Assembly (NCBI GenBank): GCA_031254155.1
Contig: JAIRVA010000277.1
Location: 1 to 35,717 of the forward strand
DNA length: 35,717 nt
Source: Propionibacteriaceae bacterium
GTDB taxonomy: Bacteria; Actinomycetota; Actinomycetes; Propionibacteriales; Propionibacteriaceae
Reading direction: 5' to 3'
A program made the position numbers and the translations under genes. Every line of letters begins with the position of its first letter. Position 1 is the first letter of the stretch. The notes beneath the pieces were generated by a model. That model ran no database searches. It was not told the DNA's origin and saw only the letters and a list, made by a program, of their open reading frames with translations. Shown in pieces: positions 1 through 35,717 of this stretch.

Positions 1-771
1 GACGCGTACCTCTTCGATCTTGACGGTACGGTGTACCTGGGCGACGGCCTCCTGCCCGGCGCGGAGCGCGTCATCCGGACCCTCCGGGACCGTGGCGCGG
101 TCGTCCGCTTCCTGTCGAACAACCCGACGAAGAGCCCGGCACAGTACGCGGACAAGCTCACCCGTCTGGGCATCCCGACCCCGGTCGCCGACATCACGAC
201 GACCATCGCGACAACGGTCTGGTGGCTTCAGACCCACCACCCGGGCGCCGTCCTCTACCCCATCGCCGAGGCCCCGCTCATCGACGCCCTGCGGGCGGCC
301 GGTTTCACCCTCAGCGAGGACCCCAGTGAGATCGACATTGTCATTGCGTCGTACGACCGGACGTTCGCGTACCGTAAGCTCCAGATCGCCTTCGACGCCC
401 TGTGGTACCACAAGCGGGCGATCCTGATCCAGACCAACCCGGACCGTTTCTGCCCCTTCCCGGGCGGGCGCGGCGAGCCGGACTGCGCGTCGATCACGGC
501 GGCGATCGAGGCGTGTACGCAGGTGACGTGTGCCGCGTCGATGGGCAAGCCGTCGCCGTTGCTGCTTGAGGCCGGCCTCGCGGGGCTCGACATCCCGCTC
601 GACCGTTGCCTGATGACGGGCGACCGGCTCGCGACCGACATCCGGATGGCCCTCGACGCCGGGATGGACGCGGCGGTGGTCTTCACCGGCGAGAGCCGCC
701 CCGAGGACCTGACAAGGGAGTACGCGGACGTCTACCGGCTGGGTACGCTGGGAGACCTCGGACCCCTGTGA
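1..771 (+). CDS. HAD-superfamily hydrolase, NagD-type phosphatase (5' end missing)
   Basis: The reading frame is already open at base 1 and runs to TGA at 769-771, so the N-terminus lies outside the window. The first visible residues form HAD motif I (DLDGTVY), with the nucleophile and acid/base Asp and the extra Tyr typical of the NagD/4-nitrophenylphosphatase branch. Motif II is the SNNPTKS segment. A Lys (GKPS) near residue 183 and the late acidic motif GDRLATDI (motif IV) complete the set. A cap lies between, as in the C2-cap HAD enzymes. About 257 residues are visible, near the family's full length of 255-280, so only a few residues are probably missing. These enzymes hydrolyse sugar, nucleotide or glycolate phosphates in the cytoplasm; the substrate cannot be read from sequence. 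Confidence 0.88.
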   Translation, partial: DAYLFDLDGTVYLGDGLLPGAERVIRTLRDRGAVVRFLSNNPTKSPAQYADKLTRLGIPTPVADITTTIATTVWWLQTHHPGAVLYPIAEAPLIDALRAAGFTLSEDPSEIDIVIASYDRTFAYRKLQIAFDALWYHKRAILIQTNPDRFCPFPGGRGEPDCASITAAIEACTQVTCAASMGKPSPLLLEAGLAGLDIPLDRCLMTGDRLATDIRMALDAGMDAAVVFTGESRPEDLTREYADVYRLGTLGDLGPL

Positions 772-810
772 GAGCACTGCCGCTCGAAGGCGGCAGCCGC
801 GCTCGCGGAG

Positions 811-819
811 TGGTAAAAT
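811..819 (+). promoter_or_regulatory. Extended -10 promoter of the sortase gene
   Basis: TGGTAAAAT contains a TG-n extended -10 followed by TAAAAT (5 of 6 consensus). A strong Shine-Dalgarno GAGGAGG at 831-837 and the ATG at 844 follow. No good -35 is visible, which the extended -10 could offset. Inference from sequence only. Confidence 0.5.
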
Positions 820-843
820 GGCAGCTTGACGAGGAGGCGGGAC

Positions 844-1590
844 ATGTCTGATATCCACACAACCGACGACCAACTGACGCCCGGGCCGCAACGCGCGGAG
901 GAGGCGCCGAAGAAGAAGAAGCGGGTCGGCGGGATTCTGATCACCGTCCTGGCGGCGGTTCTGATCGTCGGCGGCGTGTACGGTATCGGCGGGTCGGCGG
1001 GCTGGTGGCCCTGGCCCTTCGGGGGCAGTACGCCGGGTGGCTTGGTCAACGCACCGCGTGATCTGGAGGGGAACATCGTCGTCCCCGAGGACGAGTCGGC
1101 GTTGTCCCCGGAGTTCATGAAAGCGGCTGGGCAGGTCGACGACGACGGTGGCGAGGGCTTCATCGTCCCGACGCTTGATCTCCAGGTCGCGCTGGGGTCG
1201 ATCAACGCCGTCAACGGGTCGATGAACCCGTCCAACTTTAAGAACGTGTTCTGGGTCCGCAACATGGGCGTGAGCCTGGACAAAGCGGAGACGGGGACGG
1301 TGTACCTGGTCACCCACGCGATCCAGGGCGGGAAGGCCCCGGGCAACATCCTGCAGTCGGGCGGCCAGGTCGCGCTCAAACCGGGTGACCTGATCACGGT
1401 GAACCACCGGACCTACGTGTTCGAGTCCGCCAGCATCATTAGCAAGAGCGACAAAGACGACAACCTGGGTACCCACGACGAACTGTGGACCAACGATCCC
1501 GGGCGACTGGTCCTCGTCACCTGTCTGCTCAACCCCCACGGCGGTCTCGCCGTCGACAACCTGGTGATCATCGCCAAGCTGCAGTCGTAG
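844..1590 (+). CDS. Sortase-domain membrane protein (class E/F-like, lacks the usual Arg)
   Basis: The start is the ATG at 844, six bases after GAGGAGG, rather than an in-frame start at 826. The 248-residue protein has a charged cytoplasmic N-terminus with a Lys/Arg cluster (23-27), one membrane segment (about 29-50) and an extracytoplasmic sortase domain. The catalytic His fits VTHA (His158) and the catalytic Cys fits LVTC (Cys227), the hallmark of sortase transpeptidases that attach or process surface proteins. The third catalytic residue, an Arg in the last strand, should lie near residues 236-239; there the sequence is AVDNLVIIA with no Arg. An Arg at 221, before the TC strand, is the nearest. 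No pilin or LPXTG substrate gene is adjacent. The class is uncertain, and it may be a divergent or inactive sortase. Confidence 0.75.
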   Translation: MSDIHTTDDQLTPGPQRAEEAPKKKKRVGGILITVLAAVLIVGGVYGIGGSAGWWPWPFGGSTPGGLVNAPRDLEGNIVVPEDESALSPEFMKAAGQVDDDGGEGFIVPTLDLQVALGSINAVNGSMNPSNFKNVFWVRNMGVSLDKAETGTVYLVTHAIQGGKAPGNILQSGGQVALKPGDLITVNHRTYVFESASIISKSDKDDNLGTHDELWTNDPGRLVLVTCLLNPHGGLAVDNLVIIAKLQS

Positions 1591-1601
1591 CGCTTCGCGC
1601 C

Positions 1602-1637
1602 CCGCTGTACCAAGCGGGTAGCCACTTGGTACAGCGG
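1602..1637. terminator. Bidirectional hairpin between the sortase gene and ilvD
   Basis: Perfect 13-bp inverted repeat (1602-1614 and 1625-1637) with a 10-base loop, lying just after the sortase stop and before the end of convergent ilvD. No long T-run follows on either strand. It probably stops transcription from both sides. Confidence 0.7.
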
Positions 1638-1698
1638 CCTAATTGCCTCCCCGGTCGTACGCGCGGGGGGTGGCGAGCCGTTCTGGTCGCCGTACTTG

Positions 1699-3537
1699 TC
1701 ACAACGTCTTGCGTGCCCCGCCGCAGTCGGCGGACTGGGCGAGCGAGGCGTAGACCTTGAGGGCGTTGGAGACCGGGCGTACCCGCTCCTTCGGCACCCA
1801 GCCCGCCGCGTCCTGCTCGGCGCGGCGCCGCTCCAGTTCGGCGTCGGGGACGAGGAGGCTGAGACTGCGCTCCGGGATCGAAATTGCGATGAGATCGCCG
1901 TCGTGGATGAGCCCGATGACCCCGCCCGCCGCCGCCTCGGGCGAGACGTGGCCGAGGCACAGGCCGGAGGAGCCGCCGGAGAAGCGCCCGTCGGTGATGA
2001 GGGCGCACTGGGGCCCGAGTCCCGTCCCCTTCAGGTAGCTCGTCGGGTAGAGCATCTCCTGCATACCGGGCCCGCCCCGCGGGCCCTCGTACCGTACCAC
2101 CACCACGTCACCCGGCTGGATCCGGCCGCTGAGAATGGCCTCGACGGCCGCCTCCTGCGACTCGGTGACCTGCGCGGGCCCGGTGAAGGTCCACTGCGAC
2201 TCGGGGACGCCGGCGGTCTTCACTACGCAGCCGTCCGGGGCGAGGTTGCCGCGGAGGATGGCGAGGCCGCCGTCAGCGGTGTACGCGTGGGCGGCATCGC
2301 GGATGCAGCCCGCCGTGGCGTCGGTGTCCAGGGTCTCCCACCGGGCGGTGGAGGAGAAGGGGGCAATGGTCCGTTCGCGGCCGGGTGCGGCGTGGAACAG
2401 GTCAGTGACCAGGTACGACGTTTTGCCTGACCGGATGTCCCAGCGGGCGAGCCAGGTGTCGAGGTCGGGGGAGTGGACGGCGTGGACGTCGCGGTCGAGC
2501 AGGCCGCCACGGTCAAGCTCGCCCAGGATCGCGGGGATGCCGCCGGCGCGGTGGACGTCCTCCATGTAGTAGCGGTGCGAGTTGGGGGCGACCTTGACGA
2601 GGCAGGGGGTCCGGCGGGAGAGCTCGTCGATGTCCGCCAGCGTGAAGTCGACGCCGGCCTCGGTGGCCGCCGCGAGCAGGTGCAGGACCGTGTTAGTCGA
2701 GCCGCCCATGGCAATGTCCATGGTCATGGCGTTGCGGAACGCGGCGCGGGTGGCGATGGTGAGGGGGAGTACGGCGTCGTCGTCGTGGTCGTACCACTGC
2801 CGGCACAACTCGACCACCAGCCGTCCGGCTTCGACAAACAGGTCGCGGCGGGCGGCGGACGTGGCCAGAGTAGAACCATTGCCGGGCAGGCCGAGGCCCA
2901 GTGCCTCGACCAGGCAGTTCATCGAGTTGGCGGTGAACATCCCCGAGCAGGACCCGCAGGTCGGGCAGGCGGCCCGTTCGATGCGGTCGATGGCGTCGTC
3001 GCTCACCGTGTCGTCGACCGCCATGACCATCGCGTCGATCAGGTCGAGCGAGGTCTCGGGTTCGCCCGCGCGGACGACGGTCCGACCGGACTCCATCGGC
3101 CCGCCGGACACGAACACCGTGGGGATGTTGAGGCGCAGCGCGGCGAGCAGCATGCCCGGGGTGATTTTGTCGCAGTTGGAGATGCAGACGAGGGCGTCGG
3201 CCTGGTGGGCGTTCACCATGTATTCGACGCTGTCAGCGATGAGTTCCCGGGAGGGCAGGGAGTACAACATGCCCGAGTGGCCCATCGCGATCCCGTCATC
3301 GATGGCGATGGTGTTGAACTCCCGGCCCACCCCGCCGGCCTGCGCGATGGCCTGGCACACCAGGGTACCCATGTCCTTAAGGTGGACGTGGCCAGGTACG
3401 AACTGGGTGTACGAGTTGGCGACGGCGATGATGGGCTTGCCGAAGTCCTGCTCCTGCAGGCCCGTCGCCCGCCAGAGCGCCCGGGCTCCGGCCATGAGAC
3501 GGCCCTCGGTGGTGGTACGCGAACGCAACTGTGGCAT
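1699..3537 (-). CDS. ilvD: Dihydroxy-acid dehydratase
   Basis: IlvD dehydrates 2,3-dihydroxy-isovalerate and 2,3-dihydroxy-3-methylvalerate to the 2-keto acids in valine, leucine and isoleucine synthesis. The 612 residues match the family length. The N-terminus reads [12 protein letters not shown], the start typical of the family. The iron-sulfur and substrate region is present: NCDKITPGM (Cys122) and [18 protein letters not shown] near 190-207. The ATG at 3537 is preferred over an upstream TTG at 3555 because GAGGGAG sits 5-8 bases before it and the protein start then matches the family. It stands alone, convergent to the sortase gene and behind a hairpin that ends the upstream operon. No other ilv gene is in the window. 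Confidence 0.97.
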
Positions 3538-3589
3538 CTTTTCTCCCTCGGTCAATACCGTAGTTTAGTCCCTCGGGCGCGGATGTCCC

Positions 3590-3646
3590 CGTGGGGTCAG
3601 TTTCGTCGGGTCCGGGCGGTACCCCGGCGACCAAACTGACCCCACG
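3590..3646 (-). terminator. Long hairpin terminating the oxidoreductase operon
   Basis: A perfect 14-bp inverted repeat (3590-3603 and 3633-3646) encloses further pairing (GTCG/CGAC and CCGGG/CCCGG). It lies 30 bases after the stop of the last operon gene and about 50 bases before ilvD on the same strand, so it separates the two units. No T-run follows the stem. Confidence 0.7.
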
Positions 3647-3675
3647 GCGAGATTTCGGGAAGCGGCCTAGGTTCC

Positions 3676-4917
3676 CTAGCGAACGAGGTCGATCGTCACG
3701 GTGCCACCGGCGGGGTTGACCGCCGCGAGCAGGGTCCACGGGATGCGGTACACCCGGCCCGGGGCGACTGGATACGACGTGGTGACCCGGCCGATCTCGC
3801 TGCCGCCTTGGCGGGCCACGATGGTTGGTCGTTTTCGTACCTCGGTGGGCCACGCGAGCACAAACCCGCGCGCGGGGGCGACGTCACCGGGTACGCACCG
3901 GGTCGGTGATACCCAGGCGAAGGCGTCGCCCGCCACCAATGGGACCGGTGTCCCGGAGGTCCGCTCGCCCCGCAGGTAACCCAGGACGGGCTCCGCCACG
4001 TGGGCCCCGTCCAGCGCCGCACAGTCGGCGGTGTCGACGGGGTGGACGAGGTTGCCGATGGCGAAGACGCCGTCCCGATCCGTCCGCAACCGGGTGTCGA
4101 CGCTTGGCCCCAGCGTGGCGGGATCGAGGGCGATCCCGGCCGACCGGGCCAGCTCGTGATCCGGAATCCAGTCGCCGGTGAAAACGACCGTGTCGCACTC
4201 GACGACCCGGCGCTGACCGGTTTGCAGATCCTCCACCTCGACGCCGGTGACCCGGCCGTGACCGATGACACGGACGACCTTCGTCCGGGGTGCCACGGGT
4301 ACCCGCAGGCCGATGCCCCCGGCGACGGTGAACAGACGGTACGCCTCGGAGGCCGCGTACTGTGTGGTCATCAGCACGGGCCGGCACCCGGCGTGGCGCA
4401 GGGTCAGGACCGCCGACCAGCTTACGAGCTCGCCACCGACGATGACGGCCCGGCTGCGTTCCGGGCGGTGGTGCAGGTACACCAGGTTCTGCAACTGGCC
4501 CGTCGTGTAGACCCCCGCCGGCCGGTCACCCGGGATCCGGCGGGCGCTCCGTGGGCGCTCCCGGGCGCCGGTGGCGAGGATGACCGCATCCGCGGCCACC
4601 TCGTACCGACCCTCAGGCGATGTCACGCAGAGCGCCCCAGCCCCGGTCCAACCGGTGACCATGGCGTGCGTGACAATGTCGGCCCCGGCTTGCCGGGCCC
4701 GGTCGCTGAGGAGGCGCGCGTACTTCGGCCCGGTCATGAACCGGTGCAGGTCACGGATGCCGTAGCCGGGGTGGTGGCAGTGGCGGGGGATACCGCCGGG
4801 GGCCGCCTCCCGGTCGAGCACCAGCACCCCGCCCTTGAGCGCGGGCGCCAGTTCAGCCGCCGCTCGCAGCCCGGACGGTCCGGCCCCGACAATTGCAACT
4901 TTGGTTTTCGTGATCAT
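3676..4917 (-). CDS. GlpB-like FAD/NAD(P)-dependent oxidoreductase
   Basis: The 413-residue protein opens with an FAD-binding dinucleotide motif (VAIVGAGPSG, GxGxxG at 11-16). The segment GGIPRHCHHPGYG is typical of the family of the GlpB subunit of anaerobic glycerol-3-phosphate dehydrogenase and opine or hydroxyproline oxidase alpha-type subunits. A second nucleotide-binding region follows (ILATGARERPR, then AVIVGG), and then the FAD signature DGVFAIGNL. About 80 C-terminal residues beyond this form a beta-rich tail of unknown role. Start at 4917: AAAGGAG lies 6 bases upstream, and the ATG overlaps the TGA of the GlpA-like gene (ATGA), implying translational coupling. It is probably the partner subunit that passes electrons from the GlpA-like enzyme. 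Some family members instead work with a small DUF1667 protein, which is absent here. Confidence 0.85.
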   Translation of the reverse strand: MITKTKVAIVGAGPSGLRAAAELAPALKGGVLVLDREAAPGGIPRHCHHPGYGIRDLHRFMTGPKYARLLSDRARQAGADIVTHAMVTGWTGAGALCVTSPEGRYEVAADAVILATGARERPRSARRIPGDRPAGVYTTGQLQNLVYLHHRPERSRAVIVGGELVSWSAVLTLRHAGCRPVLMTTQYAASEAYRLFTVAGGIGLRVPVAPRTKVVRVIGHGRVTGVEVEDLQTGQRRVVECDTVVFTGDWIPDHELARSAGIALDPATLGPSVDTRLRTDRDGVFAIGNLVHPVDTADCAALDGAHVAEPVLGYLRGERTSGTPVPLVAGDAFAWVSPTRCVPGDVAPARGFVLAWPTEVRKRPTIVARQGGSEIGRVTTSYPVAPGRVYRIPWTLLAAVNPAGGTVTIDLVR

Positions 4918-6290
4918 GCCTGGCTCCTTTCGTTGGCGAGCAGAGTTTCCACTGCGGCGCCACAGAAAAACCCTTGACAGCGGCCATTGGTCGCGCGGGT
5001 CCGCCGGCGCAGACCGCCGAGGGTCCGGGCCGGGACTGTCGACTGGCAGGCGTCGCGGATCTCGCCCCGCGTCACTCGTTCGCAGAAACAGACGACCTCG
5101 CCGTACGCCGGGTCGCGCCGGATCAGTGCGTCGTCCTGGTACGGTCGCCGGCCGGCCTCGCCCAGGTTGGGCAGCCGCGGCGGGTCCGGGAGGTCGTCCC
5201 GGGGCGTCACGTCCAGCCCGGCCCCGGCCAGGAGGTCGGAGACGTGCGCGGCGACCGCCAGGCACGAGGTCAGGCCCGTCGACCGGATGCACCCCGCCAG
5301 GAGGTACGTCCGGTCGGCATCGGCCTCGATGAGGTAGTCGGTCTGGTCGTGGGCGGCCCGCAACCCGGCGTAGGCGGCGGTCACTTCCTCGGCCATGAGA
5401 TCCGGTACGAGGGCCGCGCCCTTGCCGAGCAGGAAGTCGAAACCCGCCTCCGTGGTCGCGGTGTCGGCCCGGTCGGTCATGTCCTCGGCGGTCGGCCCGA
5501 CCATCACGTTGCCGTAGATCGTCGGGCTGACCAGGACGCCCTTGCCGAGCTTGCTCGGGACGGGCAGAACGATGAGCGGCACCTTTTCCCTGGCCAACTT
5601 GTCGAACACGAGCAGTTCGCCCCGCCGGGGGTGGAGGTGGAACCGGTCGTACCCCGCCTGGGCATCGAGTGTGTCCCCGCCCAGCCCGGCGGCGTTGATG
5701 AGCCACCGCGTCCGCAGGGGTCCGGCGGTGGTGTCGAGCGTCCACCCCTCCCCGGTCCGAGTGAGCCCTTGGACCTGGGTGTCGAGGTGCAGGGTCGCGC
5801 CCCGCTGGACGGCGTCAGTGGCCAGCGCAATCGTGGTCGACCACGTACAGATGATGGACTCACCGGGGACGCTGAGCCCGCCGCGGGCCCCGGGTCCCAG
5901 GTGGGGGGCCGCCTCGTACACCGCGGCGGCGTCGACGATCGCCGTCGCCTGGTAGCCGTTCGCCCGCGCCTTGTCGGCCAGGCCGGGCAGGGCGGCCTGT
6001 TCCTCGTCGGTCCACGCCACCAGCAGCGCGCCCGTCCGCTCGACCGGGATCCCGGTCTGGGCGGCGTACTCACCCAGCCGGTGGTACCCCTCGGCGACCA
6101 GCCGGGACTCGAGCGTCCCGGGCGAGGCGTCGTAGCCGGTGTGCAGGATCGCCGTGTTGGCCTTGCTCGTTCCGTCCCCGACATCGGAGCGGCCATCGAC
6201 CAGTCCGACGCTGAGGTGGCAGCCCGCCAGTTCGCGGGCGATTGCGGAGCCGATCAGGCCGGCCCCGATGACGACAACGTCGTACCTCAT
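4914..6290 (-). CDS. GlpA-like FAD dehydrogenase with C-terminal BFD [2Fe-2S] domain
   Basis: The 458 residues contain a DAO-type FAD fold starting with VVVIGAGLIGSAIAREL (GxGxxG at 9-14) and the segment GTSKANTAILHTGYD, seen in glycerol-3-phosphate dehydrogenases of the GlpA type. At the C-terminus a bacterioferritin-associated-ferredoxin domain carries the four cysteines of a [2Fe-2S] centre: CFC at 401-403, then Cys438 and Cys443. The family oxidises glycerol-3-phosphate or similar 2-hydroxy compounds, passing electrons through FAD. The ATG at 6288-6290 overlaps the kinase stop by 4 bp and the stop overlaps the next ATG, so translation is coupled on both sides. With the kinase upstream, the likely substrate is the kinase product. 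Whether this is sn-glycerol-3-phosphate is not certain. Confidence 0.88.
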   Translation of the reverse strand: MRYDVVVIGAGLIGSAIARELAGCHLSVGLVDGRSDVGDGTSKANTAILHTGYDASPGTLESRLVAEGYHRLGEYAAQTGIPVERTGALLVAWTDEEQAALPGLADKARANGYQATAIVDAAAVYEAAPHLGPGARGGLSVPGESIICTWSTTIALATDAVQRGATLHLDTQVQGLTRTGEGWTLDTTAGPLRTRWLINAAGLGGDTLDAQAGYDRFHLHPRRGELLVFDKLAREKVPLIVLPVPSKLGKGVLVSPTIYGNVMVGPTAEDMTDRADTATTEAGFDFLLGKGAALVPDLMAEEVTAAYAGLRAAHDQTDYLIEADADRTYLLAGCIRSTGLTSCLAVAAHVSDLLAGAGLDVTPRDDLPDPPRLPNLGEAGRRPYQDDALIRRDPAYGEVVCFCERVTRGEIRDACQSTVPARTLGGLRRRTRATNGRCQGFFCGAAVETLLANERSQA

Positions 6291-7720
6291 TTTGTGTCTC
6301 CTTCTACTCCAGTGGTGTCGGCCAGTCGGTGCCAGTGCTCGCGGAACGTACCCGCCCGGTCGGCGCTCCAGGCGGGCGTGAACGTCCGTTCCGGAGCCCA
6401 GGCGACGATCGTGTCGGCGAGGTCCCGCGCCGGGTCGAGCGCCTTGCGGGCCAGCGCGACCGCCCCCAGCGGGGTGGCGTGCGCGGACGGGTAGACGTCG
6501 ATTTCGAGCTGGGCGATGTCGGCCACCGCCTGCATGAACCGGGCGCTGCGGGTCAGCCCGCCGTCGACGCGCAGCCGGGCGAGCGGCTGGCCCGAGTCGC
6601 GCCCGACGAGATCGCCCAGTTCGGCGACCTGGGCCGCGAGGCCCTGCAGGACGGCGGTGACCAGATCGGCGCGAGTCGTCGCCAGGCTGATCCCGGTGAA
6701 CAGAGCCTGGGCGTCGGGGCGCCACCAGGGCGCGGCGAGCCCCGCCATGGCCGGTACGCACCAGGCGCCGTGGGCGTCGTCCGTGGTGAGGACGTCCAGT
6801 TCCTCGGGCCCGGCGAGCAGGCCGACGTCGCCCAGCCAGCGGATGGCCGAGGCGGCGGTGTAGACCTGCCCGTCGGAGCAGTACGAGGTCCGCCCGTCGA
6901 CCCGCCAGGCCACGGACACGGTCAGCCCCGACGTCGACCGGGTGGCGTGCTCGCCGAGGTTGGCCAGCAGGAACGCCCCCGTACCGAACGTACACTTGGC
7001 CTCGCCCGCCGTCAGGCAGCGCTCGGCGAGCAGGGCCGCCTGCTGGTCCACCACGACCCCGGCGACGGGTACGGCCGGCCCGAACCGGCTCGTCTCCCCG
7101 ACGATCTCGTCGTTGGCCACGATCCGCGGCATCGCTTCGCCGTGGAGACCAAACAGGGCCAGCAGCTCCTCGTCGTACGTCACCGTGTCCAGGTTGGTCA
7201 CGAGCGACCGGCTGGCCGTGGACGCGTCGGTCACGTACTCACCCGTCAGGTGGTGCAAGAGCCAGGCGTCAGAGGTCGAGACGACCCCCGCCGTCGTGGC
7301 GTGGCGGCGCAGCCAGGCGAGCTTGGGGGCGCTGAAGTACGGGTCGAGCACCAGGCCCGTCCGAGCAGCGATGAGGCCGGCGTGCTCGCGCAGCGGCTCG
7401 CAGATCTCGCTGGCCCGGGAGTCCTGCCAGACGAGCATGCTCGTGAGCGGCTCGCCCGTCGCCGGGTCCCACGCGAGCACCGTCTCGCCCTGGTTGGTCA
7501 GGGTGACCGCGTCGATGGTGACCCCCGCCTCGGCAATTGCCCGGGTGGCCGCGACCATGACGGAGTCGAGCAGCTCGGCGGGGTCCTGCTCGACGATGCC
7601 ACCTTGCCGGTACTGCGGCCGGATCGGGATCTCGACGACGGACCGGATGGCGTCATCAGCCCCGACGACCATCGCCTTCGTGCCCGACGTACCCTGGTCG
7701 ATACTCAGAATCCACGTCAT
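6287..7720 (-). CDS. FGGY-family carbohydrate kinase, glycerol-kinase-like
   Basis: The 477-residue protein opens with the phosphate-binding strand of FGGY kinases (ILSIDQGTSGTKA) and follows the glycerol kinase pattern: LVWQDSRA, GLVLDPYFSAPKL, VVVDQQAALLAE, TFGTGAFLL and LRVDGGLTRS. Of the glycerol-binding residues known in E. coli GlpK, the Tyr (DPYFS), the Asp (VDQQ) and the Phe (GTGAF) are kept. The Arg-Glu pair (NQRET) is Gly-Glu here (NQGET, Gly78). That may widen or change specificity, so glpK is not assigned. The ATG at 7718-7720 overlaps the permease stop by 4 bp. It probably phosphorylates the compound imported by the permease and feeds the GlpA/GlpB-like enzymes. Confidence 0.88.
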   Translation of the reverse strand: MTWILSIDQGTSGTKAMVVGADDAIRSVVEIPIRPQYRQGGIVEQDPAELLDSVMVAATRAIAEAGVTIDAVTLTNQGETVLAWDPATGEPLTSMLVWQDSRASEICEPLREHAGLIAARTGLVLDPYFSAPKLAWLRRHATTAGVVSTSDAWLLHHLTGEYVTDASTASRSLVTNLDTVTYDEELLALFGLHGEAMPRIVANDEIVGETSRFGPAVPVAGVVVDQQAALLAERCLTAGEAKCTFGTGAFLLANLGEHATRSTSGLTVSVAWRVDGRTSYCSDGQVYTAASAIRWLGDVGLLAGPEELDVLTTDDAHGAWCVPAMAGLAAPWWRPDAQALFTGISLATTRADLVTAVLQGLAAQVAELGDLVGRDSGQPLARLRVDGGLTRSARFMQAVADIAQLEIDVYPSAHATPLGAVALARKALDPARDLADTIVAWAPERTFTPAWSADRAGTFREHWHRLADTTGVEGDTK

Positions 7721-9261
7721 GCCGACTCCCTCCCGGCGGCCACGGCCACCTCGTCCAGATCGGCCTCGTCCAGTTCCTTGTCGATGTCCTTCATCTCGGG
7801 CATGGTCAGGCCGGCGCGGCCGTGGCGGATCATGAGGTACGCGAAGTACACCCCGCCGATGGCCAGCAGAATCAGGATATACAGCCAGCACTCACGGAAC
7901 GAGACGTCGCGGAAGATCGCCAGCTCCCAGACCAGCCAGACGGCCGCGGCGATGAGCACGGGGATCTCCCACTTGCCGAGCTTGAAACCCTTGGATGGCG
8001 GGAGCGACTTGCGCTTGACGATGTAGAGCAGCGTCGTACCGGCGTAGATCAGCGCCGGCAGCAGCGTGGCCGCCGAGAACAGGGAGAACAGCGCGTCGGT
8101 CGAGTACAGGGAGAAGATGGCGAGGACCAACTCGCCGATGATCAGCATGAAGACCATGGCGTTGAGCGGCGTACCCGTACCCTTGTTGACCCGGTGCAGA
8201 GCCTGCCAGCCGGGGAACCGCCGGTCGCGCGACATGGCCCAGACCAGCCGGGCGCCGCTCATGGAGATGGTGAGACCGCAGGAGAAGATGGAGATGACCA
8301 CCATGACGAGCAGCGCCTTGCCGACCACGCCGCCCAGCACGTTCGAGATGACGGAGGCGATCGGGGTGTCGGACTGGGCGAGTTCGATCAGGTTGCCACC
8401 GTTGGCCGTCACCGCGATGATGAAGAGCATGCCCAGGACGCCGAGGGACAGCACGGCCTGCCACATGGCCCGCGGTACCGTCCGGGCGGGGTCCTTGGTC
8501 TCCTCGGCCAGGTTGGCGGCCGACTCGAAACCGACGATGGTGAAGGCGCCGAGCAGGAAACCCATCGCCCACGGCCCGGCGTGCGTCCACGTCCCGATTG
8601 AGAAGTAGCCCGCCTCCGGGATCGCACCTGTCGAGAACAGGTTGGACCACTGGAACTTGCCGGTGGCGATCCCCACGATGAAGAGCAGGACCGTCAGCAG
8701 GATCATGCCGACGAGCTGGATGGTCACGGCCACGTTGTTGGTCCGCTGGGTGGCGCGGGTCGACCAGGCGACCATGATCGCCTGGAGGAGGATCACGACG
8801 GCAGTGATCAGCCACGCGTTCATCGTCGTACCTTGGTAGCTGAACAACACCGGCAGGATCGTGGACGCGATCGTGTAGTCGACGGCGACGACCACCACGC
8901 CCAGGAACATGAACGACACCCAGCCCATGATCCAGCCCAGGATGGGGTTGGCGAGGCGGGAGATCCATTGGTACGAGTAGCCGCTGACCGGGATCCGGGC
9001 CGCGAGGGCGCCGAAGACCAGGGCGACCGCGGTCTGGCCCAGGGTGACGATCGCCCAGGTCCAGATCCCGCGCGGGCCGGCCGTGTTGAGGACGGTACCG
9101 TACGTGGTGAAGATGCCCGTGGCGATTGACACGAAACCGAACGCGACGGCGAACGAGGTGTACCACCCCAGCCGTCGGGGCATTTCCTGTTTGTAGCCGA
9201 ACTCGGCAATGGCGGCGGCGTCGGCGTCGGCAGACGTCGGGCGGGATGGGTTAGAATCCAC
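7717..9261 (-). CDS. APC-superfamily amino acid/amine permease
   Basis: A hydrophobic 514-residue protein with about 12 predicted membrane segments. The N-terminal segment EMPRRLGWYTSFAVAFGFVS leads into the first helix and is typical of the APC subgroup that includes GABA and choline-type permeases. The helix 6 region with GFESAANLAEETKDPAR matches the conserved glycine- and acidic-rich APC motif. The GTG at 9261 is chosen because AAGGAG at 9270-9275 lies 8 bases before it; an ATG at 9279 would put the ribosome site inside the gene. The perfect palindrome AGTGATCACT lies between the ribosome site and the GTG. It opens a four-gene coupled run with the kinase and two FAD enzymes. Polyol kinases are usually paired with facilitators or ABC/PTS importers, so this pairing suggests an amine-bearing or unusual substrate (inference). 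Confidence 0.9.
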   Translation of the reverse strand: MDSNPSRPTSADADAAAIAEFGYKQEMPRRLGWYTSFAVAFGFVSIATGIFTTYGTVLNTAGPRGIWTWAIVTLGQTAVALVFGALAARIPVSGYSYQWISRLANPILGWIMGWVSFMFLGVVVVAVDYTIASTILPVLFSYQGTTMNAWLITAVVILLQAIMVAWSTRATQRTNNVAVTIQLVGMILLTVLLFIVGIATGKFQWSNLFSTGAIPEAGYFSIGTWTHAGPWAMGFLLGAFTIVGFESAANLAEETKDPARTVPRAMWQAVLSLGVLGMLFIIAVTANGGNLIELAQSDTPIASVISNVLGGVVGKALLVMVVISIFSCGLTISMSGARLVWAMSRDRRFPGWQALHRVNKGTGTPLNAMVFMLIIGELVLAIFSLYSTDALFSLFSAATLLPALIYAGTTLLYIVKRKSLPPSKGFKLGKWEIPVLIAAAVWLVWELAIFRDVSFRECWLYILILLAIGGVYFAYLMIRHGRAGLTMPEMKDIDKELDEADLDEVAVAAGRESA

Positions 9262-9303
9262 AGTGATCACTCCTTGCATGCTTGCTTGTGGGGGTTTGAT
9301 TCG

Positions 9304-9333
9304 CGTGGGGAGGCGTTGCCGCGCCTCCCCACG
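9304..9333 (-). terminator. Hairpin between the DeoR gene and the permease operon
   Basis: Perfect 12-bp inverted repeat (CGTGGGGAGGCG and its complement) with a 6-base loop, starting 5 bases after the DeoR stop. No T-run follows on the minus strand. Only about 25 bases separate it from the ATG at 9279, too few for a full promoter. It may act as an attenuator or processing site that lowers operon transcription relative to the regulator, rather than as a true end. Confidence 0.6.
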
Positions 9334-9338
9334 ACTCT

Positions 9339-10139
9339 TTACTGCGCAACGATGACGGTGGCCCCTCCTCGTTGGACGGCCGTACGCAGGACGGCGGGTG
9401 GTTCCTCGTCGGTGATGAGGGCTGTGAACGAGTCCCAGCCGGCGACGTGGTAGGGCGCGATCCGGGCGAACTTGGTCGCGTCGGCGAGCACGAAGGTACG
9501 GGCGCTGTTCCGCATCATCGCCCGCCGGGTCGCGATTTCATCGAGGTGGAAATCGGTCAGCCCGGAGGTGGGATGGACGCCACCTGAGCCAAGGAAGGCC
9601 AAGTCAACCCGGAGATCTTCGAGCAAGCCGATTGCGTACTGGCCCGCGGTGGCCAGGTCGTCGGAGCGGAGGCGGCCGCCGGCGACGAGCACGGTCGCGT
9701 GGGGGCACCGCGCCAGTTCGATGGCAACGGGTAGCGAGTTCGTGGCGACGAGGCCGCGGAACGAGGCGGGGATCGCGGCGGCGACGCAGAGGGCGGTGGT
9801 ACCGACGTCGAGGAACAGCGTCGACTCGTCACTGACCAGACGGGCGGCGGCCTGGCCGATGCGCGCTTTGCCCGTACCCTGGGCGGAGGTACGGTCATGG
9901 AAAGACGGTTCAACGCTCAGCCGCTGTCCGGCGGCGACCGCGCCGCCGTGGACCCGCTCCAGCGCGCCGTCGCGTTCCAGCGCCGCCATGTCGCGGCGAA
10001 CCGTCTCGACGGAAACCCCCAACTCGTCCACGAGATCCTGGGTTCGGACCACTCCTAAGTCGGCAAGTTTCCGGCGGATAACCGACCGCCGGGTGACGGG
10101 TAGCGCGCTGCCCGCAGCAGTCTCCTGTTGACTGACCAT
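9339..10139 (-). CDS. DeoR-family transcriptional regulator
   Basis: The 266 residues have an N-terminal DeoR winged helix-turn-helix (about 17-72). It includes the family signature around VVRTQDLVDELGVSVETVRRD and the LERVHGGAV hinge. A DeoRC sugar-phosphate sensor domain follows (LFLDVGTTA, TNSLPVAIEL, GSGGVHPTSGLTDF and the late LADATKF). Family members typically repress sugar or polyol catabolic operons and are released by a phosphorylated intermediate. It lies immediately upstream of, and in the same direction as, the permease-kinase-oxidoreductase genes, so it is the likely local regulator. The ATG at 10139 has no ribosome site; a -10 box ends 6 bases before it, so the mRNA is probably leaderless. 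Three 10-bp repeats overlap that promoter and suggest autorepression. Confidence 0.93.
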   Translation of the reverse strand: MVSQQETAAGSALPVTRRSVIRRKLADLGVVRTQDLVDELGVSVETVRRDMAALERDGALERVHGGAVAAGQRLSVEPSFHDRTSAQGTGKARIGQAAARLVSDESTLFLDVGTTALCVAAAIPASFRGLVATNSLPVAIELARCPHATVLVAGGRLRSDDLATAGQYAIGLLEDLRVDLAFLGSGGVHPTSGLTDFHLDEIATRRAMMRNSARTFVLADATKFARIAPYHVAGWDSFTALITDEEPPAVLRTAVQRGGATVIVAQ

Positions 10140-10174
10140 GACCGAATATTACCGATTATGACCGATTGACGCAA
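10138..10174 (-). promoter_or_regulatory. Promoter with tandem 10-bp operator repeats for the DeoR gene
   Basis: On the plus strand three head-to-tail decamers occupy 10138-10167: ATGACCGAAT, ATTACCGATT and ATGACCGATT. On the minus strand TTGCGT (10169-10174), a 17-bp spacer and TAATAT (10146-10151) form a promoter whose start would fall at the ATG. The repeats cover the -10 and spacer, as expected for an autoregulatory operator. One repeat per helical turn fits a regulator binding along one face. Confidence 0.6.
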
Positions 10175-10204
10175 GGGGGCATCAGAACGAGGGGTACGGC
10201 AGGC

Positions 10205-10222
10205 AAAAACGATCGAGCATCG
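10205..10222 (-). terminator. Possible weak terminator after the DUF3039 gene
   Basis: On the minus strand a short CGAT/ATCG stem with a 5-base loop is followed by TTTTT, about 45 bases after the DUF3039 stop. The stem is only 4 bp, so this is weak. Confidence 0.3.
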
Positions 10223-10269
10223 ATGAGCAGAAGCGCATCACAAAGACGATGACGGAGGTGCTCGTACAA

Positions 10270-10515
10270 TCACCGGTTCTCGGGCATGGAGTCCCAGATC
10301 TCCTTGCATTCCGGACACACCGGGTACTTCTCCGGGTTTCGGGAGGGTACCCAGATCTTGCCGCACAACGCGACAACCGGCGTACCCATCACCATGGCCT
10401 CGGTCAGTTTCTCCCGCGACACGTAGTGGGACAGCCGTTCGTGCCCCTGGTCGTCCTCAAGGATTTCCTCGCGGTCGAGGACGGTTTGCGAGCCGGGGGC
10501 GAACATGGTTGACAT
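10270..10515 (-). CDS. DUF3039 small zinc-ribbon-like protein
   Basis: An 81-residue protein recognisable as DUF3039, a family largely confined to Actinomycetota. The acidic middle segment LEDDQGHERLSHYV is followed by VVALCGKIWVP and YPVCPECKEIWD. The three Cys (ALCG, then CPEC) and nearby His suggest a metal site. The function is unknown. The ATG at 10513-10515 is taken. No clear ribosome site precedes it, and TACGCT lies 6 bases upstream, so it may be leaderless; a second ATG three codons later is possible. It is divergent from the lipoprotein-mazG pair. Confidence 0.88.
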   Translation of the reverse strand: MSTMFAPGSQTVLDREEILEDDQGHERLSHYVSREKLTEAMVMGTPVVALCGKIWVPSRNPEKYPVCPECKEIWDSMPENR

Positions 10516-10521
10516 ACCACT

Positions 10522-10553
10522 AGCGTACCGGTTCCTGGTCAGCGTACCGGTTC
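10522..10553. repeat. Pair of 13-bp direct repeats upstream of the DUF3039 gene
   Basis: AGCGTACCGGTTC occurs at 10522-10534 and again at 10541-10553, 19 bases apart start to start, just before the DUF3039 start codon. The core ACCGGT is palindromic. The repeats overlap the expected promoter, so they may be an operator. Confidence 0.5.
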
Positions 10554-10614
10554 ACGTTTGACGGGCCAACGGCGACGGAGACCTAGCCTCCGGACGTGAT
10601 CGGTCGTGGGCGGT

Positions 10615-10690
10615 CGGCCACAGTGGCCGTGGTGGTCGCGGACGCCGCCCGGCGCGATACCATCCTCGCCAGCCGGTGATGCATTAGGAT
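10615..10690 (+). promoter_or_regulatory. Palindrome and -10 box upstream of the lipoprotein gene
   Basis: CGGCCACAGTGGCCG (10615-10629) is a perfect 7+1+7 palindrome in the divergent gap. TAGGAT at 10685-10690 looks like a -10 box, followed by the ribosome site GGGAGGAAAGGA and the ATG at 10712. No convincing -35 is seen. Confidence 0.4.
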
Positions 10691-10711
10691 GAACGGGAGG
10701 AAAGGACAACG

Positions 10712-11281
10712 ATGAGACTCAACCGGGTGATCGCGGGCTTGGTGGCGGCGGTGGCTGTTGCGGCGATGGCGGGCTGCTCGCCGAATGGGAGTGTGGCCGC
10801 GACGTACGATGGCCAGGTCCTGACCGAGCAAAGACTGACGGAACTAACTAGTGTCCTTGACGAGACCAAGGCCGACAGCCAGATCGCGGACACGCGGTCG
10901 TTCGTCCTGGTGAACGAGATCGGGGGCACTGTCATCACGGCGGCGTTCAAGTCCCTGGGTGTCACGGTCACCGACGACGACCGGACGCAGTGGTGGAACG
11001 GGAACATGTCGCCGGGGACGGCGGTGTACGCCATGTGGTCCGACCCCCGGATCCACTCGGTAATGGCGGGGTACATCGACCGGCAGCTGGTCTCCACGCT
11101 GGCCCAGTCGGGTGCGTTCGACTCCAACACCTTCATGGCCGGCCTGGCGACCGTCACGGTCAAGCTGAACCCGCGGTACGGGACGTGGGAGCCGGATTAT
11201 CTGGCCCCGTCGACGGCGGTGACGGCCGGGAGCGCCGGTGGCCCGTTGGCCATGCCAATGACATTCACCGTTCCCCAGTGA
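10712..11281 (+). CDS. SurA-N-like lipoprotein upstream of mazG
   Basis: The 189-residue protein has a lipoprotein signal: a basic start, a hydrophobic core and lipobox MAGC with the acylated Cys at 22. The mature part resembles the N-terminal helical region of SurA/trigger-factor-like foldases: VAATYDGQVLTEQRLTELT, then a helix-rich middle. It ends with the phrase NPRYGTWEPDY common in the actinobacterial lipoproteins encoded just before mazG. No peptidyl-prolyl isomerase domain follows. It probably sits on the outer face of the membrane as a chaperone-like protein, but the function is not established. GGGAGGAAAGGA precedes the ATG. Its TGA overlaps the GTG of mazG (GTGA), so the two are coupled. 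Confidence 0.85.
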   Translation: MRLNRVIAGLVAAVAVAAMAGCSPNGSVAATYDGQVLTEQRLTELTSVLDETKADSQIADTRSFVLVNEIGGTVITAAFKSLGVTVTDDDRTQWWNGNMSPGTAVYAMWSDPRIHSVMAGYIDRQLVSTLAQSGAFDSNTFMAGLATVTVKLNPRYGTWEPDYLAPSTAVTAGSAGGPLAMPMTFTVPQ

Positions 11282-11943
11282 CCGCCCGTCCAGTGAGCCC
11301 GGCTGGCGGCGCGAGTACGGGTGCCGACGCGGCGACCGCCCAGTTGGCGCGGCTCGCCGAGGTGATGCGCACGTTGCGCTCCGGTTGCCCGTGGGACGCG
11401 CAGCAGACGCACGAATCGCTCATGACGTACCTCGTCGAAGAGACCGCCGAGGTCGTGGAGGCGGTCGAGAACGGCTCGGACGAGCAGATGGTCGAGGAAC
11501 TGGGCGACCTGCTGCTGCAGGTGTTTTTCCACGCCGAGATCGGTACCGAGCGGGGCGCGTTCACGCTGGCGGAGATCGCCCGGCACGTCGCGGACAAGCT
11601 CATCGCGCGCCACCCGTACGTTTACTCGGGTGAGGCCGTGCCCGACGACGTTTGGGGGTCGTGGGAGCGGCGTAAGCGGGCTGAGAAGGCCCGACGTTCG
11701 GCGGTCGACGGGATTCCGGACCCGCTGTCCGCCCTCGCGCGGGCCAACAAGGCTGTGGCGCGGATCCGGTCGCACAAGGTGGCGGTGGCGCTGGCGGATG
11801 ACCCCATCGCCGAGGCCGAGGTGGGCCCGGCGATCCTCGCGGTCGTGGCGCGGGCCCAGGCCCACCACATCGACCCCGACCAGGCGCTGCGGCAGGCGGT
11901 GCGGGAGTTGGAGGACGCCGCCCGGGCGGCGGAGGCCCGGTAG
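11278..11943 (+). CDS. mazG: MazG nucleoside triphosphate pyrophosphohydrolase
   Basis: MazG hydrolyses NTPs and dNTPs to monophosphates and pyrophosphate and helps clear damaged nucleotides. The 221-residue protein carries the opening LAEVMRTLRSGCPWDAQQTH and the metal-binding helices EETAEVVEA and EELGDLLLQVFFHA (ExxE...ExxD type). HPYVYSG and WERRKRAEK follow in the usual order. It is a single-domain form, with a tail rather than a complete second MazG repeat. The GTG at 11278 overlaps the lipoprotein stop; a second GTG at 11293 is an alternative. Confidence 0.95.
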   Translation: MTARPVSPAGGASTGADAATAQLARLAEVMRTLRSGCPWDAQQTHESLMTYLVEETAEVVEAVENGSDEQMVEELGDLLLQVFFHAEIGTERGAFTLAEIARHVADKLIARHPYVYSGEAVPDDVWGSWERRKRAEKARRSAVDGIPDPLSALARANKAVARIRSHKVAVALADDPIAEAEVGPAILAVVARAQAHHIDPDQALRQAVRELEDAARAAEAR

Positions 11944-11993
11944 TTCACGTCGCGGCGGGCCGTACCCGGGTTCGTCCGCTTGGGGCGCTCGAC

Positions 11994-11999
11994 TAGACT
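11994..11999 (+). promoter_or_regulatory. -10 box of a leaderless guaA promoter
   Basis: TAGACT ends 6 bases before the GTG start codon of guaA, and no ribosome site lies between. Transcription would begin at or next to the GTG. The same box recurs before other genes in this window. Confidence 0.55.
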
Positions 12000-12005
12000 G
12001 TACGC

Positions 12006-13553
<1,548 letters not shown>

Positions 13554-13608
13554 CCGCGAGATGTGCTGGAGACCGACTGGCCTCGTGAACAGTGCATTTG
13601 GTGTGGAG

Positions 13609-14769
13609 TTATGCGACGGATCGTTGCCGCCAGGCTGATAACGAGACTACCTGACCACGCCCGGTCGATGCCGGGAGGCTGTCAATCCAGTCGTCAAGTA
13701 AAGACTCCATTATGCCGACTTGTTGGGCCACTTGCTCATTGCTCGTACCCGGAAACACCCGACGGTAGCTCTGCTGGAAAAGGAGCGTCTTCTCTGGAGG
13801 TACGGCAACTGGCTCGTTCCTGCTCCAGCCTTGAGAAGATCGTTGGATGTGAAGACTCCGGGCGCGGTCCCTTGAGATCAGGCCTAGGCGTTCAGCTCGT
13901 GCAATGAGCGCTGCCACAGACATCCCATACTTCGCCTTCAGCGTCAGGTACCCGTGCAGCGTGAGGCTCTCAGACACATTTCTTCTCATCACCGAGTCAG
14001 GGACGAGCAAAGCACTGGCAAAGCTGTTGGCGACTAGTTCTTCGTGCGATCTCGTTCCACGAATCGGCCGCGTCAGCCGTCTGTCGTAAATGAGATGCCC
14101 CAGTTCGTGTGCGAGCGAGTAGCGTGCCCGGTCACCCGAACACTTAGCGACTAGGGCGACCAAGGGCCTTCCATCCGCAAGCTGTGGACAACTGATCGAC
14201 ACATGGCTGGTCTCAGTTTGAACTTTCATTTGCTGGCTCGCCTCAACGTCATCGAGGTCATCATTCACGTATGCATGCTCGAGTGGGCTGATAACACCAA
14301 CGCCCAGCCGCTCGAGTAAGCGAGTCATGTTGAGCACGGGATCGTCTGCGCCCAACCCAGCGGTGGCTCGCACTTCATCGGCCAATGTCGACGCGTCGTG
14401 CTCGAAGTCCCCGGGATGGGGCAGTGTGGCCGTCTTGAAGCCGGACTCTGTGGAGGTTGTTTTGAAGAGGCGCGCGGCTTCCCGATACTTCTTTGTGACG
14501 CGCTTTTCATCCTTGACAGATGCTGAAGCCTTCTTTCGAAAAGTGACCGGCCCAATCAGTTCGCTCGGAACGAGGAAGAAGGTGTACGGGACGGCAAAGG
14601 CGTCCGAAAGGTTCGAAACCATAGACTCGGTGAGCGGACGCTCACCGCGCTCAACGAGTGAGACCGACGCCTGGTTTACGCAGAGACGCTCAGCGACTGC
14701 GCTCTGCGACAGCCCCAGAATGTCTCTCAGATCAACCAAGCGTTCTCCGTTGAGTACCTGACTAGTCAT
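13609..14769 (-). CDS. XRE-type regulator fused to an ImmA/IrrE metallopeptidase
   Basis: The 386 residues have an N-terminal helix-turn-helix (about 7-62; GLSQSAVAERLCVNQASVSLVERG) and a COG2856 ImmA/IrrE zinc peptidase domain. The zinc motif is HELGH (His221, Glu222, His225), and HEELVANSFASALLVP supplies the third ligand. About 90 residues follow with no recognised domain. Relatives cleave repressors or act as regulators in prophages, integrative elements and toxin-antitoxin loci. The ATG at 14769 overlaps the upstream stop (TGATG); a GTG one codon earlier is possible. It lies downstream of and coupled to a gene of unknown function. GTAC content and codon choice differ from the flanking guaA side, consistent with acquisition. 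Confidence 0.9.
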   Translation of the reverse strand: MTSQVLNGERLVDLRDILGLSQSAVAERLCVNQASVSLVERGERPLTESMVSNLSDAFAVPYTFFLVPSELIGPVTFRKKASASVKDEKRVTKKYREAARLFKTTSTESGFKTATLPHPGDFEHDASTLADEVRATAGLGADDPVLNMTRLLERLGVGVISPLEHAYVNDDLDDVEASQQMKVQTETSHVSISCPQLADGRPLVALVAKCSGDRARYSLAHELGHLIYDRRLTRPIRGTRSHEELVANSFASALLVPDSVMRRNVSESLTLHGYLTLKAKYGMSVAALIARAERLGLISRDRARSLHIQRSSQGWSRNEPVAVPPEKTLLFQQSYRRVFPGTSNEQVAQQVGIMESLLDDWIDSLPASTGRGQVVSLSAWRQRSVA

Positions 14770-15428
14770 CACACGACTAGCTCTTCCGCCTGGCCAGGCT
14801 CATCGACGTCAACAAAGAAGTCCTCGGAATCGTCGCTGCCCGGGAACTGCAGCGACTCCCAGAGCCCACCCGAGGCATCAAGCGGTACGCTGAGGTCGAT
14901 AGGCACATTTGAACCATAACTGCCCGGCGTAAGTGTATGCACGACCCGCAGCGTGAAGCCCTGATCGATGTCCATCGCGTCGACAAGGTCCCAAAGTAGA
15001 AGGAGATTCGTCCAACCGTCGGTTGGGAGTAGACGAGGCATTCCGGGGAGAACCGGCTGAAGCGGCTCATTGCGCCAGTATTCGCGCCTGGTGCGGTTGT
15101 AACCGGGTGGCGGAACTCCTCCCGGATACGTTCGGCGGCGCTCTTTGAGTACCTTGAGCAGAAGACCGCTGTCCGCTTGCACCAGATGTAGCTGTCCGCT
15201 GAGTGCCGGGTTGCCGCCGAGGCCCCACCCCGGAAGCGACCGTTCCGACAACCGGATTCGAAGCGATAGGCGCATCACGTGGGACCGGATGTACACCGCT
15301 CCGGTTGGTTTGATGAGTGGGCCAACGGTCCTGTCGGCTTCTTCTAGCGCTGCGGCGACATCGCCGTACAGAACTGCGCTGATCGGCGCGAGTTGATCTA
15401 GGACTTGCGCCGGATCATAAACTTCCAT
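14769..15428 (-). CDS. Unknown protein coupled to the ImmA/IrrE gene
   Basis: A 219-residue soluble protein I do not recognise. It starts at an ATG with a strong ribosome site (AGGAGGGTTTGA) and its stop overlaps the start of the XRE-ImmA/IrrE gene, so both are made from one message. It has no signal peptide or membrane segment. The middle is rich in Pro, Arg and aromatic residues, and the C-terminus is strongly acidic (DDSEDFFVDVDEPGQAEE). The strict coupling suggests a functional pair in which this protein could be the toxin, target or sensor and the peptidase its controller. This is inference from layout only. Confidence 0.75.
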   Translation of the reverse strand: MEVYDPAQVLDQLAPISAVLYGDVAAALEEADRTVGPLIKPTGAVYIRSHVMRLSLRIRLSERSLPGWGLGGNPALSGQLHLVQADSGLLLKVLKERRRTYPGGVPPPGYNRTRREYWRNEPLQPVLPGMPRLLPTDGWTNLLLLWDLVDAMDIDQGFTLRVVHTLTPGSYGSNVPIDLSVPLDASGGLWESLQFPGSDDSEDFFVDVDEPGQAEELVV

Positions 15429-15645
15429 TCAAACCCTCCTCTTGTCGTCAGTCCGCGGGAATCCACTAGCTCCGCGCGTCGTCGTCGCGCTGCTGGGCGC
15501 CTCCCGTGTTGGCTAGCACGGAGACCTTCACCTCGGACCAGTAGTCATAATTTAACATGGAATGTAATAGCCGGGCGGGATGCTGCGTGCCGTTTCGATA
15601 GTCTGCAAAAGGTGGGTTGGAATCGCTGCAAAAAGGCAGTTGTAG
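15429..15645. other. AT-richer gap upstream of the ImmA/IrrE pair
   Basis: The first 15 bases hold the ribosome site of the minus-strand gene. Around 15545-15575 there is an AT-rich patch (TAATTTAACATGGAATGTAA) with an imperfect ACAT/ATGT dyad that could carry the promoter and operator of the pair. Short open frames in this stretch encode nothing I recognise. A decayed gene remnant follows at 15646. Confidence 0.4.
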
Positions 15646-15783
15646 TCGCTGCCGAGTTGGCCGCTGGTCGTCCGTGATCTCAGGGTGTACGCCGAGGCAA
15701 CCGGTGCCACGATCCATCATTACCGCGACAGCAACGACAAGGACCCGGTCGTCTCCCGTCCTGTTCGCCTAGTCAAGCACTAG
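15646..15783 (+). pseudogene. Remnant of a DUF4143-type ATPase gene
   Basis: In the frame ending TAG at 15781-15783 the translation includes LVVRDLRVYAEATGATIHHY followed by RDSNDKD. This matches the C-terminal DUF4143 region of AAA_14 ATPases, where a VVRDLRVY segment precedes HYRD and the nuclease-like strand. An in-frame stop lies just upstream (15643-15645), no ATPase domain precedes it, and the nuclease-like strand is lost after it. Only about 45 codons remain. Two other DUF4143 genes lie in the window (21665-22960 and 34884 to the end). The remnant's TAG also forms the start of the TAGACT box used by the next gene. Confidence 0.6.
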
Positions 15784-15786
15784 ACT
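15781..15786 (+). promoter_or_regulatory. -10 box of the MNT-HEPN operon
   Basis: TAGACT lies 7 bases before the ATG of the nucleotidyltransferase gene, with no ribosome site between, giving a likely leaderless message. Confidence 0.5.
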
Positions 15787-15793
15787 TGGGTCC

Positions 15794-16111
15794 ATGACAC
15801 CGACTCAGGCGAGTGCGGCAGCGATGGAACGGGTACGACGACACCGTGACCAACTGGTTGACGTGTTGGAAAAGTACCAGGCCACTGAGCCGATGATCTT
15901 CGGATCGGTCGCGCGGGGTGATGCCACGGCCGAGAGCGACGTGGATGTGATGGTGACCCTGACATCAGATCATGTTAACCCGTGGATGCAGCTGGCCGGA
16001 CTCGCCGAGGAGTTCTCGGTTGTTCTGGGGATGCGCGTCGATGTCGTCGCGCTGCCTCATCTGCGACCGGAGGTGACCCGGCAGGCGTTCAAGGAAGCGG
16101 TCCCGCTGTGA
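15794..16111 (+). CDS. mntA: MNT-domain nucleotidyltransferase antitoxin (MntA-like)
   Basis: The 105-residue protein is a minimal nucleotidyltransferase with the canonical GSx10DxD motif: GSVARGD at 37-43, then Asp49 and Asp51 (SDVDVMV). A late Asp (MRVDVVAL) supplies the third metal ligand. In the type VII HEPN-MNT systems that have been studied, MntA transfers AMP groups to a tyrosine near the HEPN active site and so silences the toxin. Its stop overlaps the GTG of the HEPN gene (GTGA). The ATG at 15794 lies 7 bases after a TAGACT box. The order is antitoxin first. Confidence 0.9.
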   Translation: MTPTQASAAAMERVRRHRDQLVDVLEKYQATEPMIFGSVARGDATAESDVDVMVTLTSDHVNPWMQLAGLAEEFSVVLGMRVDVVALPHLRPEVTRQAFKEAVPL

Positions 16112-16461
16112 GAGGAAGCCGGGAGCGGATCGAGGACATGGTGGACGCCATAAACCGGGCTGTCGACTACCAACCACATCTGGCTGACAGCGATCCGGCT
16201 TGTCGTATGGCGTACGACGCAATACTACGGAACTTGGCCGTGGTCGGCGAGGCGGCGGCGCGGCTGCCCGAGTCGGTGACGGGGATGATCGACCAACCAT
16301 GGGCTTCGATCCGGGGGCTGAGAAACATCGTCATCCACGAGTACTTTGCTGTGGACTCCCGGATTGTGGCCGACATTGTGAGCAACTACCTCGCGCCTTT
16401 GGCGTCGGCGCTGAATGACTACCTCAGTGTAGTAGACAACGAGACCGGGGACTGTGCGTGA
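16108..16461 (+). CDS. hepT: HEPN-domain ribonuclease toxin (HepT-like, DUF86)
   Basis: A 117-residue helical protein of the HEPN/DUF86 family. The active-site motif Rx4HxY is intact: RNIVIHEY, Arg72, His77 and Tyr79. That Tyr is the residue AMPylated by the partner nucleotidyltransferase in characterised pairs. RNase toxins of this family cleave RNA, in one studied case the 3' end of tRNA. The GTG at 16108 overlaps the antitoxin stop by 4 bp, which also explains the lack of its own ribosome site. All key residues are present, so the pair is probably functional. Confidence 0.9.
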   Translation: MRGSRERIEDMVDAINRAVDYQPHLADSDPACRMAYDAILRNLAVVGEAAARLPESVTGMIDQPWASIRGLRNIVIHEYFAVDSRIVADIVSNYLAPLASALNDYLSVVDNETGDCA

Positions 16462-16545
16462 AGCCACCTCATCCGAGAAGGGAGTTTCTCGCGTGGTCCT
16501 CGCCGTACCCGGGAGGTAGCTCTTCCCGTGGCGTCGAAAAGCGGG

Positions 16546-16551
16546 AATAAT
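16546..16551 (+). promoter_or_regulatory. -10 box of a leaderless adenosine deaminase promoter
   Basis: AATAAT (5 of 6 to TATAAT) ends 6 bases before the ATG at 16558. This supports the ATG over an in-frame GTG at 16528, which would lie upstream of the promoter. Confidence 0.5.
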
Positions 16552-16557
16552 GGGGTC

Positions 16558-17649
16558 ATGGATCTCACCGAATGGATTCGCCGGTCGCCGAAGATAGCGC
16601 TGCACGACCATCTGGACGGCGGGCTGCGCCCCGCGACCATCATTGACCTCGCTGGGCCGGCCGGGGTGGAGCTGCCCGCCGCGACGCCCGACGCCCTCGG
16701 GCAGTGGTTCTTCGACCAGGCCAACTCGGGCTCGCTCGCGGCGTACCTCACGACTTTTGACCTCACCCTCGCCGTCATGCAGACGTACGACGACCTGCGC
16801 CGCGTCGCGAAGGAATTTGTCCTTGACCAGGCCGCGGACGGTGTCGTGTACGCGGAGGCGCGCTGGGCGCCGGTCCAGCACACCCAGGCGGGACTGACCC
16901 AGGAGGACGCCGTCCGGGCGGTCCGGGACGGGCTGGCCGACGGAATGGCGGCGGCCCGTGCGGCGGGTCACGTCACAATCGCGCGCCAGCTTCTGACCGA
17001 GCTACGGGGTACGGAGCCGACGCCCGAGACCGCCGAACTGGCCATCGCGTACCGGGACGACTCCGTCGTGGGACTCGACTGCGCCGGTCCCGAGGCGGGC
17101 CACCCGGCCACGGCCTTCGCCGAGTCGTGGCGTCTGGCCCACGCCGCGAACATGTTCGTGACCATTCACGCCGGCGAGGAGGGTGGGCTGGACTCGATCG
17201 GGGAGGCGCTGCACGACTGCGGGGCCCACCGGATCGGGCACGGCGTTCGTCTGATCGACGACATCACTGTCGTGGCGGGACGGCCCCGGTTCGGGCGGCT
17301 GGCGGAGCTGGTGGCGGCGCTCCGGATCCCGCTCGAGGTCGCGCCGACCTCCAACCTGCAGACCGGGGTGGCGCCCGATCTGGCCCATCACCCGTTCGAC
17401 ACCCTCTACCGGTCCGGGCTCCGCGTGACGGTCAACTGCGACAACCGCCTGATGTCCCGTACGACGATGACCAGGGAGTTCACGCGGCTCGCCGAGACGT
17501 TCGGGTACGGGCTGGGCGATGTCCGCCGCCTCACCATCAACGCCGCCAAGTCCGTCTTCCTGCCCTGGCAGGAGCGGCGGGCGCTCATCCACGACCTGAT
17601 CATTCCGGGGTACGTCGGCGCGCCGCCCGAGACCGCCCGGGTCAGGTGA
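16558..17649 (+). CDS. add: Adenosine deaminase
   Basis: The enzyme deaminates adenosine and deoxyadenosine to inosine forms in purine salvage. The 363 residues carry the zinc HxH in LHDHLDGGLRP, the zinc His in TIHAGEEGG, the catalytic His in HRIGHGVRL and the late Asp in VNCDNRLMS, all in the usual order and spacing. The start at 16558 gives the typical N-terminus, beginning with an amphipathic helix just before the HxH strand. Its last 8 bases overlap the convergent lipoprotein gene. Confidence 0.96.
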   Translation: MDLTEWIRRSPKIALHDHLDGGLRPATIIDLAGPAGVELPAATPDALGQWFFDQANSGSLAAYLTTFDLTLAVMQTYDDLRRVAKEFVLDQAADGVVYAEARWAPVQHTQAGLTQEDAVRAVRDGLADGMAAARAAGHVTIARQLLTELRGTEPTPETAELAIAYRDDSVVGLDCAGPEAGHPATAFAESWRLAHAANMFVTIHAGEEGGLDSIGEALHDCGAHRIGHGVRLIDDITVVAGRPRFGRLAELVAALRIPLEVAPTSNLQTGVAPDLAHHPFDTLYRSGLRVTVNCDNRLMSRTTMTREFTRLAETFGYGLGDVRRLTINAAKSVFLPWQERRALIHDLIIPGYVGAPPETARVR

Positions 17650-19573
17650 GCCGGGCGCCGGTGGCGAAGTCGAACGTGACGCTCTCGCGGTCGTCGGCGT
17701 TGGCGGTGACGATTCCGCCTTCGACAGTGAGCTGGATCGTTATTGCGTCGGGGTGTTCCCGGGCGTACGCGTCGATACCCTGGTTCAGGAGGTCGTCGAC
17801 CGGATCGGGTCCACCCGCCGCCCGGACCACGTGGTCAACCTTGGTTGTACCAACCAGTGTCTGATCGATCCGCCAGACGTCGCCGTACGGTGACAGGTCA
17901 GCGGGCAAGTTCAGCAGGACGAAAGAGTCGTCCACCAGGCTGGTGAGGAACTTATCCCAGCGGGTGAGGAAGGGATTGCCGGCCGGGAACTGGACCGACA
18001 ACCGTGCGTTGGGCCAGGGCAGGAGTGTGACCAGGTCGTACGTGGCCGGCAGACCAGTGAACGGCGCACTGACGGAGCCCATCTCGCACGAGTCGACCTC
18101 CTCGGAAGCGCAGTCGCCGAGCGCCTGGTTGGTGTCCGGGTTGACGAGGTAGCGGTTGATGAATCCGATGTAGTTCACCCCATCGTAGAACAGGTCGGAG
18201 AGGGCGATCCGGTGACCATCCGTGAGGGCAAACAGGGCGGCGTCTCGCGTGATGACGGTGCCAGCGCCGACGGGCCATATGGTCTTGCGTTCAATGGCGA
18301 ACATATCGGCGATCGTCGTGGCGGACCACTGCGTGAGCGTGGCCATGGTGAAGTCAGCGTTGGCCGTGCCAGTCGTGGTGGAGTGGGTCGGTACCGGGGC
18401 GAGATCGTCCAGCCAAGCCGTCACGGCCGCCTCGGTCGCCGGGTAGCCGGGGATTGTCACCCCCGTGACCGCCGATTCGGTGTTGTGGACGAAACAGTCC
18501 GTGATCAGGGGGTCGACCTCACTCGTGCAGGGGTTCGCCAAGATGGGGGCGCGATGGCCCTGGGGCCCGCCCGTACCGTTGGACTGGGTCGTGTTCTCCG
18601 GCGTCGAACCGGCGTAGCCGTACTCCTCGCGCCTGGGTACGATGTTCCCCGGCGCGAGGGGGACGTAGCCCGTACCCGAGGCGATCTGTTGACCCTCCGA
18701 GCCCAGGAACCAGTCGATGAGCTGGCGGGCGGGGGAGCCGGCCGGTTCGCCCGCGCGGACGACGGCGTAGTAGTAGGTGAGGTACGGGTAGGTTTCGTCG
18801 GAGATGGACTCCGTCGTCGGGGCGACGCCGTCGATGCCGAGGAGTTTGACGTTGTCGTAGGTGTACATCTCCTGGGCGTAGTAGTAGACGGAGTAGCCGA
18901 GGGCGTCGGCCGAGTTGTCGTACAAGGAGACGGCGTCGATCAGCCCCTCCATTCCGCCGGGACGTAGTTCGGTGGGGGCGTCGACGGGGGTGGTGTCGCC
19001 CATGGCGAGGGCGAGGAACAGGGTCTGGGAACCGGAGTTCACGGGACGCTGGTACGCGATGATGTCTGCGTCCGCTCCGCCAACCTGCGCCCAGTTGGTG
19101 AGCTGACCGGTGTAAATGTCCTTGACCTGGGCCTTGGTGAGGGAGTCGACGGGGTTGGCGGTGTTGGCGAGGAAGACGAGGGCATCCTTGACGACGGGGA
19201 TGACTTCGAGGTCGATGCCGGCGTCGGCGGCCAGGGCGAGCTCCTCGGTGCTGGGTGCGGTGACGAAGATGACATCCTTCGTCCCCTCGATCAGGTTGAC
19301 GTACGCGTTGTGGGTCGTGTTGTGGTGGAGCCCGGCGTCGGTGCCACGGAGGAGGCGGAGGGCGGCCGTCGTCAGTGGGATCGTGGCCGTGGAGCCGTCG
19401 ATCCGGTCGACGAACTCAGCGGCGAGCGTCGGCCGGTCGGGTGCGGGGGTGGGCTGGGAGCCCGTGGTCGTGGAGTCCGCGGCCGTGGGCTCGTCGGGGG
19501 TCGGAGTGGTGACGCATCCACCGAGGGTGAGGCCGAGCAGCAGGGGCAGTAGGGCGAGGGTACGAGTGTTCAC
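17642..19573 (-). CDS. Large lipoprotein with a phosphate-binding-protein-like domain and an unknown C-terminal half
   Basis: The 643-residue protein has a lipoprotein signal (LTLGGC, acylated Cys20) and a Thr/Pro-rich linker (21-48). Residues about 50-330 resemble periplasmic binding proteins of the PstS type: DRIDGSTATIPL, LTKAQVKDIYTGQLTNW, and PVNSGSQTLFLALAMG, the GS-rich anion-binding turn. Residues about 335-643 have paired cysteines but match no domain I know. PstS-type proteins are usually 320-400 residues and sit beside pstCAB; here no permease gene is near. It may therefore be an anion sensor or scavenger rather than a transporter part. The start is GTG 19573 with GGAGG 5 bases upstream. 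The 3' end overlaps adenosine deaminase by 8 bp. Confidence 0.85.
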   Translation of the reverse strand: MNTRTLALLPLLLGLTLGGCVTTPTPDEPTAADSTTTGSQPTPAPDRPTLAAEFVDRIDGSTATIPLTTAALRLLRGTDAGLHHNTTHNAYVNLIEGTKDVIFVTAPSTEELALAADAGIDLEVIPVVKDALVFLANTANPVDSLTKAQVKDIYTGQLTNWAQVGGADADIIAYQRPVNSGSQTLFLALAMGDTTPVDAPTELRPGGMEGLIDAVSLYDNSADALGYSVYYYAQEMYTYDNVKLLGIDGVAPTTESISDETYPYLTYYYAVVRAGEPAGSPARQLIDWFLGSEGQQIASGTGYVPLAPGNIVPRREEYGYAGSTPENTTQSNGTGGPQGHRAPILANPCTSEVDPLITDCFVHNTESAVTGVTIPGYPATEAAVTAWLDDLAPVPTHSTTTGTANADFTMATLTQWSATTIADMFAIERKTIWPVGAGTVITRDAALFALTDGHRIALSDLFYDGVNYIGFINRYLVNPDTNQALGDCASEEVDSCEMGSVSAPFTGLPATYDLVTLLPWPNARLSVQFPAGNPFLTRWDKFLTSLVDDSFVLLNLPADLSPYGDVWRIDQTLVGTTKVDHVVRAAGGPDPVDDLLNQGIDAYAREHPDAITIQLTVEGGIVTANADDRESVTFDFATGARLT

Positions 19574-19650
19574 GATGACCTCCGTGGTCTGATGGTTTCA
19601 GAATAGGAGAAATTTGGTCGTTTCGCGAGGGGAAACTCCAAATGCCGCAC

Positions 19651-19698
19651 AAGAGTGTGCGTTTGAGTGTCGTCTACCGTACCCAAAAGCACACTCTT
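19651..19698 (-). terminator. Hairpin after the antiporter gene
   Basis: AAGAGTGTGC (19651-19660) is perfectly complementary to GCACACTCTT (19689-19698), and the stem continues TTTG/CAAA after one mismatch. It follows the antiporter stop by 13 bases on the minus strand and precedes the lipoprotein gene on the same strand. There is no T-run, and the loop is long at about 20 bases. Confidence 0.5.
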
Positions 19699-19711
19699 TG
19701 ACCAGGGAGCC

Positions 19712-21460
19712 TCAGCACTCGGCGGTGAGACGCAGTTGGATGCGCATCTCCTCCGCGTCGAGTTCCGCGAAGGCGGTGATGAGAGAGTGACAGCTATACT
19801 CTCCGGCGGCCCGCCACTCTAGGAGGACCTCCCGCTGGGCGTGGAGCCGGGCGAGGGCCGCCCGGGTGTCGGGGCAGTCCGAGGTGGCGTCACCAGGCGG
19901 CGTACCCTCCGTACTCGCTGTACCCTCCGGACGTTCTGGCCGGTCCGGCGCGGGCGGACCGGTCACCCCCGCCAGCTCCTCTTGCAGACGGGCCCACTCG
20001 CCCTCGGGGGCGGCGTCCTGGCCGGCGAGCCCGAGCCGCTGGATGACAAGCGAAATCGTCCCGCCCTGCAGCACCAGCGAGCCGGCCGCGACGAAGAAGG
20101 CCGTGAGGATCAGCAGCGAGCGGTGGTCGGCGGAGCGCGGCAGGGTCTGGGCGGCGGCGAGGGTGACGACACCGCGCATCCCGGCCCACGTCAGCAACGT
20201 ACCTTCCCGCCAGCCGAGGGGTTGCTCGAGGAGGTACTCGACGTCGGCCAGGTACCGTTTCATGGACAGCCGGAGCCGCTCCCGCCGCGTCGCCAGGTGG
20301 GCCCGCGCTGAAGGGTCGGCCTCAAGGAAGCGTGCCCGCAGCTGGGCGCGGCGCTGCAGCAACTCCTCGTGCCGCTGGAGGATCACCGGATCGGTCTCGC
20401 GGCCCGGTTCGGCCTCCCGGACCCGCCGGAAATGCTCGCGGCGGGCGACCTTGCGGGAGGTACGGCGGGAGGTCCCGCGGACGAGCAGGGCGATGTACGC
20501 CGCGCGGACCAGCAGGGTCGCGATGATCGCCAGCCCGGCGATCCCGACGGCGTGCCAGATCGTCTCGCGCTGGGAGTGCAGATCGGTGATGAGGGCGTCA
20601 AGCTCCAGGCCCATGACCAGGAAAACCGCTCCTTCAAGGAGAAACGCCAGGGTGTGCCAGTTGGCGCGCTCGGAGATTCGCTGGCGGGCGTCGAGGTGAT
20701 GCGGGCCGAGCTGGGCGGCCACGATGCCGGCGGCCACAACGGCGACGAGGCCGGAGGCGTCGACGGCCTCGCTCAGGAGGTACGCCACGAAGGGCAGCAG
20801 GATGGAGATCGCCGTGGCGGGAGCGGGGTCGTGGACGAGGCGGCGCAGCCGTACCCCCGCCCAGCCGACAGCCATCCCGATCCCGACCGCGCCGAGCGCG
20901 GCCCAGACGAAGGCCAGCGCCACGCCCCACACGGAGACCGTGGCCGCCGTGGCGGCGACGGCCGTGCGCAGGAGGACGAGGGCGGTCGCGTCGTTCAGCA
21001 GGGACTCGCCGTCGAGGATGATGCCGACGCGGGAGGGTACACCGAGGCGCCTGGCGATGCGGGTCGCCGCCGCGTCGGTCGGGCTGATGATCGCCCCCAG
21101 CGCGATGGCGATCGGCCAGGGGATCCCGGGGATGACGAGGTGGACGATCACCCCGACCACCAGCGCGCTGACGATGACGAGCAGGATCGCGAGGCCGCCC
21201 ACCGCCGTGAGGTCGCGGCGGAACTCGACCGTCGGCATGGCGATCGCCGCCGAGTAGAGCAGCGGGGGCAGGACGACGGCGAGGATCCAGTCCGGGGCGA
21301 TTTCGACCGGGCTCATGAACGGCAGCAGACTGACGCCGACCCCCACGAGCATCAGGATGAGCGGCGGGGCGACACCGAGCCGGTCCGAGACGGCCGACAG
21401 AGCGATGACAACGGCAATGACCACCACGGCCAGTCCGACGTAAGGAAGTATCTCGGGCAT
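19712..21460 (-). CDS. CPA1-family sodium/proton antiporter
   Basis: A 582-residue membrane protein with about 12 hydrophobic segments in the first 330 residues. The transport motif of electroneutral CPA1 exchangers is present: SPTDAAATRIARRLGVPSR followed by the ND pair in DGESLLNDATALVLL. Helix 11 has TWAGMRGVVTLAAA, another CPA1 signature. Between them lies an unusually long, charged cytoplasmic loop (about 335-425) rich in Arg and Glu. A soluble C-terminal tail follows (about 485-582), probably regulatory. It exchanges Na+ or K+ for protons across the membrane. The start is ATG 21460; no clear ribosome site is seen, and AAGAAT lies 5 bases before it, so it may be leaderless. Confidence 0.92.
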   Translation of the reverse strand: MPEILPYVGLAVVVIAVVIALSAVSDRLGVAPPLILMLVGVGVSLLPFMSPVEIAPDWILAVVLPPLLYSAAIAMPTVEFRRDLTAVGGLAILLVIVSALVVGVIVHLVIPGIPWPIAIALGAIISPTDAAATRIARRLGVPSRVGIILDGESLLNDATALVLLRTAVAATAATVSVWGVALAFVWAALGAVGIGMAVGWAGVRLRRLVHDPAPATAISILLPFVAYLLSEAVDASGLVAVVAAGIVAAQLGPHHLDARQRISERANWHTLAFLLEGAVFLVMGLELDALITDLHSQRETIWHAVGIAGLAIIATLLVRAAYIALLVRGTSRRTSRKVARREHFRRVREAEPGRETDPVILQRHEELLQRRAQLRARFLEADPSARAHLATRRERLRLSMKRYLADVEYLLEQPLGWREGTLLTWAGMRGVVTLAAAQTLPRSADHRSLLILTAFFVAAGSLVLQGGTISLVIQRLGLAGQDAAPEGEWARLQEELAGVTGPPAPDRPERPEGTASTEGTPPGDATSDCPDTRAALARLHAQREVLLEWRAAGEYSCHSLITAFAELDAEEMRIQLRLTAEC

Positions 21461-21543
21461 ACCCCATTCTTGCGTAAAACCCCGCCGGCGCGAGCCGGGG
21501 CCCGCGGGACCGGGGCCGGTTCGAGTCGCGGGCTCACCGGATC

Positions 21544-21573
21544 GGGTCCGTACGAGTTTCCGCGTACGGACCC
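21544..21573. promoter_or_regulatory. Perfect 10-bp inverted repeat in the antiporter/ATPase divergent gap
   Basis: GGGTCCGTAC (21544-21553) and GTACGGACCC (21564-21573) are separated by 10 bases. It lies between two divergent genes, so it is more likely an operator than a terminator. It overlaps the first, degenerate unit of the 23-bp repeat array that follows. Confidence 0.5.
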
Positions 21574-21632
21574 TTCGAAATTCCGTGTCGAAGGTGCTCG
21601 AAATTCCGTTTAGGAACCCATCGAAATTTCAG
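21552..21632 (+). repeat. 23-bp-period direct repeat array upstream of the AAA/DUF4143 gene
   Basis: The 12-mer TCGAAATTCCGT occurs at 21575 and 21598, a close copy (TCGAAATTTCAG) at 21621, and a degenerate copy (ACGAGTTTCCGC, 8 of 12 matches) at 21552. All four starts are exactly 23 bp apart, about two helical turns, while the spacers between them differ. The array ends 20 bases before the -10 box of the ATPase gene, the position for a multi-site operator. Confidence 0.75.
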
Positions 21633-21652
21633 GTTATGAAGACTTCCTATGA

Positions 21653-21658
21653 TATGTT
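21653..21658 (+). promoter_or_regulatory. -10 box of the AAA/DUF4143 gene
   Basis: TATGTT lies 6 bases before the ATG at 21665, with no ribosome site between. It fits the leaderless pattern seen elsewhere in the window. Confidence 0.5.
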
Positions 21659-21664
21659 AGCGGG

Positions 21665-22960
21665 ATGAGTACGGAGAATTCCCTTGTCCAGAGAAGGATT
21701 CTCGACGTCATCCTCACTCGTATGGGCGAGGAGCCTGTGATCCTGTTGGAGGGTCCGCGAACGGTCGGAAAGTCAACACTGATGCGACAGATCGCCGACC
21801 AGACCGGGGGGACGATTGTCGACCTTGATGACCTACCGACGCGGTCGGTCGCCCTGGCGGACCCTACCTTGGTGGTTGACCAACGTCCGCCGGTGTTGAT
21901 CGACGAGTACAAGCACGCTCCGGATGTGCTGTCAGCTGTCAAAGCCCGGTTGAACCGTACGGGGTCGGTGCCCGGACAGTTCGTACTGACCGGCTCCTCG
22001 ACGTACGACACCCTGCCGCGGACGGCGGAAGCGCTCACTGGACGAATGCACCGGATGCAGGTATTGCCCCTCGCCCAAAGCGAACTGCGACGAACCTCAG
22101 ACCGCGGGCGGGTTGGTCTCCTGGCCGACCTTTTCGCGGTGGGCGCCGATGTGGTGAGCGCGACGCCCTCGACCACCACGCGGCAGCAGTACGTCGAGCT
22201 CATGGTCGCCGGTGGTTTTCCGGACGCGTTGGTCCGTTCGTCCGCCGCGAGCCGGGGCCGCTGGTTTGACGACTACATCCACGCCACGCTGGCAAAGGAT
22301 GTGGCCGATTTGAAAAAGCTCCGCCAGGCGCAGGCGCTGCCAGCGGTTCTGCAGTCTCTGGCCGGCCAGACCGGACAGGTGCTGAACGTCTCTCGCGTGG
22401 CCCAGGAGTTACGGCTGACATCTGAACTGGTGGTGAACTACACCCACCTGCTGGAGGCGGTGTACCTTCTCCGTGTCTTGCCCGCCTGGGGGAAAACTCT
22501 GAGCATCCGCAGTTCGGGCCGCCCGAAACTGCATGTGGTGGACACCGGGGTGGCGGCGAGACTTCTCCGCTTGTCAGTAGAGAAACTGGCATCGGCAGAT
22601 CCGACGTCACTGACTGAGTTCGGCCATCTGGCGGAGACGTTTGTGGTCGGCGAGATCCTGAAAGAGATCGCCTGGATGGACGGAATCGCGGGCGTCGGTC
22701 ACTGGCGGACGTACGACGATGATGAGGTCGACTTGGTCATTGAACGAGACGACGGCGCGATCGTGGCGATGAAGATCAAGGCGAGTACGCACGCTGCCAA
22801 GGGCGCATTCACCGCCCTCGCCAAGCTCCGGGACAAGGTTGGCCCGGCCTTCCGGGTCGGGGTGGCGTTCCACCTGGGTACCAGGGCGCACCACTACAGT
22901 GATCGGCTTATCGCCCTGCCCGTGGACCGGCTGTGGACCTCCGCCGAGGCCGCCCACTAG
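21665..22960 (+). CDS. AAA_14 ATPase with C-terminal DUF4143 domain
   Basis: The 431-residue protein begins with an AAA+ ATPase of the AAA_14 type. Walker A is EGPRTVGKST (29-38) and Walker B is PVLIDEYKHAPD. A sensor-like VLTGSS segment follows, and then a winged-helix region (VLNVSRVAQELRLTSELVVNY). The C-terminal DUF4143 module has a nuclease-like fold: DEVDLVIERDDG followed by IVAMKIKAS, where the Lys corresponds to the PD-(D/E)xK core, though DUF4143 catalysis is not established. These genes are very common, patchily distributed and of unknown role; links to mobile elements and defence have been suggested. The start is ATG 21665 behind a -10 box and a repeat array, implying tight control. 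Confidence 0.88.
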   Translation: MSTENSLVQRRILDVILTRMGEEPVILLEGPRTVGKSTLMRQIADQTGGTIVDLDDLPTRSVALADPTLVVDQRPPVLIDEYKHAPDVLSAVKARLNRTGSVPGQFVLTGSSTYDTLPRTAEALTGRMHRMQVLPLAQSELRRTSDRGRVGLLADLFAVGADVVSATPSTTTRQQYVELMVAGGFPDALVRSSAASRGRWFDDYIHATLAKDVADLKKLRQAQALPAVLQSLAGQTGQVLNVSRVAQELRLTSELVVNYTHLLEAVYLLRVLPAWGKTLSIRSSGRPKLHVVDTGVAARLLRLSVEKLASADPTSLTEFGHLAETFVVGEILKEIAWMDGIAGVGHWRTYDDDEVDLVIERDDGAIVAMKIKASTHAAKGAFTALAKLRDKVGPAFRVGVAFHLGTRAHHYSDRLIALPVDRLWTSAEAAH

Positions 22961-23008
22961 GCTTGGGTGAGGCGCCTCGGCCGGAGACGTCCCGACCGAG
23001 GAGGCCAC

Positions 23009-23332
23009 ATGACCGCGGTACCACAGGCGCTCGCCGACGCCCGGAGTTCCATCGACAACCTGGATGCCGCGCTCGTCCACCTGCTCGCGGAACGGTTCAA
23101 GATCACCCAGCGGGTCGGAGAGCTGAAGGCCCGGCTGGACCTGCCGCCCGCGGACCCGGCCCGCGAGGCCGAGCAGGTCCGGCGGCTCCGCACCTTGGCC
23201 GAAGCGTCACAACTGGACCCTGAGTTCGCCGAGAAGGTGATCACCTTCATCATGACCGAGGTCGTCCGCCACCACGTCCAGATCCGGGATGGGGTGTCCC
23301 CGGTGGAAGACGGAAATGTCGGCGGCTCGCGG

Positions 23333-23335
<3 letters not shown>
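23009..23335 (+). CDS. Chorismate mutase, AroQ type
   Basis: A 108-residue all-helical protein of the AroQ chorismate mutase class, which converts chorismate to prephenate for phenylalanine and tyrosine synthesis. Visible family marks are IDNLDAALVHLLAERFKITQ at the N-terminal helix (with the active-site Arg), VGELKARLDLPPADP with the conserved Lys, and a final helix with VVRHHVQI. The ATG at 23009 follows GAGGAGG by 5 bases. A TAGGCT box at 22958-22963 could be its promoter. It stands alone just before enolase. Confidence 0.9.
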
Positions 23336-24664
<1,329 letters not shown>

Positions 24665-24667
24665 TCA

Positions 24668-25318
24668 ATGCCGGGTGATCCTCCGTACCACGCTCCTGGC
24701 CGTGACAACCCTCGTGGGTCTACGCGGCCGGGTGCGCGGCGCGAGCCGCGCCGTACTTCCCGTTCCGTTCCCGACGCCGAGGGACGCGTTGCCGGAGGTA
24801 CGGAGGGTACGGGGGACGCCGCGGCGACGCACGCGCGGGCGCGCAGCCGGGTCGTCGCGACGCTGGCCCTCGGCGCGACCCACCGCATCATCGCGCTCAC
24901 GGTGACCATCGCCGTCTTGGCGATCACGTTCGTGTCCAGCCTGAGCGTGTTTTTCGACCAGCAGCGGGAGATCATCGGGACGAAGGCCGCGGTCGCCGCT
25001 CAGGAGGCCGAGATCGCGCGCCTACAGGATCAGTTGTTGCGCTGGCAGGATCCGGCGTACATCCGCGCCCAGGCGCGCGACCGGCTCGGCTGGGTCATGC
25101 CCGGCGAGGTCGGCTACCGGGTGATCGACGAGACCGGGCACGTCATCGGGGGTACGGCCCCGGCGCCGACGCCGGAGGAGTCAGACAAGCCGACGGTGTG
25201 GTACGACGTGCTGTGGCAGAGTCTCGTGACTGCCGACCAGCCCGCTCCCGAACCGGAGGCCGCGACGGAGCCCACGGCGCCGATCACCGTCGGACCCGAA
25301 GGCGAGACGCCGCGGTGA
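24668..25318 (+). CDS. FtsB/DivIC-like septum formation initiator
   Basis: The 216-residue protein has a long basic, disordered cytoplasmic N-terminus (1-70), one membrane segment (about 73-96) and a short coiled coil (about 97-127, QQREIIGTKAAVAAQEAEIA). The family motif WQDPAYIRAQARDRLGWVMP is next, and an acidic Pro-rich tail ends the protein. This is the layout of the DivIC/FtsB cell-division proteins that bridge FtsL and FtsQ at the septum. It begins 3 bases after the eno stop. There is no clear ribosome site of its own, so it is probably co-translated with eno. The last bases overlap the next GTG. Confidence 0.92.
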   Translation: MPGDPPYHAPGRDNPRGSTRPGARREPRRTSRSVPDAEGRVAGGTEGTGDAAATHARARSRVVATLALGATHRIIALTVTIAVLAITFVSSLSVFFDQQREIIGTKAAVAAQEAEIARLQDQLLRWQDPAYIRAQARDRLGWVMPGEVGYRVIDETGHVIGGTAPAPTPEESDKPTVWYDVLWQSLVTADQPAPEPEAATEPTAPITVGPEGETPR

Positions 25319-25836
25319 GGGTGTCGGCGCTTGATCCGGGGGACGAGGTGGTGGTCGAGACGCAACTCGGACGGCCACCGCGGGGGGCCCAGACGGTGGC
25401 GTGGCGCTGCCCGTGCGGGCAGCCGGGGGTCGTGATGACCGCGCCGCGACTGCCGGACGGTACGCCGTTCCCGACCACGTACTATTTGACCTGCCCGAAC
25501 GCCGTCCGGGCCTGCTCGACGCTGGAGGGCAGCGGACTGATGGCGGACATGACTGCACGCCTGGGGAGCGACCCTGACCTCGCCGGGCGGTACGCCGCGG
25601 CGCACCAGTCGTACTGCCAAGACCGCGCTGACTTGGGCGGACGCCTGGGACTCGATGTACCGACCTTCTCGGGCCGCTCGGCCGGCGGGATGCCCCACCG
25701 GGTGAAGTGTCTGCACGCGCTGGCGGGTCACGCGCTGGCCAAGGGGCCGGGCGTCAACCCGCTGGGCGACGAGGTGGTCGCGGCGCTCGGGGAGTTCTGG
25801 CGGCGGGGTTGTCGGGGCGAGGGGGCGGCCCGGTGA
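25315..25836 (+). CDS. DUF501 protein
   Basis: The 173-residue protein is recognisable as DUF501, a family always near eno and ppx in Actinomycetota. Hallmarks are TVAWRCPCGQPGVVMTAPRL, PTTYYLTCPN, STLEGSGLM and MPHRVKCLHALAGHALA with the ending NPLGDEVV. Several Cys and His (CPC, TCP, KCLHALAGH) hint at a metal site. The function is unknown. The GTG at 25315 overlaps the divIC stop (GTGA), and its own stop overlaps the next GTG. Confidence 0.93.
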   Translation: MRVSALDPGDEVVVETQLGRPPRGAQTVAWRCPCGQPGVVMTAPRLPDGTPFPTTYYLTCPNAVRACSTLEGSGLMADMTARLGSDPDLAGRYAAAHQSYCQDRADLGGRLGLDVPTFSGRSAGGMPHRVKCLHALAGHALAKGPGVNPLGDEVVAALGEFWRRGCRGEGAAR

Positions 25837-26744
25837 GAGTCGCCGTCATCGACTGCGGTACGAACACGGTCCGGTTGTTCGTCGCCGACGCCACGCCGTC
25901 GGGGCTCGCGGAGGTCACGCGGGACCTCACGTTCACCCGCCTCGGCGAGGGCGTGGACGCGACCGGCCAGTTGCAGCCCGCGGCGCTCACGCGGACGTAC
26001 GCGGCCGTCGGCCACTACGCGGCCGAGATCGCAAAATTGGGTGTTGACAAGGTACGATTCGTCGCCACCTCGGCGGCTCGCGATGCCACCAACCGGGAGG
26101 AGTTCTTTGCGGGGGTCCGGGAACGGCTGGGTGTGACGCCGGAGATCATCACTGGTGCCGAAGAGGCCGAACTGAGTTTTTTGGGTGCCCTGACTGGTGG
26201 TCCGGTCTGGGGCTCCGTCCTGGTGATGGACATCGGCGGCGGTTCGACGGAACTGATCCGGGGCAGTGCTGCGGGCCGGGTCGAGGCGGCGGAGAGTCTC
26301 GACATGGGCTCGGTCCGGGTCCGGGAACGGTTTCTGCACCACGATCCGCCGCTGGACTCCGAGACCACCGCGGCGCGGGCGTTCATCGATGGGCTGTTGG
26401 CGGGGTCCCCGGTCGCGTTCGACGGGGTGGGGACGTGGGTCGGTGTGGCCGGTACCACCACCTCGCTGTCGGGGATGTACCTGGGGCTCGAAACGTACGA
26501 CCGGGCCAAGGTTCACAACTCGGTCCTGCCGGTGGCGGATATCGAGGCCCTGTCGGAGCGGCTGCTGAGGTTGACCGTCGCCGAAACCTGTCACGCGTAC
26601 CCCAGCCTGCCGCCCCAACGCGCCGAAGTCATCGTCGCGGGGGCCCTCATCTGTACCGCCGTCGCGCGGCGGGTCAACCGGCTCATGATCGTCCGTGAAA
26701 CCGACATCCTCGATGGCGCCGCCCACCGACTTGTGGAAACATAG
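25833..26744 (+). CDS. Ppx/GppA exopolyphosphatase family protein
   Basis: The 303-residue protein belongs to the ASKHA-fold Ppx/GppA phosphatases that hydrolyse polyphosphate or pppGpp. Both phosphate-binding loops are present: VIDCGTNTVRL at the start and VMDIGGGSTELI in the middle. ATSAARDATNREEF, SLDMGSVRVRERF and the final glycine-rich part (VAGTTTSLSG) also fit. The length is that of the short, single-module actinobacterial form (Ppx1/Ppx2 of mycobacteria). The GTG at 25833 overlaps the DUF501 stop. Seven bases separate its stop from a tRNA gene. Confidence 0.93.
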   Translation: MRVAVIDCGTNTVRLFVADATPSGLAEVTRDLTFTRLGEGVDATGQLQPAALTRTYAAVGHYAAEIAKLGVDKVRFVATSAARDATNREEFFAGVRERLGVTPEIITGAEEAELSFLGALTGGPVWGSVLVMDIGGGSTELIRGSAAGRVEAAESLDMGSVRVRERFLHHDPPLDSETTAARAFIDGLLAGSPVAFDGVGTWVGVAGTTTSLSGMYLGLETYDRAKVHNSVLPVADIEALSERLLRLTVAETCHAYPSLPPQRAEVIVAGALICTAVARRVNRLMIVRETDILDGAAHRLVET

Positions 26745-26750
26745 GACCGG

Positions 26751-26823
26751 GCCCCCATAGCCCAACGGCAGAGGCAGTCGACTTAAAATCGATCCAGTGT
26801 CGGTTCGAATCCGACTGGGGGCA
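26751..26823 (+). tRNA. tRNA with anticodon UAA (Leu) but a short variable arm
   Basis: The 73 bases fold as a full cloverleaf. The acceptor stem is GCCCCCA with TGGGGGC and discriminator A73. The D-arm contains GG at 18-19. The anticodon stem GTCGA/TCGAT closes a 7-base loop CTTAAAA, giving anticodon TAA, and the T-arm is GTCGG-TTCGAAT-CCGAC. The variable region is only 5 bases (CCAGT), a class I arm, whereas canonical tRNA-Leu has a long class II arm. The D-arm (GGCAGA) is Leu-like. CCA is not encoded. The decoding assignment is by anticodon only. A 103-bp repeat begins at its last base. Confidence 0.85.
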
Positions 26824-26926
26824 CAAGCGATTGAGGCGAGCGAAGTGAAGACTTGGACGCGTAGCGTCGAGTCCTGCCTTCACTTCCGAGCCGATTGAAG
26901 CTTGTTGAGCGGCGGAGCCGCGAGCA
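26823..26926 (+). repeat. Structured 103-bp repeat, copy 1
   Basis: The element begins at the tRNA discriminator base and can fold as one long stem: ACAAGC (26823-26828) with GCTTGT (26900-26905), GGC with GCC, GAAGTGAAG (26842-26850) with CTTCACTTC (26878-26886), and GACGC-GTA-GCGTC at the tip. A separate GCGGC-GGA-GCCGC hairpin follows. Copy 3 (31722-31825) is 13 substitutions away with no gaps, and the stems are preserved by paired changes. No protein is evident. It may be a structured RNA or a palindromic DNA element. Confidence 0.8.
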
Positions 26927-26985
26927 CAAGCGATTGAGGCGAGCGAAGTGAAGACTTGGACGCGTAGCGTCGAGTCCTGCCTTCA
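26926..26985 (+). repeat. Structured 103-bp repeat, copy 2 (truncated)
   Basis: Tandem to copy 1 at a spacing of exactly 103 bp. The first 60 bases are identical to copy 1 and end at CCTGCCTTCA, after which the sequence is unrelated. The 3' strands of the outer stems and the terminal hairpin are missing. The break marks the left edge of the accessory island. The 96 bases from 26986 to the Fic gene stop hold nothing I recognise. Confidence 0.8.
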
Positions 26986-27081
26986 TCAGCCCGCATTCAG
27001 CGTCAACACACCGACGAATTGCGCGACCACGAGGCTCACCTGAGTAACGCGTTTGCGCTTGATTCCCGGCGAGACATGCAG

Positions 27082-27678
27082 CTAATTAGCCTTCGTGACT
27101 ACGCGCTGGAACATTGCGACCAGCGGTTCGCGATCGTCATGTTCCATGGCCGTGACGCAAGCCGTGTCGTTCTCATCTCCGACTACTTTCGCCCAGTCAA
27201 TGAAGTAGCCCACGTCGTTGGCGACGCGTTGCCAGAAGACCCGTTGAGCACGGCCATTGCCTTCGCGAAACGGGTGGATGTAGTTCAGTTGGTCATAGAA
27301 GTACGCGAGGCGTTCGACGAACGTGGACGGTGGGAGCCCCCTCAATCCCCTGGTTGCCCTCAACTCATCAAAGACGAACCCGGCCGCGCGGTCGATGTAG
27401 CCGACTGGCAGGAAGAACGCCGCGTCGGTGCGCTGCTTGCGAATGTCCACCGTCCTGATTCGCCCAGCCCAGTCGTACACGCCTCTGAACAGTTGGGCGT
27501 GAATGGCACACAACTCGCGCAGGTTGTTGGTGCGCGGAATCGCCACCTCGGCCAGTTCGAGTTCATTCGCGAACACAGCCTGCGGCTCCAGGAGGCGTAG
27601 TTCGTCGGAGGATTTCGCACCCAAGAGGTTACGGAGGTCGCCAATGGCAGGGTCAAAATAGGGGTCGGGCAGGCTCAC
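27082..27678 (-). CDS. Fic-domain AMP transferase toxin
   Basis: A 198-residue Fic protein with the complete active-site motif HPFREGNGRAQR (catalytic His135), preceded by the helical core with HAQLFRGVYDWAGRIRTVDI and the flap region around FLPVGYID. Fic enzymes transfer AMP from ATP to target proteins, and toxin forms act on gyrase and topoisomerase IV. The GTG at 27676-27678 overlaps the stop of the upstream small gene (GTGA), so the two are coupled as antitoxin-toxin. There is no N- or C-terminal inhibitory helix in the Fic protein itself, as expected when inhibition comes from a separate antitoxin (class I). Confidence 0.93.
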   Translation of the reverse strand: MSLPDPYFDPAIGDLRNLLGAKSSDELRLLEPQAVFANELELAEVAIPRTNNLRELCAIHAQLFRGVYDWAGRIRTVDIRKQRTDAAFFLPVGYIDRAAGFVFDELRATRGLRGLPPSTFVERLAYFYDQLNYIHPFREGNGRAQRVFWQRVANDVGYFIDWAKVVGDENDTACVTAMEHDDREPLVAMFQRVVTKAN

Positions 27679-27854
27679 TGCACGCTGATCCCATAGCGGG
27701 CACGAATCTGCTCTGCCGCTTGTCGGGCACTGGCCGTACCGACAACATAGTTGTCCGCGATGCGCTTGGACTCCTCGCTGACGACGAGATTCTCCAAGTG
27801 CTGGTTCGCGACGGCCTGGTCGACTTTGGCCTGACGCTGATCTGCGTTTTGCAT
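27675..27854 (-). CDS. VbhA-family antitoxin of the Fic toxin
   Basis: A 59-residue protein upstream of and overlapping the Fic gene. It begins MQNADQRQAKVDQAVANQHL and ends with a short helical module (ASARQAAEQIRARYGI), the form of VbhA antitoxins. VbhA proteins block the Fic ATP site with a helix of motif [S/T]xxxE[G/N]. The matching stretch here is NQHLEN, so Asn replaces Ser/Thr while the inhibitory Glu is kept. A -10 box (TAAAGT) ends 6 bases before the ATG, so it is probably leaderless. Confidence 0.8.
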   Translation of the reverse strand: MQNADQRQAKVDQAVANQHLENLVVSEESKRIADNYVVGTASARQAAEQIRARYGISVQ

Positions 27855-27860
27855 GACACC

Positions 27861-27866
27861 ACTTTA
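27861..27866 (-). promoter_or_regulatory. -10 box of the VbhA-Fic operon
   Basis: On the minus strand TAAAGT lies 6 bases before the ATG at 27854, with no ribosome site between; the layout matches other leaderless starts in the window. Confidence 0.5.
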
Positions 27867-28202
27867 GCACGACGAGCACCATGAGGACAATATGTATTTC
27901 GCGAGATTTCGGTCGCCTGTCTTCGCCGGGGCTGATGCAGCTCTCAGCACCCTCACCGCCACCTTCGCATCCGTCTTCGACACGCCAATCCCCGCCCCCG
28001 GGGATGAATCATCTCCATGCCGTTCCTCTCCTTGAGGTGTCATGCCCGCCGGGGTGGCACCGGCACACCTGTGGTCTCCTCAGGGCAACTGATACGATGG
28101 ACGGCCGACAAAGTGGGAAGTCGGTGCTATCATCCGTTGACGAAGGGTCGCCTCGAACAGGTGCGGGGTCACCACTGACCCGCAGCAAGAAGGGAGACGA
28201 GC
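27867..28202. other. Divergent gap between the Fic pair and the exonuclease gene
   Basis: About 336 bases without a recognisable gene. TATCAT near 28128-28133 and TGATACGAT near 28091 are candidate -10 boxes for the plus-strand exonuclease. GGGTCACCACTGACCC near 28167-28182 is a 6-bp stem with a 4-base loop, just before the ribosome site GGGAG (28192-28196). CCGAC and GTCGG form a short dyad near 28100-28123. No terminator with a T-run is seen. Confidence 0.4.
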
Positions 28203-29141
28203 ATGATGGACTTCACCGCAATCGACTTTGAGACGGCGAACGCCTACAGGGGTTCACCATGCTCTGTGGGGCTGGTGAGAGTCCGTGACGGTGTGCCTAC
28301 GGAAACGGCGCACTGGCTTATGCGCCCGCCAGAGGGCGTCGATGGCTTTGACCCCTTCAACATCTCGATCCACGGGATAACTCCCGAGATGGTGTCTGGC
28401 GAGCCTCGTTGGAAAGACATACTTCCGCGAATCTCCGACTTCATAGGCGACGACGTGGTAGTCGCACACAACGCCGGGTTCGACACAGGCGTGATTCGTT
28501 ACGCTTGCGCGTCCGACGGGATCGAGTGGCCCGATCTGCGCTTCCTCTGCACGATGGTTCTAGCGCGGCGAGCACTGCAACTTCCGTCGTATCGGCTCCC
28601 CTACGTTCTGGAAGAGCTTGGCGGGCACATTGAGGACCATCACGATGCGCTTGCCGATGCGAGCGCAGTGGTTGGCATCGTTCGTGCTCTCGCGGCCAAG
28701 ACCGGAGCAGTCAATGTAGAAAACCTGGCAAGCACCTACAACGTCCTCGTCGGGCACATGTTCGGCGGCACCTACAAGGGCAGTTCGGCGAGCCATCAAG
28801 GTGTCCGCCTGACACATGCCGACCTCAACTTGAACGCCGATCCAGATGGGTACTTATATGGACGCGTCGTGGTGTTCACGGGCGCTCTGATGTCCATGAC
28901 TCGGCAGATCGCCTGGGACGCTTGCGCTCACGTCGGCGCAACCGCTGACGATAACGTTACGAAACGCACCAATGTCCTTGTCGTCGGCGACATCAACCCA
29001 GCCGTGCTTCGACCCGGGGCAACCTTGACGGGCAAAGCGCAAAAGGCGTTCACGCTCCAAAGCAAGGGGCAAACAATTGAGGTAATGACCGAGGACGACT
29101 TCTTGCGCTGTCTCGATGACCCCTCATCGCTGAGCGAGTGA
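28203..29141 (+). CDS. DEDDh 3'-5' exonuclease with a C-terminal BRCT domain
   Basis: The 312-residue protein has an N-terminal DnaQ-like exonuclease with all catalytic positions: Asp8 and Glu10 (AIDFET), Asp94 (VAHNAGFD) and the DEDDh pair His147 and Asp152 (HDALAD). Residues about 217-302 form a BRCT domain (GRVVVFTGALMSMTRQIAWD and NVLVVGD), the type found in DNA ligase and in stand-alone epsilon-like exonucleases. It should trim single-stranded DNA or RNA 3' ends, with BRCT giving a partner or end contact. GGGAG lies 6 bases before the ATG; a second ATG follows at once. It is 7 bases upstream of the zinc-ribbon nuclease gene, so the two probably form an operon. Confidence 0.9.
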   Translation: MMDFTAIDFETANAYRGSPCSVGLVRVRDGVPTETAHWLMRPPEGVDGFDPFNISIHGITPEMVSGEPRWKDILPRISDFIGDDVVVAHNAGFDTGVIRYACASDGIEWPDLRFLCTMVLARRALQLPSYRLPYVLEELGGHIEDHHDALADASAVVGIVRALAAKTGAVNVENLASTYNVLVGHMFGGTYKGSSASHQGVRLTHADLNLNADPDGYLYGRVVVFTGALMSMTRQIAWDACAHVGATADDNVTKRTNVLVVGDINPAVLRPGATLTGKAQKAFTLQSKGQTIEVMTEDDFLRCLDDPSSLSE

Positions 29142-29148
29142 TGCACAG

Positions 29149-30909
29149 GTGGCGACCAAACAATGCGCCTGGGATGGGTGCGAGGCGCTTGCCGCCTACG
29201 GCGCCCGGACGAAGCCTGCGTGGTGCGACGCGCACATCACCGCGATACTCCGGCAAGGCTGCCTTGAACCGCTGGAGGCATTCAGTTCCCCGACCGCTTG
29301 GAGGCTGACACGTTGTCTGAAGTGCGGCTGCGAAGCGCACTACCGATTTGTTTACACCCTCGACAAGAACGCCGAAGGCGAGGCGACCTGTCGGGCCTGC
29401 TACTGGTCAAGTTGGGCCACGCAAGGACTTGCCTTGGGAGCCACGGCAAGCAGCCCCGGGCTTTCTGACCTCGATGCCGATGAGGCGCGGGCATTTGCAG
29501 AAGCACGCGGGTACGACTATCTCGGGGCCTTGCAGCCTCCCGCCCATCGAGTTCGTTGCCAGTATTGCGGGCGGATCAGTGCCGAGCGAATCGGTGACAT
29601 TGGTTGGGGCTGTAGTTGCCAGGTGAACCCGCGCCGAGAAGTCCTGGCGAAGCCAACCGCTACGTTGTTGCGTGACTCGGCTTCGGCAGCGAGCAAGTGG
29701 TGGGACCACGGGCGAAACCCCGCCGACCTTTGGGCCACTGTGGGCGAGCGGACCCGGCGCAAGGCTTGGTGGTTATGTCCCGAGTGTGGCTTGAGTTTTG
29801 ATGCGAGCGTCAAGGACATGTTCGCAGGTGCCCAGTGCCCCAACTGTTCGGCCCGACGCAATGCGGAAAGGTCAGCTCAGCATTCACTGAAACGAATGGC
29901 ACCAGTGAGTGCCTCCCCCACCTTGGTCGCTGCTTGGGTTGACGATGCAGACCCGACGACAGTCATGCTGGGCGACTACACGAGCCACCACTTCCGCTGT
30001 ACGAACGGGCACGAAGTGACGGCGAACCCGTACTCGTATCTGCAACGCGGTTGCCCTGTGTGTCGTGGGCAGACGACCCGTGAGGCGAATCAGACGGCGC
30101 GTCTCGCGGCCTTTGCAGAAGGCCGTGAACATCCTGGTCGGACGCTCAACCCCGAATTGGTCGAACAATGGCACCCGACCCGGAACGGGAAACTGCGACC
30201 CGCTGACGTTGGACCCACGTCCAGGCGGCGCGTGTGGTGGCGAGAGCCCAGTTGCGGACACGAATGGGAAGCCACCCCCGCCGAGCGAGACAAGCGCGAA
30301 CGCCTGCGCTGCCCGGCGTGTCGGACAATCCTCGACTCGCTTGCCTGGCATTACCCGGACCTCGCGGCAGAGTGGTCGCCCGACAATCCTCGGACAGCCT
30401 GGCAGGTGCGTCCGAGCGGAAACCTGTCGTTCATCCCCGAGTGGATCTGTGCGACGGACCCCTCGCACCGCTGGCGGATCGGGACCAACGTTCGTGTGCA
30501 TGGCTCGCCCTGCCCGCTTTGCCGCGAGAGCGGCAAGTCACTCGTTGAACTACGCTACTTCGACTCATTACGTACTGTGTCCGGGGAGGCCTTCAGCGGT
30601 CTGTCGATGCGAAGCGAGGCGTTCGCGCGACGGTCAGCATGGGTACCTGACGTGACTGTCCATCTCAGCGACGGGCGCATCTTGCTCGTTGAGTACGACG
30701 GAAGCTATTGGCACGCGGACAAGACCGATGTTGACCGTGAGAAGTCGTGCGATCTGCTCGCGGCCGGAGCACTCGTTGTTCGCCTCCGCGAAACACCACT
30801 GCCGTCGCTCGGCATTGACTCGCGCGGCTACCTGGAACTGCCCGTCAGCTCCACTGTTCCCGACCCCGAGCGGGCCGTTGCCGCAATCCGTTCCTGGCTC
30901 AAGCATTGA
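29149..30909 (+). CDS. Multi-zinc-ribbon protein with a C-terminal Vsr-like nuclease domain
   Basis: The 586-residue protein is a string of zinc-binding modules. CxxC pairs occur at 56/59, 81/84, 137/140, 210/213, 230/233, 302/305, 388/391 and 455/458. Several modules fit DUF4379 (probable zinc ribbon): NPELVEQWHPTRNGKLRPAD, then a WW step, SCGHEWEA and CPAC; likewise YPDLAAEWSPDN. The last 100 residues resemble a Vsr/PD-(D/E)xK endonuclease: WVPDVTVHL (Asp501), LLVEYDGSYWH (Glu515, Asp517, His522), Lys532 and VVRLRE. A role as a DNA-recognising nuclease is likely; the target is unknown. The GTG at 29149 has a weak ribosome site, consistent with translation from the upstream exonuclease gene. 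Confidence 0.82.
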   Translation: MATKQCAWDGCEALAAYGARTKPAWCDAHITAILRQGCLEPLEAFSSPTAWRLTRCLKCGCEAHYRFVYTLDKNAEGEATCRACYWSSWATQGLALGATASSPGLSDLDADEARAFAEARGYDYLGALQPPAHRVRCQYCGRISAERIGDIGWGCSCQVNPRREVLAKPTATLLRDSASAASKWWDHGRNPADLWATVGERTRRKAWWLCPECGLSFDASVKDMFAGAQCPNCSARRNAERSAQHSLKRMAPVSASPTLVAAWVDDADPTTVMLGDYTSHHFRCTNGHEVTANPYSYLQRGCPVCRGQTTREANQTARLAAFAEGREHPGRTLNPELVEQWHPTRNGKLRPADVGPTSRRRVWWREPSCGHEWEATPAERDKRERLRCPACRTILDSLAWHYPDLAAEWSPDNPRTAWQVRPSGNLSFIPEWICATDPSHRWRIGTNVRVHGSPCPLCRESGKSLVELRYFDSLRTVSGEAFSGLSMRSEAFARRSAWVPDVTVHLSDGRILLVEYDGSYWHADKTDVDREKSCDLLAAGALVVRLRETPLPSLGIDSRGYLELPVSSTVPDPERAVAAIRSWLKH

Positions 30910-30941
30910 CTCGTCAGTGATGGAGCGTACACTGGGTGTAC
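30906..30941 (+). promoter_or_regulatory. Promoter and palindromic operator of the Phd-PIN pair
   Basis: TTGACT (30906-30911), a 16-bp spacer and TACACT (30928-30933) form a promoter overlapping the end of the nuclease gene. GTACAC-TGG-GTGTAC (30927-30941) is a perfect 6+3+6 palindrome covering the -10 box and start site, as expected for autorepression by the antitoxin. Confidence 0.6.
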
Positions 30942-30968
30942 ATAGTTCAGACTGTTGAAGGAGGAGAC

Positions 30969-31220
30969 GTGCCAACTGTCGGTGTCAGGGAGTTTCGGGA
31001 AGACCTGTCGACCTACCTCGATTCGCCGACCCCGGTCCAAGTCACCCGTAATGGCCGAGTTGTCGGTGTCTTCACCCCCGCTGAGCCCTTGGGGCCATTC
31101 GACCCGGTCGCGTTCCGTCGGGCCACTGAAGCCGTCGCATCCCAGTTGGCGGCGGCCGGTGTCGACGTGGAGGACATTGTGAACGACTTCGACCAAGCCA
31201 GGCATCGCCGTCATGCCTAA
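30969..31220 (+). CDS. Phd/YefM-type antitoxin
   Basis: An 83-residue protein with the Phd/YefM DNA-binding fold: VGVREFREDLSTYLDSPTPV followed by the strand VTRNGRVVGVFTP. The C-terminal half (about 45-83) is charged and helical and would wrap the toxin. The GTG at 30969 follows GGAGGAG by 3 bases; earlier in-frame starts lack this. It overlaps the PIN gene by 8 bp. It should neutralise the PIN nuclease and repress the operon through the palindrome upstream. Confidence 0.88.
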   Translation: MPTVGVREFREDLSTYLDSPTPVQVTRNGRVVGVFTPAEPLGPFDPVAFRRATEAVASQLAAAGVDVEDIVNDFDQARHRRHA

Positions 31221-31659
31221 CCGTTCGCTCATTCTTGACGCGAACATCCTCATCCGGGCGATCCTGGGTACCAAGGCTAGTCAATTGTTGCTGACAGCCG
31301 CCGGGCGGATCTCCCTGTTCGCCCCCAGCGCCGCCTATCACGACGCCCGCCACTACCTGCCCAAGATTCTTCTCTCCCGAGAGATCGGTGATCCGGAGTC
31401 CGCCTTGGTCGCGCTCGACGAGCTTGAATCCCTCGTCATCCCGCTGGAATCGGCCCTCTACGAGGCGTGGCGGGACGAGGCGCTGATTCGTTTGGGCCGC
31501 CGCGGTCCGGAGGACTGGCCGATCCTGGCCGCTGCCCTTGCCATCGACTGCCCGATGTGGACCGAGGACCGGGACTTCTTCGGAGCCGGCGTCGCGACCT
31601 GGACAACTGATCGGGTCGGCCTCTTCTTTCGTAACCTCCCCGCGCCCGAGCCCAGATGA
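31213..31659 (+). CDS. PIN-domain ribonuclease toxin
   Basis: A 148-residue PIN protein with acidic metal-binding residues in LILDANILIRA (first Asp), in the central helix and in the late motif EDWPILAAALAIDCPMWTED followed by RDFFG. VapC-type PIN toxins cleave tRNA or rRNA. The pairing with a Phd-like antitoxin rather than VapB is a common variant. The ATG at 31213 lies inside the antitoxin's last codons, giving translational coupling. Confidence 0.88.
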   Translation: MPNRSLILDANILIRAILGTKASQLLLTAAGRISLFAPSAAYHDARHYLPKILLSREIGDPESALVALDELESLVIPLESALYEAWRDEALIRLGRRGPEDWPILAAALAIDCPMWTEDRDFFGAGVATWTTDRVGLFFRNLPAPEPR

Positions 31660-31721
31660 CGAGGGCAGGAACGCCGTTGCACGCCGATTGTCGCTGTGTT
31701 ACGGTGTGAGCGCGGAGGAGT

Positions 31722-31825
31722 ACAGACGATTGAGGTGAGAGAAGTGAGGACTTGGACGCGTAGCGTCAAGTCTTGCTCTCACTTCCGAACCGATTGAAGT
31801 CTGTTGAGCGGCGAAGCCGCGAGCA
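31722..31825 (+). repeat. Structured 103-bp repeat, copy 3 (diverged, full length)
   Basis: Same length as copy 1, with 13 substitutions in 104 bases. Stem strands are ACAGAC (31722-31727) with GTCTGT (31799-31804), GGT (31734-31736) with ACC (31789-31791), GAAGTGAG (31741-31748) with CTCACTTC (31778-31785), GACTT with AAGTC, and GCGGC-GAA-GCCGC. Eight of the 13 substitutions fall in four base pairs that changed on both sides. It lies 63 bases after the PIN gene, at the right edge of the accessory island. Confidence 0.8.
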
Positions 31826-31896
31826 TGACCGTGTCAGCGACGGCTGGCGTCTCATCCACGACGGTCCGAGTCAACAATCATTCTCGAAAGGGCAAC

Positions 31897-32250
31897 ATGT
31901 CACGGTGGTACATCCCAGACGGGTACATCCCGCCCGCGAGTACGGGGGCCGAGGTCTCGCACGAGTCCATCTGCGTACTCAATGACACCCCCGACGCGGT
32001 CATGTTCACACTCACGGCCTTTTTCGCCGACCGGGACCCCGAGCGGTCCGAGCCCATCACTCTGCCTGGTCACCGGGCGGTCCACCTCCGGACGGCCGAC
32101 CCCGCGCAGGTCGGGGGCCTCCGTCTCATTCCCGGCGTACCCTACGGCCTGGTCATCGAGTCCGACGCCAACCTGCACCTCCAGTACAGCCGCCTGGACA
32201 CCACCCAGCCGGCGTACACCCTGATGACCGCCGTACCCCCGCGCGGGTGA
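31897..32250 (+). CDS. Anabaena sensory rhodopsin transducer-family protein
   Basis: The 117-residue protein matches the small beta-sandwich family typified by the Anabaena sensory rhodopsin transducer. Marks are YIPDGYIPPASTG, SHESICVLN, TLTAFFADRDP, LPGHRAVHLRTADP, a central GLVIESDANLHLQYSRLD and the ending TLMTAVP. In Anabaena the protein binds a photoreceptor and DNA; elsewhere members occur without rhodopsins and resemble sugar-binding folds. No rhodopsin gene is in the window. The ATG at 31897 follows GAAAGG by 5 bases; an in-frame start inside the repeat at 31804 is rejected because it adds non-family residues. Confidence 0.85.
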   Translation: MSRWYIPDGYIPPASTGAEVSHESICVLNDTPDAVMFTLTAFFADRDPERSEPITLPGHRAVHLRTADPAQVGGLRLIPGVPYGLVIESDANLHLQYSRLDTTQPAYTLMTAVPPRG

Positions 32251-32299
32251 CTCCACCCGAAGGCGCTGGAAGTACGCCCGCCCGAGTAAAGTAGGGGGT

Positions 32300-32821
32300 A
32301 TGCCCGAACAACTCATTATCGGCTTCAACCCGATGGCGGCGGCCAACCGGGTCGCGTACACCGGTAGCGTTGTCCGTGGTCGCGTGATGTGGCTCGTGGT
32401 GGCGGCCCTGATGTGTACCGCGATCTGGGTCTGGCAGCGGACATCCATGTCCGCGAGTACCACGGCGCTGATGTACGGTGTCGGCCTCGGTTTGTCGGTG
32501 GTGTGGCTCGTGGTCGCCCTCATCAACTGGGCGCGCGCCAAGTCGGCGCTCGCGGCGATCTCCCCGGGGATCGCGGCGGCGGTGGACCGGCAGGGGATGT
32601 GGCTCAAGGGTACGGGGATGGCGTGGCCCGAAATCGCCCGCGTCGCGATCATGCCGAGTCGCTTCGGGGGTTCGCCGTACCTCGTCGTCGAACGGGTCGA
32701 CGGGCACCTTGCCAGCATCTCCCTGGCCGATCTTGACGTCATCCCGGGGACCATCGACGCCGCTGTCCGGTCGTTCTCCGGCGGTACCCAGGCCATCGAC
32801 ACATCCAAACTCGGCAACTGA
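32300..32821 (+). CDS. Small two-helix membrane protein, function unknown
   Basis: The 173-residue protein has two membrane segments (about 28-46 and 56-77) and a soluble C-terminal part. That part begins with a small beta-rich stretch (AAAVDRQGMWLKGTGMAWPEI and YLVVERVDGHLASI) resembling PH-like membrane-anchored domains. I do not recognise a named family. TAAAGT ends 7 bases before the ATG, and AGGGGG lies between, so it could be leaderless or weakly primed. It has no coupled neighbours. Confidence 0.7.
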   Translation: MPEQLIIGFNPMAAANRVAYTGSVVRGRVMWLVVAALMCTAIWVWQRTSMSASTTALMYGVGLGLSVVWLVVALINWARAKSALAAISPGIAAAVDRQGMWLKGTGMAWPEIARVAIMPSRFGGSPYLVVERVDGHLASISLADLDVIPGTIDAAVRSFSGGTQAIDTSKLGN

Positions 32822-32923
32822 CCCAGGCGAGGGGCATCCGGGAGACGTCGGCCCCGCGTACGTAAAGGAAGTGCTGATCTACGCTGTGTCGTCAGCCGGG
32901 CGTCCGGCGGAGTGAGATCCGTC

Positions 32924-32954
32924 CACCATATGGTGTACGTGGACTGGACGTCCA
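32924..32954. promoter_or_regulatory. Two palindromes upstream of fba
   Basis: CACCATATGGTG (32924-32935) is a perfect 12-bp palindrome and TGGACGTCCA (32945-32954) a perfect 10-bp one, 9 bases apart, in the 267-base gap before the aldolase gene. They may be regulator sites. The rest of the gap shows nothing beyond the promoter below. Confidence 0.4.
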
Positions 32955-33036
32955 CCGCACCATGTGGGAGGCGGAGATCGCCCGTCCGGGCGGTCGGATG
33001 GCGGCACATGGTAGATCAGTGGTTCCTATAAGACAG

Positions 33037-33042
33037 TAGACT
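33037..33042 (+). promoter_or_regulatory. -10 box of fba
   Basis: TAGACT, the same hexamer used before guaA and the MNT gene, lies 46 bases before the fba ATG, leaving a leader that includes CAGGAGAG as ribosome site. Confidence 0.45.
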
Positions 33043-33088
33043 GATGACAGGTCGTACGTGACCATTCATTTCGAGTTCAGGAGAGAAC

Positions 33089-34114
33089 ATGCCCATAGCA
33101 AACCCAGAGGTTTATGCTGAAATGATCAAGCGGGCGAAGGACGGCAGCTACGCCTACCCCGCGATCAATATCACATCCTCACAGACGCTCAACGCCGCGA
33201 TGGCCGGCTTTGCCGAGGCCGGGTCCGACGGCATCGTGCAGATATCGACGGGCGGCGCCGAGTACGCCTCTGGTCCGACAATCAAGAAGATGGTCGACGG
33301 GGCCGTCGCGCTGGCCGAGTACGCCCACGTGATCGCCAAGAACTATCCCGTCAACATCGCGTTGCACACCGACCATTGCCCCAAGGAGAAGCTGGACACG
33401 TACGTCCGCCCGCTGCTCGCCGTCTCGGCTGAGCGCGTGAAGGCCGGCAAAGACCCGCTGTTCGGGTCGCACATGTGGGACGGTTCGGCGGTCGGGACGA
33501 AGGAGAACCTCGTCATCGCCCAGGAGCTGCTGAAGCTCACGGCGGCCAACAAGCAGATCCTCGAGATCGAGGTCGGCGTCGTCGGCGGCGAGGAGGACGG
33601 CATCGTCGGCGAGATCAACGAGAAGCTGTACTCGACCGTGGCCGACGGCCTCGCGACCATCGAGGCGCTCGGCCTCGGCGAGAACGGCCCGTACATCACG
33701 GCCCTCACCTTCGGCAATGTTCACGGCGTGTACAAGCCGGGTCACGTCAAGCTGCGCCCCGAGATCCTCAAGGAGATCCAGGACGCGGTGGGGGCGAAGT
33801 ACGGGGTTGACAAGCCGTTTGCGCTCGTCTTCCACGGTGGTTCGGGCTCGTCCGCGCAGGAGATCTCTGACGCGGTCGACTACGGCGTCATCAAGATGAA
33901 CATCGACACCGACACTCAGTACGCGTTCACGCGCCCCGTGGCCGACTTCATGCTCCGCAACTACGACGGCGTACTGAAGATCGACGGCGAGGTTGGCAAC
34001 AAGAAGCTGTACGACCCGCGCGCCTGGGGCAAGATCGCCGAGGCCGGGCTCTCCGCCCGCGTCATTGAGGCGGCCAACCAGTTGCGGTCCGCGGGCCAGA
34101 CCTTCGCGGCGTAA
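33089..34114 (+). CDS. fba: Class II fructose-bisphosphate aldolase
   Basis: The zinc-dependent enzyme interconverts fructose-1,6-bisphosphate with dihydroxyacetone phosphate and glyceraldehyde-3-phosphate. The 341 residues carry the class II marks: YPAINITSSQTLNAAMAGF, zinc His in ALHTDHCPKE, FGSHMWDGSA, EIEVGVVGGEEDG, a zinc His in FGNVHGVYKPG, and LVFHGGSGSS. The NIDTDTQYAFTRP segment identifies the class IIA form. The ATG follows CAGGAGAG by 4 bases. It is a single-gene unit with its own promoter and terminator. Confidence 0.97.
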   Translation: MPIANPEVYAEMIKRAKDGSYAYPAINITSSQTLNAAMAGFAEAGSDGIVQISTGGAEYASGPTIKKMVDGAVALAEYAHVIAKNYPVNIALHTDHCPKEKLDTYVRPLLAVSAERVKAGKDPLFGSHMWDGSAVGTKENLVIAQELLKLTAANKQILEIEVGVVGGEEDGIVGEINEKLYSTVADGLATIEALGLGENGPYITALTFGNVHGVYKPGHVKLRPEILKEIQDAVGAKYGVDKPFALVFHGGSGSSAQEISDAVDYGVIKMNIDTDTQYAFTRPVADFMLRNYDGVLKIDGEVGNKKLYDPRAWGKIAEAGLSARVIEAANQLRSAGQTFAA

Positions 34115-34130
34115 GGACTGACGGTACGAG

Positions 34131-34157
34131 GGGGAGCGGGGGTACCCGCTCCCCTTT
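34131..34157 (+). terminator. Rho-independent terminator of fba
   Basis: Perfect 10-bp stem GGGGAGCGGG/CCCGCTCCCC (34131-34140 and 34145-34154), loop GGTA, followed by TTT. An outer GTACGA/TCGTAC pairing extends it. It lies 16 bases after the stop. Confidence 0.85.
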
Positions 34158-34251
34158 GTCGTACTCAACGTCGTACTGCCGAAACAGGGCTTGGCTCATC
34201 AAGAGCGGGTGGACTTTCGCGGCATCATGCCGCTGAACCACGCCGCATCAT

Positions 34252-34803
34252 CTACAGGAGGTACTTGTCGCTGGCGACGGCGGCCTGGAGGGTGGTCAGC
34301 GTGGCGGCGCGGTCCTGATGGGTCGTGTCGATCGCGTGCCGTTCCCAGGCGCCGAGGGCCGCGAACTGGTCCCACATCGCGCCGAGCGGCCCGGCCGCGG
34401 TCAGCGCGTTCGTACCCCGGGCCTGGGCGCGGCGGATCGTCTCGTCGCGGGCGGGGCGCAGGACGAGGTAGTGCATCCGCGGCCCGCGGGCCAGGAGGAA
34501 GTGGTAGAGCATCCACGGCCCGATGACGCCGTCGACGATGGTGGTGTAGCCGCCGGCCGCGAACGTCGTCGCCGCCTTGACGATGACACGCATCACGACG
34601 CGGTTCTGGGAGTCGGACTCGGGGAGATACGGCGGGATGGCGCCGCTCACAATTGAGCGCCAGAAATCATCGGTCAACAGGTGGACCGCGCGCGGGCAAG
34701 CGGCAGCGAAAGCCCTGCTCATCGTCGTTTTTCCAGCCCCGGGCGGGCCAGTCATGATGATGATGTCAGCGCCGAAGGTTGACGTCAGTCCTGGATCTCC
34801 CAC
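34252..34803 (-). CDS. P-loop ATPase/kinase-like protein
   Basis: The 183-residue protein has a Walker A motif GPPGAGKTT (19-27) near the N-terminus, an LTDDFWRSIV segment, and TTIVDGVIGPW, the layout of small P-loop kinases of the zeta-toxin/chloramphenicol-phosphotransferase/gluconate-kinase type (AAA_33). The late part has a lid-like region with Arg residues (DETIRRAQARG). The substrate is unknown. The GTG at 34803 is the only upstream start; an internal ATG (MTGPPGAGK) would place the P-loop at the very N-terminus and is possible. It stands alone. The 94-base gap to the fba terminator holds only a short GCGGCA/TGCCGC hairpin (34219-34233). Confidence 0.8.
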   Translation of the reverse strand: MGDPGLTSTFGADIIIMTGPPGAGKTTMSRAFAAACPRAVHLLTDDFWRSIVSGAIPPYLPESDSQNRVVMRVIVKAATTFAAGGYTTIVDGVIGPWMLYHFLLARGPRMHYLVLRPARDETIRRAQARGTNALTAAGPLGAMWDQFAALGAWERHAIDTTHQDRAATLTTLQAAVASDKYLL

Positions 34804-34883
34804 CTGACAATCTTCTCACGACTGACACCCTTTCCGCGCCCCGGGGGAGGTTCGGTACGACAGGTCGTACCGATCGGGCGTGA

Positions 34884-35717
34884 TCACGGGCCCAGGAGAG
34901 CGAGGGGTACGACCGTCACACCGTCCGGCCGCCGGAAGGCCCGGTCGCCGGTGTTGATCAGGAGTTTGTCGATCACGCGGTGGGGGATCTGGTCCCCTAG
35001 CCAGTTCAGGTGCACCACGTCGGCAGGCCGGACGCCGGCCGAGAGCTTGACCGCAATGGCGAGGACACGGGCATCGGCTCGTTCAACGATGAGGTCGATC
35101 TCATGGGTACCATCGCTTGTTCGGAGGTGGTGAACGGTCGCGTGCCCGGCCAGCACTCGCACTGTCTGAGCAGCGAGTGATTCGAAAAGCGCACCCAGGA
35201 AGGTACCGTCCCTGGGAAAGTCCGGCTCGCCGTCGCCACGGATGAGCGATCCGGCCGTCGTGCCGACGAGGCGGGCCGCCAACGCGGGGTCGACCAAGTG
35301 GTGTTTGGGTGCCTTCGCCAAGCGTTTGAGGTGGGAAAACCGGGGTTCCCAAGCCGGGATGGGGTCGAGTACCCAGATTCGCCTGAGGAGTTCGCGATAG
35401 GCCAGATGAGTGGGTTTGGAGAGCGAACCGGGTTCACCGGGTGTTGCAGCCCGGAGGATGACGGACTCGGCGGCCGTCGTACTGGTAGCAGCCGCGTACG
35501 CCGCCAGCAGGTTGCGTAACGCCGATGGGTTGCGGACAACGCCGCCAGCGTCTGCGATGTCCCGGTCGACGATGCGGTCGATGTAGCCGTCAAGGAGGTA
35601 GGGGCGGGCATCGGGGTGCTGGCGTCGGATGCCGGGCAGGCCGGAGGCCAGAATCTCGTTGACATAGTCGACTGTCGACAGGGAGGTACGCCCGCCGACT
35701 GCGGTCTCCTCGCCCGC
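34884..35717 (-). CDS. AAA_14/DUF4143 ATPase, C-terminal part (runs off the window)
   Basis: The frame is open from 35717 down to the stop at 34884-34886, giving 277 residues of a longer protein whose ATPase domain lies outside the window. Visible parts are the helical linker (YLLDGYIDRIVDRDIADAGG), a winged-helix region, LAYRELLRRIWVLDPIPAWE, KAPKHHLVDPALAARLVG (the typical DUF4143 phrase), and FLGALFESLAAQTVRVLAG. The nuclease-like strands HEIDLIVERADARVLAIAVK follow. I checked the segment near 35345 for a frameshift and found none. It is the second DUF4143 gene and third DUF4143 trace in the window, but shares only modest similarity with the one at 21665. Confidence 0.88.
   Translation of the reverse strand, partial: AGEETAVGGRTSLSTVDYVNEILASGLPGIRRQHPDARPYLLDGYIDRIVDRDIADAGGVVRNPSALRNLLAAYAAATSTTAAESVILRAATPGEPGSLSKPTHLAYRELLRRIWVLDPIPAWEPRFSHLKRLAKAPKHHLVDPALAARLVGTTAGSLIRGDGEPDFPRDGTFLGALFESLAAQTVRVLAGHATVHHLRTSDGTHEIDLIVERADARVLAIAVKLSAGVRPADVVHLNWLGDQIPHRVIDKLLINTGDRAFRRPDGVTVVPLALLGP

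Follow-up and report, generated by a model that had tools for sequence, protein, structure and literature searches.

What compound is degraded by an operon that joins a glycerol kinase-like FGGY kinase and two flavoproteins reminiscent of glycerol catabolism to an APC permease? The window, by which we mean the whole stretch of DNA analysed (35,717 nucleotides from a Propionibacteriaceae bacterium), carries five genes in the order DeoR regulator, APC permease, GlpK-like kinase, GlpA-like/BFD protein and Pyr_redox_2 flavoprotein, all on the - strand (Table 1). As a preliminary description had stated, the last four are linked by ATGA overlaps (at 7717–7720, 6287–6290 and 4914–4917) behind the DeoR gene, whose end is separated from the APC start by 59 bases; the hairpin in this gap has no T run behind it in the direction of the operon. 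The same order recurs at loci of many families and the arrangement is therefore far above chance. Neither a GlpC-like gene nor an aquaglyceroporin was seen within the window operon, nor were GlpF, MOX, epimerase, isomerase or ethanolamine ammonia-lyase genes, and the neighbor after the operon is ilvD.

Table 1. Operon genes and associated features, with coordinates in the window.
Feature	Coordinates	Strand	Basis
DeoR/GlpR-type transcriptional regulator, 266 aa	9339..10139	-	Pfam DeoRC E 3.7e-44, HTH_DeoR; below every NCBIfam equivalog cut-off
13-bp hairpin in deoR stop/APC gap	9304..9333	-	Terminator-like scan (found on + strand)
APC permease, 520 aa, putative amino-alcohol importer	7717..9279	-	PF13520 E 4.6e-47
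FGGY kinase, 477 aa, clade apart from GlpK, putative amino-alcohol kinase	6287..7720	-	FGGY_N/C
Gly78 codon GGC (NQGET), position of GlpK Arg83	7487..7489	-	Sequence
GlpA-like DAO flavoprotein with C-terminal BFD [2Fe-2S], putative phosphate-ester oxidoreductase	4914..6290	-	PF01266 E 2.1e-59
BFD-like [2Fe-2S] domain in GlpA-like protein	4935..5096	-	PF04324 E 1.4e-10
Pyr_redox_2 ('GlpB-like') flavoprotein, putative electron-transfer partner of GlpA-like protein	3676..4917	-	PF07992 E 7.9e-23

The kinase has several distinctive features. First, it falls below the cut-offs of both GlpK models (374.6 against 590.35 bits and 346.7 against 498 bits; TIGR01311 / NF000756), with which the canonical GlpK of the same genome scores 740.5 and 773.7 bits. 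Second, it belongs to a clade of 51 rows set apart from GlpK (SH-aLRT 99) in a quick tree that was built without bootstrap, drew long-branch warnings on its outgroups, and excludes one kinase-like gene with a broken signature (L064, GAQGT). Third, the GlpK signature consists of the five residues Arg83, Glu84, Tyr135, Asp245 and Phe270 (PMC3245297), and all 51 clade kinases read Gly-Glu-Tyr-Asp-Phe, so that four of the five are intact and the first is always Gly, in line with the earlier remark that the window kinase retains most of these residues but has Gly78; all 12 GlpKs of the genus have Arg there. A single-sequence AlphaFold model of the kinase (mean pLDDT 38) was too poor for use.

The top family model for the GlpA-like protein is type 2 glycerol-3-phosphate (G3P) oxidase (NF033460; 222 bits, below the cut-off of 460), its closest solved relative is the type 2 (Mycoplasma) G3P oxidase 4x9m (E 3e-35), and it scores 113.4 bits with the GlpA equivalog, below the cut-off of 552.8. 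It carries the C-terminal iron-sulphur domain expected of GlpA, and alignment with Mycoplasma GlpO shows that His51, Lys258, Arg320 and Ser348 are conserved in it, as they are in its counterpart at every kinase-clade locus. The Pyr_redox_2 gene lies directly behind the GlpA-like gene in nearly all loci, and no GlpB model is among the matches listed for the window protein. Of the GlpA/GlpB resemblance proposed earlier, the GlpA-type BFD domain thus stands; the GlpB label is weak, and the GlpA-like protein is well removed from the GlpA equivalog. The importer is an APC permease, as previously described: it has the AA_permease_2 domain (APC superfamily amino acid/choline transporters), its nearest models are of the ACT (2.A.3.4) / urea-carboxylase-permease kind (TIGR03428, 200 bits, and TIGR00907, 172 bits, both below cut-off), and it reaches none of the curated subfamily cut-offs.

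This operon is common in actinobacteria and not peculiar to the window genome; a kinase from Streptomyces sp. NBC_00376, for instance, shares 63% identity with that of the window. Its supposed novelty holds only in that the openly licensed literature yielded no description of it, nor anything on phosphoethanolamine oxidation, or on glycolaldehyde phosphate with ethanolamine, bearing on such a pathway. Canonical GlpK is present in 48 of the 53 kinase-bearing genomes searched, with no clear copy in the other five, and the check put forward earlier, whether canonical glpK and glpF lie elsewhere in the genome, speaks for the first description, as a canonical glpK with an adjoining MIP channel gene is present (C292). 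The kinase is therefore an addition to these genomes, and we reject the idea that it substitutes for GlpK, as the two occur together in 48 of 53. Clustering of neighboring genes revealed no recurrent additional enzyme next to the core, the small clusters being mainly generic ABC, SDR and HAD genes or shadow reading frames; two small genomes of about 1.2–1.3 Mb (G246 and G264) likewise have the operon without a recurrent extra downstream enzyme.

The transporters of related loci point to the nature of the substrate. At seven loci (L053–L059) the APC gene is missing and a gene for EutH, the family of ethanolamine transporters, lies between the kinase and GlpA genes. The L056 protein matches PF04346 (E 5e-130), is 54% identical to EutH of both Listeria and Clostridioides, and, like that of L053, scores above the NF011666 cut-off; the Clostridioides EutH gene examined is part of a eut operon that also has eutA, eutB and eutC. 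EutB, the ethanolamine ammonia-lyase, is absent from all seven EutH-type genomes, and EutH in these genomes is therefore not serving EutBC elsewhere. Because the EutH-type kinases nest within the kinase clade in the tree, we conclude that transporters have been swapped within one pathway, and since all seven loci form one clade they count as a single event. Two further loci, L082 and L107, whose kinases share 65% identity, have eutB and an Opp-type ABC set upstream, separated from the operon by a GntR gene. Still other arrangements are found at L103, which is ordered DeoR-kinase-GlpA-GlpB-EutH and whose kinase, from a second lineage, is just 33–37% identical yet has the same Gly signature, and at L108–L110, where EutH and a GlpA/BFD protein are paired with an APH/choline-kinase-like kinase. 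The EutH proteins of L103 and L108–L110 are of a different lineage (32–36% identical to those of L053 and L056) and may transport something else.

Because relatives carry EutH without the ammonia-lyase, or eutB alongside, the operon is most readily assigned to a short amino alcohol, ethanolamine being favored. That it is catabolic, as first suggested, is very likely, and the amine then raised for its glycerol-like substrate is made probable by EutH in place of APC, by the two cases of adjoining eutB and by the Gly78-type kinase beside a second-lineage EutH; glycerol and serinol are still compatible as to identity. From the gene order, the kinase clade, its invariant residues and the transporter exchange, all established directly, we predict the activity and the substrate. 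We consider it probable that the operon serves to degrade a short amino alcohol, the serinol and aminopropanediol variants included, and ethanolamine itself is the leading candidate substrate, although its chances are somewhat short of even. The amino alcohol would be imported by the APC permease, or by EutH in relatives, as the transporter families and their exchange suggest. The kinase would then phosphorylate its primary hydroxyl; with the positive Arg gone, Glu79 (GlpK Glu84) would be free to hold the ammonium group, and ethanolamine lacks glycerol's third carbon together with its hydroxyl. The GlpA-like flavoprotein would oxidize the carbon adjoining the phosphate-bearing CH2, the same carbon as in G3P, converting phosphoethanolamine to glycolaldehyde phosphate and ammonia, and, by analogy with GlpAB and GlpTk-NOX, the BFD [2Fe-2S] domain would relay electrons to its Pyr_redox_2 partner. 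DeoR, judging by its family, may sense a phosphorylated intermediate.

More tentatively still, we propose a B12-independent ethanolamine route not described before, in which an FGGY ethanolamine kinase forms phosphoethanolamine and a GlpA-type flavoprotein pair deaminates it oxidatively to glycolaldehyde phosphate; it would extend over many families of actinobacteria, and in a parallel version the FGGY kinase would give way to a choline-kinase-like enzyme, with aldolases added. Ethanolamine is a major nutrient released from membrane lipids, and its known routes use the B12-dependent ammonia-lyase or gamma-glutamylation. If correct, the kinase and flavoprotein route would account for EutH without EutB in host-associated actinobacteria, among them Actinomyces, Gleimia and Trueperella, and would add an amine substrate to those of FGGY kinases and G3P-dehydrogenase-like flavoproteins. 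The operon has the look of a glycerol catabolism gene set adapted to a small amino alcohol; were this ethanolamine, it would be an undescribed way to use that common nutrient.

Several observations argue against these proposals. First, the window genome carries a separate eutB-eutH operon (C353), so that ethanolamine is already provided for there. Second, no aldolase or other glycolaldehyde phosphate sink recurs beside the kinase operons, eutB is not enriched at the genome level in kinase-bearing genomes (8/49 against 51/395), and the EutH exchange is but one event. Third, the catalytic His of G3P oxidase is proposed to take a proton from the C2 hydroxyl (PMC10726252), and the corresponding His of the GlpA-like protein would seem to fit an alcohol better than an amine. 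Because the protein retains the catalytic residues of G3P oxidase, glycerol, serinol and 3-aminopropanediol are possible substrates too.

A three-carbon amino diol, either serinol or 3-amino-1,2-propanediol, is an unlikely but credible substrate, its share being part of the probability given above to amino alcohols as a whole. Since serinol phosphate is shaped like G3P with the amine at C2, the GlpA-like protein would turn it into dihydroxyacetone phosphate (DHAP) and ammonia with no need for a further enzyme, in keeping both with the complete set of G3P-oxidase residues and with the lack of a recurrent downstream enzyme, even in the two small genomes. Serinol does occur in nature, for example in the Campylobacter capsule (PMC12096443). 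However, the EutH of eut operons and the adjoining eutB indicate ethanolamine. Serinol is, moreover, far rarer than ethanolamine.

Also improbable is a second ordinary pathway for glycerol or another amine-free polyol, with the kinase producing G3P, the GlpA-like protein producing DHAP, and the transporters recruited for polyols. The retained signature and oxidase residues, the top family scores (glycerol kinase and type 2 G3P oxidase) and the five genomes without a clear GlpK are consistent with this, as is locus L102, where EutH of a different lineage adjoins an FAD-linked oxidoreductase of the sugar-lactone/alditol oxidase kind. Against it are the canonical GlpK of the other 48 genomes and the glpK and MIP channel genes of the window genome, the loss of Arg83 throughout the clade, the lack of an aquaglyceroporin in the window operon, and the fact that APC and EutH transporters, by family, carry amines. 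It is very improbable that the kinase acts after the flavoproteins, trapping the dihydroxyacetone, glyceraldehyde or glycolaldehyde that these had first formed by deaminating an amino alcohol; many amine oxidases share the DAO fold (glycine oxidase and sarcosine oxidase models are among the matches listed for the GlpA-like protein), but its conserved residues match an oxidase whose substrate, G3P, is already phosphorylated.

The putative amino-alcohol operon has both likenesses to and differences from known systems. In the Brucella erythritol pathway, EryA is an FGGY kinase and EryB a GlpD-like dehydrogenase, so that an FAD dehydrogenase likewise acts on the phosphorylated product of an FGGY kinase. 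The window kinase groups near GlpK, in contrast to EryA, which derives from rhamnulokinase (PMC3245297), and the window operon has no epimerase or isomerase. EutBC-type ethanolamine use, with or without a microcompartment, is linked to these loci by EutH in seven relatives and eutB beside the operon in two, but a kinase and flavoproteins would here replace B12 chemistry. The Streptomyces GlnA4 route is similarly actinobacterial and B12-independent, with a permease unlike EutH or Eat, and begins with gamma-glutamylation by a glutamine-synthetase-like enzyme (PMC6529630). No gene for such a gamma-glutamylethanolamide synthetase is present in the window operon or, in the three genomes of a single genus that were inspected, in the vicinity of the permease linked to the kinase, and we therefore rejected the identification of the Streptomyces permease near the kinase as the reported glnA4-linked ethanolamine permease. 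With GlpK plus GlpABC and with GlpTk-NOX-MOX the operon shares the succession of kinase, DAO flavoprotein and further flavoprotein within a single operon (PMC11962113), a BFD domain for electron transfer and the G3P-site residues; it differs in its APC or EutH transporter, the invariant Gly, the missing GlpF, GlpC and MOX genes, and the separate canonical GlpK of most genomes. Of the three components of GlpTk-NOX-MOX, the operon holds, by domain content, candidates for the DAO protein and the NADH-oxidase-like flavoprotein, and no MOX gene. Finally, the GlpA-like protein shares its catalytic His with the type 2 (Mycoplasma) G3P oxidase, from which it is set apart by its score under the family cut-off and by the additional BFD domain and second flavoprotein.

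With 374.6 bits, the FGGY kinase of the window operon falls short of the GlpK model's cut-off of 590.35. The five signature residues of GlpK (Arg83, Glu84, Tyr135, Asp245 and Phe270; PMC3245297) read Gly-Glu-Tyr-Asp-Phe in 51 of 51 clade kinases and Arg-Glu-Tyr-Asp-Phe in 12 canonical GlpKs of the window genus, and the 51 form a single group apart from GlpK (SH-aLRT 99 in a quick tree without bootstrap). A canonical GlpK is also present in the window genome (contig C292, with an adjoining MIP channel gene) and in 48 of the 53 kinase-bearing genomes, counting matches with E < 1e-100.

The window (contig C69) comes from an actinobacterial draft genome of 3.05 Mb (completeness 92.7%), whose nearest named relatives with respect to this operon are Propionibacteriaceae and Propionicimonas. 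Three ATGA stop/start overlaps link the APC, kinase, GlpA-like and GlpB-like genes. A 13-bp hairpin (window:9304–9333), directly behind the deoR stop and before the APC gene, may be an attenuator, processing site or operator, and ilvD is the next gene downstream on our reading of the gene list. The order DeoR-APC-kinase-GlpA-GlpB recurs widely. A close kinase relative is present in 49 of 395 genomes of the class, Streptomyces plasmids also carry copies, and none of the other 18 genomes in the window genus has a close orthologue (best matches about 35% identical, mostly canonical GlpK); the operon is therefore an accessory one that probably passed from lineage to lineage. One of these 18 genomes, G017, retains the HAD-sortase-ilvD neighbours but has different genes after ilvD.

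Genes of the window operon and an EutH cluster of other genomes
Feature	Location	Strand	Occurrence
DeoR regulator	9339–10139	-	
APC permease	7717–9279	-	
FGGY kinase	6287–7720	-	
DAO flavoprotein with BFD domain (GlpA-like)	4914–6290	-	
Pyr_redox_2 flavoprotein (GlpB-like)	3676–4917	-	
EutH, GlpA-like/BFD, GlpB-like, class II aldolase, HAD, APH/choline-kinase-like, transaldolase-like cluster	L108:4721–12384, L109, L110:728–9772		three genomes, one genus

The closest solved structure to the GlpA-like protein is Mycoplasma G3P oxidase, and the positions aligned to its catalytic residues His51, Lys258, Arg320 and Ser348 are kept in all kinase-clade GlpA-like proteins checked. At loci L083 and L084, which hold kinases of this clade, a lone DAO protein lacking both BFD and a GlpB partner stands in for the GlpA-GlpB pair, as would be expected if electrons went straight to oxygen.

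The transporter is exchanged. A window-type APC immediately precedes the kinase in sixteen loci (counting L083, where it lies one gene before), and in Streptomyces-like loci another kind of APC gene lies close by on the opposite strand. In seven loci (L053–L059), EutH, not APC, sits between kinase and GlpA; that of L056 is 54% identical to EutH of Listeria and Clostridioides, and the Clostridioides eutH gene checked shares an operon with eutA, eutB and eutC. EutB is absent from all seven genomes. The seven EutH-type kinases are one clade nested inside the APC-type kinases, and the transporter was therefore swapped within the same pathway.

Glycerol, ethanolamine and serinol share a phosphorylatable CH2OH adjoining a carbon with OH or NH2; a GlpK-type kinase without Arg83 would accept an ammonium group, after which oxidation of the adjoining carbon by a GlpA-type enzyme would give glycolaldehyde phosphate from ethanolamine or DHAP from serinol. 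Judging from gene content, ethanolamine is our first, tentative choice, to which EutH and eutB point; upstream of the kinase in L082 and L107 are eutB and an Opp-type ABC set, with a GntR gene in between and, in L082, an apparent eutC behind eutB. There are several weak points. First, the L053–L059 loci represent one evolutionary event, and they were located via the kinase. Second, kinase-bearing genomes show no enrichment of EutB. Third, the window genome has its own eutB-eutH operon (L099, G000:C353:1–11930), so ethanolamine use via the window operon would be redundant there; this contig is possibly a contaminant, though its GC of 0.67 matches. GlpA's intact G3P site and the absence of an aldolase favour three carbons. 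Serinol or aminopropanediol is our second choice and an amine-free polyol our third, both unlikely and almost level with each other.

Further links to amino alcohols come from L103 and L108–L110. A fourth weak point is that the EutH of these loci is of another lineage and may have a different substrate. L103 represents a second lineage and groups DeoR, kinase, GlpA-like, GlpB-like and EutH genes, its kinase bearing the same Gly signature despite only 33–37% identity; the content of L109 was judged from its similarity to L108. The proposed base of G3P oxidase, His51 (PMC10726252), is missing from DAO in L103, L108 and L110 (Asn occupies the catalytic His position in the latter two), a hint that their chemistry differs.

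Both the enzyme families involved and the principle of phosphorylating first and oxidising second are already known; no description of the kinase clade, the transporter exchange or the implied substrate class was found in the open-licence papers searched.

Several other loci deserve mention. Small ORFs beside EutB and EutH in L099 read like eut microcompartment genes; no Eut microcompartment was reported in the Actinobacteria surveyed by PMC6620236. Partial eutB genes at contig ends (L100 and L101; G000:C54 and C185) are possibly two halves of a second copy. At L102:8050–10681 a different-lineage EutH adjoins a TIGR01679 FAD-linked oxidoreductase. A third GlpK-like kinase in the window genome (L074, G000:C62; signature REMDS) lies next to a set of ABC transporter genes in what looks to be a further polyol locus, and a kinase relative with the broken signature GAQGT (L064, G025:C210:16017–17432), beside a DeoR gene and without GlpA or GlpB, is possibly a pseudo-kinase or a sequence error.
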